DNA of 64,000 nt from contig NZ_LMNF01000003.1 in the NCBI RefSeq assembly GCF_001422485.1, positions 349,443-413,442 of the forward strand, read 5' to 3'. Both the position numbers and the translations under genes were made by a program. Below the pieces are notes generated by a model, which was not told the DNA's origin, ran no database searches, and saw only the letters and a list, made by a program, of their open reading frames with translations. The stretch is from Agreia sp. Leaf283. Lineage in GTDB: Bacteria > Actinomycetota > Actinomycetes > Actinomycetales > Microbacteriaceae. Below, in pieces: positions 1 through 64,000 of the stretch (within the stretch, counting starts at the first letter, position 1; each line of letters opens with the position of its first letter).

Positions 1-245
1 AGCCCGACGGCCCGGCCTTCATCAACTCGCTTCGCGCCGGCGGCTTCGTCGTCGAGGTCATGGAGTTGACGCCCGACATCACCACGGTCGGCGTCAAGGC
101 CGACTCCGTGCAGTTCTCCGTGCGTGCGCCAGACGCATGCATCATCGGCCAGTGGGGCACCGTCGGCGGATACACCAGCATCATCGCCGCGCCGCTCTCG
201 ACCGGCAAATGCTTCATCGGCCAGACGCGCCCCATCGACTTCTGA
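1..245 (+). CDS. C-terminal part of a small exported protein (DUF6993-like), 5' end outside window
   Basis: The reading frame is open from the window edge to a TGA at 243-245, giving the last 80 residues of a protein. It contains two cysteines in an ADSVQFSV...C-IGQWG...GKCFIGQTR pattern, which suggests a disulphide in an extracytoplasmic domain. The pattern resembles, from memory, small Microbacteriaceae lipoproteins annotated DUF6993 and often found upstream of ettA. The signal peptide would lie outside the window, so export is inferred. Function is unknown. The gene ends 39 bp before ettA, which seems to have its own promoter. Confidence 0.6.
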   Translation, partial: PDGPAFINSLRAGGFVVEVMELTPDITTVGVKADSVQFSVRAPDACIIGQWGTVGGYTSIIAAPLSTGKCFIGQTRPIDF

Positions 246-249
246 CCCG

Positions 250-284
250 ATTCGGTCGACGCGAAGAGACCATAGACTGGTCGA
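250..284 (+). promoter_or_regulatory. Putative leaderless promoter of ettA
   Basis: A TAGACT -10 hexamer (273-278) matches the actinobacterial TANNNT pattern and is followed by exactly 6 nt before the ATG at 285. This spacing places the transcript start at or next to the start codon. There is no Shine-Dalgarno sequence between them. A weak -35-like TTCGGT lies at 251-256 with a 16-nt spacer. Confidence 0.5.
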
Positions 285-1967
<1,683 letters not shown>

Positions 1968-1978
1968 GCACGGTCTCG

Positions 1979-2464
1979 ATGCGCCTGCACGTTCCGATCC
2001 GCCTGCGCTGGTCCGATCTCGACGCCTACGGACACGTCAACAACGCCGAGATGCTGCGCCTCCTCGAAGAGGCGCGCATCGAGGCGTTCTGGACACCGGA
2101 TCCGGGAGCGGTCGAGTCCGCCGTGGGCGCGTCCACGGCGGTGCTCGACGGGCGTCCCGGCTCGGACACGCTCACGCTGATCGCGCGCCAGGAGATCGAG
2201 TACCTGGCGCCGGTGCCCTATCTGAGACAGCCCGTCGACATCCAGCTGTGGATCGGACGGCTCGGAGGGGCGAGCCTCGAGGTCTGCTACGAGGTGTGCA
2301 GCCCGGTCGGAGTCGAACCGCATGTGCTGTTCACCCGGGCCACGACGACGATCGTGCTCGTCGACGCCACGACCCAGCGACCGCGGCGCATCAACGACGT
2401 CGAACGTGCCGCGTGGGAGCCCTACCTCGACGCGCCGGTCGAATTCACGAAACGCGCCCGCTAG
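1979..2464 (+). CDS. Acyl-CoA thioesterase, 4HBT/YbgC-like hotdog fold
   Basis: The 161-residue single-hotdog protein begins MRLHVPIRLRWSDLDAYGHV. The motif with Asp in SDLDAYGHVNN is the catalytic signature of the 4-hydroxybenzoyl-CoA thioesterase/YbgC group, which hydrolyses acyl-CoA or acyl-ACP thioesters in the cytoplasm. The start lies 11 bp after the ettA stop, so the two are probably co-transcribed. The 3' end overlaps by 20 bp with the tail of the convergent tesB-type gene. Two unrelated thioesterase folds thus sit tail to tail. Substrate is not predictable. Confidence 0.85.
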   Translation: MRLHVPIRLRWSDLDAYGHVNNAEMLRLLEEARIEAFWTPDPGAVESAVGASTAVLDGRPGSDTLTLIARQEIEYLAPVPYLRQPVDIQLWIGRLGGASLEVCYEVCSPVGVEPHVLFTRATTTIVLVDATTQRPRRINDVERAAWEPYLDAPVEFTKRAR

Positions 2465-3341
2465 CCGGAACGCGCACCATGCCCTCCTGGGCGACGCTGG
2501 CGAGCAGCACACCGTCGCGCGAGTAGATGCGTCCCAGCGAGAGCCCGCGCCCGCCGTGGCCGCTCGGCGATTCCTGCACGTACAGCATCCACTCATCGAC
2601 GCGACCGAAGCGGTGCCACCACATGGCGTGGTCGAGGCTCGCGGTCTTGAGGCCCGGAGTCACCCACGCGATGCCGTGCCGGCGGTAGATCGGCTCGAGG
2701 ATCGTGTAGTCGCTCGCATAGGCGAGCGCGGCGCGGTGCAGGTTCGGGTCGTCGGGCAGGGCGCCCAGCGTCTTCATCCAGACTGCCTGGTGGCCGACGG
2801 GTTCGCCCTCGACCGAGAGGTAGATCGGCGAGTCGACGTGACGCATGTCGAAGGGGCGCTCGGTCGCCCAGAATCGGGCTACGGGGTGGTCGATGCCCGC
2901 CAGCCGTTCCGCCGTACTGGGGATGTCCTCGGGCTGCGGGATGCCGGCGGGCATGTCGATCTGGTGGTCGAGTCCCTCGTCTTCGGTCTGGAACGAGGCG
3001 ATGAGCGACAGGATCGGGATGCCGTCCTGGTACGCCTGCGTGCGCCGCGTCGCGAACGAGCGTCCGTCGTGGATGCGGTCGACGGCGAAGGTGATGGGCT
3101 TGTCGATGTCGCCCGGGCGCAGGAAGTACCCGTGCATCGAGTGCACGACCCGTTCCTCGTCGACGGTGCGCATGGCGGCGGTGATCGACTGCGCGAGCAC
3201 CTGTCCGCCGAAGACGCGACCCTGCGGCATCCACTGCGACGGTCCTGTGAAGATGTCTTCGTTCGTGCGCGCGCCGGTGTCGGTGAGGTCGAGGGCCGTG
3301 AGAAGCCCTTCCAACGGCGTAGCACGGATTTCGTCGGTCAT
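2445..3341 (-). CDS. tesB: Acyl-CoA thioesterase II (TesB family, double hotdog)
   Basis: This 298-residue protein shows the TesB layout. An N-terminal hotdog has the GGQVLAQS and VHSMHGYFLRPGD motifs, and a C-terminal hotdog has the DHAMWWHR motif (GLKTASLDHAMWWHR). TesB hydrolyses medium- to long-chain acyl-CoA to the free fatty acid and CoA. The ATG at 3341 was chosen because GGAG lies 6-9 nt upstream; the open frame extends further to 3401 but with no support. It diverges from the gene at 3389. Length fits the family (about 285-300). Confidence 0.92.
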   Translation of the reverse strand: MTDEIRATPLEGLLTALDLTDTGARTNEDIFTGPSQWMPQGRVFGGQVLAQSITAAMRTVDEERVVHSMHGYFLRPGDIDKPITFAVDRIHDGRSFATRRTQAYQDGIPILSLIASFQTEDEGLDHQIDMPAGIPQPEDIPSTAERLAGIDHPVARFWATERPFDMRHVDSPIYLSVEGEPVGHQAVWMKTLGALPDDPNLHRAALAYASDYTILEPIYRRHGIAWVTPGLKTASLDHAMWWHRFGRVDEWMLYVQESPSGHGGRGLSLGRIYSRDGVLLASVAQEGMVRVPASGRVS

Positions 3342-3388
3342 GCGGCCTCCAATATCGGGGTTCCCAGTGAAGTAGTTTAGACAGCGAG
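3342..3388. promoter_or_regulatory. Divergent promoter region between tesB and a hypothetical gene
   Basis: This 47-bp intergenic segment must hold both promoters. The AT-rich block AAGTAGTTTAGACA (3370-3383) gives TAAACT on the minus strand and TAGTTT or TAGACA on the plus strand, all matching TANNNT. No clear -35 boxes are visible. The tesB side also carries a GGAG ribosome-binding site. Confidence 0.35.
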
Positions 3389-4045
3389 ATGGTTCAGTCA
3401 TTCGCGCTCGTCGATTCGCCGTCGCTCGGCGACCTCAAAGTGTTCCTCGGTCGTGCGGCCAGGCTCGACCAGGGCGGGGTGCGTCTCATCGGCGGATCCG
3501 GTGTGCTGGCCGTATATGCGCCCGTGCTGCACCCGCGGGGGCTCCTCGACAACGCTCCCACCGTGCTCGGGCTCCGCACGTTCGCCCTGGCCGAGACCGC
3601 GTCGTTCGACGTGGTCGTGTCGGCCCGCCAGCTGCTCGATCGGCTCGCCCTGCTCTCGGTCACCGTCAACGCCGACGACGGCCCGATCGGCGTGCTCATT
3701 CCGCCGCCCGAGTCCTCGCCGGCGTGGGTCGGCATCTCTCCGCCCCGGGGCGGCTGGCTTCCGGTCGGAGAAGTGGCGGCACCGGTGCTCGAGGCCGCGG
3801 CCAGGGCCGGTGTGGCCGAAGTGGCCGCCGCGTTGCCGCCCGACACGGGCGAGCAGCTCGTGCACAAGGTGCGGGCCGAGGTGTGGGGTCGGGCGATTCC
3901 GGATGTCGTCCCCCCGATTCCCGCGGGCGTCGGTCTCGCCGCCGACAGCTTGGGCTTCCTGCGCACCGACGAGCCCGCGCGCATCCTCGTGTCGGGTGCC
4001 TGGACGCGCGTCTCCACCCGCCGCGGGCACGTCCTCTCCCGCTGA
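3389..4045 (+). CDS. Conserved hypothetical protein, actinobacterial
   Basis: This 218-residue soluble protein (MVQSFALVDSPSLGDLKVFL...) has no signal peptide or membrane helix. Composition is Ala/Val/Pro-rich and globular, with a hydrophobic core pattern (VRLIGGSGVLAVYAPVL) in the first third and a proline-rich PPPESSPAWVGISPPRGGW segment in the middle. I do not recognise a catalytic motif. It is probably expressed as a single gene: divergent from tesB and convergent with the FAD dehydrogenase, 25 bp away. Codon usage is like the neighbours, so it appears resident. No function is proposed. Confidence 0.7.
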   Translation: MVQSFALVDSPSLGDLKVFLGRAARLDQGGVRLIGGSGVLAVYAPVLHPRGLLDNAPTVLGLRTFALAETASFDVVVSARQLLDRLALLSVTVNADDGPIGVLIPPPESSPAWVGISPPRGGWLPVGEVAAPVLEAAARAGVAEVAAALPPDTGEQLVHKVRAEVWGRAIPDVVPPIPAGVGLAADSLGFLRTDEPARILVSGAWTRVSTRRGHVLSR

Positions 4046-4070
4046 CTCGGTCTCACGCGCTGAGAGGCGC

Positions 4071-5726
4071 TCAGAGCTGCGCCACGACCGCGCGACCGGC
4101 CTGGCGTCCGGAGAACAGGCATCCGCCGAGGAAAGTGCCCTCGAGCGAGCGATAGCCGTGCATGCCCCCGCCGCCGAACCCGCTCGCCTCACCCGCCGCG
4201 TAGAGGCCGGGAATCGCCCGACCCTGCGCATCCATGGCCTGGCCCGCGAGGTTCGTCTCGATGCCGCCCAGGCTCTTGCGGGTGAGCACGTGCAGCTTCA
4301 CGGCGATCAGCGGGCCGGCCTTGGCATCGAGCAGGCGGTGCGGCGTCGCGACTCGGATCAGCCTGTCGCCCCGGTAACGGCGGGCGCCGCGGATCGCGTT
4401 GACCTGCGCGTCTTTCGTGAAGTCGTTCGCCATCTCCCTGTCGCGACCGAGAACCTCGCTCTCGACGCGGGCGCCGTCGAGAACACCGGGCGGCGACAGG
4501 GCCTGCATCGACTCGATGAGTTCGGGCAGGGTCGGTGCCACGGCGAAGTCGACGCCGTTGCGCTTGAATGCTTCGACGGGCCCAGGGGCACCCGGCGCGA
4601 CGCGCTTCGCGAGCAGGCGCAGGTTCTTGTCGGTGAGGTCGGGGTTCTGCTCGCTGCCCGACAGGGCGAACTCCTTCTCGATGATCTTCTGCGTCAGCAC
4701 GAACCAGCTGTGGTCGTATCCGGTCGTGCGCAGGTGCTCGAGGGTGCCCAGCGTGTCGAATCCGGGGAAGAGGGGCACGGGCAGCCGCCGTCCGGTCGCA
4801 TCCAGCCAGAGCGACGACGGCCCCGGCAGAATCCGGATGCCGTGCGACGGCCAGACCGGATCCCAATTGGTGATGCCCTCGGTGTAGTGCCACATGCGAT
4901 CGCCGTTGATCAGGTGGGCGCCGGCCGATTCGGAGATGGCGAGCATGCGCCCGTCGACGTGTGCCGGAACCCCGGAGAGCATCGTCGCCGGGGGAGTGCC
5001 CAACCGTTCGGGCCAGTTCGCGCGCACCAGCTCGTGGTTGCCGCCGATGCCGCCGCTCGTCACGATGACGGCCTGGGCCTCGAGCTCGAAGTCGCCGACC
5101 ACCTCCCGCGAGCTGGACGCACCCCGCGCTGCGTCGTCGTCGACCAGCACGGAGCCGCGGACGCCCACGACCGAGCCGTCTCTCGTGACGAGTTCGTCGA
5201 CGCGATGACGGTGCAGCATGGTCACGAGGCCGCGCGCGATCCCGTCGTCGAGGATGCGCAGGAAGGGGGCGAGCACACCCGGGCCGGTTCCCCAGACGAT
5301 ATGGAACCGGGGCACGCTGTTGCCGTGGCCGTTGGCCGTGTACCCCCCGCGCTCGGCCCAGCCGACGACGGGAAAGAACCGCACGCCCAGGGAGTGGAGC
5401 CAGGCGCGCTTCTCCTCGGCCGCGAACTCGAGGTAGGCCTCGGCCCACTTTCTGGGCCACGCGTCCTCCTCGCGGTCGAAGTCGGCGCTGCCGAACCAGT
5501 CCTGGCGGGCCAGTTCGGCTGAGTCGTGCACTCCGAGCCTGCGCTGTTCGGGCGAATCGACGAGGAACAGTCCGCCGAACGACCACCAGGCCTGCCCGCC
5601 GAGGGATGCGGCGGGCTCCTGCTCGACGATGGTCACCCGCTTGCCCGCGGTGATGAGTTCGGATGCCGTGACGAGGCCGGCGAGGCCCGCCCCGACGATG
5701 ATCGCGTCGCTTCTGGTCGATGACAC
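4071..5726 (-). CDS. FAD-binding dehydrogenase (fumarate reductase/KstD-like flavoprotein)
   Basis: The 551-residue protein starts with a dinucleotide-binding motif GAGLAGLVTASELITAGKRV followed by a Glu (VEQE) that would hold the FAD ribose. The C terminus has the family block GLYAAGEASGFGGGGMHGYR and LGGCLFSGRQAG, which contacts the flavin. It therefore belongs to the FAD_binding_2 superfamily with fumarate reductase, aspartate oxidase and 3-ketosteroid dehydrogenase, and resembles the group annotated simply as FAD-binding dehydrogenase. Substrate is unknown. The start is GTG with AAGGAG five nt upstream. No signal peptide is seen. Confidence 0.85.
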   Translation of the reverse strand: MSSTRSDAIIVGAGLAGLVTASELITAGKRVTIVEQEPAASLGGQAWWSFGGLFLVDSPEQRRLGVHDSAELARQDWFGSADFDREEDAWPRKWAEAYLEFAAEEKRAWLHSLGVRFFPVVGWAERGGYTANGHGNSVPRFHIVWGTGPGVLAPFLRILDDGIARGLVTMLHRHRVDELVTRDGSVVGVRGSVLVDDDAARGASSSREVVGDFELEAQAVIVTSGGIGGNHELVRANWPERLGTPPATMLSGVPAHVDGRMLAISESAGAHLINGDRMWHYTEGITNWDPVWPSHGIRILPGPSSLWLDATGRRLPVPLFPGFDTLGTLEHLRTTGYDHSWFVLTQKIIEKEFALSGSEQNPDLTDKNLRLLAKRVAPGAPGPVEAFKRNGVDFAVAPTLPELIESMQALSPPGVLDGARVESEVLGRDREMANDFTKDAQVNAIRGARRYRGDRLIRVATPHRLLDAKAGPLIAVKLHVLTRKSLGGIETNLAGQAMDAQGRAIPGLYAAGEASGFGGGGMHGYRSLEGTFLGGCLFSGRQAGRAVVAQL

Positions 5727-5785
5727 AAAGACTCCTTCGTCTCGTATGCTCGCGTGCCGTGTGCTCAGGGCCGGCGCGCGCCCCG

Positions 5786-6229
5786 CTACTCCTCGAAGGT
5801 ATTGACCATGGCGTGCGCCGCCCTGTCGAGGTATCCCCAGAGCGTAGCGTCCTGCAGGGGCGGAAGCTCGAGCGAATCGACCGCGACGCGCATGTGGGCG
5901 AGCCAGCGGTCGCGGGCGTCAGGGTTGACCTTGAACGGCATGTGCCGCATGCGCAGCCTGGGGTGGCCGCGCTCCTCGCTGTAGGTTCCCGGTCCGCCCC
6001 AGTACTGCTCGAGGAACCCCGTCAGGCGTTGGATGGCACCCTCGTGGTCCTCCTCCGGGTACATCTCGACCAGCACCGGGTCGGTCGCGACGCCGGCGTA
6101 GAACGCCCGCACGAGCTTCTCGAACGTGGCCCGGCCCCCGACCTCGTCGTAGAACGATCGGGAGAGCGCCGAGTCGCCGTTCTGCGACACCCTCAGGGTG
6201 ATCGGCGACGGTTCCGAGGGGATCGACAT
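5786..6229 (-). CDS. glbO: Group II truncated haemoglobin
   Basis: The 147-residue 2-on-2 globin has the family hallmarks: SFYDEVGGRATFEKLVRAFY at the B helix, the proximal-histidine region GHPRLRMRHMPF, and a downstream DRWLAHM. Trp and Tyr residues (LEQYWGGPGTYSEERGHPRLR) are those typical of the TrHb2/GlbO class. It binds O2 and may protect against NO or peroxide. The ATG follows the mscS stop codon after one nucleotide (TGACATG), so translation is coupled to mscS. About 25-30 N-terminal residues precede the globin fold. Confidence 0.9.
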   Translation of the reverse strand: MSIPSEPSPITLRVSQNGDSALSRSFYDEVGGRATFEKLVRAFYAGVATDPVLVEMYPEEDHEGAIQRLTGFLEQYWGGPGTYSEERGHPRLRMRHMPFKVNPDARDRWLAHMRVAVDSLELPPLQDATLWGYLDRAAHAMVNTFEE

Positions 6230-6230
6230 G

Positions 6231-7283
6231 TCAGTTCTCCGTGCTCTTGGGCGCCCGGGGTGCTCTCGGCGGGCGCGTGCCCGTCTCGCCGGACTTCGTG
6301 GTGTTCTCGTCGACACTGGTCGTGAGGGGAACCGGCTTGGTCTTCGGAGTGCGGGCACCGGAGACGCTGGCTGCGCCCTCGAAACCCGAGAGGACGATGC
6401 TGTTGAGGGCCGGCAGCCGCACGTCCATCTCGTCGAGCGCGCGCTTGAGGCGCATCCGCAGTTCTCGGGCGACCGTGTCCTTCGACGACGTGCGGGTCTT
6501 CACGACGAGTCGGATGACGAGGGCCTCGGCCGAGATCGACTCCAGGCCCCAGATCTCCGGCTTCTCCATAATGAGGCTGCGGTACTTCGGGTTGGCGGCC
6601 AGCTCGACGGCGGTCTCGAGCATCTTCTGCTGCACGGCGTCGACGTCGGTGTCGTAGGGCACGGCGAGGTCGATGATGACCCGGGCCCAGCCCTGCGACA
6701 TGTTGCCGACGCGCAGGATCTCTCCGTTGCGCACGAACCACAGCGTGCCGTTCACGTCGCGCACCTGGGTGACCCGGATGCCCACGGCCTCGACGACGCC
6801 GGTGGCCGGCCCGAGGTCGACGACATCACCGACGCCCAGCTGGTCCTCCATCACCATGAAGAGCCCGTTGAGCACGTCCTTCACGATGTTCTGCGCCCCG
6901 AAGCCGAGTCCGGCACCGAGGGCCGCCGTGAGAATCGCGAGGGAGCCGATGATGTTGGGATCGATCGTGGTGACGATCAGGATCAACGTCACGACGACGA
7001 CCGTGACGTTCACGATGTTCGTCAGCACGGTGCCGAGGGTGCGCGTGCGCTGCACCACCCGCACCGCGGCCAGGGGAGAGGCGATCAGCGCCTGCGTGTC
7101 CTGCACGTTCTGTTTCTTCTTGACGCCGGAGACGACCTGCTGCACGACGCGTTTGATGACGAAGATCAGCACCAGCCGGATCACGAAGGCGAGCACGATG
7201 ATGATCACGACGTTGATGGGTGTGCCCCACACGAGCATGAACTCGTTGAAGCCGGTCCAGAATGCGTTCCAATCCATATTCAC
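6231..7283 (-). CDS. mscS: Mechanosensitive ion channel of the MscS family
   Basis: This 350-residue membrane protein has an N-terminal helix (VVIIIVLAFVIRLVLIFVI), a second hydrophobic helix (VNVTVVVVTLILIVTTI), and the pore-lining Gly/Ala-rich TM3 (LTAALGAGLGFGAQNIVKDVL). The cytoplasmic beta domain follows (GDVVDLGPATGVVEAVGIRVTQV). It would release solutes during hypo-osmotic shock. The C terminus (about 300-350) is a Pro/Thr/Lys-rich disordered tail. The first codon is GTG; an ATG two codons downstream is equally possible. A TAGAGT -10-like box lies just upstream, so initiation may be leaderless. Coupled to glbO downstream. Confidence 0.92.
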   Translation of the reverse strand: MNMDWNAFWTGFNEFMLVWGTPINVVIIIVLAFVIRLVLIFVIKRVVQQVVSGVKKKQNVQDTQALIASPLAAVRVVQRTRTLGTVLTNIVNVTVVVVTLILIVTTIDPNIIGSLAILTAALGAGLGFGAQNIVKDVLNGLFMVMEDQLGVGDVVDLGPATGVVEAVGIRVTQVRDVNGTLWFVRNGEILRVGNMSQGWARVIIDLAVPYDTDVDAVQQKMLETAVELAANPKYRSLIMEKPEIWGLESISAEALVIRLVVKTRTSSKDTVARELRMRLKRALDEMDVRLPALNSIVLSGFEGAASVSGARTPKTKPVPLTTSVDENTTKSGETGTRPPRAPRAPKSTEN

Positions 7284-7326
7284 GTCACTCTATCGATCGA
7301 GGTTCAGCGCTGTCTGTGCGCCTGCC

Positions 7327-7405
7327 GTTCCCTGAGCCTGTCGAAGGTCCGTTCCCTGACCCTGCCCGTTCCCTGAGCCTGTCGAAGGGCACAGGCTCAG
7401 GGAAC
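7327..7405. repeat. Cluster of four REP-like type A repeats with a perfect hairpin
   Basis: Copies of the core TTCCCTGAGCCTGTCGAAGG lie at 7327-7347 and 7368-7390, a truncated copy at 7351-7364, and an inverted copy at about 7387-7405. The last two form a perfect 15-bp stem (GTTCCCTGAGCCTGT paired with ACAGGCTCAGGGAAC) around an 8-nt loop. The hairpin lies 8 bp after the pepN stop and upstream of mscS on the same strand, so it may end pepN transcription. Confidence 0.85.
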
Positions 7406-7413
7406 GCTCCAAA

Positions 7414-9963
7414 CTAGTCGGCGTCGCGAGCCTGCGCCGCGATCGCGCGATCCACACCCGCCAGGTTCTCGACGACGAGACGGCGCAGCGCGGGCGGCTG
7501 CTCCGAGTTCGTGTCGAGCCAGGCGCGCGTGGCGTCGCGGAGCTCGACGTTCGCCAGCGCCGCGGGGTAGAGACCGTTGATGAGCGACGAGGCGATGCCG
7601 TAGCTCCGGGTCTCCCAGATGGTGACGAGGGAGTCGAAGTAGCGGCCGACGAACGGCTCGAGGAGCGCCGTGTCGTGCGCACGCTGGAAGCCGAGGGCCG
7701 TCGCGCGCACGATGGCGTTCGGGGCCTCGTCGGTGTCGACCAGCGAGGACCACGCCGCGTTCTTGCCCTCGGCGGTCGGGATCGCGGCGGCCGCGTGTGC
7801 GGCCGACTGGGCTCCGGATGCCGTGTTGTCGTCGGCGAGGGCGTCATCGATCTCCGTCTGGCCGGCCTTCGCACCGGCGACGAGGGCGATGAGGAGTTCC
7901 CAGCGCAGGTCGGTGTCGATCTCGAGCCCGTCGAGCGCGGTCTCCCCGTTGCGGAGCGACGCGACGGTCGCGAGCTGCTCGTCGGTCGACGCGAGGGCGG
8001 CGAAGAAGCGCACGAACTGGAACTGCGCGTCGCTGCCCGCGTCGGCGGCCTGCGCGAGCGACCACAGCTCGTCGGCGGCGACCTCGATGACCTCGGTGCG
8101 GGCATCCGGAGCGATGAAGTTCGTGCTGGTGAGCACGAGCTGGTTCAGCGCTGTGCGCAGCGTGGTGCTCTCGGTCTCGGTGGCGACGTTGGCGAGAACG
8201 AGGCGCACGAAGTCGCGTCCGCGGGTCTCGGCGTCGCGGGTCGAGTCCCAGGCCGACCCCCACAGGATGGCGCGGGCGAGCGGGCTCGTGACGGCGGCGA
8301 GACTTTCGGCCGCGACGGCGAGCGATGCGTCGTCGAGACGAACCTTCGCGTAGGCCAGGTCGTCGTCGTTGAGCAGCACGAGGTCGGGGCGCTTCTCGCC
8401 GACCAGCTCGGAGACCTCGGTGCGCTCGCCGTCGACGTCGAGCTCGACGCGCTTCGTGCGAACGAGTGCGTCACCGTCGAACGAGTAGAAGCCGATCGCC
8501 AGACGGTGCGGGCGAATCGTGGGGTACTCGGCGATCGCCGTCTGCAGAACGGAGAACGAGGTGATCGTGCCGGTCTCGTCTGTTGCGATCTCGGGACGCA
8601 GGGTGTTGACCCCGGCTGTCTCGAGCCAGAGCTTCGACCACTCGCCGAGGTCGCGGCCGCTCGTGGTCTCGAGCTCGGTCAGCAGATCGACGAGCTCGGT
8701 GTTGCCGAACGCGTGCGCGTCGAAGTATCGGGCCACTCCGGCCATGAACTCCGTCTGGCCCACCCACGCCACGAGCTGCTTGAGCACGGACGCGCCCTTC
8801 GCGTAGGTGATGCCGTCGAAGTTGACCTGCACGTCTTCGAGGTCGTTGATGGTCGCGACGATCGGGTGCGTCGAGGGCAGCTGGTCCTGCCTGTAGGCCC
8901 AGCTCTTCTCGGTCGAGGCGAAGGTGGCCCATGCCTCGGTCCACTCCGTGGCGTCGGCGGTGGCGAGGGTCGACATGTACTCGGCGAACGACTCGTTCAG
9001 CCAGAGGTCGTTCCACCAGCGCATGGTGACGAGGTCGCCGAACCACATGTGCGCGAGCTCGTGCAGCACGGTGACGACGCGACGCTCGCGCACGGCGTCG
9101 GTGACCTTCGAACGGAAGACGTAGGTCTCGGTGAACGTGACCGCGCCCGCGTTCTCCATGGCGCCCGCGTTGAACTCGGGAACGAAGAGCTGGTCGTACT
9201 TGTCGAAGGGGTAGGGGTAGGCGAACTGCTTCTCGTAGAACTCGAAGCCCTGGCGGGTCTTCTCGAAGATGTAGTCGGCGTCCATGTACTGCGAGAGCGA
9301 GGCGCGCGAGAAGACGCCGAGGGGAATCACTCGACCGTCGCTCGAGGTGAGCTCGCTGCGCTCGACCACGTAGGGGCCGGCGATGAGGGCCGTGATGTAC
9401 GAGGAGATGCGAGGGGTGGGCTCGAACGTCCAGATGGCGTTGTCGGTGCCGTCGATCGCGACGGGCTCCGGCGTCGGCTGATTGGAGACCATCTGCCAGT
9501 AGGCGGGAGCGGTGACGGTGAACGAGAATGTCGCCTTGAGGTCGGGCTGCTCGAACACGGCGAACATCCGACGCGAGTCGGGCACCTCGAACTGGCTGTA
9601 CAGGTAGACCTCGCCGTCGACGGGGTCGACGAAGCGGTGCAGTCCCTCTCCGGTGTTCGTGTACTCGGCGTCGGCATCGACGACGAGCACGTTGTCGTCG
9701 GCGAGTTCGTCGAGCTGGATGCGCACACCGTCGTTCACGGCCGCGACGTCGAGCGACCGGCCGTTCAGGGTCACCGAGTGCACCGAACGGGTGATTGAAT
9801 CGATGAACGTCGACGCATCCCCGGTGGCGGAGAAGCGCACGGTCGTCGTCGACCGGAACGTCTCGGCGCCCTGCGTGAGGTCGAGCACCACCTCGTAGCT
9901 CGAGACGCTGACGATTCCGGCGCGCTCCTGCGCCTCGATGCGGGTGAGGTTTTCTCCAGGCAC
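7414..9963 (-). CDS. pepN: Aminopeptidase N (M1 family zinc metallopeptidase)
   Basis: The 849-residue protein is a cytoplasmic M1 aminopeptidase that removes N-terminal residues from peptides. The exopeptidase motif GAMENAG is near residue 266. The zinc site HELAHMWFGDLVTMRWWNDLWLNESF begins near 301, giving HExxH plus the third ligand Glu 18 residues later. The C-terminal half is the helical ERAP1-like domain. The chosen GTG at 9963 starts VPGENLTRIEAQERAG and has GAAAGAAG 8 nt upstream; the frame stays open to 10101 but that extension looks non-coding. Length fits actinobacterial PepN. Confidence 0.95.
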   Translation of the reverse strand: MPGENLTRIEAQERAGIVSVSSYEVVLDLTQGAETFRSTTTVRFSATGDASTFIDSITRSVHSVTLNGRSLDVAAVNDGVRIQLDELADDNVLVVDADAEYTNTGEGLHRFVDPVDGEVYLYSQFEVPDSRRMFAVFEQPDLKATFSFTVTAPAYWQMVSNQPTPEPVAIDGTDNAIWTFEPTPRISSYITALIAGPYVVERSELTSSDGRVIPLGVFSRASLSQYMDADYIFEKTRQGFEFYEKQFAYPYPFDKYDQLFVPEFNAGAMENAGAVTFTETYVFRSKVTDAVRERRVVTVLHELAHMWFGDLVTMRWWNDLWLNESFAEYMSTLATADATEWTEAWATFASTEKSWAYRQDQLPSTHPIVATINDLEDVQVNFDGITYAKGASVLKQLVAWVGQTEFMAGVARYFDAHAFGNTELVDLLTELETTSGRDLGEWSKLWLETAGVNTLRPEIATDETGTITSFSVLQTAIAEYPTIRPHRLAIGFYSFDGDALVRTKRVELDVDGERTEVSELVGEKRPDLVLLNDDDLAYAKVRLDDASLAVAAESLAAVTSPLARAILWGSAWDSTRDAETRGRDFVRLVLANVATETESTTLRTALNQLVLTSTNFIAPDARTEVIEVAADELWSLAQAADAGSDAQFQFVRFFAALASTDEQLATVASLRNGETALDGLEIDTDLRWELLIALVAGAKAGQTEIDDALADDNTASGAQSAAHAAAAIPTAEGKNAAWSSLVDTDEAPNAIVRATALGFQRAHDTALLEPFVGRYFDSLVTIWETRSYGIASSLINGLYPAALANVELRDATRAWLDTNSEQPPALRRLVVENLAGVDRAIAAQARDAD

Positions 9964-10039
9964 TGATGACTTCTTTCGTACTCGTGTGAGTTTGCGGCGC
10001 GCGGGCTCGTGGCCCGCGACGCGTGACCCACCCAGCCTA

Positions 10040-10074
10040 TCTTCGCCACCGGGCGGCCTCAGTAAACTCATCCC
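10040..10074 (+). promoter_or_regulatory. Putative leaderless promoter of rpiB
   Basis: TAAACT at 10063-10068 matches TANNNT and is followed by six nucleotides and then the rpiB ATG at 10075. No Shine-Dalgarno sequence is present. This is the same arrangement as at ettA and the ArsR gene. Confidence 0.5.
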
Positions 10075-10566
10075 ATGCGCATCCATATCGCCACGGATCA
10101 TGCCGGACTCGATTTCTCACAGACCATTCAGCAGCATCTCGCATCCCTCGGTCACGACGTGGTCGACCACGGGCCGACCAGCTACGACCCCATCGACGAC
10201 TACCCCTCGTTCTGCATCAACGCGGCGCAGGCCGTGGTGCGCGACCAGCAGGCGGGCGTCGAGGCACTCGGCGTCGTCTTCGGCGGCTCCGGCAACGGCG
10301 AGCAGATCGCAGCGAACAAGGTGACCGGTGTGCGGGCCGCACTGGTGTGGAACCTGTCGACCGCGGTGCTCGCCCGACAGCACAACGACGCGAACGTCAT
10401 CTCGATCGGTGCGCGCCAGCACACCGTCGACGAGGCGATGAGCCTGATCGACGCCTTCGTCGCCGAGCCGTTCTCGTTCGAGGAGCGGCACGTGCGCCGC
10501 ATCGCTCAGCTCGCCGAGTACGAGGCCACGGGGGCCATCGCCGGACACGACGTCGACCCGGCCTGA
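10075..10566 (+). CDS. rpiB: Ribose-5-phosphate isomerase B
   Basis: This 163-residue protein begins MRIHIATDHAGLDF, with the substrate-binding TDHAG motif. It contains the GGSGNGEQIAANKVTGVRAAL block, where the RpiB anion-hole/active-site loop lies, and the IGARQHT motif. It interconverts ribose 5-phosphate and ribulose 5-phosphate in the pentose phosphate pathway. The active-site Cys of the E. coli type is replaced by Ser in GGSGNG, as in the actinobacterial RpiB group that uses Glu as base. It is the first gene of a tight run with the glycosylase (3 bp), PaiB and amidohydrolase. Confidence 0.93.
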   Translation: MRIHIATDHAGLDFSQTIQQHLASLGHDVVDHGPTSYDPIDDYPSFCINAAQAVVRDQQAGVEALGVVFGGSGNGEQIAANKVTGVRAALVWNLSTAVLARQHNDANVISIGARQHTVDEAMSLIDAFVAEPFSFEERHVRRIAQLAEYEATGAIAGHDVDPA

Positions 10567-10569
10567 TCC

Positions 10570-11556
10570 ATGCCCGAGGGACACTCCGTACATCGCATCA
10601 CCCGGCAGTTCACGCGCAACTTCGTCGGTCGTCGCGTCGAGTCGTGGTCGCCCCAGGGTCGCTTCGCCGAGGGGGCCGCGATCCTCGACGGGCGCACGAT
10701 GACCGACGCGAAGGCGGTCGGCAAGCAGATGTTCCTCGAGTTCGACGGCGAGGTCTGGCTGCGCGTGCACCTCGGCATCTACGGTGCGTGGGACTTCGCG
10801 GGCGACATCACGCGCGACGACACCATCGCGTCGGCGAACGGGCGTATGGGCCAGACCAACCAGCGGGGCACCGTCGTCGATGAGGACGGCGAGGACTCGA
10901 TCTCGAGCATCGGTGCGCCACGGCGTGCCCGCCTGCGCATGTCGGAGCAGGAGCAGCTCGGAGACGACATCACCGAATGGCCGCCGGCTCCCGTCGGAGC
11001 TGTACGGGTGCGCCTGCTGACCGACACCGCGGTCGCCGACCTGCGCGGCCCGACCGCGTGCGAGATTCTGGATGCGGCCCAGGTCGCCGCCGTGATCGCC
11101 AAGGCCGGGCCGGATCCACTTCTCGAGACCACGCCGAAGGCCCGCCGCGCGGCCGAGGACCGCTTCACGGCGGCCGTGCGCAAGAAGCAGACCCCCATCG
11201 GTCTGCTGCTCATGGACCAGTCGGTCGTGAGCGGCATCGGCAACGTCTACCGGGCCGAGCTTCTGTTCCGCGCCAGGCTCAACCCGCACACCCCGGGCAA
11301 GCTCGTTGCCGAGGACACGGTTCGCGCGCTGTGGAAGGACTGGACGAAACTGCTCACCATCGGTGTCGAGACCGGCCAGATGATGACGATGGACAAGCTC
11401 TCGAAGGCCGACTATCTCAAGGCGCTCGCCAAGCGCGACGATCGGCACTGGGTGTACAAACGAGACGGGTTGCCGTGCCGCGTCTGCGGAACGAACATCA
11501 TCGTCGAGATCATGGGCGGCAGGAAACTGTACTGGTGCCCGAAGGACCAGGCCTGA
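10570..11556 (+). CDS. Fpg/Nei family DNA glycosylase (endonuclease VIII-like)
   Basis: The 328-residue enzyme starts MPEGHSVHR, with catalytic Pro2 and Glu3 exposed after Met removal, and has the helix-two-turn-helix GIGNVYRAELLFRARLNP. A C-terminal zinc finger (CRVCGTNIIVEIMGGRKLYWC, four Cys) is present. These mark a bifunctional glycosylase/AP lyase of the Nei group; PEGHS rather than PELPE argues against Fpg (MutM). It would remove oxidised bases in base-excision repair. It lies 3 bp after rpiB and 1 bp before the PaiB gene, so it is co-transcribed. An insertion near residues 100-120 (DEDGEDSISSIGAPRRAR) looks flexible. Confidence 0.9.
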   Translation: MPEGHSVHRITRQFTRNFVGRRVESWSPQGRFAEGAAILDGRTMTDAKAVGKQMFLEFDGEVWLRVHLGIYGAWDFAGDITRDDTIASANGRMGQTNQRGTVVDEDGEDSISSIGAPRRARLRMSEQEQLGDDITEWPPAPVGAVRVRLLTDTAVADLRGPTACEILDAAQVAAVIAKAGPDPLLETTPKARRAAEDRFTAAVRKKQTPIGLLLMDQSVVSGIGNVYRAELLFRARLNPHTPGKLVAEDTVRALWKDWTKLLTIGVETGQMMTMDKLSKADYLKALAKRDDRHWVYKRDGLPCRVCGTNIIVEIMGGRKLYWCPKDQA

Positions 11557-11557
11557 C

Positions 11558-12184
11558 ATGAGAAGAACACCCGTCTTCACCCTCACCGATGAGGCCGAGC
11601 TGCGCCGACTCATCGAGCAGAACCCCTGGATCACCCTGGTCAGCCACACGTCGAAGGGCCTCGTCGCGTCGCACTACGCGGTGCTTCTCGACGACACGCG
11701 TGACGAGCTCGCCATCGTCGGCCACGTGGGCCGCCCCGACGAGAGGCTCCACGAGCTCGGCGAGCACGAGGTCATGGTGATCGTGCAGGGGCCCCACGGG
11801 TACATCTCGCCGTCGTGGTACGACGCCGACCCTGCGGTTCCGACCTGGAACTTCACCTCGGCGCACCTCTCCGGCGTTCCCGAGGTCCTCGACGCAGACG
11901 AGAACCTGCGCGTTCTCGATCGGCTCGTCGAGCACTTCGAGCAGCACGTCGACGCACCGAGGCTGATGCGAGGAACCGCCGCTGACTCGGCATACGCCGA
12001 CGCGATCAGCGCCGGCACCGTGGGATTCCGCCTGGTTCCGACGCGCATCGAGGCCAAGAGCAAGATGAGCCAGAACAAGCCTGAAGAGACGGTCGATCGC
12101 ATCATCTCCGAGCTCGAGGGAGACGGACCCTACGCCAGCGAGGCGCTCGCGGCCGAGATGCGACGAGTACGAGGAGAGAAGTGA
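11558..12184 (+). CDS. PaiB-type FMN-binding protein
   Basis: This 208-residue protein has the PaiB/FMN-binding split-barrel pattern: WITLVSHTSKGLVASHYAVLLDD early, then GHVGRPDERLHELGEHEVMVIVQGPHGYISPSWYDADPAVPTWNF. Family members are annotated as negative transcriptional regulators after B. subtilis PaiB, but the fold is a flavin-reductase-like barrel and a redox or hydrolytic role is equally possible. The C terminus (KPEETVDRIISELEGDGPYASEALAAEM) is the usual amphipathic tail. The gene starts 1 nt after the glycosylase stop and overlaps the amidohydrolase start. Confidence 0.85.
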   Translation: MRRTPVFTLTDEAELRRLIEQNPWITLVSHTSKGLVASHYAVLLDDTRDELAIVGHVGRPDERLHELGEHEVMVIVQGPHGYISPSWYDADPAVPTWNFTSAHLSGVPEVLDADENLRVLDRLVEHFEQHVDAPRLMRGTAADSAYADAISAGTVGFRLVPTRIEAKSKMSQNKPEETVDRIISELEGDGPYASEALAAEMRRVRGEK

Positions 12185-13671
12185 CCGACTCGCTGCTTCT
12201 GGCCGGCGGCAGGCTGCCGGGCGGATCACGCGTCGACGTGCGGGTGGTGGACGGTCTCATAGAGTCCGTCAGCACTGTCGGCGAGCTGTCGCGCGATCAG
12301 TCCGCCCGCGTCGTCGATCTCGATGGACGGTTCGTGATCCCCGGACTATGGGACAAGCACGTCCATGCCACCCAGTGGGCGCTCGTGTCGCGACGACTCG
12401 ATCTCGCGGCGGCCGAGTCGGCGGCGGATGCCGTGGCGATCGTCGCCGCGCGGCTCCGGCACGAGGATGCGACGGCAGAGACGGATGCCGGCCCGCTGGT
12501 CGGCTACGGCTTCCGCGACGGGCTCTGGCCCGATGCTCCGCATCGTGCGCTGCTCGATGGCGTGTCGGGCTCGCGCCCGGTGATCCTCGTCAGCGCCGAC
12601 CTGCACTGCTGCTGGCTGAACTCGGCCGCGCTGGCGCAGCACGGCCGCTCCGATCATTCGACGGGCCTTCTGCGCGAGGACGACTGCTTCGCCGTCACCC
12701 GCACCCTCGGCGCCGTCGAGACGCAGACGCTCGACGGCTGGGTACGCGACACCGCGAAAGCCGCCGCTGCCCGCGGAGTCGTCGGAGTCGTCGATCTCGA
12801 GATGTCGTGGAACGTCGACGACTGGACCCGTCGCATCCGCTCGGGGTCGACCGAGTTGCGGGTGCGGTTCGGCATCTATCCGCAGCATCTCGACCGTGCG
12901 ATCGACGCGGGCCTCGTCACGGGCGCGCTTGTCGCGGGCACGCACGGACTGCTCGAGGTCGGCCCGTTCAAGGTGATCACCGACGGGTCGCTGAACACGC
13001 GCACCGCCTTCTGCTTCGACGAGTATCCCGGCCTCGAGGGGCAGCGCAATTCGCGGGGACTGCTCACCATTCCCTACGACGAGCTCGTGCCGCTTCTCAG
13101 ACGGGCGACTCATGCCGGGCTCGTTCCGGCCGTGCACGCCATCGGCGATCACGCGAACAGGCTCGCGCTCGACGCCTTCGAGCGGCTCGGCGTGAGCGGC
13201 AGCATCGAGCACGCCCAGCTCGTCGACGACGCCGACTTCGAGAGGTTCGCCCGTCTCGGAGTCGTCGCCGGCGTGCAACCCGAGCACGCCATGGATGACC
13301 GCGACGTCGCCGACAAGTACTGGCCCGGGCGCACAGGGCGGGCGTTCGCCTTGGCGTCGCTGCTCGCGGCGGGGGCCGAACTGGCTCTCGGCTCCGACGC
13401 GCCGGTCGCGCCGCTCGATCCGTGGATCACCATCGCCGCCGCCGTCGGGCGAACGGGTGACGACAGGGCGCCGTGGCATCCGGAGCAGGCCATCTCCGTC
13501 GAAGACGCACTCATCGCCTCGGCCGACGGCCGCCGTTCGCTCGAGGCGGGAGGGCCGGCCGACATCGCCGTTCTCGACATCGACCCGCTTACCGCAACCA
13601 CAGACGAGCTGCGCCGGATGCCCGTGGCCGCCACGCTGCTCGCCGGCCGCTTCACACACGACGCGCTCTGA
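12181..13671 (+). CDS. Amidohydrolase family protein (YtcJ/exoenzyme-regulatory type)
   Basis: The 496-residue metal-dependent hydrolase starts with GTG overlapping the PaiB stop (GTGA). It has a small beta-sandwich at the N terminus, the first metal ligands in WDKHVHATQW (HxH), a predicted Lys/metal region, HAIGDHANRLALDAFER, HAQLVDD and the late Asp in LGSDAPVAPLDPW. That order matches Amidohydro_3 proteins such as YtcJ. Substrate cannot be predicted; N-substituted amides or cyclic amides are usual. It ends the rpiB operon. There is no signal peptide. Confidence 0.85.
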   Translation: MTDSLLLAGGRLPGGSRVDVRVVDGLIESVSTVGELSRDQSARVVDLDGRFVIPGLWDKHVHATQWALVSRRLDLAAAESAADAVAIVAARLRHEDATAETDAGPLVGYGFRDGLWPDAPHRALLDGVSGSRPVILVSADLHCCWLNSAALAQHGRSDHSTGLLREDDCFAVTRTLGAVETQTLDGWVRDTAKAAAARGVVGVVDLEMSWNVDDWTRRIRSGSTELRVRFGIYPQHLDRAIDAGLVTGALVAGTHGLLEVGPFKVITDGSLNTRTAFCFDEYPGLEGQRNSRGLLTIPYDELVPLLRRATHAGLVPAVHAIGDHANRLALDAFERLGVSGSIEHAQLVDDADFERFARLGVVAGVQPEHAMDDRDVADKYWPGRTGRAFALASLLAAGAELALGSDAPVAPLDPWITIAAAVGRTGDDRAPWHPEQAISVEDALIASADGRRSLEAGGPADIAVLDIDPLTATTDELRRMPVAATLLAGRFTHDAL

Positions 13672-13916
13672 TTCCGGGCGCGCCGCTACTCGATCGGCGC
13701 ACTCCTCGCCGGTCGCGGCAGCTCTTTGGGCAGCACCGTCTCGGTGTCGGGCGCGCTGCATTGTCGACACTCGGCGGAGGCGCTCTCGTCGACCCTGCGT
13801 CGGTCGAGTGGGTAGCCCTTCGACAAGCTCAGGGAACGGGGCGGCTGTTCTCGGCTCCCTTGCGTCGGTCGAGTAGGCCGCTTGCGGCCGTATCGAGGCC
13901 CCGGACTTCGGGTTGG
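13672..13916. repeat. Gene-free spacer with REP-like type A and type B copies
   Basis: No coding region is seen. A type A repeat (CCCTTCGACAAGCTCAGGGA start) occupies 13816-13837. A second palindrome, type B, occupies 13867-13902 with arms GGTCGAGTAGGCCGC and GCGGCCGTATCGAG. Remnants of similar sequence (CTACTCGATCGGC at about 13687; GGTCGAGTGGGTAG at about 13803) suggest older copies. The opposite flank of the HNH gene carries the same two repeats, with type B inverted. Confidence 0.8.
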
Positions 13917-15215
13917 TTAGAAGGGGCAGTCGTCGAGGTCCTCCTCCGGGGTCGTCATGTTCTGTGTGGCGGCCTTGATGAGTGCCTGTGGTGCTGGCCT
14001 CATCTTGCCTTCCGGCCGGACCGTATAGATGTGGCCTGCGGGTGACGTTGCGGTGAGGGTGTCGTCTCCGTTCTGGACGAACTGCCACCTGGTGTGGTGC
14101 TTCGCCCGATGATGTCCGGCGCTCAGAGGCGCCAGGTTCTCCGGGATGGTGCCGCCGCCGTAGGCGTGGTCTTCGGTGTGGTCCATGTCGGCCTGCTCGG
14201 ACGGGACCGTGCACCCAGGAAACACGCATTCCGGGTGCACGAGTCGGGCATGGTCGATCATTGCTGCGGTGGGTCGGTAGTCCCGCGGATCGGTGGCAAG
14301 GATCCGCCCGGTGATGGGGTCGGTGAGGATGCGCCGCCACGACGTGGCATCGGCCGTCAACTGGGCGGCGGTGGCGGGGTCGATGGGACCGTAGCCGCGG
14401 AGGATCGCTGCCTCGTCACCCACACCCAACAGTGTCATCGCGGGGACCATGACATGCACCCTGCCGCGGATACCGCGTGTGGCTCCGGGGATCGACGGTT
14501 CTCCGTTGAGGAGCAGGTCGGTGAGGACATCGACCTTGAGGTGTCCCATGCTCCGCGGGTCACCAGCTCTTTTCAGTCCGGCGGCGAGGTGAACGGCGCG
14601 GTCTGCGATGGCGTGGATTTCCGGTGCTGGGGCGAGGAGGGTGAGTTGAGCCATGCCGTCCGCCGCCGGATCCACGTAAATGCGCCGCGTGCCCGCTGCC
14701 TTCTCTGCTCGTTCGACCGCGGTGGACGGTTGGGCGAGTTCGACCTCGTGGCGGGCCTTCTTCTCGAGCTGCTTCGGGTTCACCTCGACAGCCAGAGAAG
14801 CGAGCCTCGTGTCATACGTGGCCAACGCGTCGCCGTCGAGGTTCTCGGCGTGTTTCGCGATGACCTCTGCGTGCTCCCACGAAACAGCACCGGCGGCCAC
14901 CGCGGCCAGGGTCGCGGGGAGCCGGTCGACGAGGGCGATGCTGGTGTCGACGAGAACGGCAGTTCGATACTCGGTACGGCGCGTCAGCAGGGCGAGTTCG
15001 GTGAGGAGTTCGACCCGTTCAACCCGGGCGGTGGACCAGGCCGGACCGGCGGTGGACGTGTCGACTGGTGCTTGCCGGTGGAGCTGGCGGGCGGCCTCGA
15101 CGACGCGTCTGGCCCTTACTGCGGATAGGCGGGCTATCTGCGTGTCGAGGGCGGCGACCTCGCCGAGCGCGACCAGGTACGGGTCGGTCGAGAGGGGTGG
15201 GCTTTCTAATGTCAT
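13917..15215 (-). CDS. DUF222/13E12-type HNH endonuclease
   Basis: The protein of 432 residues has a long helical DUF222 region (about 1-270, with motifs such as VSWEHAEVIAKHAENLD) and a C-terminal HNH nuclease (about 320-400). In the nuclease, CVFPGCTVPSEQADMDHTED holds the zinc Cys pair and the catalytic His, and ENLAPLSAGHHRAKHH holds the following Asn and His. This family is multicopy in actinobacteria (the 13E12 repeat proteins of mycobacteria) and its role is unknown; selfish or phage-linked activity is suspected. The ATG at 15215 is used; a TTG four codons upstream is possible and neither has a good ribosome-binding site. Repeats flank the gene. Confidence 0.88.
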   Translation of the reverse strand: MTLESPPLSTDPYLVALGEVAALDTQIARLSAVRARRVVEAARQLHRQAPVDTSTAGPAWSTARVERVELLTELALLTRRTEYRTAVLVDTSIALVDRLPATLAAVAAGAVSWEHAEVIAKHAENLDGDALATYDTRLASLAVEVNPKQLEKKARHEVELAQPSTAVERAEKAAGTRRIYVDPAADGMAQLTLLAPAPEIHAIADRAVHLAAGLKRAGDPRSMGHLKVDVLTDLLLNGEPSIPGATRGIRGRVHVMVPAMTLLGVGDEAAILRGYGPIDPATAAQLTADATSWRRILTDPITGRILATDPRDYRPTAAMIDHARLVHPECVFPGCTVPSEQADMDHTEDHAYGGGTIPENLAPLSAGHHRAKHHTRWQFVQNGDDTLTATSPAGHIYTVRPEGKMRPAPQALIKAATQNMTTPEEDLDDCPF

Positions 15216-15227
15216 GGGACAAGTCAA

Positions 15228-15520
15228 ACAGTGACCACCGACACTCGGTCGGAACCAGCATTCGACACTTGATCAGGTAAAACGGCTGTGGATAAGTGTC
15301 GTGAGGGGTGGGCTGTGGAGGAGAAGAAGTCGCCGGGTTGACTGCCCTTCGACAGGCTCAGGGAACGGGGTCTCGATACGGCCGCGGGCGGCCTACTCGA
15401 CCGGCGCAGGCGCGGAACAGGGGCGGGCCCCTTCGACAGGCTCAGGGAACGGGGTCTGGACCGGAGGGGGGCTTCGACAAGCTCAGGAACGTGCTGCCGA
15501 GCCGTCGTCGAGGGCGGTGC
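15228..15520. repeat. Gene-free spacer with three type A repeats and one inverted type B repeat
   Basis: Type A copies lie at 15345-15366 and 15429-15450, and a copy lacking one G lies at 15472-15490. A type B palindrome occupies 15369-15402 (arms TCTCGATACGGCCGC and GCGGCCTACTCGACC), in the opposite orientation to the copy at 13867-13902. The HNH gene thus sits between inverted type B elements. No open frame in this spacer looks coding. Confidence 0.8.
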
Positions 15521-15802
15521 TCAGCGGCGGGTGACGAGTGACCAGGCGGCGCGGCGAAGCTCGGGGTAGTCGAACGCGATCGACCTCAGGATCTCGAAAT
15601 TCGACAGCCTGGGTTCGGAGGGGTCGCGCTGCTCGACGTGGGCGGTGCGCAGGCCGATGACGACGCACTGGTCGACCGTCGGCAGGTCGGGAAGAAAGTC
15701 CCACGGGTCTTCGCCCTCACGGCAGCGGGCCTCGATTCCCGCATCGAGAACGTCGCGGGCCTCCTGCCGGAGCTGCGCCAGGGCGAGCAGATCTTTTTCC
15801 AC
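15521..15802 (-). CDS. Small conserved hypothetical protein
   Basis: The 93-residue acidic protein starts (GTG) with MEKDLLALAQLRQEARDVLDAG, a clear amphipathic helix, and ends with a basic SLVTRR. It has one Trp-rich segment (EDPWDFLPDLPTVDQCVVIGLRTAHVE) and no known motif. It begins 9 bp after the ppk2 stop on the same strand, so it is probably the second gene of that operon. Small size makes it less certain, but the frame is well populated with G/C third positions. Confidence 0.6.
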   Translation of the reverse strand: MEKDLLALAQLRQEARDVLDAGIEARCREGEDPWDFLPDLPTVDQCVVIGLRTAHVEQRDPSEPRLSNFEILRSIAFDYPELRRAAWSLVTRR

Positions 15803-15811
15803 CCGACAAGG

Positions 15812-16735
15812 CTACGCGACGATGCCGGCGTTCTCCCCGCGCTCGTAGATTCGGGCCGCCGAGCCGACGATGTTCTCGTCGGGTCGGCCGACGATCTCGT
15901 GGTCCTTGTTGTCGTACTCGAACAGGCTCAGCACGTGACGCATCGCCTCGAGGCGGGCGCGCTTCTTGTCGTTGCTCTTCACCACGGTCCACGGGGCATT
16001 CGACGTGTCGGTGTGCGCGAACATGGCCTCCTTCGCGGCCGTGTAGTCGCCCCATTTGTCGAGTGAGGCGATGTCCATGGGGGAGAGCTTCCACTGACGC
16101 ACCGGATCGACCTGCCGGATCGCGAACCGAGTGCGCTGCTCGTCGGACGAGACCGAGAACCAGAACTTCACCAGGTCGATGCCGTCGCCGACGAGCATCT
16201 CCTCGAACCTCGGCGTCTGCCGCATGAACTCGTCGTACTGCTCGGGGGTGCAGAAGCCCATCACCCGTTCGACGCCAGCGCGGTTGTACCAGGAACGGTC
16301 GAACAGCACGATCTCGCCGGCTGCGGGGAGGTGCTTCACGTAGCGCTGGAAGTACCACTGGCTGCTCTCGCGTTCCGACGGCTTCTCGAGTGCCACGGTT
16401 CGCGCTCCCCGCGGATTGAGGTGCTCGGTGAACCGTTTGATCGTTCCTCCCTTGCCGGCAGCGTCACGGCCTTCGAAGACCACGACGAGTCGGCGGTCGG
16501 AGGCCTTGATCCAGTTCTGCAGTTTCAGCAGTTCGATCTGCAGCAGCCGCTTCGAGAGCTCGTATTCGTCTCTCTCCATACGCTCGGCGTAGGGATAGCC
16601 CTCGCGCCAGGTGTCGATGCGCGTGCCGTCATGGGAGATGAGAACCGGGTCATCGTCGTCATCGTCGAGAACGGTGTAGCCCGACACGTCTTCGAGGTCG
16701 GGCGGCAGTGCATAGTGGCTCACGAGCTGCGTCAT
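15812..16735 (-). CDS. ppk2: Polyphosphate kinase 2 family protein
   Basis: This 307-residue protein has a single PPK2 domain with Walker A GRDAAGKGGTIKRF, Walker B VLFDRSWYNRAGVERVMGF and the lid-module arginines around RFAIRQVDPVRQWKLSPMD. PPK2 uses polyphosphate to phosphorylate nucleoside di- or monophosphates, or the reverse. A single-domain protein of about 300 residues suggests the class I (NDP to NTP) group; this is inferred. The N-terminal tail contains a run of six Asp (LDDDDDDP). The ATG at 16735 is used, although the frame is open to 16804. Confidence 0.92.
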   Translation of the reverse strand: MTQLVSHYALPPDLEDVSGYTVLDDDDDDPVLISHDGTRIDTWREGYPYAERMERDEYELSKRLLQIELLKLQNWIKASDRRLVVVFEGRDAAGKGGTIKRFTEHLNPRGARTVALEKPSERESSQWYFQRYVKHLPAAGEIVLFDRSWYNRAGVERVMGFCTPEQYDEFMRQTPRFEEMLVGDGIDLVKFWFSVSSDEQRTRFAIRQVDPVRQWKLSPMDIASLDKWGDYTAAKEAMFAHTDTSNAPWTVVKSNDKKRARLEAMRHVLSLFEYDNKDHEIVGRPDENIVGSAARIYERGENAGIVA

Positions 16736-16793
16736 AGCGCCAGAGGCTACCCTCCGGTGGCATCCCGCCGGTGTCCACGAGGTGGACGCCCGG

Positions 16794-16842
16794 TTAACCG
16801 GCACGGCTCTTGACCGGCACAGCCCTTAACCGGCACAGCCCT
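16794..16842. repeat. Three tandem copies of a 16-17 bp unit
   Basis: The unit TTAACCGGCACAGCCCT occurs three times head to tail with small changes (16794-16810, 16811-16826, 16827-16842). It lies between the ppk2 start and the dps stop. Confidence 0.75.
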
Positions 16843-16885
16843 CCGACAGACCCGGCACGATGTGCCGGCCCGTCGAAGGGCTGTG
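16834..16885 (-). terminator. Long hairpin downstream of dps
   Basis: CACAGCCCT at 16834-16842 pairs with AGGGCTGTG at about 16877-16885, enclosing an inner stem CCGGCAC/GTGCCGG. The structure lies 12 bp past the dps stop and probably ends that transcript. The right arm GTCGAAGGG is reminiscent of a decayed type A repeat. Confidence 0.6.
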
Positions 16886-16897
16886 GTGCGAGAGGCT

Positions 16898-17386
16898 CTA
16901 CTCGGCGATGTGAGCCGAGAGGAACCAGCGCGACTTCTCGAGACCGCGGGCGATCTCGAGCACGACGTCCTGGCTGGTGAGGTCGATGTCGTTGAGCTCG
17001 ATGATGGCCTTGCGGATGCCGACGAGCGTGGCGTCGATCTGCGCCACCATCGCGGCGATCATGTACTCGGAACGCTGGAAGCCGGGCTCCATCGTGGGAA
17101 TGACGGTCTTCGAGGCGACGGTTTCGATGCGCGCATCGAGGGGCAGTCCGAGAGCGACGACCCGCTCGGCGGCGAGGTCTGCCCAGTCCTGCGCGTGGCT
17201 CACGACGTTGTCGAGAAGCTCGTGCACGCCGATGAAGTTCGCGCCGCGAACGTGCCAGTGCGCCTGCTTGCCGTTGATGGCGAGGGCCTGGAGGTCGACG
17301 ACGATCGGTGCGAGGAACTGGGCCGTGGCGGCTGCGACGTCGGGGCTCGTCGAGCTGGTGGGAACGGTGACGGTGGTGTTGGTCAT
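16898..17386 (-). CDS. dps: Dps family DNA-binding ferritin-like protein
   Basis: The 162-residue protein has the Dps ferroxidase signature, split between subunits: KQAHWHVRGANFIGVHELLD followed by DWADLAAERV. Dps forms a dodecameric cage that oxidises Fe2+ with peroxide and protects DNA in starvation. The short N-terminal tail (MTNTTVTVPTSSTSPD) is Ser/Thr-rich and lacks Lys, so direct DNA binding is not evident. The ATG at 17386 has AGGAGT about 5-10 nt upstream. It diverges from the histidine kinase gene at 17552. Confidence 0.93.
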   Translation of the reverse strand: MTNTTVTVPTSSTSPDVAAATAQFLAPIVVDLQALAINGKQAHWHVRGANFIGVHELLDNVVSHAQDWADLAAERVVALGLPLDARIETVASKTVIPTMEPGFQRSEYMIAAMVAQIDATLVGIRKAIIELNDIDLTSQDVVLEIARGLEKSRWFLSAHIAE

Positions 17387-17551
17387 TGTGTGACTCCTAT
17401 CGTGTCTGACACGTACAACCGTACTCAGCACAGATTGTTCCGCAAGCAAGCTGAGGCTGGGCTAACTCAGGCCTGACCGGGGGTTAACCCCCGGTCGAAT
17501 CCGGATGCCGGTCGCATGTCGCCGAGGCGACGTGACGGTGAGGGTTGAGGA

Positions 17552-18994
17552 ATGACAACAGACACGACAACCGACATGACGACAGACACGACAGCGCAGA
17601 CACTCGACATGACACTCGCGCAGGACTCTGCCACTCTGGGCACGATGATCGACAACGACGACAAGGCGCCGGTGCGCGGCCGCTTCCGTCGACGGTGGTC
17701 CCGCGTGCCTCGCGAGGTGGGCTTCCTTCTCGGCACCCTCCCTGTCGTCACCGTCGCCTTCATCGTGCTCGTGACCCTGTTCGCGCTCGGCATCTCCACC
17801 GTCGTCATCGTGGGCGGCGTCTTCGTGCTCGTCGCTGCTCTGGTCGCGGCCCGGTGGTTCGGCACCATCGAGCTGGTGCGCCTCGAGGCCGCCGGAATGC
17901 CTCGGATCGCTCGTCCCCTGTGGGACATCGAACGCGCGCCGGGCGTCATGGGGATGCTCCGCCACTACCTGGGGAGCGCGCATCACTGGCTCTACCTGCT
18001 CCATGGAGGGCTCGTGAACTTCGCCGTCGGTCTCGCGAGCTGGTGCATCGCGTTCACCTGGCTCGTGAGTGGGCTCGGCGGCCTCAGCTACGGCATCTGG
18101 TCGCGGTTCCTTCCCGAGCACGGACCGGACAACCTCTGGTTGAACAAGGTGGTCATCGAATTCGTGGTGCCCGGGGTGCAGATCGGCAACGACCCCGACG
18201 GTCTCCAGCGCAATGAGACCATCCTCTACACGCTGTTCGGCCTGGCGATGCTCGCCGTGCTTCCCTTCGTCACGCATGGCCTGGTGCGGCTGCACGATGT
18301 GATCGCCCGCGGCATGCTCGGACGCTTCTCGTCGGACGAGCTGAAGCGCGAGGTGGCTGCCCTTGGTGCGTCCCGCGACGCGGCCGTCTCGGCCGAGGAC
18401 CACAGTCTGCGCAGACTCGAGCGCGACATCCACGACGGGCCGCAGCAGCGCCTTGTGCGCCTGCAGTTCGATCTCGCCAGTGCGGAGCGCGCCCTCGACT
18501 CCGATCCCGCCGCCGCACGGGCCCTGCTCGAAGGCGCCAGGGAGCAGTCGCGTGAGACCCTCGAGGAGCTCCGCGACCTGTCGCGTGGTTTCGCGCCGCC
18601 CCTTCTGCAGGACAGGGGTCTGGCTGCCGCCCTCGAGTCGCTGGCCGCACGGAGCACCGTGCCCACCGACATCCGGCTGGCTGTGGGGCAGGAGCGCATT
18701 GCGCCGGAGATCGAGCGAAGCGCCTATTTCATCGCGGCCGAGCTGCTCGCGAATGTCGCCAAGCATGCGGGCGCGACCGCGGCGACGGTGTCGGCGTCGA
18801 CTCTCGAATCGGACTCGGGGGAGCGACTCCTTGCGCTCACCGTGCTCGACGACGGCCACGGCGGCGCGACGATGGTCTCGGGCCACGGCCTGGAAGGTCT
18901 CGCCGAACGGGTGAGTGGGCTGCGCGGAGAGATCTCGATCACGTCACCCGAGGGTGGACCGACGATAGTCACGACCCGCATCCCCCTATCCTGA
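17552..18994 (+). CDS. Sensor histidine kinase, NarL-type (HisKA_3)
   Basis: This 480-residue protein has a Thr/Asp-rich N-terminal tail (about 1-45), then four hydrophobic stretches forming a membrane sensor domain (two helices at about 70-115, two more at about 150-260). The HisKA_3 dimerisation helix carries the phosphorylated His in LRRLERDIHDGPQQRLVRLQF. The HATPase domain has the N box ELLANVAKHAGAT and G boxes DDGHGG and GHGLEGLAERV. The layout fits the actinobacterial putative-sensor kinases. The response regulator starts 5 bp downstream. The stimulus is unknown. Confidence 0.92.
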   Translation: MTTDTTTDMTTDTTAQTLDMTLAQDSATLGTMIDNDDKAPVRGRFRRRWSRVPREVGFLLGTLPVVTVAFIVLVTLFALGISTVVIVGGVFVLVAALVAARWFGTIELVRLEAAGMPRIARPLWDIERAPGVMGMLRHYLGSAHHWLYLLHGGLVNFAVGLASWCIAFTWLVSGLGGLSYGIWSRFLPEHGPDNLWLNKVVIEFVVPGVQIGNDPDGLQRNETILYTLFGLAMLAVLPFVTHGLVRLHDVIARGMLGRFSSDELKREVAALGASRDAAVSAEDHSLRRLERDIHDGPQQRLVRLQFDLASAERALDSDPAAARALLEGAREQSRETLEELRDLSRGFAPPLLQDRGLAAALESLAARSTVPTDIRLAVGQERIAPEIERSAYFIAAELLANVAKHAGATAATVSASTLESDSGERLLALTVLDDGHGGATMVSGHGLEGLAERVSGLRGEISITSPEGGPTIVTTRIPLS

Positions 18995-18998
18995 GGGG

Positions 18999-19679
18999 GT
19001 GAGCGATCGGGACGAGAGGCCGCAGCCGCGCGGCAGGATCCGTCTCGTTCTCGCCGAGGACTCGCTTCTGCTCCGCGAGGGGCTCGTGCGGCTGTTCGAT
19101 GAGGCGGGATTCGAGACGGCCGCCGCCTACGGGGACGCCGACGCCCTGCTGTCGGACATCGCGGCGGTGCGGCCCGACGTCGCGGTGCTCGACGTGCGGA
19201 TGCCGCCGACATTCCGAGACGAGGGCGTGCGTGCGGCGCTCGAGTTGCGCCGACGGCATCCCGACATCGGCATCCTGCTGCTGAGTCAGTACGTCGAGGA
19301 GACCTACGCTGTCGAGCTGCTGGCGGCGGGCGACGGGGGAATCGGCTATCTGCTCAAAGACAGGCTGGCGTCGCTCGACGAGTTGCAGGATGCCGTCACC
19401 CGCATCGCCGGCGGAGGAACGGTGCTCGACGAGCAGGTGGTGCGGCACCTGTTGGGACGGCGACGCGACCCTCTGGCGACGCTCACAGCGCGGGAGCGCG
19501 ACGTGATCTCTCTGATGGCCGAGGGGCGCACGAACGCGGGGATCGCGGCGCAGCTCGTGGTGGGGACAGGCGCGGTCGAGAAGCACGTCTCGAGCATCTT
19601 CTCCAAGCTCGGGCTCGACGACTCGGGAACCCACCATCGCCGCGTTCTCGCCGTTCTCGCCTGGCTGCGCGCATCCTGA
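18999..19679 (+). CDS. LuxR/NarL-family response regulator
   Basis: The 226-residue regulator has a receiver domain with the acidic pair in LVLAEDS, the phospho-acceptor Asp in VAVLDVRMPP and the Lys in YLLKDR. A LuxR helix-turn-helix follows (LTARERDVISLMAEGRTNAGIAAQL...GAVEKHVSSIFSKLGL). It starts with GTG 4 bp after the kinase stop, so the two are co-translated partners. The receiver-output linker is longer than usual. The target is unknown; the adjacent dps gene and the large membrane protein are possibilities only by position. Confidence 0.92.
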   Translation: MSDRDERPQPRGRIRLVLAEDSLLLREGLVRLFDEAGFETAAAYGDADALLSDIAAVRPDVAVLDVRMPPTFRDEGVRAALELRRRHPDIGILLLSQYVEETYAVELLAAGDGGIGYLLKDRLASLDELQDAVTRIAGGGTVLDEQVVRHLLGRRRDPLATLTARERDVISLMAEGRTNAGIAAQLVVGTGAVEKHVSSIFSKLGLDDSGTHHRRVLAVLAWLRAS

Positions 19680-19693
19680 GTCAAGCGCAAGCA

Positions 19694-19715
19694 GTCGACC
19701 GCGCTCGCGGTCGAC
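19694..19715. terminator. Bidirectional hairpin between convergent genes
   Basis: GTCGACCGC (19694-19702) and GCGGTCGAC (19707-19715) form a perfect 9-bp stem with a 4-nt loop. It lies between the response regulator stop and the stop of the convergent membrane-protein gene. There is no T run, as is common in actinobacteria. Confidence 0.6.
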
Positions 19716-19719
19716 GGGC

Positions 19720-22700
19720 TCAGCGCAGCGCCCTGATCGACCCCACGAACGACCTGAGGTTGCGCACGCGGTGCTCGTAGCGCGCTGCCACGGCGATCAG
19801 CACGATGCCGCCGACTCCGAGCCAGATCCACCAGGGCACGGCCGAATAGAGCCCCTGTATCCAAGGCCAGGACTGGGCGAGGGCATGCGCGATCAGCACG
19901 ACCGATCCGACGACGAGGGGTGCCTGCCACCGCAGCGCGACGGCAGCCACGACGGTGATGACCGACAGCACGCCGAGGGCGATCACACGAATGAGGTCGG
20001 TGCTGCCGAGGTCGGCCAGCAGCGACGGCACCAGAAGCACGGTGACACCGAGGCCGAGGTGCGGCCACGACCTCGCCTGCGCGTCGCGGTGCAGGGTCAC
20101 GACGCCGCACACGATGAGGGCGAGGGCGAGGGGCGCGGTCGACAGCTCGAATGGACGCGCGGCTGAGGTCGCGAGACCGGTGATACCGAGGATCACGAGA
20201 ATCGAGATCGCGGTCGCCCACGTCGCGCGGTCGGTGGGAACCCGTCTGCGCACCGCCGCCACGACGCTGACGGCGGCGAGTGCGACGCTCGCGAGCACGA
20301 GTCGCGTGGCCGCAAACATCTCGGGCAGGGCCACCAGGCAGACGAGCACGGCCAGACCGACGATAACGACCGCGGCAGGCACGCCGAGCTGGGCGACTCG
20401 GAACGGCAGTGCACGACGTCGCGTCCAGACGATCGATGTCGCGACCAGTGCGAGCGCGGCGGGAACGACCCAGGTTTCAGGCACGATGACGGTGCTGTCG
20501 ACGGCGTCTCGGACGGTGCCCGCCGAACCGACCACGATGAGGATGGACAAGCCCGCGAGCAGGACGCTGTCGCGCACCAGGATCGCGCGGATGACTCGGG
20601 GTGCGATGAGCGCTGTCGCCACGAGAACGGCGGCGATGGCGAGGAGGACGACTCCGCGCGCAGGCGACCCGATGATTGCGGGCACTGCCGAGGGCCCGAG
20701 TGCGACGAGGAGACCGACCGCGAACAGGGTGGAGCGACCTGCGACCGGGGTCGCTGAGCGGCGCCCGAACACGGCACTGGCCGCGGCGATGCCGAGCAGC
20801 AGACCGGCGACCGGAAGCGAATAGGGCTCGATGTCGGATACGTCGCGATAGACGAGGAACTGCCACAGTGCCGCAACCGCGAGGATGCACGACGCGATGA
20901 CGAAGTGACGCCGAGGGGCTGCGCTGGTGAAGGGATTTCCCGCGCCGAGCGCGACGATGAGCGGTGCCACGGCCAGAAGCAGGAGGATGAGCCAGGTCGC
21001 TTCGCCGACGTTCGTCGCCGTGCGGGCCACGGCCACCACGATCACAAGAGCGGTGGCGCTCTGCCATGCGATGCGGGCGGCGGCCCGCAGGCCGGTCGAC
21101 GCTCGGGCGAAGATCAGGAGGCCGGCTGTCGCCGACAGGATGGCTGCGACCGGTCCGCTGAGATAGTCGCCCACCAGCGCGGACGACGGCTCGACGAGCG
21201 ATGCGACGGCCGCGAGTGCGGAGGCGATCGCCAGGGGCGCCAGGGATGCGAGGACCACGCGTTCCACGAAGCCCACCACAGGGGCCCGACGCTGCCAGAT
21301 AATGCCGGCGACCGTGAGGATCAGGGGGATCGCGATGCGGGCGACGTGCACCGGGGGCGTCGTCGCGGGCGTCGCGTTCGTCAGGGTCGTCACGAAGGCG
21401 ACGATCGAGCAGATGGTCGCGACGGCGAGGGCGACGCTGGCGGCGGCCCGCACATCTGCGGCGTTCGATGTCGCTCGACCGTCGACGGAGCGGCGCACAA
21501 GGAACGGTGCTGCCACCAGCAGGAGTGCCGAGAGGATGCCGGGGATTCCGACGAAGTCGATCGGACTCGAGGCGAGGAGCTCGACGACGAAGGCGCCCGT
21601 GGGCAGGCCGGAAAGCCACGGGGCCAGGAGGGTCGCCTCGGCGAGAATCAGGGCGATGGCGAGTGCGGTGAGCGCCGCGCGAACGGGTCGCCGCGCGGGA
21701 CCCTCTGTCGCGACTCCGTGCCGCGTGGCGACGACGAGGAGGGCTGCTGCGAGAACCGCCGGCAGCCACAGGGCCGCACTGGCGTGGGAGAGCACGACGA
21801 GGGCGAGCGTCGCCATGCCCAGCGCGACCGCCGCCGGGACCTGCGCCGCGGGAGCGCTGCGTCGGAGAGTGAACAGGAGCACAGCGAGGCAGGCGCCGGC
21901 GACGACCAGGTACCCCGACAGCACGAGGAGGACGGTGCCGCCATGACTGGCCGCGGCGAGCACAGCGAGAGCTGACAGACCGCCCACGATGGCCCGGGCA
22001 GCATTCGGCAGATTCCCGAGCCGGATGGCGACAGCGCCGGGGGTGGCGGCGACGGCCGGCCCGAGCACGGCAGCCCACGCCCCGACCTCGAAGACCACGC
22101 CGATCGGGTCATCCGGGCTCGCACCCCACAGGGAGTACTGCGGCACGAGGGAGCCGAGGACGTGCACCGACGCGATGACCACACTCGGGAACAGGCCTAT
22201 CGCGGCCACGACCAGTGCGGGCCCCTGCGCCCACGTGAATGTGCGTCTCGCGGCGACGTTCGTCGATCTGCGCGCCAGGACGACGAAGACGGTCGCCACG
22301 ATGCCGGCCGCGACGCCGGGAGCCCACAGCGCGAACCCGGTCGACGCCTCTCGGAGAACGGCGACGGCCGGAGCGAGCGCGACCGACAGGCCCAGAAGGG
22401 CCGATGCCGTGTTGCTCCACGCTGCGGCGTCGGACTCTCGTCGGAGTCGAGCGCCGAAGGCGCCCCAGACGAGAGCGCAGACCGAATACGCCGCAGCCGG
22501 GATGCCCGGGACGTCGGGGAGCAGCAGGGCGGCGGGGATGAGTGCCGCTGTCGAGAAGGCGACGGCGAGCGACCGTACGAGTGCGGCCTCTGCGCCTCGG
22601 CCCGTGAGGCGTCGCACGAGCAGAGTCGAGGCGCCCGCCGCCGACAGCCCTGCCCACCACGCCAGTCCCGTGTCTACCGGTGCCACTGCGCCGATGACGA

Positions 22701-23562
22701 CGAGCGCGATGCCCGTCGGCACCAGGATCAGGCTGCCGATGCGCGCGAAGCGGAGGGTGGTGAGGCGATGGAGCATGACGAGGAGAGCCGCGAGAACCAG
22801 AAGCCCGCCGCCCCAGAACAGGGTCGGCGAGACCGCAGCAGACCCGAACACCTCCGCGCCGCGGATGAAGCCGAGCGTTCCGACGAGGATCGCGGCGCCC
22901 GCCACCCCGACGCCCTCGCCCGTCGCGGGGAGGCGACGGCGTGCGAGCAGCCACGCGACCCCGAAGACGGCGAGACCGGCGAGGGCCGTGACGACGACGC
23001 GCACCTCGACGGTGGCGAAGAGGTAGGCGACGGTCAGGAAGAACAGGGCGAAGACCGAGAGGAGGACGATTCCCGTGACGAGGAGGAAGACCTGAACGCC
23101 GGAGCGCCGAGGTGCGGCCGGTGCTGGTGGCCCGGCGGGTGCTGCCGGCACGGCCGGCCGAGCGGTCTGCGACGACGGGAACGACGGAGGCAACGGGGGA
23201 GTGGCCGCCGGAGCGGAGGGCACACTCGCGGCGGCCGCGACAGCGGCATCCGGAACGAATGCGTGCACGGGCGGCGCGACCGCGCGAGTCTGGGCGAGCG
23301 CCTCTGCCTCGGCGGCCAGCTGCTCGCTCCACAGGAGATCGATCAGCTCCCGCCGGCGCTGCTCTGCTTCGACGAGCTCAGTCGAGAGGGCGATCAGCTG
23401 GGCGGCGCGTGGCACGGCCAGCTCGAGGCCGCACGCTGCGCAGCGGCTGCTGGGCAGAACGGAGAAGCAGCGCGGACACAGTGCGGTGTCGGTGAACGCT
23501 CGAGGCGTCGTCGGCCAGGAGGCGCCGGGCACGGGAGCGGGGGCAGGCACGAGGTCTGTCAT
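19720..23562 (-). CDS. Very large polytopic membrane protein, SCO7613 C-terminal domain type
   Basis: About 1280 residues. The cytoplasmic N terminus has a zinc-ribbon-like pair CPRCFSVLPSSRCAAC near residues 25-45, a helical segment with LVEAEQRRRELIDLLW, and a Pro/Ala-rich linker. The rest is an unbroken series of hydrophobic helices, roughly three dozen by eye, with no obvious soluble catalytic domain. This matches actinobacterial proteins named after Streptomyces SCO7613. Function is unknown. The start is the second Met (MTDLVPAPAPVPG); the alternative is two codons upstream. It is convergent with the two-component genes. Confidence 0.85.
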   Translation of the reverse strand: MTDLVPAPAPVPGASWPTTPRAFTDTALCPRCFSVLPSSRCAACGLELAVPRAAQLIALSTELVEAEQRRRELIDLLWSEQLAAEAEALAQTRAVAPPVHAFVPDAAVAAAASVPSAPAATPPLPPSFPSSQTARPAVPAAPAGPPAPAAPRRSGVQVFLLVTGIVLLSVFALFFLTVAYLFATVEVRVVVTALAGLAVFGVAWLLARRRLPATGEGVGVAGAAILVGTLGFIRGAEVFGSAAVSPTLFWGGGLLVLAALLVMLHRLTTLRFARIGSLILVPTGIALVVIGAVAPVDTGLAWWAGLSAAGASTLLVRRLTGRGAEAALVRSLAVAFSTAALIPAALLLPDVPGIPAAAYSVCALVWGAFGARLRRESDAAAWSNTASALLGLSVALAPAVAVLREASTGFALWAPGVAAGIVATVFVVLARRSTNVAARRTFTWAQGPALVVAAIGLFPSVVIASVHVLGSLVPQYSLWGASPDDPIGVVFEVGAWAAVLGPAVAATPGAVAIRLGNLPNAARAIVGGLSALAVLAAASHGGTVLLVLSGYLVVAGACLAVLLFTLRRSAPAAQVPAAVALGMATLALVVLSHASAALWLPAVLAAALLVVATRHGVATEGPARRPVRAALTALAIALILAEATLLAPWLSGLPTGAFVVELLASSPIDFVGIPGILSALLLVAAPFLVRRSVDGRATSNAADVRAAASVALAVATICSIVAFVTTLTNATPATTPPVHVARIAIPLILTVAGIIWQRRAPVVGFVERVVLASLAPLAIASALAAVASLVEPSSALVGDYLSGPVAAILSATAGLLIFARASTGLRAAARIAWQSATALVIVVAVARTATNVGEATWLILLLLAVAPLIVALGAGNPFTSAAPRRHFVIASCILAVAALWQFLVYRDVSDIEPYSLPVAGLLLGIAAASAVFGRRSATPVAGRSTLFAVGLLVALGPSAVPAIIGSPARGVVLLAIAAVLVATALIAPRVIRAILVRDSVLLAGLSILIVVGSAGTVRDAVDSTVIVPETWVVPAALALVATSIVWTRRRALPFRVAQLGVPAAVVIVGLAVLVCLVALPEMFAATRLVLASVALAAVSVVAAVRRRVPTDRATWATAISILVILGITGLATSAARPFELSTAPLALALIVCGVVTLHRDAQARSWPHLGLGVTVLLVPSLLADLGSTDLIRVIALGVLSVITVVAAVALRWQAPLVVGSVVLIAHALAQSWPWIQGLYSAVPWWIWLGVGGIVLIAVAARYEHRVRNLRSFVGSIRALR

Positions 23563-23648
23563 GTGCACAGCGTGTCAGAGAACCCGCGGCCACCGTGGCG
23601 CGTGCGTGAGGTCTGTGGACAATGCCGATATGTGTGCGGAGACGAGGA

Positions 23649-23677
23649 AGGCCCCCGGTATCGACTACCGGGGGCCT
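23649..23677 (-). terminator. Strong hairpin downstream of tRNA-Gly
   Basis: AGGCCCCCGGTA (23649-23660) pairs perfectly with TACCGGGGGCCT (23666-23677) around a 5-nt loop. It lies 9 bp past the CCA end of tRNA-Gly. The T-rich stretch lies on the tRNA side rather than after the stem, so it may act in either direction as an I-shaped terminator or a processing signal. Confidence 0.65.
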
Positions 23678-23685
23678 CGTAAAAA

Positions 23686-23759
23686 TGGAGGGGCTGACGA
23701 GAATCGAACTCGCATCATCTGTTTGGAAGACAGAGGCTTTACCACTAAGCTACAGCCCC
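23686..23759 (-). tRNA. tRNA-Gly (anticodon TCC)
   Basis: On the minus strand the sequence folds as a cloverleaf. The acceptor GGGGCTG pairs with CAGCCCC, the D arm contains TAGCTTAGTGGTAAAGC, the anticodon stem TCTGT/ACAGA holds loop CTTCCAA (anticodon TCC), and the T arm contains GTTCGATTC. The 3' CCA is encoded (TGG at 23686-23688). Total length is 74 nt including CCA. Confidence 0.97.
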
Positions 23760-23961
23760 GAAAAGGGTGGTGCGCCGCAAGCGGCACTGGAACATCGTAG
23801 TACACAGTTTCCCCGAGCGCGTAACCGGGCGTCGGAAACTGCTCAGCAGCCGCCCAGCCTGTGCAGTAGACTTGCCGAGGCCAATTCGCCCGGCACTACC
23901 CTCGTGCCAGACGCCCTGTGCGTCACCCGGTGACTGGCCTCGCGGGACTTGTGACGAGAAC

Positions 23962-24039
23962 CGGGGCGTAGCTCAGCTTGGCTAGAGCGCCCGTTTTGGG
24001 GGCGGGAGGTCGCAGGTTCGAATCCTGTCGCCCCGACCA
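23962..24039 (+). tRNA. tRNA-Pro (anticodon TGG)
   Basis: The acceptor CGGGGCG pairs with CGCCCCG. The D arm is GCTCAGCTTGGCTAGAGC, the anticodon stem CCCGT/GCGGG (one G-T pair) holds loop TTTGGGG with anticodon TGG, and the T arm is GCAGGTTCGAATCCTGT. The A discriminator and encoded CCA end at 24039. The cloverleaf is complete. Trigger factor follows 74 bp downstream. Confidence 0.97.
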
Positions 24040-24113
24040 CAGCGCGAGTTCCCAGCAACACTTGATCCAGCCACACGGTGCAGCACAGTACTAAACCTCA
24101 GGAGAAGCCAAAC

Positions 24114-25460
24114 GTGAAGACCACGGTCGAACAGCTCACCCCGACACGCGTGAAAATCGCCATCTCGGTCACCCCCGACGAGCTGAAGCCCAGCATTGAT
24201 CACGCCTACGGCCACATCGCCGAGTCGATCAACATCCCCGGCTTCCGCAAGGGCAAGGTTCCGCCGCCCCTGATCGACCAGCGCGTCGGAAAGGAGGCCG
24301 TGCTGGAGCACGCCGTCAACGACGGCCTCGACGGCTTCTACCGTCAAGCCATCACCGAGAACGAGCTGCGCCCCCTGGGCAAGCCGTCTGCCGACATCGT
24401 CGAATGGCCCAGCAACAAGGACTTCTCCGGAGACCTCGAGCTCGCCATCGAGGTCGATGTGCGCCCCGATATCACCCTCCCCGACTACAACGACCTCGAG
24501 GTCACCGTCGACGCCGTCGAGGTGTCGGATGACGACATCGCCACCGAGCTCGAGAACCTGCGCAGCCGCTTCGGCACCCTCGTCACCGTCGACCGCCCTG
24601 CCAAGACGGGCGACTTCGCGCAGCTCGACCTGGTCGCCACCATCGACGGCGCCGAGGTCGACAAGGCCACCGGCATCTCCTACGAGGTCGGCTCCGGCGA
24701 GCTGCTCGAGGGCATCGATGAGGCGCTCGACTCCCTCTCGGCCGGCGAGTCCACCACGTTCGAGGCGCCGCTGCTCGGCGGAGACCACGCCGGTTCCGAC
24801 GCGCTCGTGTCGGTGTCGCTGCTCGCGGTCAAGGAGCGCGAGCTTCCCGAGGCCGACGACGACTTCGCCCAGATCGCCAGCGAGTTCGACACGCTCGACG
24901 AGCTGAAGGCCGACCTCAAGAACACGGTCGCCAAGCAGAAGGCGTTCGGCCAGGCATCCGCCGCCCGCACCAAGCTCGTCGAGACCCTCCTCGAGAAGGT
25001 CGACGTCGCCGTTCCCCCCGCGCTCATCGAAGACGAGGTGCACCGTCACCTCGAGAACGAGAACCGCCTCGAAGACGACGAGCACCGCGCCGAGGTCACG
25101 ACCTCGAGCGAGAGCACCTTCCGCACACAGATCCTTCTCGACGCAGTCGCAGAGAAGGAGCAGGTCAAGGTCGGCCAGGACGAGCTGACGCAGTACCTCG
25201 TGCAGAGCGCCGCCCAGTACGGCATGGAGCCCAACGAGTTCGTTCAGGCCCTCGACCAGAGCGGCCAGATTCCGGCGATGGTCGGCGAGGTCGCCCGCAA
25301 CAAGGCTCTCGCCATCCTCCTGGGCAAGGCGAAGGTCGTCGACACCGACGGCAAGACCGTCGACCTCAAGGAGTTCGCGGCCGTCGTGTCCGAGCCCGAT
25401 GACGCGATCGACGAGCACGCCGGTCACGACCACGACGACCACGAGGGTCACTCGCACTAG
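24114..25460 (+). CDS. tig: Trigger factor (ribosome-associated chaperone and prolyl isomerase)
   Basis: The 448-residue protein starts [19 protein letters not shown] with the ribosome-binding signature [17 protein letters not shown] near residue 45. A PPIase (FKBP-like) domain lies around 150-240 ([14 protein letters not shown]...[15 protein letters not shown]) and a long helical C-terminal chaperone domain follows. It shields nascent chains at the ribosome exit. GTG at 24114 has AGGAG at 24100-24104 with 9-nt spacing; the frame is open upstream to 24078. The last 20 residues are His/Asp-rich ([15 protein letters not shown]), a possible metal-binding tail. In most actinobacteria tig precedes clpP1P2, as here with a few genes between. 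Confidence 0.96.
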
Positions 25461-25470
25461 TCGTTTCACA

Positions 25471-25508
25471 CGAAGGGCCCGGCATGCGCACGCATGCCGG
25501 GCCCTTCG
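25471..25508 (+). terminator. Strong terminator hairpin after tig
   Basis: An 18-bp inverted repeat (arms CGAAGGGCCCGGCATGCG and its complement) with a minimal loop starts 10 bp after the tig stop. It is followed by TCGTT without a long T run. It may also serve the convergent TetR gene, whose stop is at 25534. Confidence 0.85.
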
Positions 25509-25533
25509 TCGTTCCGCGGCCGGATGCCTGCGG

Positions 25534-26127
25534 TCAGTCGGCAGGCAGGTGCCCGAGGGCGCGCAGGGTCTCCGCGGCATGGCGGGCGGAATCCTCCGGC
25601 GTCGGGGCGGGAGCGAGGCCGAGCAGCCGCCGGCGATGCGGCTCGCCGAGAAGCAGGGCGTAGAGCCGCTCGGCATCCGAGGCGCCCGGTGCATCCGGGC
25701 CCGACCCGGCCGCTCGCAGGGCCGCGAGCAGCAGCTGCGTCGACCGGGCGGGTCCGGCGACATAGAACGACCGTGCCAGCTCGGGGAACCTCGTCGATTC
25801 GCCGACGACGATCCGATGCAGGGCGACGGCCTCATCGGAATGCAGCGTCTCGACCAGTGACGTGCAGAGCTCGAGCAGCGGGGCGGACTGCTCCGCGGTC
25901 TCGGCGATCCTGTCGTGCAACCGTTCGACGGCCGCGGTGAAGAGTCCCGCCTTGTCGGTGAAGTAGGCGTAGACGGTGCGTTTGCTCGCCGAACTGCGCT
26001 GCGCGACGAGATCGAGGCTTGTCGACGCATAGCCCTCCGCCAAAAAGAGGTCGACGGCATCGTCGAGCATTCGCGCACGACGTTCCGACCTCTGCGAATC
26101 CGGAATGCGTCCTCGAGATGTGGTCAT
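25534..26127 (-). CDS. TetR family transcriptional regulator
   Basis: This 197-residue regulator has an N-terminal helix-turn-helix (DAVDLFLAEGYASTSLDLVAQRSSASKRTVYAYFTDKAGLF) and a helical ligand domain. It diverges from the DUF952 gene with a 60-bp gap that contains an inverted repeat (26132-26155), its probable operator. On the minus strand TACCAT lies 6 nt before the ATG, so its own mRNA may be leaderless. The neighbouring DUF952 gene is the obvious target. Confidence 0.9.
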   Translation of the reverse strand: MTTSRGRIPDSQRSERRARMLDDAVDLFLAEGYASTSLDLVAQRSSASKRTVYAYFTDKAGLFTAAVERLHDRIAETAEQSAPLLELCTSLVETLHSDEAVALHRIVVGESTRFPELARSFYVAGPARSTQLLLAALRAAGSGPDAPGASDAERLYALLLGEPHRRRLLGLAPAPTPEDSARHAAETLRALGHLPAD

Positions 26128-26131
26128 CCAC

Positions 26132-26155
26132 TAATGGTACTTGCTCGTATCATTA
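26132..26155. promoter_or_regulatory. Putative TetR operator
   Basis: TAATGGTAC (26132-26140) and GTATCATTA (26147-26155) form a 9-bp inverted repeat with one mismatch and a 6-nt spacer. It overlaps the -10-like box of the TetR gene and lies 33 bp before the DUF952 start, so it is placed to control both directions. Confidence 0.7.
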
Positions 26156-26187
26156 ACGCTGTTCACGACGTACGAAGGAGAGCTGGA

Positions 26188-26577
26188 ATGGGTTCACGAA
26201 TACTGCACGTCGCCATCGCCGACGACTGGGGCGCCTCGGGCAACTTCGGCGAATACGAGGTGTCGACACGGGGCGTGGGATTCTTCGACGCCGGATATAT
26301 CCGAGCGACCACGGCAGGAGGCATCGACGGCGTCCTGCAATCGATCTACGGAGACCTTCAGCTGCCGTTGCTTCTCGTGGTCATCGACGTGGCCGCGCTG
26401 GAAGCGGCCGGAATCGTTGTGCAACGGGTCGCCGAACAGAACGCCGCTCGGGACTCGTACCGAATCGAGGGCATCCTTCCTATGGACGACGCGGTGATCG
26501 TGGCAACCCTTGCCATAGAGCGGGTCGACGGCGTTCTGCGGGTACCGGATCTCGCGGGCCTCGACGTCATCGACTGA
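26188..26577 (+). CDS. DUF952 family protein
   Basis: This 129-residue soluble protein starts MGSRILHVAIADDWGASGNF and shows the DUF952 pattern: ILHVA..DDW, YEVSTRGVGFFDAGYIRATTAGGIDGVLQSIY, and a C-terminal HL/Y-x-P-like segment YRIEGILPMDDAVIVATL. DUF952 has an ADP-ribosyltransferase-like fold, but no activity is established. ATG at 26188 has AAGGAGAG 6 nt upstream; the frame is open upstream inside the TetR gene. It is the likely target of the divergent TetR and lies 23 bp before the phosphotransferase gene. Confidence 0.8.
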   Translation: MGSRILHVAIADDWGASGNFGEYEVSTRGVGFFDAGYIRATTAGGIDGVLQSIYGDLQLPLLLVVIDVAALEAAGIVVQRVAEQNAARDSYRIEGILPMDDAVIVATLAIERVDGVLRVPDLAGLDVID

Positions 26578-26600
26578 CGCGAGGTCGTCGACTGACACGC

Positions 26601-27374
26601 GTGGTGCAGACTCGAGTGGTGGAGATTGCCGCGGTGCCCACCGGACCGGTTCCGGTTCCCGCCATCGTGGAACGCCTCGCCGGGGGTGACTCGATCACCC
26701 CGGTCTGGCGCAACACGCTCGGCGGTCTCACGTTCAGGCTCTCGTCCGGCGCATCCGCTCGCTTCGTCAAATGGATGCCGACGGGCACGCCCCGTGTCGA
26801 CGCCGAGGTCGCGCGGCTCGGCTGGGCGGGCCCGTTCGCTCGGGTGCCTCGGGTCATGGATTCAGGTGATGATTCGACCGGCTCGTGGATGCTGACGGCC
26901 GCCTTGCCGGGCGACAGTGCGGTCGACACACGCTTCGTGTCGAACGATGCGGCCTCACGCGTGGCCGCTCGCGCCATCGGTACCGGACTCCGCGAGCTGC
27001 ACGATCGACTGCCGGTGCAGGAATGCCTCTACTCGTGGTCGGCGACGAGCCGCGTAGCGCAAGCGAGGGCTGCGGGTCTCGATCTGCCCGTGGCCCTGGA
27101 TGCTGCGCCTCCCGTCGATCGGCTGGTCGTCTGTCACGGAGATGCGTGCGCCCCGAACACGCTGATCGCAGACGACGGATCGTTCGCCGGACACGTCGAC
27201 CTGGGCTCGCTGGGAGTCGCCGATCGCTGGGCCGACCTGGCGGTGGCAACGTGGAGCCTGGAGTGGAACTACGACGGGGGAGAGCTCCTCGAGTCGGAGA
27301 TGTTCGACGCGTACGGTGTCGCCCGCGACGAGACCCGGATCCGCTACTACCGGGCTCTCTGGGCCGCCACCTGA
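26601..27374 (+). CDS. Aminoglycoside phosphotransferase family protein (APH(3')-like)
   Basis: The 257-residue kinase-like protein has the phosphotransferase catalytic loop VVCHGDACAPNTLI (Asp as base, Asn for Mg) and the DFG-equivalent HVDLGSLGVADRWADLAVA. Both are typical of APH(3')-type enzymes. Such proteins phosphorylate aminoglycosides or other small molecules; a resistance role is not shown, and many chromosomal homologues have other substrates. The first codon is GTG (GTGGTGCAG gives two choices). It is probably co-transcribed with DUF952 and hence under TetR control. Confidence 0.85.
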   Translation: MVQTRVVEIAAVPTGPVPVPAIVERLAGGDSITPVWRNTLGGLTFRLSSGASARFVKWMPTGTPRVDAEVARLGWAGPFARVPRVMDSGDDSTGSWMLTAALPGDSAVDTRFVSNDAASRVAARAIGTGLRELHDRLPVQECLYSWSATSRVAQARAAGLDLPVALDAAPPVDRLVVCHGDACAPNTLIADDGSFAGHVDLGSLGVADRWADLAVATWSLEWNYDGGELLESEMFDAYGVARDETRIRYYRALWAAT

Positions 27375-27447
27375 CCGTCGCTGCACTTCTCCTCCCCAGC
27401 CCGACGCATCCACTCGGCGCCAAAGCACTCACCTCTCGCCTGATCGG

Positions 27448-27545
27448 TGCATTTCCGCCGATTCGATGAGCCCGACGTCATCGAGTCGGCGTAAAGGGGT
27501 GCATGACGGTGGGTTTCGGTGCCTCTGCGACGACTCGACGCATCG
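27448..27545. repeat. Type C palindromic repeats upstream of the VSR-like gene
   Basis: CGCCGATTCGATGA (27456-27469) pairs with TCATCGAGTCGGCG (27478-27491) with one mismatch and an 8-nt loop. A further related half site (GCGACGACTCGACG) lies at 27527-27540. Similar arms recur in inverted order downstream of the gene at 28580-28641. The 225-bp spacer from 27375 holds no other gene that I can support. Confidence 0.7.
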
Positions 27546-27689
27546 TGCTGCCCTGTGGAGAGACGCACAAGCACCGGCGAAGACGGGGCACCATGTCGGG
27601 ATGCCTCGTCGTGTAGCCCTCCACCCCAGCTGACGGGGCGGTCGTTCTCGGTTGCGGAAGGGCGGCACGCGGGTCTCGGCCGTCAGCGG

Positions 27690-28535
27690 ATGCGGGGACG
27701 AGACCTCGAGCGGCCGTTCCACGGGGTTCGAGTCCGGCGGGGTGGCATCCACGGACTGTATGGCTTGTGCCTGGCCTACCTTGTGCGCATGCGTGCAGAC
27801 GAATTCTTCTGCGGCCTGACGGCAGCTCGGATGTGGCGCATACCTCTGCCCGATGAGTTCCGCCGGTCGGAGGGCGTGCACGTGGGCCGGATGTCGCCGA
27901 ATCGGGCCAGCCGAGCGCGCGGCGTCCGAGGCCACGCGTTCACCGACACCGGCATCCGAATTGAGAGGAGATATGGATTCCGTTTCACGGACGCAGCCTC
28001 CACGTGGTGCCACCTCGCCGGTGTGCTCTCGCACGACGACCTGGTCGCCGCAGGGGACCACCTCATCCTCGTGCCGAAGAAGGCTCAGCCGGGTGAGGCT
28101 CGTCCCTACGCGACGATCGAGCAGCTCACCGATCGTGTGAAGTCCTACTCGGGGCGGCATGTCAGGGCGGCTCGACGTGCACTTCTCGATATCAGGCAGG
28201 GGGCGGAGTCTCGTCCGGAGACCATCCTCCGCCTGCACATGATGCGTGCCGGACTGCCCGAGCCCGAACTCAACGTCGATGTCTTCAGCGCGTCAGGCAC
28301 GTTCCTCGGCCGAGCCGACAGTCTCTTTCGAGACTTTCGAGTCATTGCCGAGTACGACGGCGAGCAGCATCGCACCGACTCCGTGCAGTACAACAAGGAC
28401 ATGCTCCGGATCGAGGGTTTCGTTCGCAACAAATGGACGCCCATCCGTGTGCGCAAGGGACAGCTTTTCGGCGACCCGGAGGCCGCGGTCGCCCGGATCG
28501 AAGGGGCCCTTCGCGACGCCGGTTGGCGCCCATGA
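27690..28535 (+). CDS. VSR-fold (DUF559-like) endonuclease-domain protein, N terminus probably frameshifted
   Basis: The intact frame gives 281 residues from the ATG at 27690 (MRGRDLERPFHGVRV). The C-terminal domain, VIAEYDGEQHRTDSVQYNKD then NKWTPIRVRKGQLF, is the DUF559/very-short-patch-repair nuclease fold with its conserved acidic and His residues. The family usually starts further upstream with a winged-helix-like part. Here ATG at 27601 reads MPRRVALHPS then stops, while the adjacent frame continues QLTGRSFSVAEGRHAGLG into the gene. One missing C in the run at 27622-27627 would explain this. In actinobacteria such genes are common orphans of unknown role. Type C palindromes flank it. 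Confidence 0.7.
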   Translation: MRGRDLERPFHGVRVRRGGIHGLYGLCLAYLVRMRADEFFCGLTAARMWRIPLPDEFRRSEGVHVGRMSPNRASRARGVRGHAFTDTGIRIERRYGFRFTDAASTWCHLAGVLSHDDLVAAGDHLILVPKKAQPGEARPYATIEQLTDRVKSYSGRHVRAARRALLDIRQGAESRPETILRLHMMRAGLPEPELNVDVFSASGTFLGRADSLFRDFRVIAEYDGEQHRTDSVQYNKDMLRIEGFVRNKWTPIRVRKGQLFGDPEAAVARIEGALRDAGWRP

Positions 28536-28579
28536 ACCCTTGCACGGACATCCACTAGGCGCATATGCACCAACGCCGT

Positions 28580-28641
28580 CATCGAGTCGTCGCAGATGCA
28601 CCCGTGATCGGGCCGTTCGGTGCTTTCGCGCCGACTCGATG
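28580..28641. repeat. Type C palindromic repeat downstream of the VSR-like gene
   Basis: CATCGAGTCGTCGC (28580-28593) pairs with GCGCCGACTCGATG (28628-28641), one mismatch, 34-nt loop. The flanking sequence (TGCACC, GGTGC) also matches the upstream copy. It lies between the convergent VSR-like and DUF445 genes and may terminate both. Confidence 0.7.
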
Positions 28642-28680
28642 GTGACAGTGGCGACACCGACGGGCGGGGGTGGCGAGGCG

Positions 28681-29973
28681 TCAGCCGCCGAAGATCGCGT
28701 GCGCGACCGTGAAGATGGCGAGTCCGGCGAGGGAGCCGACGACGGTTCCGTTGATGCGGATGAACTGCAGGTCGCGGCCGACCTCCACCTCGATCTTGCG
28801 TCCGGTGTCCTCCGCGTTCCATCCGCGCACCGTGTCGGAGATGATCGCGGCGAGGTCGTGGCGGTAGGTCTCGACGAGGTATCCCGCCGCATCCTCGACC
28901 CACCGGTCGACCTTCTCGCCCAGCACAGGATCCTCGAGAAGCGAGTGTCCGAACTGCATGACCGCCTCGCTGAGGCGCGTGCGGAGCTCGCTCGCCGGGT
29001 TCTCGAGCGACGACACCAGGGCGGTGCGCGCCGCATTCCAGGCCTGGCCCGCGAGGTCGCGCACCTGCGGGCTGTCGAACACCTGGGTTTTCAGCTCCTC
29101 GACCTTGGCCATGGTGGCCTCATCGTGTTGGAGGTCGTCGCTGAGCCTGCGCAGGTACTCGTCGATGGCGATCCGCAGCTGGTGGTTCGGGTCGTCCCTG
29201 ACCGCGGAGATGAACTTCAGGGCCTCCCGGTGCGCACGGTCGTCGACGACCCGGTCGACGAAGGAGGGCATCCAGCTGGGCAGCCGTTCGCTCACGGCCT
29301 GGCCGAAGGCATCCGGGTTGCGCTCGAGCCACTCGTGGAGCCGCTCGACCAGCAGATCGACGACCTGGCCCTGGTGCCCGCCGTCGACGAAGGTCGAGGT
29401 CATGCGCCCGAGCGGAGGCCCCCAGGCCGGATCGATCAGTTGTCGTCGCCCGATCTCCTCGATGACCTCCCGCATCGTGTCGTCGTCGACGAGGGAGAGG
29501 AATCCGCGTGCGGCATTGGCGGCCTCCGAGGTGAGCCGCGTGGCGTGGGCCGGATCGACGAGCCACGTTCCGACGGCGTGCGAGACGCCGAGCGAGCGGA
29601 GCTTCGTGGTGATCACCTCTCGCGAGAGGAAGTTCGTCTCGACGAATTCGCCGAGTGTCACGCCGATGCGGTCCTTCTCCGTGGGAATGATGGCGGTGTG
29701 GGGGATGCGCAGGCCCAGCGGATGCCGGAACAGCGCCGTGACGGCGAACCAGTCGGCGAGTGCGCCGACCATGCCGCCCTCGGCCGCGGCGCGCACGTAC
29801 TGCAGCCACTCGTAGCGCTCCTGCAGTGCGAACGCCACCACGAAGATGACGGCCATGATCACCAGCAGGCCCGTGGCGAGACGCTTCATACCGCGCAGCG
29901 CGGCGAGCTTCTCGAGGTCGCGCTGAGAGAGAAGGGGGGTGGATGCGACGGGCGCGGCGATCGGGGTGGCCAT
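28681..29973 (-). CDS. DUF445 family membrane protein
   Basis: This 430-residue protein has one hydrophobic helix near the N terminus (LLVIMAVIFVVAFAL), the DUF445 hallmark GMVGALADWFAVTALFRHPLGLRIPHTAIIPTEKDRIG, a long helical coiled middle, and a C-terminal hydrophobic helix (GTVVGSLAGLAIFTVAHAIFG). Homologues include B. subtilis YheB. A lipid-binding or envelope role is suspected but unproved. The ATG at 29973 is chosen over an upstream extension to 30054 that runs through the duplicated upstream sequence. It diverges from clpP1. Confidence 0.87.
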   Translation of the reverse strand: MATPIAAPVASTPLLSQRDLEKLAALRGMKRLATGLLVIMAVIFVVAFALQERYEWLQYVRAAAEGGMVGALADWFAVTALFRHPLGLRIPHTAIIPTEKDRIGVTLGEFVETNFLSREVITTKLRSLGVSHAVGTWLVDPAHATRLTSEAANAARGFLSLVDDDTMREVIEEIGRRQLIDPAWGPPLGRMTSTFVDGGHQGQVVDLLVERLHEWLERNPDAFGQAVSERLPSWMPSFVDRVVDDRAHREALKFISAVRDDPNHQLRIAIDEYLRRLSDDLQHDEATMAKVEELKTQVFDSPQVRDLAGQAWNAARTALVSSLENPASELRTRLSEAVMQFGHSLLEDPVLGEKVDRWVEDAAGYLVETYRHDLAAIISDTVRGWNAEDTGRKIEVEVGRDLQFIRINGTVVGSLAGLAIFTVAHAIFGG

Positions 29974-29989
29974 GGCTTCATCGTAAGGC

Positions 29990-30047
29990 GGGTTCGCCGC
30001 CAATCTTTGCCTACGGCGGCAGTGCCAATCTTTGCCTACGGCGAACA
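29990..30047 (+). promoter_or_regulatory. Inverted repeat containing a tandem duplication upstream of clpP1
   Basis: GTTCGCCG (about 29990-29997) and CGGCGAAC (about 30040-30047) form outer arms. Between them the segment CCAATCTTTGCCTACGGCG occurs twice in tandem (period about 26 bp). With one copy removed, the arms would flank a single 14-nt spacer. GTTCGC/GCGAAC half sites resemble what I recall of ClgR operators, which activate clpP operons in actinobacteria; that match is inference. Confidence 0.5.
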
Positions 30048-30111
30048 ACGGCACCGGCTGCGGCGGCCTCCAGTAGATTCGAGATCACGCAAGTAATAGA
30101 GGAGCAATCAC

Positions 30112-30723
30112 ATGGCCGAACCGGCTCTGGTATCCAGTGTTTTTGACCGACTACTCAAGGACCGCATCATCTGGTTGGGCAGTGCCGTCCGCGACGACAA
30201 TGCGAACGAGATCTGCGCGAAGATCCTTCTGCTCGCCGCCGAAGACCCCAATCGCGACATCTACCTCTACATCAACTCACCCGGCGGATCGATCACCGCG
30301 GGCATGGCCATCTACGACACGATGAAGTTCGTCTCGAACGACATCGTCACCGTTGGCATCGGCATGGCCGCGTCGATGGGCCAGTTCCTGCTGTCGTCGG
30401 GCACGAAGGGCAAGCGCTACATCACGCCGAACGCCCGTGTGCTGCTGCACCAGCCGTCCGGCGGATTCGGCGGCACGAGCGCCGACATCCAGACCCAGGC
30501 GAAGCTCATCCTCGACATGAAGCGTCGCATGGCCGAGCTCACCAGCGAGCAGACCGGCAAGAGCATCGAGCAGGTCATCAAGGACGGCGACCGCGACAAC
30601 TGGTTCACCGCCCAGCAGGCCCTCGAGTACGGATTCGTCGACCACGTGCGCGAGTTCGCGTCCGACGTCGCCGGCGGTGGCGGCACCGAAGAGGCCGACG
30701 TCGTGCCCAGTGAGTCCAAGTAA
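30112..30723 (+). CDS. clpP1: ATP-dependent Clp protease proteolytic subunit 1
   Basis: This 203-residue serine peptidase has catalytic Ser88 in GMAASMGQ, His113 in [10 protein letters not shown] and an Asp further on. The N terminus ([24 protein letters not shown]) contains a short propeptide. In actinobacteria ClpP1 and ClpP2 form a mixed tetradecamer driven by ClpX or ClpC. ATG has AGGAG 8 nt upstream. It is followed after 33 bp by clpP2. The divergent region holds a repeat-rich candidate operator. Confidence 0.96.
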
Positions 30724-30756
30724 GTTCCGCCGAGACAAGACGAACAGAGAAGAAGA

Positions 30757-31437
30757 ATGAACACTCCAGCATTCGGCGCGGCGTACAGCTCGCCCTACGG
30801 CAACGGCACGTCGCCGTCGAACCGGTACATCCTCCCCACCTTCGAAGAGCGCACGGCCTACGGCTACAAGCGCCAGGACCCCTACGCGAAGCTCTTCGAG
30901 GACCGCATCATCTTCCTCGGCGTGCAGGTCGACGACGCGTCGGCCGACGACATCATGGCCCAGCTCCTCGTTCTCGAGAGCCAGGACCCTGACCGCGACA
31001 TCGAGATGTACATCAACTCTCCCGGTGGATCGTTCACCGCGATGACCGCGATCTACGACACGATGCAGTACATCCGCCCGCAGATCCAGACGGTCTGCCT
31101 CGGCCAGGCGGCCTCGGCCGCCGCCGTGCTTCTCGCCGCCGGCTCGCCCGGCAAGCGTCTCGCACTGCCGAACGCGCGCATCCTCATCCACCAGCCCTCC
31201 GCGGGTGGCGGCGAGGGCGGCGGCCAGGCATCCGACATCGAGATCCAGGCGGCCGAGATCCTGCGCATGCGCACCTGGCTCGAAGACACCCTGGCTCACC
31301 ACTCGGGCAAGACGAGCGAGCAGGTGAACAAGGACATCGACCGCGACAACATCATGAGCGCGGCCGACGCCCTCGAGTACGGTCTGATCGACCAGGTCCT
31401 GACTTCGCGCAAGAACCTTCCGGCGCTCGTCAAGTAG
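30757..31437 (+). CDS. clpP2: ATP-dependent Clp protease proteolytic subunit 2
   Basis: The 226-residue paralogue of ClpP1 has catalytic Ser120 in GQAASAAAVLL, His145 in RILIHQPSAGG and a GSPGKR loop, consistent with actinobacterial ClpP2, which carries the ClpX docking face. The N terminus is longer than in ClpP1 (about 45 residues before the core), likely removed as a propeptide. It is co-transcribed with clpP1. A REP-derived hairpin with a T tract follows 13 bp downstream, separating it from clpX. Confidence 0.96.
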   Translation: MNTPAFGAAYSSPYGNGTSPSNRYILPTFEERTAYGYKRQDPYAKLFEDRIIFLGVQVDDASADDIMAQLLVLESQDPDRDIEMYINSPGGSFTAMTAIYDTMQYIRPQIQTVCLGQAASAAAVLLAAGSPGKRLALPNARILIHQPSAGGGEGGGQASDIEIQAAEILRMRTWLEDTLAHHSGKTSEQVNKDIDRDNIMSAADALEYGLIDQVLTSRKNLPALVK

Positions 31438-31450
31438 GTCTGTTTTATCT

Positions 31451-31513
31451 GGCCCTTCGACGGGCTCAGGGAACGAGGCAATCGTTCCCCGAGCCTGTCG
31501 AAGGGCCCTTTTT
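31451..31513 (+). terminator. Terminator built from two inverted type A repeats
   Basis: The left arm (31451-31476, GGCCCTTCGACGGGCTCAGG start) and right arm (31482-31507) are opposite copies of the type A repeat and form a stem of about 26 bp with few mismatches and a 5-nt loop. Five T residues follow (31509-31513). This is a canonical intrinsic terminator made of the dispersed repeat. Confidence 0.88.
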
Positions 31514-31605
31514 GTTACGACATGAGCCGCTTCTGGCGGTGCCGCGCCCCGGATGTCGGTGGCACGGGTTAGGCTCGAATCAATCGTCATCGACAGGAGG
31601 CCGGC

Positions 31606-32863
<1,258 letters not shown>

Positions 32864-32883
<20 letters not shown>

Positions 32884-34090
32884 CGACAGCGACGCCGTTG
32901 GGGTGATCCAGCCCGTCTCGGCGGGTGTCGTCTCGGCGATCACCGGGTTCGCGAGCTCGTTCGTGCTCGTTGTCGCGGGCCTCAGGGCGGTCGGCGCCAC
33001 CGAGGCGCAGGCATCGTCAGGACTGCTGGCGGTGTGCGTCACGAGCGGGCTCTGTTGCATCCTGCTCGCGTGGCACTACAGAATGCCGATCTCGTTCGCG
33101 TGGTCGACACCGGGTGCCGCGCTGCTGGTGGCCGCCGCCGCAGTGACAGACGACTTCGGGGCCGCCGTCGGGGCGTTCCTCGCGTGCGGAGCGCTGATCG
33201 TTCTCAGCGGCCTCTGGCCGGCGTTGGGCAGGGCCATCACGAGCATCCCTCGCCCGATCGCCAGCGCGATGCTGGCGGGCATCCTGTTCCCCATCTGCCT
33301 CGCTCCCATCACCGCGGCGGTCGAGATCCCGTGGCTGGCGCTCCCCGTGATCGTCACCTGGCTCGTGCTCTACCGGCTTGCGCCGAGATGGGCCGTTCCC
33401 GCCGCCATGCTCGTCGCCGCCATCGGCATCGCCGTCACCTCCGGCAGCTCCATGCTCGAGGGCGCCTCGCTCGCGCCCACCCTGCAGTTCGTGGTTCCGT
33501 CTTTCGACCCGGCGGTGATCGTGAGTCTCGGCCTGCCGCTGTTCATCGTCACGATGGCCGGTCAGAACGTGCCGGGCTTCGCGGTCATGTCGACCTTCGG
33601 CTATACGGTCCCGCCGCGTCCCGCGCTCGTCAGCTCGGGCGTCGGGTCGATGCTCGGCGCGTTGTTCGGCGGCCATGTCATCAATCTCGCCGCCATCACG
33701 GCGGCCATCATGGCCGGCCCCGACTCGCATCCCGATTCGACGAAGCGGTGGCCCGCGTCGGTCACCGCCGGGGCGCTCTACGTGTTGTTCGGTCTGGGCG
33801 CGGGCGTGGCGACGACACTCATCTCGGCGGCCCCGCCCATCCTCATCACCGCGGTCGCCGGTCTGGCCCTGCTCGGGGCGCTCGTCACGAGCCTGGTCAG
33901 CGCGCTCGAGCAGACCGATCGTCGCATCCCCGCGATCGCGACTTTCCTGGTCACCGCGTCCGGTGTGTCGATCGTGGGCATCGGCTCCGCGTTCTGGGGC
34001 CTGCTCGTGGGCGCGATCGTCATGATCGTTACTACGGTCGGTCGGCCGCGGGTCAGCCCTCGGCCCGACCGAGACGCCAGTACCCCATAA
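32864..34090 (+). CDS. benE: BenE family transporter (benzoate/proton symporter-like)
   Basis: The 408-residue membrane protein has about 11-12 hydrophobic helices and the BenE signature around [16 protein letters not shown] and [19 protein letters not shown]. BenE imports benzoate with protons, but substrate in this clade is unproved. The GTG at 32864 overlaps clpX by 20 bp and lacks a ribosome-binding site; an in-frame GTG at 32903 ([10 protein letters not shown]) is an alternative. No aromatic degradation genes are nearby. The 3' end overlaps the convergent siderophore-interacting protein gene by about 38 bp. Confidence 0.85.
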
Positions 34091-34982
34091 AGGCGACGCT
34101 CTTGCGATCGATGCCCAGCTCGCTCACGAGGTGGCGGCGCAGGGTCTTGATCACGCCCGCTTCGCCGGCGAGCCACGCATACAGCGGTGCATCCTGCTGG
34201 GCCGGTCCGCCGTGGTCGTCGGAGGGCACTTCCCACAGCAGGTCGTGATCGACATCGACGTCGACGAGTTCGCCCTGATCGGCGGAGGATGCTCGAGCCG
34301 TGCGCAGCAGGGTGGGTGCCACGGCCCGCACGGCCGGCACGAGCAGCTCGCCGTGCGCGCGGCCGTTGCGCGGGAGCACGTCGACCGTGAATCCGGGGTG
34401 CGTGGACACGCAGGCGGCGTCGTCGGCGTGGGGCACTTCGACGATCGCGCGACCGGATGCCGTGGGCGGGAGTCGCTCGAGGATGGCCGCGATGGCGGGA
34501 AGCGCTGTCTCGTCGCCGGCGAGCAGGATGCGCTCGGCGTGCGGAGGCGGCAGGAAGTCGACTCCGCCGTGGAATCCGTCGTGGCGGGCGTTGGGCCCGA
34601 GAACGATGAGCTCGTCTCCGACGACAGCTGTCTCCGCCCAGACCGATGCCGGTCCGTCGACGGGATGCACGACCACGTCGACGTCGATCTGACGCGACGC
34701 GGCCCGCACGGCTCGCACCGTGTAGGTGCGGATAGGGTTGCGCAACTCGTCGGGCAGTGCGCGCCACGCGGAGTACCAGTCGTCGGTCATCGGCATCGCG
34801 GAGAGGCCGTGATCGTCGAGGGGGAGGATCAGCTTGATGCGCTGGTCGAAGCCGTTGTCGGCGAACGAGTCGAGCCGCTCGCCGGTGAGAGTGAACCGTC
34901 GGAAGCTGGGCGAGAGATCGGATATCCGCGCGACTCGGCAGGTGTGGAGGTGGAAGGGGGAGGTGGGGGACTGATCGAACAG
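34053..34982 (-). CDS. Siderophore-interacting protein (FAD-dependent ferric-siderophore reductase), non-ATG start
   Basis: The protein has an N-terminal FAD-binding barrel (RVARISDLSPSFRRFTLTGE; FDQRIKLILP; RNPIRTYTVRAVR with the RxYT flavin motif) and a C-terminal NAD(P)H-binding domain (GDETALPAIAAILERLP; YAWLAGEAGVIKTLRRHL). This is the ViuB/SIP family that releases iron from siderophores. The frame has no ATG before residue 63, yet homology clearly starts upstream. CTG at 34982 has GAGGA at 34989-34993 with 6-nt spacing and gives 309 residues; CTG at 34988 overlapping the previous stop (CTGA) is the alternative. Confidence 0.82.
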   Translation of the reverse strand: MFDQSPTSPFHLHTCRVARISDLSPSFRRFTLTGERLDSFADNGFDQRIKLILPLDDHGLSAMPMTDDWYSAWRALPDELRNPIRTYTVRAVRAASRQIDVDVVVHPVDGPASVWAETAVVGDELIVLGPNARHDGFHGGVDFLPPPHAERILLAGDETALPAIAAILERLPPTASGRAIVEVPHADDAACVSTHPGFTVDVLPRNGRAHGELLVPAVRAVAPTLLRTARASSADQGELVDVDVDHDLLWEVPSDDHGGPAQQDAPLYAWLAGEAGVIKTLRRHLVSELGIDRKSVAFMGYWRLGRAEG

Positions 34983-34984
34983 GG

Positions 34985-35233
34985 TCAGTCCTCGTCGTCG
35001 TAGGGCGTCACGATCGCCTCATCGGTATCGGGGTCGTACTCGACCAGGGTGCCGTCGTCGAGCTCGCAGACCGGCTTTCCCTCGAGCCAGGTGAGCGTCC
35101 AGTTCCAGCCCGAGGTGTCGGTGTCGCCCTCCGCCAGGGCGGCCTCGACCTCCTCGATGGCGTCGCTGACGACCTGGGGGAGTCGCGACGGGGTCTCGTC
35201 TCCCACGGCCCATCGGGTTCCGAGCTGAATCAT
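34985..35233 (-). CDS. Small acidic hypothetical protein
   Basis: This 82-residue protein (MIQLGTRWAVGDETPSRLPQ...) is strongly acidic, ends PYDDED, and has one predicted helix (DAIEEVEAALAEG) followed by two beta-like strands (NWTLTWLEGKPVCELDDGTLVEYD). There is no signal peptide. The start overlaps the lipoprotein stop (ATGA) and the stop sits next to the siderophore-interacting protein start, so three genes are translated in a chain. Function is unknown. Confidence 0.75.
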   Translation of the reverse strand: MIQLGTRWAVGDETPSRLPQVVSDAIEEVEAALAEGDTDTSGWNWTLTWLEGKPVCELDDGTLVEYDPDTDEAIVTPYDDED

Positions 35234-35847
35234 GTGGTCTCCTTGGCTGGGTCCCCGGGTGCGCCGAGACCGATGTCGGTGGTGGTGACGCCGCTGTCCG
35301 TCTGGGTGAACGACACGACCGGTGTCAGCTCGAGCGCGGTGTACGCGGCCTTGGCTTCGTCGGTCGGGAAGCCGCAGGGGCCGACGGGGGCGTAGACGGG
35401 ATAGCTGCGTTCGCCGGGATAGGTGAGCCACACGAGGAGCGGGTCCTCCAGCTGCAGTGTGCAGATGACGGTCGGATCGACCGGGGCATTGGGCACCGCG
35501 TAGGCCGCAAGGAGCTGATCGAGGCCGCCGCTCACGGAGCTGACAGTCGTGGTGGTGAAGCCGTCTTCGCCGAGCTCGGTGGAGCAGATCGCCGCGCTCG
35601 ACACGGTGGCCGTCAGCTGGTGCAGGTGCACGGCCTCGACGTCGAGCGGGCACCACGACGCGAGCTCCTCCGAGTCGGGGAACGCGGCGAGCGGAACTTT
35701 CGAGGTCGGCTGGGTGCCGCCCTGGATGTCGTCCGCCGACGAGGTGGGCGTCGGTGTCGGAGTCGAAGAGTCTCCCGAGCCGGCGCAGGAGGTGAGGGCG
35801 AGCATCGCCGCGACGGCGGCGAGCGCGAGCAGTACCGGTCTCTTCAC
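35230..35847 (-). CDS. Putative lipoprotein
   Basis: The 205-residue protein starts (GTG) with KR, a hydrophobic core and the lipobox LALTSC near residue 20, followed by a Ser/Thr/Pro-rich stretch. It should be exported and lipid-anchored. The mature part has four further Cys residues (SWCPLD, AAICSTE, VICTLQ, GPCGFP), suggesting two disulphides. No family is recognised. It is the first gene of the overlapping operon with the 82-residue protein and the siderophore-interacting protein, which hints at a link to iron uptake (inference). The upstream extension to 35916 is not supported. Confidence 0.8.
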   Translation of the reverse strand: MKRPVLLALAAVAAMLALTSCAGSGDSSTPTPTPTSSADDIQGGTQPTSKVPLAAFPDSEELASWCPLDVEAVHLHQLTATVSSAAICSTELGEDGFTTTTVSSVSGGLDQLLAAYAVPNAPVDPTVICTLQLEDPLLVWLTYPGERSYPVYAPVGPCGFPTDEAKAAYTALELTPVVSFTQTDSGVTTTDIGLGAPGDPAKETT

Positions 35848-35888
35848 GATCCCCTGGCCTTTCGGGTCGGTTCGTTCACTCCGTCGGT

Positions 35889-36338
35889 TCACACCTTCAG
35901 ATCGTACGTGACCCACTCGGTCTTCTGCGCGACCCGGTCGTACAGGCGCCTGGCGGTCTCGTTGTTCTCCGCGGTGATCCAGCGCACGACGAACGCGCGG
36001 CGCTCGTCGCCGATCTCGCGCACCCGCTCGATCAGGGCCGACCCGATTCCCCGGCCCCGCGCATCCGGACGCACGTAGAGGTCGTCGAGGTAGAGACCCG
36101 TGCCGCCCGCGAGGGCGTCGACGAACTCACGGAAATGGGCGAGGCCGAGCAGCATGCCGGTCTCGTCGTCGACGGCCACGAGAGCCTCGGCGAGGCGCCT
36201 CTCCGACGTGAACCACGACCAGGCGCGCACGGCCTTCTCGTCGTGCAGGGGGGATTCGTAGAAGTCGCAGTAGCCCTCGAACAACTCGTGCCAGGCGAAG
36301 AAATCGCGGTCTACAACGGGTCTGATGGTGAATGCCAC
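35889..36338 (-). CDS. GNAT family N-acetyltransferase
   Basis: The 149-residue acetyltransferase has the acetyl-CoA pyrophosphate loop LYVRPDARGRGIGSALIERV (motif A) and RWITAENNETARRLYDRVAQ (motif B). The start is GTG at 36338 with AGGAG 6 nt upstream; the longer frame to 36428 overlaps the valS 3' end and is rejected. The substrate cannot be told, though the ELFEGYCDFYE segment resembles small-molecule (spermidine/diamine-type) acetyltransferases. It lies 31 bp downstream of valS and may be co-transcribed. Confidence 0.87.
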   Translation of the reverse strand: MAFTIRPVVDRDFFAWHELFEGYCDFYESPLHDEKAVRAWSWFTSERRLAEALVAVDDETGMLLGLAHFREFVDALAGGTGLYLDDLYVRPDARGRGIGSALIERVREIGDERRAFVVRWITAENNETARRLYDRVAQKTEWVTYDLKV

Positions 36339-36369
36339 TGCTGCTCCTAGGGTGTGCGACAACGCTGTC

Positions 36370-38982
36370 TCAGTTGAGACTATCGGGCGCGAAGACGATC
36401 TCCTCGACGACAAGCTCAGTGCCGACACGGAAGGTGAGATCCTCGATCTTTCCCACGGCGCGCAGGTCGTCGGACGCCCTCTCGAGGACCTCGAGCACTT
36501 CGGCGGGTGCGGCGATCACAGCGGATGCCACGGGCGCCTTCTGCGACGCCTTCGCGTCGGTCTTCGCGCGCCGGATGCCGATGAGCGCCTGGCCGGCCAG
36601 CTGAAGCAGTGGCTCGTGCGAAGGGACGCCGCCCGCGGGCACACCGGCCGCGTCGCGGGTGCCGACCGGCCACGGTGCGAGGTGCACCGAGCCATCGTGG
36701 GTCCACGACCAGACCTCTTCAGTGGCGAAGGGCAGGAACGGGGCGAAGAGGCGGAGCATCACGTCGGTGGCGGCGCGGAGCGCGAGAACGGCCGACGCGC
36801 GGGCCGCGGGCTCGGTGGCGTCGCTGTAGGCGCGCTCCTTGACCAGCTCGAGGTAGTCGTCGCAGAAGGTCCAGAAGAACGACTCGGTCGTCTCGAGCGC
36901 GCGGGCGTGGTCGTAGTTCGAGAACGCCTCCGTCGCCGTGGCGATGACAGAGTCGAGGGCCGTGAGCATCGACAGGTCGATGGGGTGGGTGACCTGGTGG
37001 TCGCCCTCGGGCAGCTCGAAGCCGTAGACGAACTTGGCGGCGTTGAGGATCTTGATGGCCAGTCGGCGGCCGATCTTGATCTGGGTCGGGTTCTGCGGGT
37101 CGAATGCGGCGTCGGTTCCGAGGCGACTGGATGCGGCCCAGTAGCGGACCGCGTCGGAGCCGTGCTGGGCGAGCACGTCGGCGGGCGTGACGACGTTGCC
37201 CTTCGACTTCGACATCTTCTTGCGGTCGGGGTCGACGATGAATCCCGAGACCGCGGCGTGCTTCCAGGGCTTCTCGTTGTCTTCGAGGGTGGCGCGCAGC
37301 AGGGTCGAGAACAGCCACGTGCGGATGATGTCCTGGCCCTGGGGGCGAAGATCGAAGGGGTAGACGCGCTCGAAGAGGTCTTCGTCGCGCTTCCACCCGC
37401 CGGCCAGCTGGGGGGTCAGCGACGACGTCGCCCACGTGTCCATCACGTCGACCTCGCCCTGGAAGCCGCCGGGCACGCCGCGCTGGCTCTCGTCGAAGCC
37501 GGGAGCCGCATCCGACGAGGGGTCGACGGGCAGCGACGATGCGTCGGGGAAGATGGGCTGGTCGAAGACGGGGTTGCCGTCGGCGTCGAGGGGGTACCAC
37601 ACGGGCAGCGGCACGCCGAAGAAGCGCTGGCGCGAGATCAGCCAGTCGCCGGTGAGACCGCCGACCCAGTTGTCGAAGCGCACCTTCATGAACTCGGGGT
37701 GCCACGAGATCTCGCTGCCGAGCTCGAGCAGGCGCGAGCGCAGCTCTTCGTTGCGTGCGCCGTTCGTGATGTACCACTGGCGTGTCGACACGATCTCGAG
37801 CGGCTTGTCGCCCTTCTCGAAGAACTTGACGGGGTGCGTGATGGGCTTGGGCTCGCCGATCATCTCGCCGGTCGAGCGCAGGAGCTCGACGATGGTCTGC
37901 TTGGCCGAGAACACCGTCTTGCCGGCGAGCTGGGCGTAGGCGTCCCGTCCTGTCTCGGAGGTGATGGCATCCGGTGCCTCGGAAATGAGGCGGCCGTCGA
38001 AGCCGATGACGGCGCGGATGGGCAGGTCGAGGTCGCGCCACCAGATCACGTCGGTCAGGTCGCCGAAGGTGCAGATCATGGCGATGCCCGACCCTTTGTC
38101 TTGCTGCGCGAGGTGGTGGGCGACCACGGGGATCTCGACGTCGAACAGGGGGGAGCGAACGGTGGTGCCGACGAGGTCGGCGTAGCGCGGGTCGTCCGGA
38201 TGCGCGACGAGCGCCACACAGGCCGGCAGCAGTTCGGGGCGGGTCGTCTCGATGAAGACGTCGCCGGCGGGGCCGTGGAACGCGAGCCGGTGGTACGCGC
38301 CCGGCTGCTCTTTGTCTTCGAGCTCGGCCTGGGCGACCGCGGTGCGGAAGGTCACGTCCCACAGCGTCGGCGCCATGGCCTGGTACGCCTCGCCCCGCTC
38401 GACGTTGCCGAGGAAGGCCAGCTGGCTTGCCCGGAGGGATTCGTCGCCGATGGTTCGGTAGGTCTGGGTCCAGTCGACCGAGAGGCCGAGCTCGCGCCAC
38501 AGGGCCTCGAACTGCTTCTCGTCTTCGACCGTCAGCCGTTCGCAGAGCTCGATGAAGTTGCGGCGTGAGACGGGCTTCTGGTCTGCGGCCTTGGAGCTCT
38601 TGTTGTCGCCGCCCTCGAACGGAGGCGTGAAGTCGGCTTCGTACGGCAGCGACGGGTCGCAGCGCACGCCGTAGTAGTTCTGCACCCGGCGTTCGGTGGG
38701 AAGGCCGTTGTCGTCCCAGCCGATGGGGTAGAAGACGCTCTTGCCGCGCATGCGCTGGAAGCGCGCGATGACGTCGGTGTGCGTGTACGAGAAGACGTGC
38801 CCGATGTGCAGCGACCCAGATGCGGTGGGCGGGGGAGTGTCGATGGAGTAGACGCCGTCGCGGCCGGCCGCGTCACGGTCGAAGAGATACGTCCCCTGGG
38901 TTTCCCAGGTCTCAGCCCACTTGGTCTCGAGCCCCTCGAGCACGGGCTTCGCGGGAATGGAGGAGGGCACGGTGTCGGTCAC
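36370..38982 (-). CDS. valS: Valine--tRNA ligase
   Basis: The 870-residue class I synthetase has the HIGH motif in PTASGSLHIGHVFSYTHTD near residue 56, KMSKSKGN near 588, a CP1 editing domain in between, and the anticodon-binding domain at the end. It lacks the C-terminal coiled coil of E. coli ValS (951 aa), fitting the short actinobacterial form. It charges tRNA-Val. The GTG at 38982 (VTDTVPSSIPAKPVLEGLE) has AAGGA about 12 nt upstream; the extension to 39048 is not supported. Confidence 0.95.
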   Translation of the reverse strand: MTDTVPSSIPAKPVLEGLETKWAETWETQGTYLFDRDAAGRDGVYSIDTPPPTASGSLHIGHVFSYTHTDVIARFQRMRGKSVFYPIGWDDNGLPTERRVQNYYGVRCDPSLPYEADFTPPFEGGDNKSSKAADQKPVSRRNFIELCERLTVEDEKQFEALWRELGLSVDWTQTYRTIGDESLRASQLAFLGNVERGEAYQAMAPTLWDVTFRTAVAQAELEDKEQPGAYHRLAFHGPAGDVFIETTRPELLPACVALVAHPDDPRYADLVGTTVRSPLFDVEIPVVAHHLAQQDKGSGIAMICTFGDLTDVIWWRDLDLPIRAVIGFDGRLISEAPDAITSETGRDAYAQLAGKTVFSAKQTIVELLRSTGEMIGEPKPITHPVKFFEKGDKPLEIVSTRQWYITNGARNEELRSRLLELGSEISWHPEFMKVRFDNWVGGLTGDWLISRQRFFGVPLPVWYPLDADGNPVFDQPIFPDASSLPVDPSSDAAPGFDESQRGVPGGFQGEVDVMDTWATSSLTPQLAGGWKRDEDLFERVYPFDLRPQGQDIIRTWLFSTLLRATLEDNEKPWKHAAVSGFIVDPDRKKMSKSKGNVVTPADVLAQHGSDAVRYWAASSRLGTDAAFDPQNPTQIKIGRRLAIKILNAAKFVYGFELPEGDHQVTHPIDLSMLTALDSVIATATEAFSNYDHARALETTESFFWTFCDDYLELVKERAYSDATEPAARASAVLALRAATDVMLRLFAPFLPFATEEVWSWTHDGSVHLAPWPVGTRDAAGVPAGGVPSHEPLLQLAGQALIGIRRAKTDAKASQKAPVASAVIAAPAEVLEVLERASDDLRAVGKIEDLTFRVGTELVVEEIVFAPDSLN

Positions 38983-39084
38983 GGCGGAGACGTCCTTTTC
39001 GTATGGGCGGCACCGTGTCGATGGTGAGGTGCCTGATTGTCTCCTCAAGGATACCGGTACCCGCGCCGCGCCATCCGGCCCTCC

Positions 39085-40983
39085 TCAGTCGGGCACTGTC
39101 GCCCTGCCGAGCCGGCGCGTCAGGGAGTCGAGCTCGTGGTGCAGCTCGATCGGAAACCGCTCCGCGTCGAAGGTGTCGAAGTACTCGGCGATGGCCGCCG
39201 CCTCGCGCCGCCACGCGGCCGCGTCGAGACCGATGATGGCGGCCAGCGCGTCGGTGTCGAGGTCGAGGCCGTCGATGTCGAGGTCGCCCTCGAGCGGAAG
39301 GCCGCCGATCGGCGTTCTGCGGGCATCCACATCGCCCTCGAGGCGCCGCACGATCCACTCGATGACCCGCGCGTTCTCAGAGAACCCGGGCCAGATGAAC
39401 CGGCCATCGGCGTCGGTGCGGAACCAGTTGACCGAGAAGACGGGCGGAGCGTGCTCGCCGAGCCGCTCTCCCATCGCGATCCAGTGCGCGAAGTAGTCGG
39501 CCATGTTGTACCCGACGAAGGGCAGCATCGCGAACGGGTCGTGACGCAGCAGGCCGACCTCCCCGGTCGCCGCGGCCGTGGTCTCCGACGCCATCGTCGC
39601 TCCCATGAAGACGCCCTGCTGCCACGATGCGGCCTGCGATACGAGGGGAACCGTGCTCGGTCGGCGCCCGCCGAACAGGATCGCGTCGATCACGACGCCC
39701 TCCGGCGAGTTCCAGTCGTCGGCGATGGAGGGGCACTGCTCGGCCGCGACGGTGAATCGGCCGTTCGGGTGCGCGGCGCGGGTTCCGGATGCCGGGGTCC
39801 AGTCGTTCCCCTGCCAGTCCGTCGCGTGGGCCGGCGGCGCAGCCGTGAGCCCCTCCCACCAGACGTCGCCGTCGTCGCGGAGCGCGACGTTGGTGAAAAT
39901 GGTGTTTCCCCAGATCGTGTCCGTGGCGGTGGGGTTGGTCGCCGGCCCCGTGCCGGGCGCGACGCCGAAGAACCCGCGCTCCGGGTTGATGGCGCGCAGC
40001 CGACCGTCGGGTCCCGGGCGCATCCAGGCGATGTCGTCGCCGACCGTCTCGACCCTCCACCCCGGGATTGTGGGCGCCAGCATCGCCAGGTTGGTCTTGC
40101 CGCAGGCCGAGGGGAAGGCCGCGGCCAGGTGGAAGACCCTGTTCTCGGGCGAGGTGACCCGCACGATGAGCATGTGCTCGGCGAGCCAGCCCTCGTCCCT
40201 GGCCATCACGCTGGCGATACGCAGGGCGAAGCACTTCTTGCCGAGCAGCGCATTGCCGCCGTAGCCCGACCCGAACGACCAGATCTCCCGGCTCTCGGGA
40301 AAGTGGCAGATGTACTTCGTGTCGTTGTGCGGCCAGGCCGAGTCCTCGCGGCGAACCCCGTCGTCGCCGACCAGGGGAACGCCCACGCTGTGCAGCGCGG
40401 GAACCCACGGCGTGCCCGGGGTGATTCCGGCGAGCGCCGCCGTGCCCATCCGTGTCATCAGCGCCATGCTCGCGACCACGTAGGGGGAGTCGGTGATCTG
40501 CACGCCGTATTGCGACAGCGCCCCGCCGATCGGACCCATCGAGAACGGGATGACGTACATCGTCCGTCCGCGCATGCTTCCCGAGAAGAGCTCCGACAGC
40601 TCCAGGCGCATGATCGAGGGGTCGCGCCAGTTGTTCGTGGGGCCGGCGTCGTTCGGGTCGTCGGAGCAGATGAAGGTGCGATCCTCCACCCGCGCGACGT
40701 CGGCGGGGTCGCTTCGCGCGAGGAAGCTGTTCGGGCGCCACTCAGGGTTCAGCCGGATCAGCGTTCCCTGCGCGACCATCATCTTGGTCAGCCTGTCCCA
40801 CTCGGCGGTGGAGCCGTCGACCCAGACGACCTCGTCGGGGGCGGTGAGTCGGGCCACGTCAGTGACCCAGTCGGAGATGTCGTGGTTCGACAGTGTCTCT
40901 GCCGAGAGTGACTGTGCCGATGGTTTCTGTGCCGATGGTTCCTGTGCCGCGGTCGGCGTCGAACGGGGTGCGAGCAGGGTCAT
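39085..40983 (-). CDS. pckG: Phosphoenolpyruvate carboxykinase (GTP)
   Basis: This 632-residue enzyme converts oxaloacetate and GTP to PEP, GDP and CO2, for gluconeogenesis and anaplerotic balance. The kinase-1a loop [16 protein letters not shown] with the reactive Cys is near residue 289; [17 protein letters not shown] and the Mn-binding DDIAWM follow. The start ATG at 40983 has GAAGGAG 6 nt upstream. The N terminus carries a low-complexity stretch of five-residue repeats ([20 protein letters not shown], about 13-32) not found in the family core, and the DNA there repeats with a period of 15 bp. It diverges from a RamB-like regulator. Confidence 0.96.
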
Positions 40984-41117
40984 GATTCTCCTTCGAATCC
41001 GTCGGTCGTGGCGTGCGAGGTGGGGAAATATCTTCCTGATCTCCACACTGGGCCCGTATCGGCGTAGATTCTGAAGAATCGATCGAAAAGAAACGACGAT
41101 CTTTACAGGAGGGCAAT
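40984..41117. promoter_or_regulatory. Divergent promoter region of pckG and the RamB-like gene
   Basis: This 134-bp segment holds both promoters. It is AT-richer than its surroundings, with ATATCTTCC (about 41028) and ATTCTGAAGAATC (about 41068-41080), the latter a short palindrome. Ribosome-binding sites are clear at both ends (GGAG before pckG, AGGAGG before the regulator). Possible autoregulation and cross-regulation are inferred from the arrangement. Confidence 0.5.
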
Positions 41118-42557
41118 GTGGCCGCCGAAACCGACCTGATCACGCTGGGGCGTCGCATCCGGCACCATCGCAAGAACGCCGGGCTCACGCTCGACCAGCT
41201 GGGCGAGCGCGTCGGCGTCGTCGGAAGCCAGCTCTCGCTCGTCGAGAACGGCCGACGCGAGCCCCGGCTCGCCCTTCTGCAGAACATCGCCGCCGAACTC
41301 GACGTTCCCCTCACGGATCTGCTCTCGGGCGACGCGCCGGATGCCCGTACGGCGCTCGAGATCGAGCTGTCGCGGGCGCAGCTCGGCCCGCTCTACCGCA
41401 CACTCGGGCTGCCCGTCGTGCCCGCCTCGCGCAGCCTGCCGATCGAGACCCTCGAGTCGCTCGTGGGCCTGCACCGCGAGCTCATCCGTCGCGCCAAACG
41501 TTCGGTCGCGACCCCCGAGGAGGCCAGACGGGCCAACACCGAGCTGCGCATGCGCATGCGCGAGCGCAACAACTACCTGCCCGAGATCGAGCGGATCGCC
41601 ACGGAGGCGCTCGCGGAGGTCGGTCACACCAGCGGGGCGCTCACCCATCGCAGTGTGAGCCTGATGGCCCAGAACCTCGGCTTCACGCTGATCCACGTCG
41701 ACGACCTTCCCCATTCCGCGCGCTCGGTGATCGACCTCGAGAACGGCCGCATCTACCTTCCGCCGGCGTCGATTCCGGGCGGGCACGGCCTCAGGTCGAT
41801 GGCCCTGCAGGCGATGGCGCACAGGCTGCTCGGGCACAGGGCTCCCGAGAGCTACGCCGAGTTCCTGCAGCAGCGGCTCGAGATCAATTACTTCGCCGCC
41901 GCCTGCCTCATGCCGCACGACGCATCGGTGCGCTTCCTGCGTGCGGCCAAGGAGCGCCACGACCTGTCGGTGGAGGACTTCCGCGACGCGTTCGGGGTGA
42001 CGCACGAGGCGGCGGCCCTGCGGCTCACCAACCTGAGCACGGAGCAGCTGGGCCTGAAGATGCACTTCCTGCGGGTGGCCGACGACGGCGCGATCCAGAA
42101 GGCCTACGAGAACGACGGCCTCGCGCTGCCGATGGATGTGACGGGTGCGGTCGAGGGGCAGCTCGTGTGCCGCTTCTGGGCGTCACGGGCGGCGCTGCAC
42201 CGCACGAACCGCACGACGGAGTTCTACCAGTACACCGACACCCCGGACGGAACCTTCTGGTGCGCGACGCAGACGGGCAAGACCGACGCGGGGGAGTTCT
42301 CGATCAGTGTGGGTGTGCCGTTCGCCGAGGCGAAGTGGTTCCGAGGGCGCGACACGACGGTGAGGGCGCAGTCGCGGTGCCCCGACGAGTCGTGCTGTCG
42401 ACGGCCCGACGACGTGCTCGCCCGGCGCTGGAGGGACAGGGCGTGGCCGAGCGCGCGGCTGCACGCCCACATCCTGTCTCCCCTGCCGCAGGGCGAGTTC
42501 CCAGGCGTCGACACCCTCGAGGTCTACGAGTTCCTGGAGTCGCACTCCGGGCAATGA
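41118..42557 (+). CDS. RamB-like XRE/short-chain acyl-CoA regulator
   Basis: The 479-residue regulator has an N-terminal Cro/C1 helix-turn-helix ([41 protein letters not shown]). A middle IrrE-like zinc-peptidase-fold region follows ([42 protein letters not shown]) in which the HExxH motif is not intact, and then a C-terminal DUF2083/ScfR domain ([10 protein letters not shown], with CPDESCC). This is the architecture of C. glutamicum RamB and mycobacterial homologues, which sense acyl-CoA or related metabolites and control acetate and propionate metabolism. The start is GTG. Position beside pckG suggests control of gluconeogenic flux (inference). Confidence 0.88.
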
Positions 42558-42560
42558 CGA

Positions 42561-42603
42561 GCGCCCGGCCTCGTCGACCGGTCCGGTCGACGAGGCCGGG
42601 CGC
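42561..42603. terminator. Bidirectional terminator hairpin
   Basis: A 19-bp perfect stem (arm GCGCCCGGCCTCGTCGACC) with a 5-nt loop lies between the convergent regulator (stop at 42557) and amidase (stop at 42623) genes. No T run is present. Confidence 0.85.
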
Positions 42604-42622
42604 CCCGGATGCCTGTGGCCGG

Positions 42623-45334
42623 TCAGCGACGCGCCGCGCGTCGCCGGATGCGGGCCAGCGCGAACACTCCGGCTCCGAGCAGGCCGAGCGCGAGCGCCGA
42701 CAGCACGCCGCTGCCCGCGTCCGTTCCCGTCGCCGCGAGGGTGACCTTGCCCGCGTTGTCGGGCAGCGCGGCCGGCTCTGCCGGCGTCGCGGGGGTCTCC
42801 GGTGTCGTGGGCGTCGTCGGCGGCTCGGTGCCGGGCAGCAGCTCGAGCGCGGGAACGATCGTCGGAGTGATCTGCGCGTCTGCCTGCTGCTCGAGAGCGA
42901 AGCCCATGCCGAGAACCTCGGCATCGCTCCAGGCTCTGCCGACGATCTGCATCGACATCGAGTAGCCGCGGTCGTTGACGCCCACCGGAACGATGACGGT
43001 CGGCAGGCCGACCGTCGACGTCAGCACGCCGGTGCCTCGGTCGGAGCTCAGAGCGGCGGACGCGGCGTCGTTGTTGTAGACGTCGCTGAGGAAGCCGGGA
43101 TAGACGACCGCGTCGACATCGTTCGTGTCCATCCACGTGGCGATGAGCGCCTTGTAGTCGGTGCGCCACTGGATGTAGGCGGTCACCTGCTCTTCCGTCA
43201 TTCGCTGCGCCGTGCCCGGCTGCGACGGCAGGTTGTACGGCAGCACGAGCGGTGACGAGAGAAGGGCGTTGCCGTCGGCGTACGGGAACGCCGCCTGGTC
43301 GGCGATGTAGCGTGCCCAGCCCTCCGCGTTCAGGCTGCCGCCCGGCGCTCGGCTGGCGGTGGGTGCGTTCGGCATCCTCACGAGAGTGGCGCCGGCGGCC
43401 TCGAACTCGGACAGCTTCGCGAGCGCCGCCTCGGGTGTGCCGTCGTCCTCTGTCGTGAGCGCACCGGCGTCGCCGAACGCGCTCGGCAGGTAGCCGATCC
43501 GGGCGCCCTGCAATGCGGCGGTGTCGAGGGCCGTCTTCCAGTCCGCCGGCTTGCGCGTGTCCGCCTCCGCCGTGAGCGCGTCGGCCGGGTTCGTTCCGGC
43601 CGTCGCGTTGAGCAGCGACGCCAGGTCTGTGACGTCGCGGGCGATCGGCCCGGCGTAGTCCTGGATGTAGCTGAGGGGCATGACACCCGCCGCGCTGGCC
43701 ATCCCATCGGTGCCGCGGAAGGCCGCGAGGCTCGAGCCGGTGGTCGGAGCGTAGAGCGAGACGCCGGTCTGCGTGCCGAGGGCGGCCGCGGTGAAGCTGG
43801 CGGCGACCGAGACGGCCGATCCGCCGCTCGACCCGAACGAGGTCTTCGACGGGTAGAGCACGTTCCAGACCTGCCCGTATCCGCTGTCGCTGAAGCTGCC
43901 CGAGTTCGCGAACTCCGAGAGGTTGGTCTTGCCGATCAGCACGGCACCCGCCTCGCGCAGCTTCGCCACCTGGAATGCGTCCGTGGTCGGCTGGTAGCCC
44001 TCGAGCGCCAGAGTTCCGCCCGTCGTCGGCATGTCCTTCGTGTCGTACAGATCCTTCAGGGCGATCGGAACGCCGAGCAGGTCGCCCGTGCGGCCGGCCG
44101 CACGCTCCGCGTCGGCCGTCCTCGCCTGCTCGAGAGCGGTCTCCGACACGTGGAGGAAGGAGTTCAGGCCGAGCTGTCCGCCGTCGTAGGCGGTGATGCG
44201 GTCGAGGTAGGCCTGGGTGATCTGCTCGCTCGTCGTGACACCCGAGACCATGTCGGCCCGCAGCTCGGCGATCGACTTGTTCACGACGTCGTAGCTCGAG
44301 GTCGTGAAGTGCTGCTCCACGGCGGGCGAGTCGGGAATCGGCAGGGCGCCGGGTACGCAGGCGGTCGCGTCGACTCCCGGAACGAGCGTCAGGTCCCAGT
44401 TGCTCAGGCTGCAGATCTCGGCGGCGTCGAGGCCCGTGAAGTCGGGGGCGAGGGCGAGGGCGGCGAGCCTGGTCGCCTCCGCGGGCTGCGAGTCGGCTGC
44501 CGCGGCTCCGACCGTGACGAACCGCGCGAGCGACTTCGTCTCGCCCGCGGGCACGATCACCGTGTTGATGTAGCCGTAGAAGCTCGCGGCGTTGGTGGTG
44601 GGGTCGTAGGCGTTGTCGAACGGCCCGAGCTGCTGGTTGCCCACCGAGGTGAGTGCACCGGCGAAGGGAGCGGGGCTGCCGAGCACGACGCCCACGGGCC
44701 GCTGATTCGTGGCGGACGTGGCCGCGAGGGTCCACGCGTCGTCTGCGCCGATGGTCGTGTCGCCGCTCGCGGTGGCGGTGATCGGGGAGAACGTGCTCGT
44801 GGTGGGATTGCCGTAGCCGAGGCTGCCGCCGAACGAGACGTCGACCGTCACGGGCTCGTCTGATGTGTTCGTGAAGGTATCGAAGAACCGGGCGCTGTTC
44901 TGGGTCGGATCGACCCGCACCTCCCGGGTGATGTCGATCGCCCCGAGCTCGACGGCCGCGGTGGTCTCGAAGGTGTCGCCCGTGAGGGTCAGTCCGAAGC
45001 CGCGCATCATCTCGCCGTTCAGGCGCGGCTCGGGTGTGCTCGACACCCGCACGAAGATGTTGCCGAAGCCGTCGATGCGGGAGTTGGTGACCCCCCTGAT
45101 GCTTCCGGTGTCGACGGAGGGGCGCACGGCATCCTGGATCTGCCACTGCGGCACGGTCGTCGCTGGAGCCGAGGGCGCCGGCGGAACCGAGGTCACGGCG
45201 AGAGCGGCGGGCCCCTGTGCCAGCGCCCCGATCACGACGGTCGTTCCGATGACGAATCCGAGGCCGGCTCTGCGGCGTCGGTGATGCGGGCGGTCTTCGG
45301 GACTGCGCAGCCCGATACGCGCGATGGAGTTCAT
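42623..45334 (-). CDS. Secreted, wall-anchored amidase-signature protein
   Basis: This 903-residue protein has a basic N terminus, a hydrophobic segment (AGLGFVIGTTVVIGALA) and a signal cleavage region near 45. An extra N-terminal beta-rich region (about 60-320) of unknown fold is followed by an amidase-signature domain (about 345-830). The Lys of the Ser-cisSer-Lys triad is in GVPIALKDLYDT, and the serines are in SSGGSAVSVAASF and the nearby GTQTG region. The C terminus has LAATG, a hydrophobic helix and an Arg-rich tail: a class E-type sortase signal (LAxTG). The enzyme would act on amides outside the cell while anchored to the wall. Substrate is unknown. Confidence 0.85.
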   Translation of the reverse strand: MNSIARIGLRSPEDRPHHRRRRAGLGFVIGTTVVIGALAQGPAALAVTSVPPAPSAPATTVPQWQIQDAVRPSVDTGSIRGVTNSRIDGFGNIFVRVSSTPEPRLNGEMMRGFGLTLTGDTFETTAAVELGAIDITREVRVDPTQNSARFFDTFTNTSDEPVTVDVSFGGSLGYGNPTTSTFSPITATASGDTTIGADDAWTLAATSATNQRPVGVVLGSPAPFAGALTSVGNQQLGPFDNAYDPTTNAASFYGYINTVIVPAGETKSLARFVTVGAAAADSQPAEATRLAALALAPDFTGLDAAEICSLSNWDLTLVPGVDATACVPGALPIPDSPAVEQHFTTSSYDVVNKSIAELRADMVSGVTTSEQITQAYLDRITAYDGGQLGLNSFLHVSETALEQARTADAERAAGRTGDLLGVPIALKDLYDTKDMPTTGGTLALEGYQPTTDAFQVAKLREAGAVLIGKTNLSEFANSGSFSDSGYGQVWNVLYPSKTSFGSSGGSAVSVAASFTAAALGTQTGVSLYAPTTGSSLAAFRGTDGMASAAGVMPLSYIQDYAGPIARDVTDLASLLNATAGTNPADALTAEADTRKPADWKTALDTAALQGARIGYLPSAFGDAGALTTEDDGTPEAALAKLSEFEAAGATLVRMPNAPTASRAPGGSLNAEGWARYIADQAAFPYADGNALLSSPLVLPYNLPSQPGTAQRMTEEQVTAYIQWRTDYKALIATWMDTNDVDAVVYPGFLSDVYNNDAASAALSSDRGTGVLTSTVGLPTVIVPVGVNDRGYSMSMQIVGRAWSDAEVLGMGFALEQQADAQITPTIVPALELLPGTEPPTTPTTPETPATPAEPAALPDNAGKVTLAATGTDAGSGVLSALALGLLGAGVFALARIRRRAARR

Positions 45335-45482
45335 GCTTCTCGCTTCTCGTTGGAGTCGGGCTCGCACGATCGGCGCCCCCAGAGAGAAGCTATCCAGCGG
45401 CAGTGCGCCGTGGGTTTCCTACGTATTTCGGTTGTGTTACCTGATCAAGTGATCGAATTCGGCACAGACAGCCCGCGCCCTG
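45335..45482. other. Intergenic spacer upstream of the amidase
   Basis: The 148-bp spacer contains the amidase ribosome-binding site (GAGAAG about 5 nt before the ATG) and a short inverted repeat CTGATCAAGTGATC around 45440-45453. No gene is visible. An amidase promoter is expected here but no convincing -35/-10 pair was found. Confidence 0.5.
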
Positions 45483-46076
45483 CTATACGTGCGCAAATCC
45501 CGCCAGCAGAGGCGAGAGCGCCCGCTCGAGGTGGGGCGCGAGGATGCCCCGATCCGGACCGGCCTCGGCCCAGCTCATCATCGAGGCGACGACCGCCCCC
45601 ACGCACGCGAAGGACAGGCTGCGGGCGAGTGCGGGTTCGACGGAGGCGGACGCCGCGCGCTCGATGAGGTGCGACAGCCGTGTCGCCCGCCCGATGACGC
45701 TGGCCATGACCTCGTGGGTGCTGCCGATCAGTTCGAAGTGGGTGAGCACCCACGGCACGTCCGACGGTCCGAGCAGGGAGGCGGCCCCGAGGAGGGCGTC
45801 GTGGAGCGTTCCGAGCGTCGGCGGGCCTGGCGTCGGCGCATCGAGCGCTGCCTCCACGCGGTCGATGCTCGCGTCGAGCCCCACCCAGAACACGTCGCTC
45901 TTCGCCGTGAAGTAGTTGAAGAAGGTGTTGCGGCTCACGCCGGCCCGCGTGCTGATCTGCTCGACGGTCGTGCCGGCGAAGCCGTTCTCCAGGAACAACT
46001 CGAAGGCGGCCTCCTCGAGCAGCGAGGCGGATCCGAGCCGCGGTCGCCCCCGGGTGGGTCGCGGCGCATCGGTCAC
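45483..46076 (-). CDS. TetR family transcriptional regulator
   Basis: The 197-residue regulator has an Arg/Pro-rich N terminus (APRPTRGRPRLG), a helix-turn-helix (AAFELFLENGFAGTTVEQISTRAGVSRNTFFNYFTAKSDVF) and a helical ligand domain. It starts with GTG and has GAGAGGAC upstream. It diverges from the peptide transporter operon at 46197, which it probably represses. The 120-bp gap contains arms CGCTTT and AAAGCG about 18 nt apart (46108-46138). Confidence 0.9.
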   Translation of the reverse strand: MTDAPRPTRGRPRLGSASLLEEAAFELFLENGFAGTTVEQISTRAGVSRNTFFNYFTAKSDVFWVGLDASIDRVEAALDAPTPGPPTLGTLHDALLGAASLLGPSDVPWVLTHFELIGSTHEVMASVIGRATRLSHLIERAASASVEPALARSLSFACVGAVVASMMSWAEAGPDRGILAPHLERALSPLLAGFAHV

Positions 46077-46107
46077 GGCAGGTCCTCTCGGTATTCGCCC
46101 TCGGTCT

Positions 46108-46138
46108 TCGCTTTATTGGGCTGAGTCTATTTAAAAGC
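46108..46138. promoter_or_regulatory. Possible TetR operator at the transporter promoter
   Basis: CGCTTT and AAAGCG arms flank an AT-rich core containing TTTATTGGGCTGAGTCTATT. The core is the only AT-rich segment between the divergent TetR and ABC transporter genes, so promoters are likely within it. Confidence 0.4.
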
Positions 46139-46196
46139 GCCTAGGCTGGAACCCGCGCCTCCCGATCGAGGCATCCCCACCCGAGAGAAGTCCACC

Positions 46197-47828
46197 ATGT
46201 TTTCGCGCCATCGCCCGTTCCGCATCGCGGGTTCCCTTGCACTCGTCACCGCGGCCGCCCTCGTGCTCGCCGGATGCTCGACGCCCGCCGGCTCGGGCGA
46301 GAAGACCGAGGGCGGCACGATCACGTTCGGCGTCGACGTCGACCCCGTGGGGCACCTCGACGTGCACTCGTCGCAGCTCGATATCAACGCCATCCTGCAG
46401 CGGCCCGTGTTCGACTCCCTGGTGTCGCAGAACGCAGACGGCACCATCGTGCCCTGGCTGGCGACCTCGTGGCAGGTCTCCGACGACGGACTGCAGTACA
46501 CGTTCGACCTGAGGGACGACGTCACGTTCTCCGACGGCGAGAAGTTCGACGCGGCGGCCGTCAAGGCGAACTTCGACCACATCGTCGACCCGGCCACCGA
46601 GTCGGCCCAGGCATCCAGTCTCATCGGCGGCGAGTACTACGCGGGCACCGACGTGATCGACGACAGCACCGTGCGGGTGAACTTCTCGCAGCCGTACGCC
46701 CCGTTCCTCGCGAACGCCGCCTCGGTGGAGCTCGGCTTCTACTCGCCCAAGGTGCTCGCGGAGCATGCCGACGAGCTGAAGGCCGGCGGCCCCGGCATCT
46801 CGGTCGGCTCCGGCCCGTTCATCCTGTCGGAGTACACGCCGGGGAGCGAGCTCGTCTACACGAAGAACCCCGACTACAACTGGGCCCCGGAGGGTGCCGC
46901 CGCGCAGGGACCCGCCACGATCGACGAGCTCGACGTGAAGATCCTGCCCGAGAGCTCCGTTCGCACGAGCGCGCTCACGTCGGGCCAGGTCGACGTGATC
47001 GGCGACACCGCGCCCTCGAGCCTCGGCCAGATCGGAGACGGGTTCACCGTGACCTCGACCGAGTCGCCCGGTGTGCCGTACTCGCTCTACCTCAACGTCA
47101 CCCGCCCCGTCTTCTCCGACGTCGAGGTGCGCAAGGCGTTCGCCGGCGGCTTCGACCTCGATGCCGCTGTGAAGGCCGTGTTCGCAGGCAGCTACCAGAG
47201 GGCCTACTCGATCCTCGGCCCCACCACCCCCGACTCCTACGACGCGGCCCTCGAGACGAGCGCGTCGTTCGACGCCGACGCGGCGAACGACGCTCTGGAT
47301 GCCGCGGGCTGGTCCGAGCGCGACTCCGACGGGTACCGCACGAAGAACGGCGAGCGCCTGAGCGCCCGGTGGATCTCGTACACGCCGGTCAACGAGGACA
47401 ACGCGAACCTCGCGAACCTCATTCAGGACGGACTGAAGAAGATCGGCTTCGAGGTCGTGCACGACCAGCTCGAGCCCGGCGCGTACCTCGACGCGTACCT
47501 CGCGGGCGACTACGACCTCACCGACTGGGGCTTCCTGTCGGCCGATGCCGACGTGCTGCGCAGCCACCTGGGAACGGGTGGCTACCAGAACGCCTCGCAC
47601 CTCAGCGACCCGGAGATCGACGCCACGCTCGCGTCGGCCGTCGCCACGACCGACGCCTCGCAGCGGGCCGAGCTGTACACGCAGCTTCAGCAGTGGAACG
47701 CCGAGAACGCGGTGATCGTTCCGCTCTACGTGCCCGAGTACATCCTCGCCTCCAGCAAGAAGGTCGGCGGCGTCGAGGTCGACATCCACGGCTGGCCGCT
47801 CTTCTCCGGGGCCTACGTCACGAAGTAG
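46197..47828 (+). CDS. ABC transporter substrate-binding lipoprotein (SBP_bac_5, oligopeptide/nickel class)
   Basis: The 543-residue protein has a signal peptide with lipobox VLAGC near residue 25. The mature protein is a family 5 solute-binding protein, with motifs GGTITFGVDVDPVGHLDV, SQNADGTIVPWLATSWQVSDDGLQYTF and FSDGEKFDAAAVKANFDHI. It would capture a peptide or other amphipathic ligand and deliver it to the permeases encoded next. GAGAGAAG precedes the ATG. It is the first gene of a complete four-gene import operon. Confidence 0.93.
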   Translation: MFSRHRPFRIAGSLALVTAAALVLAGCSTPAGSGEKTEGGTITFGVDVDPVGHLDVHSSQLDINAILQRPVFDSLVSQNADGTIVPWLATSWQVSDDGLQYTFDLRDDVTFSDGEKFDAAAVKANFDHIVDPATESAQASSLIGGEYYAGTDVIDDSTVRVNFSQPYAPFLANAASVELGFYSPKVLAEHADELKAGGPGISVGSGPFILSEYTPGSELVYTKNPDYNWAPEGAAAQGPATIDELDVKILPESSVRTSALTSGQVDVIGDTAPSSLGQIGDGFTVTSTESPGVPYSLYLNVTRPVFSDVEVRKAFAGGFDLDAAVKAVFAGSYQRAYSILGPTTPDSYDAALETSASFDADAANDALDAAGWSERDSDGYRTKNGERLSARWISYTPVNEDNANLANLIQDGLKKIGFEVVHDQLEPGAYLDAYLAGDYDLTDWGFLSADADVLRSHLGTGGYQNASHLSDPEIDATLASAVATTDASQRAELYTQLQQWNAENAVIVPLYVPEYILASSKKVGGVEVDIHGWPLFSGAYVTK

Positions 47829-47852
47829 CAGCGGCTGGCATAGAGTTCGGGC

Positions 47853-48797
47853 ATGGTATTCCGGCGCATTCTCGCGCGCCTCGCGGGAATGCTCGTGGTC
47901 GTGTGGGGCGCGGCCACGGCGGCGTTCCTCGTGCTGAAACTCGTTCCCGGCGACCCGGTCGACGTGATGCTCGGCGTCTCCGCGCAGGCGTCGCCCGAGC
48001 TCAAGCAGTCGATCCGGGTCGAGCTGGGCCTCGACCAGCCGCTCGCCGTGCAGTACGTCTCGTATCTGTCGCGACTGGTGCGCGGCGACTTCGGCACCAG
48101 CTACCAGCTGAGGCTGCCGGTCACCGACGTCATCGGCCAGCAGCTCGGCTACACGCTGCAGCTCGCCGCCGCCTCGCTGGCTCTTGCTCTCGTGATCGCC
48201 CTCGTCGGCGCGGTCGTGGTGCACGGGCGAGCGGCGCGCGGGATCGTCTCCGTGCTCGAGCTGCTGGCCATCAGCTCGCCGCCCTTCTGGATCGGCCTGG
48301 TGCTCCTCAGCGTGTTCGCGTTCGGGCTCGGCTGGTTTCCGGTGGCCGGCGCAGACGGCATCCAGGGCCTCGTTCTGCCCGCTGCGACCATCGCGCTGCC
48401 CGTGGCTGGAATTCTGGGGCAGGTTCTGCGCACCGGGCTCGAGGACGCCGAACAGCAGCCCTTCGCCACCACGGCGCGGGCGAGAGGAGCCGGGCCCGCC
48501 CGGCTCGTGCTGAGGCACACCCTGCGCCACGCGGCGATTCCCGCGCTGACCCTGGCCGGCTACATCGTGGGCTCCCTCCTCGGGGGAGCCGTGATCGTGG
48601 AGTCGGTCTTCGCCAGGCCCGGGCTCGGTCGGGTGGCGCTCGCGGCGATCACGAACCGCGACCTGCCTGTCGTGATGGGCATCATCGTTTTCACCGCGAT
48701 CGTCTTCGTGCTCGTCAATCTCGTGGTCGATCTGGCGTATCGCGCGATCGACCCGCGCATCGGTGCGCCGACCACCGCGATCCGGGGTGCGCGATGA
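47853..48797 (+). CDS. ABC transporter permease (DppB/OppB type)
   Basis: The 314-residue permease has six predicted helices, the N-terminal family motif KLVPGDPVDVMLG and the EAA loop ARGAGPARLVLRHTLRHAAIP that docks the ATPase. It starts 24 bp after the binding protein and its stop overlaps the start of the second permease (ATGA). Confidence 0.93.
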   Translation: MVFRRILARLAGMLVVVWGAATAAFLVLKLVPGDPVDVMLGVSAQASPELKQSIRVELGLDQPLAVQYVSYLSRLVRGDFGTSYQLRLPVTDVIGQQLGYTLQLAAASLALALVIALVGAVVVHGRAARGIVSVLELLAISSPPFWIGLVLLSVFAFGLGWFPVAGADGIQGLVLPAATIALPVAGILGQVLRTGLEDAEQQPFATTARARGAGPARLVLRHTLRHAAIPALTLAGYIVGSLLGGAVIVESVFARPGLGRVALAAITNRDLPVVMGIIVFTAIVFVLVNLVVDLAYRAIDPRIGAPTTAIRGAR

Positions 48798-49612
48798 GAC
48801 GCCGGTTCGCCGCCCGGGCCGGCCTGATCGTGGCCGCGCTCTTCCTCGTCGCGGTCACGCTCATGGCTGTCGCCCCAGGGCTCTTCACGCCCCTCGACCC
48901 GCTCGCCACTGACACCGACCAGGTGCTGCGGCCGCCGGGCTGGGGTCACCCGTTCGGCACCGATCAGACCGGGCGGGACATGTTCGCCCGAGTGGTCTAC
49001 GGCGCGTCGTACTCGCTCGGCGTGGGCGCGGGCGCCACCGCCGCCGCACTGGTGATCGGGGTGGTCGTCGGCACGCTCGTGGGCCTCGCGCCCCGGGTCG
49101 TCGACGGCGTGGCGATGCGTGGCGTTGAGATCCTGCTCGCGTTTCCGGAATTCCTCATCGCGCTCTTCGCCATCGCCGTTCTCGGGCCGGGCCCCGTGAA
49201 CGTGGCCACCGCCGTGGGCGTCGCGGCGCTCCCGGCCTACATCAGGGTCGCCCGGGCGGAAACGCTCGTCGTGCGGCGCTCGGGATATGTGGAGGCGGCC
49301 CGGGGGCTCGGGGTGCACCCACTCCGTGTGGCCGTCTCGCACGTCGTGCCGAACACTCTCCGCCCGCTCGGCGTGATCGCCACCATCGGCATCGGAACGA
49401 CGATCGTCGCGGCGGCGGGCCTCAGCTTTCTCGGACTCGGCCCGCAGGACCCGACGCCGGAATGGGGACTCCTGCTCTCGGGCGGTCGAAATCTGCTCGC
49501 CCAGGCCTGGTGGGTCGCCTTCTTCCCGGGCGTTCTGATCACGGGCACGGTCGTGTCGGCGACCGTCGTGGGGCGTCGCCTGCGTCGCGCCGGCGAAGGA
49601 AGGCGATCATGA
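48794..49612 (+). CDS. ABC transporter permease (DppC/OppC type)
   Basis: This 272-residue permease has an N-terminal helix followed by HPFGTDQTGRDMFARVVYGASYSL, the DppC hallmark, and an EAA loop EAARGLGVHPLRVAVSHVVPN. ATG at 48794 overlaps the previous stop. The same frame is open far upstream through the binding-protein gene, but that extension is a shadow frame. The stop overlaps the ATPase start (ATGA). Confidence 0.93.
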   Translation: MRRRFAARAGLIVAALFLVAVTLMAVAPGLFTPLDPLATDTDQVLRPPGWGHPFGTDQTGRDMFARVVYGASYSLGVGAGATAAALVIGVVVGTLVGLAPRVVDGVAMRGVEILLAFPEFLIALFAIAVLGPGPVNVATAVGVAALPAYIRVARAETLVVRRSGYVEAARGLGVHPLRVAVSHVVPNTLRPLGVIATIGIGTTIVAAAGLSFLGLGPQDPTPEWGLLLSGGRNLLAQAWWVAFFPGVLITGTVVSATVVGRRLRRAGEGRRS

Positions 49613-51309
49613 CCGATGCCCGAGAGGTCGTGCGCGCCACGGGGCTGACCGTGCGCTTCGGGCCGACGGTCGTCGTCGACTCCGTGTCGCTCTCCCTGGC
49701 TGCCGGCGAATGCCTGGCGATCGTGGGGGAGTCGGGGTCGGGCAAGACCCTGACGGCGCGGGCGCTCCTGGGCCTGCTGCCCGATGACGCCGTGCTCTCC
49801 GCCGACGAACTGCTGATCGACGGCGTCGACGTTCGCCGCTTGTCCGAGGCGGACTGGCGGCGCATCCGCGGTGCCCGCGTGGGCCTCGTGAGCCAGGACG
49901 CGCTGGTCTCGCTCGACCCGCTGCGCCGGGTCGGTCGCGAGGTCGCAGAGGTGCTCGAGATCCACGGCGATCCGTCGTCGGGCGACCGGATGCCCCGGGC
50001 CGCGCTCGACGAGACGGTCACCGCCCAGCTCGGCCGGGTCGCCGTGCCGGAGCCGGAGGAGCGCGCGCGCCAGTACCCTCACGAGCTGTCCGGGGGCCTT
50101 CGCCAGCGCGCGCTGATCGCGTCGGCCCTGGCCGGCGAGCCTGGTGTGCTCATCGCCGACGAACCGACGACGGCGCTCGACGTGACCGTGCAGGCGCAGG
50201 TGCTCGAGCTGCTGTCGGGGCTGCGCGACGACGGTCTGGGAATCATCGTGATCAGCCACGACCTCGCCGTCGTTGCGGGGATCGCCGACCGGGTGGCCGT
50301 GATGCGCAGCGGGCGCATCGTCGAGGAGGGTACGACCGTCGAAGTTCTCTCGAACCCGCGGCACCCCTACACGCGGATGCTGCTGGCGGCGGCGCCGCGG
50401 CTGCCTGCTACGCCGTTCCCTGAGCCGTCGTTCCCTGAGCCGTCGTTCGCTGAGCCTGTCGAAGGGAGCCGCCCTTCGACAAGCTCAGGGAACGGCCCTT
50501 CGACAAGCTCAGGGAACGGGACTTCTGCAGGCTCAGGGAACGGCCCGGTGCTGCGTGCCACCGGGCTGGGGCGTGACTTCCGCCGCCCCGACGGGGGCGT
50601 GCGCTCGGCCGTCGACGATGTGTCGTTCGACGTGCTCCCCGCCGCGGCGATCGGCATCGTGGGGGAGTCGGGCTCGGGCAAGACCACCCTCGCCCGCCTG
50701 CTCCTCGGATTCGACGCGCCCGACCGGGGCTCCGTGACGCTCGACGGACAGCCCTGGAGCGGCGTGAAGGAGGGCCGCAGGCGATCGCGGCGCGGCGACA
50801 TCCAGTACATCAGCCAGGACCCGCTCGGATCCTTCGATCCGCGATACACCGTCTCGCGCATCGTGGCGGAGGGACTGCGCGGCGGCCCCCGCACGTCGTC
50901 CCGCAGCCGGGCCGCGCGCATCCGGGCCCTGCTCGACAGCGTGGGCATCGACTCGTCGCTCGCGGGCAGGCGGCCGCACGAGCTGTCGGGTGGCCAGCGG
51001 CAGAGGGTCGCTATCGCCCGCGCCATCGCGTCGGAACCGCGCATCCTGGTGTGCGACGAGCCGGTGTCGGCGCTCGACGTGTCGATCCAGGCCACGATCA
51101 TCGACCTGCTCGCAGGGCTGCGTCGCGACCTGGGCGTGGCGCTCGTGTTCGTGTCGCACGACCTCGCCGTGGTGGCCACGCTCTGCGATGACGTGCTGGT
51201 GATGAGGGATGGCCGTGTGGTGGAGCGCGGAGCGATCGGCGAGGTATTCGCCCACCCGCAGCACCCCTTCACGAAGGCGCTCGTCGATGCGGTGCCGCGG
51301 ATGCCGTGA
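49609..51309 (+). CDS. Fused ABC transporter ATPase (DppD-DppF type) with a repeat-derived linker
   Basis: The 566-residue protein joins two ATPase domains that are usually separate. Domain 1 has Walker A GESGSGKT near 44, the signature LSGGLRQR and Walker [11 protein letters not shown]. Domain 2 has GESGSGKT near 352, [14 protein letters not shown] and [12 protein letters not shown]. Both have the D loop and switch His ([18 protein letters not shown]). The linker (about 267-312) reads [20 protein letters not shown] then [15 protein letters not shown] and is encoded by tandem REP-like type A repeats in both orientations. The fusion keeps the frame through all copies. Confidence 0.93.
50412..50543. 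repeat. Tandem type A repeats inside the ABC ATPase gene
   Basis: Three partial copies in one orientation (from 50415, ending with GCTGAGCCTGTCGAAGGGAG at about 50469) are followed by three in the opposite orientation (from 50472, each with the core CTTCGACAAGCTCAGGGAAC or a variant). All lie in the linker between the two ATPase domains and none introduces a stop in the coding frame. Confidence 0.9.
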
Positions 51310-51321
51310 CGTACGTCGTTA

Positions 51322-51363
51322 TATAGCACTTGAGCTAATTAGCACCGGTGCTATAGTGCGAAT
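51322..51363 (+). promoter_or_regulatory. ArsR promoter with overlapping palindromic operator
   Basis: The perfect 14-bp palindrome TAGCACCGGTGCTA (51340-51353) lies in the spacer between TTGAGC (-35, 51330-51335) and TATAGT (-10, 51352-51357), with a 16-nt spacer. Outer half sites TATAGCAC (51322-51329) and GTGCTATA (51348-51355) extend the symmetry. The -10 box is 6 nt before the ATG, so the mRNA is probably leaderless and the operator overlaps the -10 box. Confidence 0.75.
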
Positions 51364-51702
51364 ATGCGAAACGACGATGCCACCTCCGACGTCTTCACGG
51401 CTCTGAGCTCGCCTGTACGGCGACAGATCCTGCAGGAGCTGCGCGACGGCGAGCTGGCCGCGGGTGACATCGCCGGCCGCTTCCCCGTCTCGGGCCCCAC
51501 GATCTCCCGGCATCTGTCCGTGCTGCGCGGCGCGGGGCTGGTCACCGAGCGGCGCGACGCGAACCGCATCCTGTACTCACTGGTGGGCGACAGGCTCGCC
51601 CTGTCGGTCGGCGACTTCCTCTCGGCCGTCTGCCCCGAGCAGATGGTGCTGCGGGGCATGCAGAAGGCCACAGCGACGACCGAGATCGAGGCGACAGCAT
51701 GA
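51364..51702 (+). CDS. ArsR family transcriptional regulator
   Basis: This 112-residue winged-helix protein has the core DVFTALSSPVRRQILQELRDGELAAGDIAGRFPVSGPTISRHLSVLRGAGLV. It has no CxC metal motif and a single Cys (SAVCPEQM), so it belongs to the metal-independent (SdpR/autorepressor-like) group rather than to arsenic sensors. Its ATG is 6 nt after a -10 box that overlaps a palindrome, a strong sign of autoregulation. The stop overlaps the DUF2071 start (ATGA), so the downstream gene is the main target. Confidence 0.9.
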   Translation: MRNDDATSDVFTALSSPVRRQILQELRDGELAAGDIAGRFPVSGPTISRHLSVLRGAGLVTERRDANRILYSLVGDRLALSVGDFLSAVCPEQMVLRGMQKATATTEIEATA

Positions 51703-52442
51703 GCTACCTGCTTCCGGCCCTGTCTGCCGTGATCGAACGACGGCTGCTCATCAACTACAGGCTCGACGCGTCAGTCGCCGCCGACATGCTGCCCGAGGGG
51801 CTGCGGCCGCAGCTCGTCGACGGTTCCGCCGTGGCCGGCGTGTGCCTGATCAGGCTCGGCGGCATGCGGGCGTCGTGGATGCCGGCGGCGCTCGGCTGGG
51901 GAGCCGAGAATGCGGCCCACCGCATCGCCGTCGAATGGGACGACGAGTCCGGGGTTCAGCACGGCGTGTACATCCCCGTGCGGCACAGTGCATCTCGTCT
52001 TCCCGTGCTCGTCGGAGGGCGTCTCTTCCCCGGCGTCCACCGGCACGCGCGATTCAGCGGGTCCGAGACGGCCCATCGCATCCGGGTCGAACTCGAGGCG
52101 TCCGACCTCCAGGTGTCGGCCGATGTGGCCGTGGTCTCCGAATGGCGCAGCAGGCTCTTTCCGACGATCGACGACGCGTCGGCGTTCTTCCAGGCCGGTT
52201 CGACCGGATGGTCGCCGCGGCGAGGGTCGGCCGGGCTCGACGGGCTCACGCTCGAGACCGAGCAGTGGAGTGTCGAACCGGGCCGATTGCTGCACGTCGA
52301 GTCGTCGTTCTTCGACGCGCTGCCCGAGGGCAGCGCCGAGCTCGACAGTGTGCTCGTGATGCGCGACGTGCCCATCGTGTGGCGACAGCCGCATCGTGCC
52401 CTTCGACCGGCTCAGGGAGCGGAGAGCGCACCGGTCGGGTAG
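51699..52442 (+). CDS. DUF2071 family protein
   Basis: The 247-residue protein has the DUF2071 pattern near the start (RRLLINYRLDASVAADMLPEGLRPQLVDG...AGVCLIRLGGMR), shared with acetoacetate-decarboxylase-like folds. No catalytic residue set is established. It is coupled to the ArsR gene by an ATGA overlap. The last 15 residues (RALRPAQGAESAPVG) are encoded partly by a type A repeat (about 52398-52420), and the stop codon TAG is part of the -10 box of the following T-box transcript, so the natural C terminus may have been replaced. Confidence 0.82.
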   Translation: MSYLLPALSAVIERRLLINYRLDASVAADMLPEGLRPQLVDGSAVAGVCLIRLGGMRASWMPAALGWGAENAAHRIAVEWDDESGVQHGVYIPVRHSASRLPVLVGGRLFPGVHRHARFSGSETAHRIRVELEASDLQVSADVAVVSEWRSRLFPTIDDASAFFQAGSTGWSPRRGSAGLDGLTLETEQWSVEPGRLLHVESSFFDALPEGSAELDSVLVMRDVPIVWRQPHRALRPAQGAESAPVG

Positions 52443-52676
52443 AATTGGCAGCAGCATGACAGTGATCCGGCAATCACCGGTGAGTCTTCGGAAGAAAGGC
52501 ACGCGAGAGCGGGCCGAGTAGAGCCGAACGGGTCTGGCCCGTCACAGCCAAAGAACAAGCGGCCGATCGAGGTGAACACCTCGAGCGGCAAGCGAGGTGG
52601 TACCACGCGGGTCGGAGCGTTTCCGTACCAGGCGTCCTCGTGGAACAGGCAACGAACCAGCCCGTCCAGGAGAAGC
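52440..52676 (+). promoter_or_regulatory. T-box leader of ileS (translational type)
   Basis: The leader has the signature AGGTGGTACCACGCGG (52595-52610), whose TGGT bulge pairs with the tRNA acceptor end. Stem I is very short, with CCGG-CAATCA-CCGG exposing ATC (52473-52475) as the isoleucine specifier, followed by CTTCGGAAG. Downstream, CCTCGTGG (about 52637) can pair near the Shine-Dalgarno CCAGGAG before the ATG at 52677, giving a sequestrator. Uncharged tRNA-Ile would free the ribosome-binding site. The -10 TAGAAT (52440-52445) overlaps the previous stop codon. This matches the actinobacterial ultrashort stem I class. Confidence 0.92.
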
Positions 52677-55600
52677 ATGTCGTACCCCAAGAACTCTGAA
52701 GAGAACGCAGGCGAGCAGCACCGTCACGCGGCGCCCGCCATCACGCCGAGCCCGAACTTCCCCGCGATCGAAGAAGAGGTGCTCGGCTTCTGGAAGGCCG
52801 ACGACACCTTCAGGGCGTCGATCGAGAACCGTGCGGATGCCGACGAGTGGGTCTTCTACGACGGCCCGCCGTTCGCGAACGGCCTGCCCCACTACGGGCA
52901 CCTGCTGACCGGCTACGCCAAGGACCTCTTCCCGAGGTTCCAGACGATGCGCGGCAAGAAGGTCGAACGCCGCTTCGGCTGGGACACCCACGGACTGCCC
53001 GCCGAGCTCGAGGCCATGCGTCAGCTGGGCATCACCGAGAAGAGCCAGATCGAAGACATGGGCATCGGGGTCTTCAACCAGGCGTCGCGCGACTCCGTGC
53101 TGCGCTACACCGGCGAATGGCAGGAGTACGTGACCCGCCAGGCCCGCTGGGTCGACTTCGAGAACGACTACAAGACCCTCGACATCACCTTCATGGAGAG
53201 CGTCATCTGGGCGTTCAAGCAGCTGCACACCAAGGGCCTCGCCTACGAGGGCTTCCGGGTGCTGCCGTACTGCTGGCACGACGAGACGCCGCTGTCGAAC
53301 CACGAGCTGCGCATGGACGACGACGTCTACAAGATGCGCCAGGACCAGACCGTCACCGTGACGTTCCCGCTCACCGGGGCCAAGGCCGAGGCGCTCGGCC
53401 TCACCGCCGTGCGCGCCCTGGCCTGGACGACGACACCGTGGACCCTGCCGACGAACCTGGCGCTCGCGGTCGGCCCGGGCATCCAGTATGCGGTCGTGCC
53501 GGGCGGGTCGAACGGCGCCGCCGACGTGCACGAGGACAGGCTCGAGGGGGAGTCGCACGAGTACCTCATCGCGCAGGACCTCGTGGGCAACTACGCGAAG
53601 GACTTGGGCTACGAGTCCGCCGACGACGCCATCGCCGCGATCTCGCGCACCCACCTGGGGGCCGAGCTCGAGGGCATCACCTACGACCGGCTCTGGGACT
53701 ACTACGCCGACACCGAGACGTGGGGAACGCAGAACGCGTGGCGCATCCTCGTCGCCGACTATGTGTCGACCACCGACGGAACCGGCATCGTGCACCAGGC
53801 GCCCGCCTACGGTGAGGAGGACCAGAAGATCTGCGAGGCCGCCGGAATCCCCGTGGTGATCTCGGTCGACGAGGGCGCGCGATTCCTGCCCGCCGTCGCC
53901 GACGTGGTCGGACTGCAGGTCTTCGAGGCGAACAAGCCGCTCACCCAGCTGCTGCGCGCCAACGGACGTCTGCTGCGCCAGGCCAGCTACGAGCACTCCT
54001 ACCCGCACTGCTGGCGCTGCCGCAACCCGCTGATCTACAAGGCCGTGTCGAGCTGGTTCGTGCGCGTCACCGAGTTCCGCGACCGCATGGAGACGCTCAA
54101 CCAGGAGATCAACTGGATCCCCGAGAACGTGAAGGACGGCCAGTTCGGCAAGTGGGTGTCGAACGCCCGCGACTGGTCGATCTCGCGCAACCGCTACTGG
54201 GGATCGCCGATCCCGGTGTGGAAGAGCGACAACCCCGAGTACCCGAGGGTCGACGTCTACGGATCGCTCGACGAGCTCGAGGCCGACTTCGGCGTGCGCC
54301 CGACAGATCTGCATCGCCCGTACATCGACGAGCTCACGCGCCCCAACCCCGACGACCCCACCGGGCAGTCGACGATGCGCCGCATCGAAGACGTGCTCGA
54401 CGTGTGGTTCGACTCGGGCTCGATGCCGTTCGCCCAGGTGCACTACCCGTTCGAGAACCAGGACTGGTTCGACAGCCACAACCCGGCCGACTTCATCGTC
54501 GAGTACATCGGGCAGACCCGCGGCTGGTTCTACACGCTGCACACGCTGTCGACCGCGCTCTTCGACCGACCCGCCTTCCGCAACGTGGTCAGCCACGGCA
54601 TCGTGCTCGGCAGCGACGGGCAGAAGATGTCGAAGAGCCTGCGCAACTACCCCGACGTCTCCGAGGTGCTCGATCGCGACGGCTCGGATGCGATGCGCTG
54701 GTTCCTCATGAGCTCGCCCGTTCTGCGCGGCGGCAACCTCGTGGTGACCGAGGAGGCGATCCGCGAGGCGACGAGGCAGGTTCTGCTGCCCCTGTGGAGC
54801 ACGTACTACTTCTTCACCCTCTACGCGAATTCCGCCAAGCCGTCCCCTGAGCCTGTCGAAGGTTCGTTCCCTGAGCCCGTCGAAGGGGCCGGAGGCTACG
54901 AAGCGCAGCTGAGCACCTCGTCGACCGACGTGCTCGACCGCTACCTGCTGGCCAAGACCCGTGAGCTCATCCACGACGTCGCGGCAGACCTCGACGCCTA
55001 CGACTCGACACTCGCCACCGCCAAGCTGCGCGACTTCGCCGACGTGCTCACCAACTGGTACGTGCGTCGCAGCCGCGACCGCTTCTGGTCGGGAACCGAC
55101 ACCGCGGCCTTCGACACCCTCTTCACGGTGCTCGAGGCCGTGACCCGCGTGGCCGCGCCCCTGCTGCCTCTCGTCACGGAGCGCATCTGGAAGGGTCTCA
55201 CCGGAGGCCGCAGCGTGCACCTCACCGACTGGCCCGACGAGAACCGCTTCCCGGCCGATCCCGGCCTCGTGCACGCCATGGACCAGGTGCGGGAGATCTC
55301 CTCCACCGTGCTCTCGCTGCGCAAGCAGAGCGGTCTTCGCGTGCGCCTTCCGCTGGCCAACCTCACCATCGTGGCGTCGAATGTCGAGGCGCTGCGTCCC
55401 TTCGAGGGCATCCTCGCCGACGAGCTCAACGTGAAGAGCGTCACCCTGGTCGAGCAGCAGCCCAACAGCGCTGTCGAGTTCGGCATCACGTCGAAGCTCA
55501 CGGTCAACGCGCGGGCAGCCGGCCCGCGTCTGGGCAAGCAGGTGCAGCAGGTCATCAAGGCCGCCCGAGGCGGCGACTGGTCGGAGAGCAACGGCGTCGT

Positions 55601-56111
55601 GACGGCGGGCGGCATCGACCTGGTCGAGGGCGAATACGAGCTCGTGCTCGAGACGCAGGATGCCGGGGACGGCTCCCACGCGGCCCTCGCGCTGCTCCCG
55701 GGCGGCGGCTTCGCACTGCTCGACACCGCGACCACCCCGGAGCTCGAGGCGGAGGGCCTCGCGAGAGACATGATCCGAGCTGTGCAGGACGCGCGCAAGT
55801 CCGCCGGGTTCGAGGTCAGCGACCGCATCGTGCTCGACCTGGTCTTCTTCTCCGACACCGATGCGGATGCGCTGCGACAGGCATCCTCCGTCGACGTCGC
55901 GGGGGAGACCCTCGCCACCAGCTTCACCATCTCCGGCCCCCGTGACACCCCCGCCCTCGAGGGGTACCGTGAAAGTCTGGTCACCGAGTGGATCGGCGAC
56001 GCGGTGGCCACGTCACCCGAGCACGTCGTTCGCATCGGCGGCGCCAAGTACGCGAACACCGACGACCTCATCGTCGCGGTGAGCCGACAGTCAGGAATCC
56101 GCAATGTCTGA
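52677..56111 (+). CDS. ileS: Isoleucine--tRNA ligase with a repeat-encoded insertion
   Basis: The 1144-residue class I synthetase has HYGH in [16 protein letters not shown] near residue 70, a CP1 editing domain, [11 protein letters not shown] near 649 and a long C-terminal domain. The GLPHYGH form and size indicate the IleS2 (eukaryote-like) clade, as in mycobacteria; that clade is known for low mupirocin sensitivity, not tested here. Residues about 722-739 ([15 protein letters not shown]) are encoded by two type A repeats between the catalytic core and the anticodon-binding domain, in frame. ATG at 52677 has CCAGGAGAA upstream and is controlled by the T-box. Confidence 0.96.
54841..54893. 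repeat. Two type A repeats inserted in frame in ileS
   Basis: CCCCTGAGCCTGTCGAAGG and TTCCCTGAGCCCGTCGAAGG are direct repeats about 25 bp apart within the coding region. They encode PSPEPVEGS and FPEPVEGA. The flanking sequence reads NSAK before and GGYEAQ after. Confidence 0.92.
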
Positions 56112-57519
56112 TCTCGAGTCCCCCGAACCAGAGAAGTCGGGCTACATCGGCCCGCTCGACGATACCGATCCCGACGAGTTCGTCGCGGCGGGAGACGCCG
56201 TCTACGCCGCCCTGCTCGAGCGTCTGGGCGAGGCCGCGCCCCAGCCGAGGCTCTCGGCGACTCGACGGGTCGTCGAGCTGCTCGGAGACCCGCAGCGCGC
56301 CTATCCCGTCATCCACATCACAGGCACGAACGGCAAGACCAGCACGAGCCGCATCACCGAGAGCATCCTGCGCGCCTACGGCCTGCGCACGGGGCTCTTC
56401 ACGAGCCCCCACCTGGAGCGCCTCAACGAGCGCATCGTGATCGATGGCGAGCCGATCAGCAACGAAGCGCTCGCGGCCAACTGGGCCGACATCGATCCGT
56501 TCCTGCAGATCGTCGACGGCGAGCTCGAGACCGCCGGCGAGCCGCGCATCACCTTCTTCGAAGCCCTGTCGGTGCTGGCGTTCGCGTCGTTCGCCGACGC
56601 GCCCGTCGATGTCGCCGTGATCGAGGTGGGCATGGGCGGAGAGTGGGATTCTACGAACGTCGCAGACGGTCAGGTCGCGGTCATCACGCCCATCTCCCTC
56701 GACCACACGAACCGTCTGGGCAACACCGTCGAGGAGATCGCCCGCACCAAGTCGGGCATCATCAAGCCGGTCTCGAACGTCGTGACCGCCCTTCAGCCCG
56801 CCGGTGCGCTGGCCGAGCTGCAGCGAGCGGTCGAGCTCACGGAGTCGAGCCTCGCGGTGCAGGGAGACCAGTTCCGCCTGATCTCCAGCGCTGTGGGCGT
56901 CGGTGGCCAGGTCGTGTCGATCCAGGGTCTGGCGGGCACGTACTCCGACCTGTTCCTGCCCCTGTACGGCGCTCACCAGGCGCAGAACGCGGCCGTCGCC
57001 GTCGCTGCCGTGGAGTCGTTCCTCGGCGGCGGAACGCACGAACTCGCCGTCGACGTCGTGAACGAGGGCTTCGCCACCGTTACGTCTCCCGGTCGGCTGC
57101 AGCTCGTGGGCATCGAGCCCACCGTGCTCGTCGACGCGGCGCACAATCCCGGCGGAGCCGAGGTGCTCGCGGTGGCCGTCACCGAGTACTTCACCTTCGA
57201 CAAGGTCGTGGCGGTGTTCGGCGTCCTCGCCGACAAGGACGTCGAGGGCATCGTGCGTGCCCTCGAGCCCGTCGTCACCGAGTTCGTCGTCACGGATGCG
57301 CCGAGCGACAGGGCGATCGATGCGGATTCCTTGGCGGCGATCGTCGTCGGCATCGTCGGGCGCGACCGTGTCACGGTGGAGCCCGAGCTCGCCCGCGCCC
57401 TCGAGGTCGCGCGCGACAGCGCCGAGGAGGCCGAGCGGGGCGCGGTGCTCGTCACCGGCTCGATCACGCTCGTGGGCGAGGCCATCACCGTGGCCGCAGC
57501 CGAGAAATGGAAGCCGTGA
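56104..57519 (+). CDS. folC: Dihydrofolate synthase / folylpolyglutamate synthase
   Basis: The 471-residue Mur-ligase-fold enzyme has the P-loop [13 protein letters not shown] near residue 75, the Mg-binding [15 protein letters not shown], the central [13 protein letters not shown], and the C-terminal DAAHNPGG motif. It adds glutamate to dihydropteroate and to folates. The start overlaps ileS by 8 bp, and the stop overlaps DUF4233 (GTGA). The ileS-folC-DUF4233-ndk order is common in actinobacteria. Confidence 0.95.
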
Positions 57520-57926
57520 CAGACATCCAGCCCTCGCCCGACGAGGCCGAGCCGCAGCGCCCGGCGCGCGCCGGCCGACCCCCATCGGTGCGACGATCGC
57601 TCGGATCGATCGTGCTCGGCTTCGAGAGCGTCGTGATGTTCCTCGCGGCACTCGTCGCCTTCGGGCTCAAGGCGTTGCCCGCCCTGCCGGCCCTCGGAGG
57701 AGGAGCACTGCTCTGCGTCGCGCTGGTCGCCGGCGCGGGGCTCCTGCGCTTCCGCTGGGGCTACGCGTTCGGCTGGGTGCTGCAGGCGGCCATCATCGCG
57801 TCGGCCTTCCTCGTGCCGGTGATGTGGATCGTCGGGGTGCTCTTCGTGGGCCTCTGGACCTACTGCATGGTCGTCGGCTCGCGAATAGATCGCGAGAAGG
57901 CCGCCGCAGCCGCCGTTCAGCCCTGA
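57516..57926 (+). CDS. DUF4233 membrane protein
   Basis: This 136-residue protein has a Pro/Arg-rich cytoplasmic start and four predicted helices (SIVLGFESVVMFLAALVAF; ALLCVALVAGAGLL; WVLQAAIIASAFLVPVMW; GVLFVGLWTYCMVV). It is the conserved small membrane protein found next to folC in many actinobacteria, of unknown role. The GTG at 57516 overlaps the folC stop and has GGAAG upstream; an ATG three codons earlier is possible. Confidence 0.85.
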   Translation: MTDIQPSPDEAEPQRPARAGRPPSVRRSLGSIVLGFESVVMFLAALVAFGLKALPALPALGGGALLCVALVAGAGLLRFRWGYAFGWVLQAAIIASAFLVPVMWIVGVLFVGLWTYCMVVGSRIDREKAAAAAVQP

Positions 57927-57942
57927 TCTCCCATCGCCGCTC

Positions 57943-57989
57943 GGTACAGTGAAACGGTACGTTTCCCCTTTGTCTGGAAGGACATCCCT
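57943..57989 (+). promoter_or_regulatory. Promoter and ribosome-binding site of ndk
   Basis: TACAGT at about 57943 is a plausible -10 box, and GGAAGGAC lies 6 nt before the GTG. A short palindrome AAACGGTACGTTT sits between them and could be a regulatory site. Confidence 0.4.
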
Positions 57990-58412
57990 GTGACCATCAC
58001 GAGCGAAGAATCCCTCGTTCTCATCAAGCCCGACGGCGTGGCCCGCAACCTCACGGGGGAGATCCTCTCCCGCATCGAGGGCAAGGGCTACCAGCTGGTC
58101 GACATCAAGCTCATCCAGCCCGAGCGCAGCGTGCTCGCGGCGCACTACGCCGAGCACGAGGGCAAGCCGTTCTACGAGCCGCTCATCGAATTCATGGAGT
58201 CGGGACCGATCGTGGCGATCCGCATCGCGGGCAACCGCGTCATCGAGGGCTTCCGCTCGCTCGCCGGCACCACCGACCCCACCACGGCCGCTCCCGGCAC
58301 GATCCGCGGCGACCTGGGCCGCGACTGGGGCCTGAAGGTTCAGCAGAACCTCGTGCACGGCAGCGACTCGCCCGAGTCGGCCCAGCGCGAACTCGCGATC
58401 TGGTTCGGCTGA
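57990..58412 (+). CDS. ndk: Nucleoside diphosphate kinase
   Basis: The 140-residue enzyme has the phosphohistidine motif NLVHGSDSPESAQREL and the nucleotide-binding segment TDPTTAAPGTIRGDLG. It transfers phosphate from NTP to NDP. It starts with GTG. A type A repeat follows 4 bp after the stop. Confidence 0.96.
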   Translation: MTITSEESLVLIKPDGVARNLTGEILSRIEGKGYQLVDIKLIQPERSVLAAHYAEHEGKPFYEPLIEFMESGPIVAIRIAGNRVIEGFRSLAGTTDPTTAAPGTIRGDLGRDWGLKVQQNLVHGSDSPESAQRELAIWFG

Positions 58413-58415
58413 CCC

Positions 58416-58437
58416 GTTCCCTGAGCCTGTCGAAGGG
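58416..58437. repeat. Type A repeat between ndk and VKOR genes
   Basis: A full-length copy of the dispersed repeat lies 3 bp past the ndk stop and 9 bp before the stop of the convergent VKOR gene. Confidence 0.85.
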
Positions 58438-58446
58438 CGGGTCTTC

Positions 58447-59061
58447 CTAGCTGTACAGAATGATCGTCGTGATGGCGTCGAGTCGAAGCTGCGCCATCAC
58501 GACGATCGCCAGGTAGCCGAGCAGCACGAGCACCCACGTGAACGGGTAGATGCGGGCGAAGATGCGCCGCGACGCGCCCGAGTTGCCGAAATGTCCTTCT
58601 TTGAGGTTGAACACCGTCACGTAGAAGAACATCGGGATCATCACGGTCCACACGACCATGCAGTAGGGGCAGAGTGTTCCCAGAACGAAGATGCTCTGCG
58701 AGATGAGCCAGGCGACGAACACGATGCCGCCGAGAAGGCCGGCGTTGAAGGCGATCCAGAACCACGACGCGAACCGGGCGCCCGCGAGGATCGCGACGCC
58801 CACGATGATGGGGGCGATGAACGCGGCCACGCCGATGATCGGATTCGGGAAGCCGAAGACCGACCCCTGGGCGCTCGCCATGTTCACTCCGCACTGCACG
58901 AGGGGTGAGATGTCGCAGCTCGGGTTGTAGTCGGGATTGACGAGTGTCTCGATCTTCTCGATGGTGAGGTCGAAGGCGGCGAACCATCCGATCACTCCCG
59001 CCACGATCAGGAAGATCGCGAAAATGAAGGGTCGTCTGTTCTCGAGCGTCGTATTCACCAC
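58447..59061 (-). CDS. Vitamin K epoxide reductase (VKOR) family protein
   Basis: This 204-residue protein has five predicted helices and the VKOR cysteines: CDISPLVQC in the first external loop and TLCPYCMVVW for the CxxC active site. Bacterial VKOR reoxidises a DsbA-like partner during disulphide formation outside the cytoplasm, passing electrons to menaquinone. The start is the first of two GTG codons, 6 nt after GATAAT on the minus strand with no ribosome-binding site, so initiation is probably leaderless. The longer frame to 59184 lacks support. No DsbA-like gene is adjacent. Confidence 0.9.
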   Translation of the reverse strand: MVNTTLENRRPFIFAIFLIVAGVIGWFAAFDLTIEKIETLVNPDYNPSCDISPLVQCGVNMASAQGSVFGFPNPIIGVAAFIAPIIVGVAILAGARFASWFWIAFNAGLLGGIVFVAWLISQSIFVLGTLCPYCMVVWTVMIPMFFYVTVFNLKEGHFGNSGASRRIFARIYPFTWVLVLLGYLAIVVMAQLRLDAITTIILYS

Positions 59062-59376
59062 GGTCGGATTATCGCACGGGGTGAAATACGCATTCTGGGA
59101 ATGCATGCGATAATTGGTCTCAGTCTTTCTGGCCGCGTCCGGGAAGACGCCAAAGAAGGCTTGTCGGAACGAAAGCAGGCGCAACCACAGTGGCCGCCCG
59201 CCTCATCCGAACACGAGAACTACAGTCATAAAAGAAGTACACGTGAAGGCAGCCAGAGCCTATGTCGCCGGCTGTCCGTGTAAAGGATTGGCGAGGTTTT
59301 CGCTCACGCGAAAGGCTCGCTCTGGAGAGTACCGACAGGTGGCGCGGCCACCGGTTCGGCAAGGAGTGCACCAGAA
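59062..59376 (+). promoter_or_regulatory. Divergent promoter region and long leader of the RNase E/G gene
   Basis: This 315-bp gap holds no convincing gene. GCATTCTGGGAATGC (59090-59104) is a palindrome between the two promoters. GATAAT at about 59109-59114 could start the rne transcript, leaving a leader of about 260 nt with possible stems (for example TTTTCGCTCACGCGAAA near 59299-59315 and GGTGGCGCGGCCACC near 59339-59353). AAGGAG is about 10 nt before the ATG. Long autoregulated leaders are known for RNase E in other bacteria. Confidence 0.5.
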
Positions 59377-62040
59377 ATGGTGGAAGACAACAACAACACA
59401 GGTTCATCGAACACAGAATCAGCACCGCGCAAACGCCTCTTCGGGGGTCGCAAGTCGGCTAAGAAGGCCGTCGAGCCGCCCGTTGCCGAGGCTCCCGCGA
59501 CTCCGCCGACGGTGTCGGAGCCCGAGGAGCAGGCCGCCCCGGTCGTCACGTCGGGTGCCGCCTCGACCGGCGTCGGTTCGCCCTTCGACGAGGAGCACCC
59601 GGGGCTCGCGCCCCTCGAGCCCTCGGCTCAGACCGAGGCTCCCGTTCAGGCGCCGGTGCTCCGGCCCACGACGTCACTGATCTTCCAGGCCCCCGACATC
59701 CAGCCGCTGCCCGCGCGCGACGATGACGACCAGGCCGACGACGAGCGCCCCGACACCTCGGTGCGCCGCCGATCACGTCGACGCTCGGGTGAAGACAACC
59801 GGCCGGGCGACAACGATCCCGCGAACACCGTCGTCAAGGTGCGCACGCCCCGCCCCGAGCCGGAGCTCATCACCGAGCCCCAGCGGATCAAGGGGTCGAC
59901 GCGTCTCGAGGCCAAGAAGCAGCGCCGTCGCGACGGTCGGGATGCGGGTCGTCGTCGCCCCGTCGTCACCGAGGCCGAGTTCCTCGCCCGCCGCGAGTCC
60001 GTCGACCGCGTCATGGTTGTTCGGGCCAAAGACAACAAGATCCAGATCGGCGTCCTCGAAGACGGCGTGCTGGTCGAGCACTACGTCGCCAAGGCGCAGG
60101 ACGCGTCGCTGATCGGCAACGTCTACCTCGGCAAGGTGCAGAACGTGCTTCCCAGCATGGAGGCCGCCTTCGTCGACATCGGACGCGGTCGCAACGCCGT
60201 GCTGTACTCGGGCGAGGTTGACTGGGACGCCGCGGCGGCCGAGAACCCCAACGGTGGCAACCAGGCGCGCAAGATCGAGCTCGCCCTGAAGCCGGGTGCA
60301 ACCGTACTGGTGCAGGTCACGAAAGACCCGGTGGGCCACAAGGGCGCGCGCCTCACGAGCCAGATCTCCCTCCCGGGCCGCTACCTCGTGTACGTGCCGA
60401 ACGGGTCGATGAACGGCATCTCGCGCAAGCTCCCCGATGTCGAGCGGTCGCGCCTCAAGAAGATCCTCAAAGAGGTTCTGCCCGAGAACGTCGGCGTCAT
60501 CGTGCGCACGGCGTCGGAGGGAGCAACGGAAGAGCAGCTCACGCTCGACGTCAGCCGCCTGACCACGCAGTGGTCGGAGATCTCGGCCGCCGTGCAGAAG
60601 CAGCAGTCTCCCGCACTGCTGCACTCCGAGCCCGATCTGCTCATCAAGATCGTGCGCGACGTGTTCAACGAGGACTTCCAGCGCCTCGTGATCTCGGGCG
60701 ACGACGCCCGGGCCACGATCGAGACCTACCTGGGCCAGGTCGCCCCCGATCTGCTCGACCGTGTCGAGCGCTATGAGGGCGAGCGCGACGCGTTCGACGA
60801 GTTCCGAGTGTCGGAGCAGATCGAGAAGGCGCTCGACCGCAAGGTCTGGCTCCCGTCGGGCGGATCGCTCGTGATCGACCGCACCGAGGCCATGACCGTC
60901 GTCGACGTCAACACCGGCAAGTTCGTGGGCTCCGGCGGAAACCTCGAGGAGACCGTCACCAAGAACAACCTCGAGGCGGCCGAGGAGATCGTGCGCCAGC
61001 TGCGCCTGCGTGACATCGGCGGCATCATCGTGGTCGACTTCATCGACATGGTGCTCGAGTCGAACCGCGACCTCGTTCTGCGGCGCATGGTCGAGTGCCT
61101 CAGCCGCGACCGCACGAAGCACCAGGTCGCCGAGGTCACCTCGCTCGGACTCGTGCAGATGACCCGCAAGAAGCTGGGTCTCGGCCTGCTCGAGTCGTTC
61201 AGCGAGGCGTGCGAGGTCTGCGCCGGCCGCGGCGTGATCGTGCACCACGACCCCGTCGTCAAGCACCGCTCCTCCGGCAACGCGCCCGCCTCGTCGGCAG
61301 CGCCGCAGCAGGAGCGTCGACGTTCGGGCCGGGGCAACGGCCAGAACGGCAACGGCGGCAACGGATCGTCGAACGGCAACGGGTCGTCGAATGGCGGCAA
61401 CGGCGCGAACGCGTCGTCGAGCACCGCATCCTCGTCGCACTCGGCCCCTGCCACCAAGCCCCACGGAATCACGGACGACGCGAAGAACGCCCTGGCCAAG
61501 ATCGCGGCATCGACCATCTCCACGCACACCGGCGCCGTGAACATCATCACCCAGGAGCAGTCCGAAGCCGCGAAGGCCGCCACGACGCCGCCGGTCGAGA
61601 CTCCGGCCGTCGTGCCGAACGAGCGCGAGGAGAACGCACAGGCCGCTCCGGATGCCGGGGGAGCCGAATCGCAGGCGCCGTCGCGCGGGCGTAAGGGCAA
61701 CCGTCGCGCACGTCAGGCCAAGCCCGTCGTCGAGACGGCCGTTGTCGAGACTGCCGTAGTCGAGACCCCCGCGGTCAGGACCGAGCAGGCGTCCGACGCG
61801 TCTGACGCTCCTGCCTCGGTCGCCCCGGCGGCCGACGTGCTGCCGGCGATCGACATTCTCGACATTCCCGTCGCGAAGGCACCGGCTGCTCAGCGTCGCA
61901 TCTCGACGCACGATGCAGAGGTTCTCCTCGACTCCGTGCTCGGAGCACTGCCCGAACCGAAGCAGCCCGGACAGGGCCGCTCGCGCAGCCGCAGGGTGAG
62001 CACGGCCGCTCTGTCGGCACCCACGCCCGAGCAGCAGTAG
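59377..62040 (+). CDS. rne: Ribonuclease E/G family endoribonuclease
   Basis: The 887-residue protein has a disordered acidic/proline-rich N-terminal extension (about 1-200) and an S1 domain (near 225-300, LIGNVYLGKVQNVLPSMEAAFVDIG). The RNase E/G catalytic core follows with the DNase I-like acidic residues in VVDVNTGKF and GGIIVVDFIDM, then the Zn-link CEVCAGRG near 611. The C-terminal tail is rich in Gly/Asn/Ser (NGNGGNGSSNGNGSSNG) and holds a three-fold VVET(A/P) repeat. Extensions on both sides are typical of actinobacterial RNase E, which processes rRNA and mRNA. Confidence 0.95.
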   Translation: MVEDNNNTGSSNTESAPRKRLFGGRKSAKKAVEPPVAEAPATPPTVSEPEEQAAPVVTSGAASTGVGSPFDEEHPGLAPLEPSAQTEAPVQAPVLRPTTSLIFQAPDIQPLPARDDDDQADDERPDTSVRRRSRRRSGEDNRPGDNDPANTVVKVRTPRPEPELITEPQRIKGSTRLEAKKQRRRDGRDAGRRRPVVTEAEFLARRESVDRVMVVRAKDNKIQIGVLEDGVLVEHYVAKAQDASLIGNVYLGKVQNVLPSMEAAFVDIGRGRNAVLYSGEVDWDAAAAENPNGGNQARKIELALKPGATVLVQVTKDPVGHKGARLTSQISLPGRYLVYVPNGSMNGISRKLPDVERSRLKKILKEVLPENVGVIVRTASEGATEEQLTLDVSRLTTQWSEISAAVQKQQSPALLHSEPDLLIKIVRDVFNEDFQRLVISGDDARATIETYLGQVAPDLLDRVERYEGERDAFDEFRVSEQIEKALDRKVWLPSGGSLVIDRTEAMTVVDVNTGKFVGSGGNLEETVTKNNLEAAEEIVRQLRLRDIGGIIVVDFIDMVLESNRDLVLRRMVECLSRDRTKHQVAEVTSLGLVQMTRKKLGLGLLESFSEACEVCAGRGVIVHHDPVVKHRSSGNAPASSAAPQQERRRSGRGNGQNGNGGNGSSNGNGSSNGGNGANASSSTASSSHSAPATKPHGITDDAKNALAKIAASTISTHTGAVNIITQEQSEAAKAATTPPVETPAVVPNEREENAQAAPDAGGAESQAPSRGRKGNRRARQAKPVVETAVVETAVVETPAVRTEQASDASDAPASVAPAADVLPAIDILDIPVAKAPAAQRRISTHDAEVLLDSVLGALPEPKQPGQGRSRSRRVSTAALSAPTPEQQ

Positions 62041-62065
62041 GCGCCAGAACCGCAGCAGACGTAAG

Positions 62066-62105
62066 AGGCCGCTACCGTCCCCGCCCGGGGCGGTCGCGGC
62101 CTTTT
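62066..62105 (+). terminator. Terminator after the RNase E/G gene
   Basis: GAGGCCGC (about 62068) pairs with GCGGCC(T) near 62094-62100, enclosing a GC-rich inner stem CCGTCCCCGCCC/GGGGCGG, and TTTT follows. It overlaps the 3' end of the convergent DUF4031 gene. Confidence 0.75.
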
Positions 62106-62350
62106 ACACGCAGTCCGCTGCGCTCGAGTCGGCGCACGAGGTCGCGATAGCTCACCGGCAGCGCTCCCGCCGCGACGAGCTCCGCGTGCCGAGAGATCGG
62201 CACGTCGTAGTGGTCGAGATCGAAGCTGCGCGGCGGCAGTCCCGCGGCGCGCGCGAAGGCATGCAGCTCCTCGAGCGACGAATCGCTGACGAGGTGTCCC
62301 CAGACCGTGTCATGGGCGGGCCAGATGGGCCAGTCGATCAGCACGGTCAT
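62072..62350 (-). CDS. DUF4031 family protein
   Basis: The 92-residue protein (MTVLIDWPIWPAHDTVWGHL) matches the DUF4031 pattern: a hydrophobic start strand, WGHLVSD, then LPPRSFDLDHYDVP and a C-terminal YRDLVRRLERSGLRV. The conserved His and Asp residues suggest an enzyme or metal site, but no function is known. It is convergent with rne and its end contains the rne terminator stem. Confidence 0.85.
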   Translation of the reverse strand: MTVLIDWPIWPAHDTVWGHLVSDSSLEELHAFARAAGLPPRSFDLDHYDVPISRHAELVAAGALPVSYRDLVRRLERSGLRVKGRDRPGRGR

Positions 62351-62421
62351 AGTGCACGAGTGTACGTCTGTGCGGCGCTTCCCAGCTTCGCCCGGCCGCG
62401 CGACTTGTACTCTGGTGCGCG

Positions 62422-63489
62422 ATGACTTCCACCCGGCTCGAGCACCAGGAGCGCGAAGCGCATCCGGGCCACGACGATCACGACGGTCACACCCATTCGG
62501 CCTCGGTGACCGGCCGGCAGCTGCTGGTGCGGATCGGCATCGGTGCCGGTATCGTCGGCGCTCTCTTCGCCGTGCGTGCCTTCATTCCGGGGCTCGGCCT
62601 GACTCTGCCGAACCGCATGCAGGACTTCGTCACCCTCTCGATCAGCGTGATCGTCGAGTCCCTGCCCTTCGTGCTGCTCGGCATCGTGCTCGCCGTCATC
62701 GTGCAGGTCTGGCTTCCGGCCGGCTTCTTCGACCGCATCCTGCCGAAGAACCCGGCTGCGCGCCGCGCGTGCATCTCTCTCATCGGAATGCTCCTGCCGG
62801 TGTGCGAGTGCGGCAACGTCCCCCTCGCCCGCGGCCTCATCATCCGCGGCTTCACCGTTCCCGAGTCGCTCACCTTCCTGCTCGCGGCGCCGATCCTCAA
62901 CCCGATCACGATCATCACCACGCAGCAGGCCTTCGGCGGCGACCCGATCATCCTCGTCGCGCGCCTCGTGGGCGGCTTCGTCATCGCCAACACGATCGGC
63001 TGGCTCTACTCCCGCCATCCCGCACCGGATGCGCTGCTGACGCCCGGTTTCGCGCGGGAGTGCGAGGTGGCGCACCACGAGTCCGGCTCCCGGATGGTGC
63101 GGAGCCTGGCCATGTTCGTGCGGGAGACCACGGGAATCATGCCCGCGCTGATCATCGGATCGCTCGTGGCCGGCGGCATCCAGACCATCGTGCCGCGCGA
63201 CGTGCTCGTGGCGCTCGGCAGCAATCCCGTCTGGTCGGTTCTCGCCCTGATGGCCCTGGCCTTCGTCGTCTCGGTCTGCTCGAACGTCGACGCGTTCTTC
63301 ATCCTGTCGTTCGGGGGCATCTTCTCGACCGGCGCCATCGTGTCGTTCCTGACGTTCGGGCCCATGATCGATGTGAAGATGCTCGCCTTGATGCGCACGA
63401 CGTTCACCACCAAGACGCTGGTGCAGGTCTCGGTGCTCGTCGGGCTGATGTCGGCCGCCCTGGGTCTGGCGGTGAACGTTCTTGTTTGA
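62422..63489 (+). CDS. DUF318/YraQ-type permease
   Basis: This 355-residue membrane protein has a His/Asp-rich N terminus (REAHPGHDDHDGHTHS) and about eight helices. The family motif around GMLLPVCECGNVPLARGLI carries conserved Cys residues, with a second SVCSNVDAFFILSF near the end. Homologues (YraQ, YcgR, ArsP-like) are thought to export metals, metalloids or organic compounds. TACTCT lies 8 nt before the ATG, giving a possible leaderless or very short leader. It is followed after 4 bp by the TIGR03943-type partner. Confidence 0.87.
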   Translation: MTSTRLEHQEREAHPGHDDHDGHTHSASVTGRQLLVRIGIGAGIVGALFAVRAFIPGLGLTLPNRMQDFVTLSISVIVESLPFVLLGIVLAVIVQVWLPAGFFDRILPKNPAARRACISLIGMLLPVCECGNVPLARGLIIRGFTVPESLTFLLAAPILNPITIITTQQAFGGDPIILVARLVGGFVIANTIGWLYSRHPAPDALLTPGFARECEVAHHESGSRMVRSLAMFVRETTGIMPALIIGSLVAGGIQTIVPRDVLVALGSNPVWSVLALMALAFVVSVCSNVDAFFILSFGGIFSTGAIVSFLTFGPMIDVKMLALMRTTFTTKTLVQVSVLVGLMSAALGLAVNVLV

Positions 63490-63493
63490 CGCG

Positions 63494-64000
63494 ATGAAGC
63501 AGCGCTGGATCGGCGTCATTTTGACCCTCGCCGCCTGCGTGGCCACGGTGTGGTTCTGGGCAAACGGCGACCTGGGGCTCTACGTGCACCCCCGCTACTT
63601 CGTCTTCACGGTGATCGCGGCCGTCGTGGGCATCGTGGTGGTGGTCGCGAGCTTCGTCGTGCGCGTGCCGTCGGAGGACGCGGCCTCCGGCGGCGCGGCG
63701 CGTCGCGCCTGGCGCAGGGTCGTCTCGGTCGGTGTCGTGGTGGCGTGCGTCTTCGGCGCCGGAGCCCTCGTGCTGCTTCCCCCCGCCACGCTCACCTCGG
63801 CCACCGCCGACCAGCGCAGCGTGAACAGCGGAACGGTCGTGGGCTCGGGCGCCGCGCAGGCGACGGGCGACACTGCGGACTACGGGGTCAAGGAGTGGGC
63901 CACCGCGCTGCGCCAGAGCACCGATCTGCAGGGCATCGCGGGCAGCTCGGCGACCCTCACGGGCTTCGTCAGCGCCGATCCCGACGACCCGGAGAACGTC
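63494..64000 (+). CDS. TIGR03943-type membrane protein (YcgQ-like), 3' end outside window
   Basis: The first 169 residues are present: two helices (GVILTLAACVATVWFWANG; FVFTVIAAVVGIVVVVASFVV), a third (VSVGVVVACVFGAGALVLL), then an exported domain with VLLPPATLTSATADQRSVNS and the start of a beta domain (TLTGFVSADPDDPEN). This matches TIGR03943/YcgQ proteins, which occur beside DUF318 permeases. It is in the same operon, 4 bp after the permease stop. A metal-related role is inferred from the pair. Confidence 0.85.
   Translation, partial: MKQRWIGVILTLAACVATVWFWANGDLGLYVHPRYFVFTVIAAVVGIVVVVASFVVRVPSEDAASGGAARRAWRRVVSVGVVVACVFGAGALVLLPPATLTSATADQRSVNSGTVVGSGAAQATGDTADYGVKEWATALRQSTDLQGIAGSSATLTGFVSADPDDPENV

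Follow-up and report, generated by a model that had tools for sequence, protein, structure and literature searches.

A REP-like repeat has probably colonised the inter-domain linker of an anciently fused ABC ATPase

Introduction

The REPIN/RAYT system is said to consist of short repeats in facing pairs, present at high copy number, and the repeat that we describe here as type A resembles REPINs in both respects. The GTAG and CGTC REPs, in those parts of the survey by Di Nocera and colleagues (2013; PMC3733652) on which we draw, are elements of 20-40 bp that are high in copy number, mostly intergenic and predominantly located between convergent and codirectional genes, where facing dimers also occur; the CGTC REPs are reported there to have no transposase of their own. 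The same parts of the survey report REPs inside the open reading frames of several species, tRNA synthetase genes included, REP clusters in Thauera and R. conorii that code for stretches of 43 to 82 aa, and, in two Xanthomonas species, recB genes with a different REP each at nearly the same position; placement in flexible linkers or loops is proposed there as a reason why such insertions may be neutral (PMC3733652). The Rickettsia palindromic elements (RPE), as portrayed in the sections of two further papers used here (PMC10969869, PMC2635572), are palindromic selfish DNA; the elements measure about 150 bp, have a peptide that is conserved, and sit in frame within genes unrelated to one another, where they are predicted to be compatible with the protein fold.

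Here we examine a gene for a fused ABC ATPase in a 64-kb stretch of DNA from Agreia sp. Leaf283, hereafter the window (64,000 nucleotides, to which all positions refer unless stated otherwise), whose two ATPase domains are joined by an array of repeats. We consider it very probable that the gene encodes an ordinary dipeptide/oligopeptide ABC ATPase that was fused long ago and whose permissive linker has been colonised by the high-copy, REP-like type A repeat. Intragenic REPs are already known; what is new is the type A family itself, the fact that it appears to have no RAYT, and the linkers compared here among the members of one genus. Within an open-licence library we found no report of the type A repeat, nor of REPs in this ATPase.

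Results

The window belongs to a genome of 3.98 Mb in four contigs (G000), and a search of the genus returned a match to the ATPase in each of eight genomes, the other seven being labelled G001-G007. The gene lies on the + strand at 49609-51309, and its product of 566 aa has two ABC_tran domains. Both domains on one chain, together with homology over the full length, place the protein among the fused DppD-type ABC ATPases: phmmer aligned the fused ATPase of M. tuberculosis DppABCD (DppD, 548 aa) to residues 7-566 of the query, and Foldseek gave a TMt of 0.90 to 8wd9_D, which is M. tuberculosis DppD, and ranked 8j5q_D, a fused OppABCD ATPase, first by E-value. In M. tuberculosis DppD (8wd9, 8wda, 8wdb, 8xfc), as in the query, a single chain holds both ATPase domains, but its linker aligns without a repeat-encoded stretch. 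Upstream of the gene stand a solute-binding protein and two permeases, and this operon context, together with homology, makes dipeptides or oligopeptides the putative substrate of the system. A contig search with the protein led to distant relatives, 35 to 44 percent identical to it, and an Rfam scan of the whole window returned two tRNAs and nothing else.

The earlier note had seen six repeat copies, in two orientations, between the ATPase domains, and they are found there: residues 268-312 (50412-50543, + strand) are encoded by an array of six type A copies, four of them full-length and two truncated, with three copies in each orientation. On the - strand lie two truncated copies of 13 nt (50414-50426 and, after a 15-nt step, 50429-50441) and one full-length copy with a single core mismatch (50444-50466); on the + strand stand three full-length copies, at 50472-50494 and, in 24-nt steps, at 50496-50518 and 50520-50542, with 0, 0 and 3 core mismatches, respectively. 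TRF divides the same region into a 15-nt array (50414-50461) followed by a 24-nt array (50463-50546). The copies keep the frame, as the note had also said, since 49609-51309 is open all the way through the array. Its description of the copies as tandem palindromes must be narrowed: all six are present, but two are truncated, and a single unit is only weakly self-complementary, at about -4 kcal/mol (-4.0 and -4.5 for lone units). A facing pair from G004 folds at -41.1 kcal/mol, and the palindrome strength of the array derives from copies that face each other. Over the 64-kb window the type A core, at up to three mismatches, matches 19 times against a shuffle mean of 0.15, and none of 100 dinucleotide-preserving shuffles of the window reached that count.

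Across 168 contexts the type A consensus reads gCCCTTCGACA(g/a)GCTCAGGGAACGg. With at most one mismatch, its 18-nt core has 445 matches in G000 (228 + 217), while a reversed control pattern has none, and the corresponding counts are 245 in G004, 104 in G001, 61 in G005, 46 in G003, 45 in G002, 5 in G006 and 0 in G007. At least one match occurs in 33 of 150 genomes of the family, often just one or two, and in 31 of 396 genomes of the phylum. The repeat is REP-like in the general sense, being short, high in copy number and mainly outside genes, but it does not consistently carry the end tag of either superfamily named above: of the 168 contexts, 7 have GTAG or its complement no more than 12 nt from the core and 36 have CGTC or its complement at that distance, and CGTC is absent from the consensus. 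No Y1 (RAYT) transposase (PF01797) was matched in any of 16 genomes, namely G000 and 15 related ones, high-copy genomes included, in a search that gave hits in 5 of 14 control genomes. A second family, type B, has 43 matches in G002, 50 in G005, 22 in G000, 16 in G004, 10 in G003, 3 in G006, 2 in G001 and none in G007. The two families appear to be unrelated, as they are no more alike in sequence than shuffles are (479 of 500 shuffles reached the observed score).

As to how the two domains came to share one chain, the earlier note had left two routes open, namely that repeats expanded inside a linker already there, or that the repeats themselves made the fusion, the stop between a separate dppD and dppF having been lost through an array at their junction. 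Across the genus all eight orthologues are single open frames, the linker of G003 being free of repeats and 20 residues long. In the family, a search at E values up to 1e-130 over 120 genomes gave a match in 41 of them; 46 of the 47 matches have no internal stop and one has a stop inside. In all 29 family loci that were fetched, one frame runs open throughout the match, and the linker region carries type A or B in none of the 29, the weak matches in two of them (L120 and L123) lying elsewhere in the gene. A stop does fall inside the match interval in 10 of 39 chosen distant relatives, so that unfused forms may exist far away, and this is the observation that speaks for a fusion made by repeats. 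Nevertheless, separate dppD and dppF genes were met in none of the eight genus genomes or the 29 family loci, and M. tuberculosis DppD is likewise fused. We reject the stop-loss origin, to which we give next to no credence, because relatives with repeat-free or otherwise built linkers are already fused; these comparisons indicate that the fusion predates the array, and that the repeats grew, as the first of the two routes has it, inside a pre-existing linker.

That linker, counted as the residues between AAAPRL and TGLGRDFR or their equivalents, is longest in G000, with 52 aa, and the shorter forms that the note had proposed to look for in relatives exist, at 20 to 44 aa: 31 in G004, 34 in G001, 44 in both G002 and G005, 33 in G006, 27 in G007 and 20 in G003. 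Copy number and linker length vary among the relatives within the genus, each species being represented by one genome, and the linker is labile there, within a range of 20 to 52 residues. The G004 orthologue is 94 percent identical to that of G000 and its linker holds three type A copies, one truncated and one full copy in reverse and one forward; the 63 nt by which G000 exceeds it amount to one 15-nt and two 24-nt units. In G001 the linker contains two type A copies that face each other and start equally far behind the first domain. The linkers of G002 and G005 carry the palindromic type B instead, with arms GGTCTCGATACGGCC and CTACTCGACCAGCGG, that of G006 matches type A once and weakly (3 mismatches), and that of G007 has a 12-nt-type tandem repeat coding for PSEPV. 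Of 17 fused paralogues in the genus that could be parsed, 15 gave no match to type A or to type B, and neither did the other two where checked.

Arrays of this kind can break draft assemblies, as contig C31 of G004 (110 contigs) illustrates, which starts with seven type A matches in exact 24-nt steps (contig positions 7-168). It might accordingly be asked whether the array in G000, or its copy number, is an artefact of assembly. We hold this to be very improbable: G000 is in only four contigs, the array, at 130 nt, is below common read length, its copies are non-identical and leave the frame open, and both G004 and G001 have facing type A pairs at the same place.

The RNA of the array (135 nt) folds at -96 kcal/mol, with a z of -10.8 that none of 200 shuffles equalled. 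One could therefore imagine that the array is kept for a use, whereby linker length or an mRNA hairpin tunes folding or ATPase coupling, and the excess structure of the linker RNA in G004, G001, G002 and G005 (z of -6.2, -3.9, -3.7 and -2.6), the frame-preserving units and the recurrence of repeat families in the same linkers all agree with such a role. Yet the linkers of G003, G006 and G007, of 20 to 33 aa, show no excess RNA structure (z of 0.0, 0.3 and -0.2), and the fused paralogues lack both repeats to the extent given above. A conserved hairpin role is unlikely, because those three linkers fold no better than shuffles; the fold in G000 is nonetheless so far from random that there is room for some hairpin role, and a useful array as a whole strikes us as unlikely. 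In the structure model, built on an alignment with 29 relatives (mean pLDDT 88.9, pTM 0.85), residues 270-309 are the sole segment of at least three residues with a pLDDT below 50. They would fit a flexible spacer, low pLDDT in a poorly aligned linker being weak evidence of disorder.

The wider distribution of type A was surveyed at up to two mismatches in the window and 60 stretches of 20 kb, 1.264 Mb in all, with gene calls of our own that rest on codon usage rather than on an annotation and cover 0.858 of the sample. Outside these genes lie 144 of 169 matches and 67 of 80 loci, leaving 25 matches and 13 loci inside. Of the intergenic loci with two called neighbours, 28 of 66 are between convergent genes, against 11.0 expected (P 7e-7), and 6 of 66 are in divergent-gene intervals, against 11.3 expected (P 0.050). 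A complete avoidance of divergent promoters had seemed to hold in a 464-kb sample (0 of 24), but the larger sample does away with it.

Six of the 13 intragenic loci fall between two domains. Besides residues 268-312 of the fused ABC ATPase, these are residues 723-736 of IleS (between 35-684 and 754-893), 186-201 of a UPF0261 protein (between 2-175 and 208-424), 421-440 of CofGH (between 67-397 and 455-784), 422-452 of NadB (between 4-403 and 461-545) and 140-155 of MshD. In the last case the domain search gave the C-terminal GNAT domain, 200-290, as its best stretch, and we presume that MshD has two GNAT domains, the first of which lies upstream of the type A copy. Three loci are in tails (a DUF2071 protein, a circularly permuted ATP-grasp protein and GrpE), three are inside a Pfam envelope (an ABC exporter, whose match has two mismatches and may be due to chance, a Peptidase_C26 protein and SMC), and one (L247) is in a gene without domain assignment. 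Ten of the 13 are consequently outside Pfam envelopes, where about 4.3 would be expected from envelopes set by hand from domain tables (P about 5e-4, post hoc); such an excess is what the survival of harmless insertions would give. In the 464-kb sample, same-strand spacings are multiples of three in all four cases within genes (24, 24, 30 and 42) versus 6 of 18 outside (P 0.029). The 24-nt unit is open in five of its six frames, and several of them are used in genes; the frame that reads FDKLRER is absent from the 13 intragenic segments, just a hint given so few loci.

The alternation of A and B in the ABC ATPase linker recurs in NadB. In this gene, which is present in seven of the eight genus genomes, type A has 3 matches in G000, 4 in G004, 2 in G001 and 2 in G003, and type B is found in G002, G005 and G006; in G006 (locus L263) the type B stretch of the linker continues into a tandem repeat coding for SPLEQR. 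CofGH, also present in seven of the eight, has type A in six and none in G006. The domain tree of the ABC ATPase groups (G000, G004), (G001, (G002, (G005, G003))) and (G006, G007), with supports of 98, 95, 54 and 100, the 54 being that for G003 beside G005 in a tree of seven or eight sequences, and the IleS tree disagrees with it in placing G002 elsewhere. So small a tree, with a support of 54 at that point and a discordant IleS tree beside it, does not settle in which order the A and B events took place; the alternation of A and B in NadB and in the ABC ATPase fits no one simple tree, and may reflect insertion more than once, replacement or recombination.

In ileS (52677-56108) two in-frame type A copies, 24 nt apart (54845-54886, - strand), stand in G000 between the catalytic core and the anticodon domain, one copy each is found in G004 and G002, and no copy in G001, G003, G005 or G006. 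The insert common to G002, G000 and G004 is missing in G001, G003 and G005, a pattern for which, given the discordant gene trees, recombination or loss is possible. Between two further genes, a type A copy (58419-58436, - strand) is contained in an extra stretch of 33 nt at 58410-58445 that is absent from G004, G001, G005, G003 and G002, all of which present clean empty sites; the 33-nt stretch with its type A unit appears to be a recent insertion. As no transposase was found, the word insertion rests, for type A, on such empty sites in relatives.

Discussion

We suggest that the history of the colonised linker ran as follows. A facing type A pair would have entered the linker before the species split of G000 and G004, and the pair at the same offset in G001 suggests an entry that is earlier still. 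In the lineage of G000, comparison with G004 shows growth of the array in place, by the one 15-nt and two 24-nt units in which the two differ, probably through slippage during replication or through unequal recombination of units identical in sequence; the frame stayed open because the added units are all multiples of three. The resulting linker, rich in Pro, Ser, Gly and Glu and predicted to be disordered, would act as a spacer. Selection would purge insertions that land in folded domains or interrupt the frame, and it is because the others are removed that the surviving intragenic copies would be mostly in inter-domain linkers and tails, as they are in our sample.

Set beside the GTAG and CGTC REPs, as the cited parts of PMC3733652 portray them, type A is alike in being short, high in copy number and mostly intergenic, in its facing copies and in its presence in some open reading frames, that of a tRNA synthetase included; it is unlike them in that it has no consistent tag, that a lone unit forms a weak stem, and that none of the 16 genomes searched yielded a Y1 transposase. 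The linker idea is put verbally in those parts of PMC3733652, whereas for type A the position relative to domains has been measured at 13 loci. With the RPE, as described in the sections cited (PMC10969869, PMC2635572), type A shares in-frame insertion in unrelated genes (13 genes in the 1.264-Mb sample), but its unit is of about 24 nt, grows in tandem and is read in several frames. The facing pairs and copy number recall REPINs; the want of any PF01797 match in G000 and the 15 related genomes sets it apart from REPIN/RAYT.

Within the genus one can compare empty sites with sites that hold one copy, follow growth in tandem, and see a second family in the same linkers of two genes. We would go further, although only tentatively and with more doubt than conviction, and propose that the inter-domain linkers of a set of housekeeping enzymes in this genus are recurrent homes of REPs, in which the unrelated families A and B take each other's place as species diverge (A in G000, G004 and G001 and B in G002 and G005 for the ABC ATPase, with the corresponding division described for NadB), so that selfish DNA copied by a machinery other than RAYT renews the sequence and length of linkers. 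If the pattern seen in the genus comparison held across whole genomes, one could read tolerant domain boundaries off the REP insertions, as natural markers, and linkers would have a length that changes quickly under the action of selfish DNA.

We note, finally, three arrangements outside the genes discussed above. An intergenic array at 15346-15488 has type A copies beside a type B-like GGTCTCGATACGG, the two families being together in one place, and at 4991-5280 of locus L085 copies of type A and of a third repeat (TCGTCGAGCCTGTCGAGACG) alternate. At 31454-31504 a facing type A pair and a T-run follow a gene in a terminator-like arrangement, and this pair holds its place in all six genomes compared, in degenerate form in G003.
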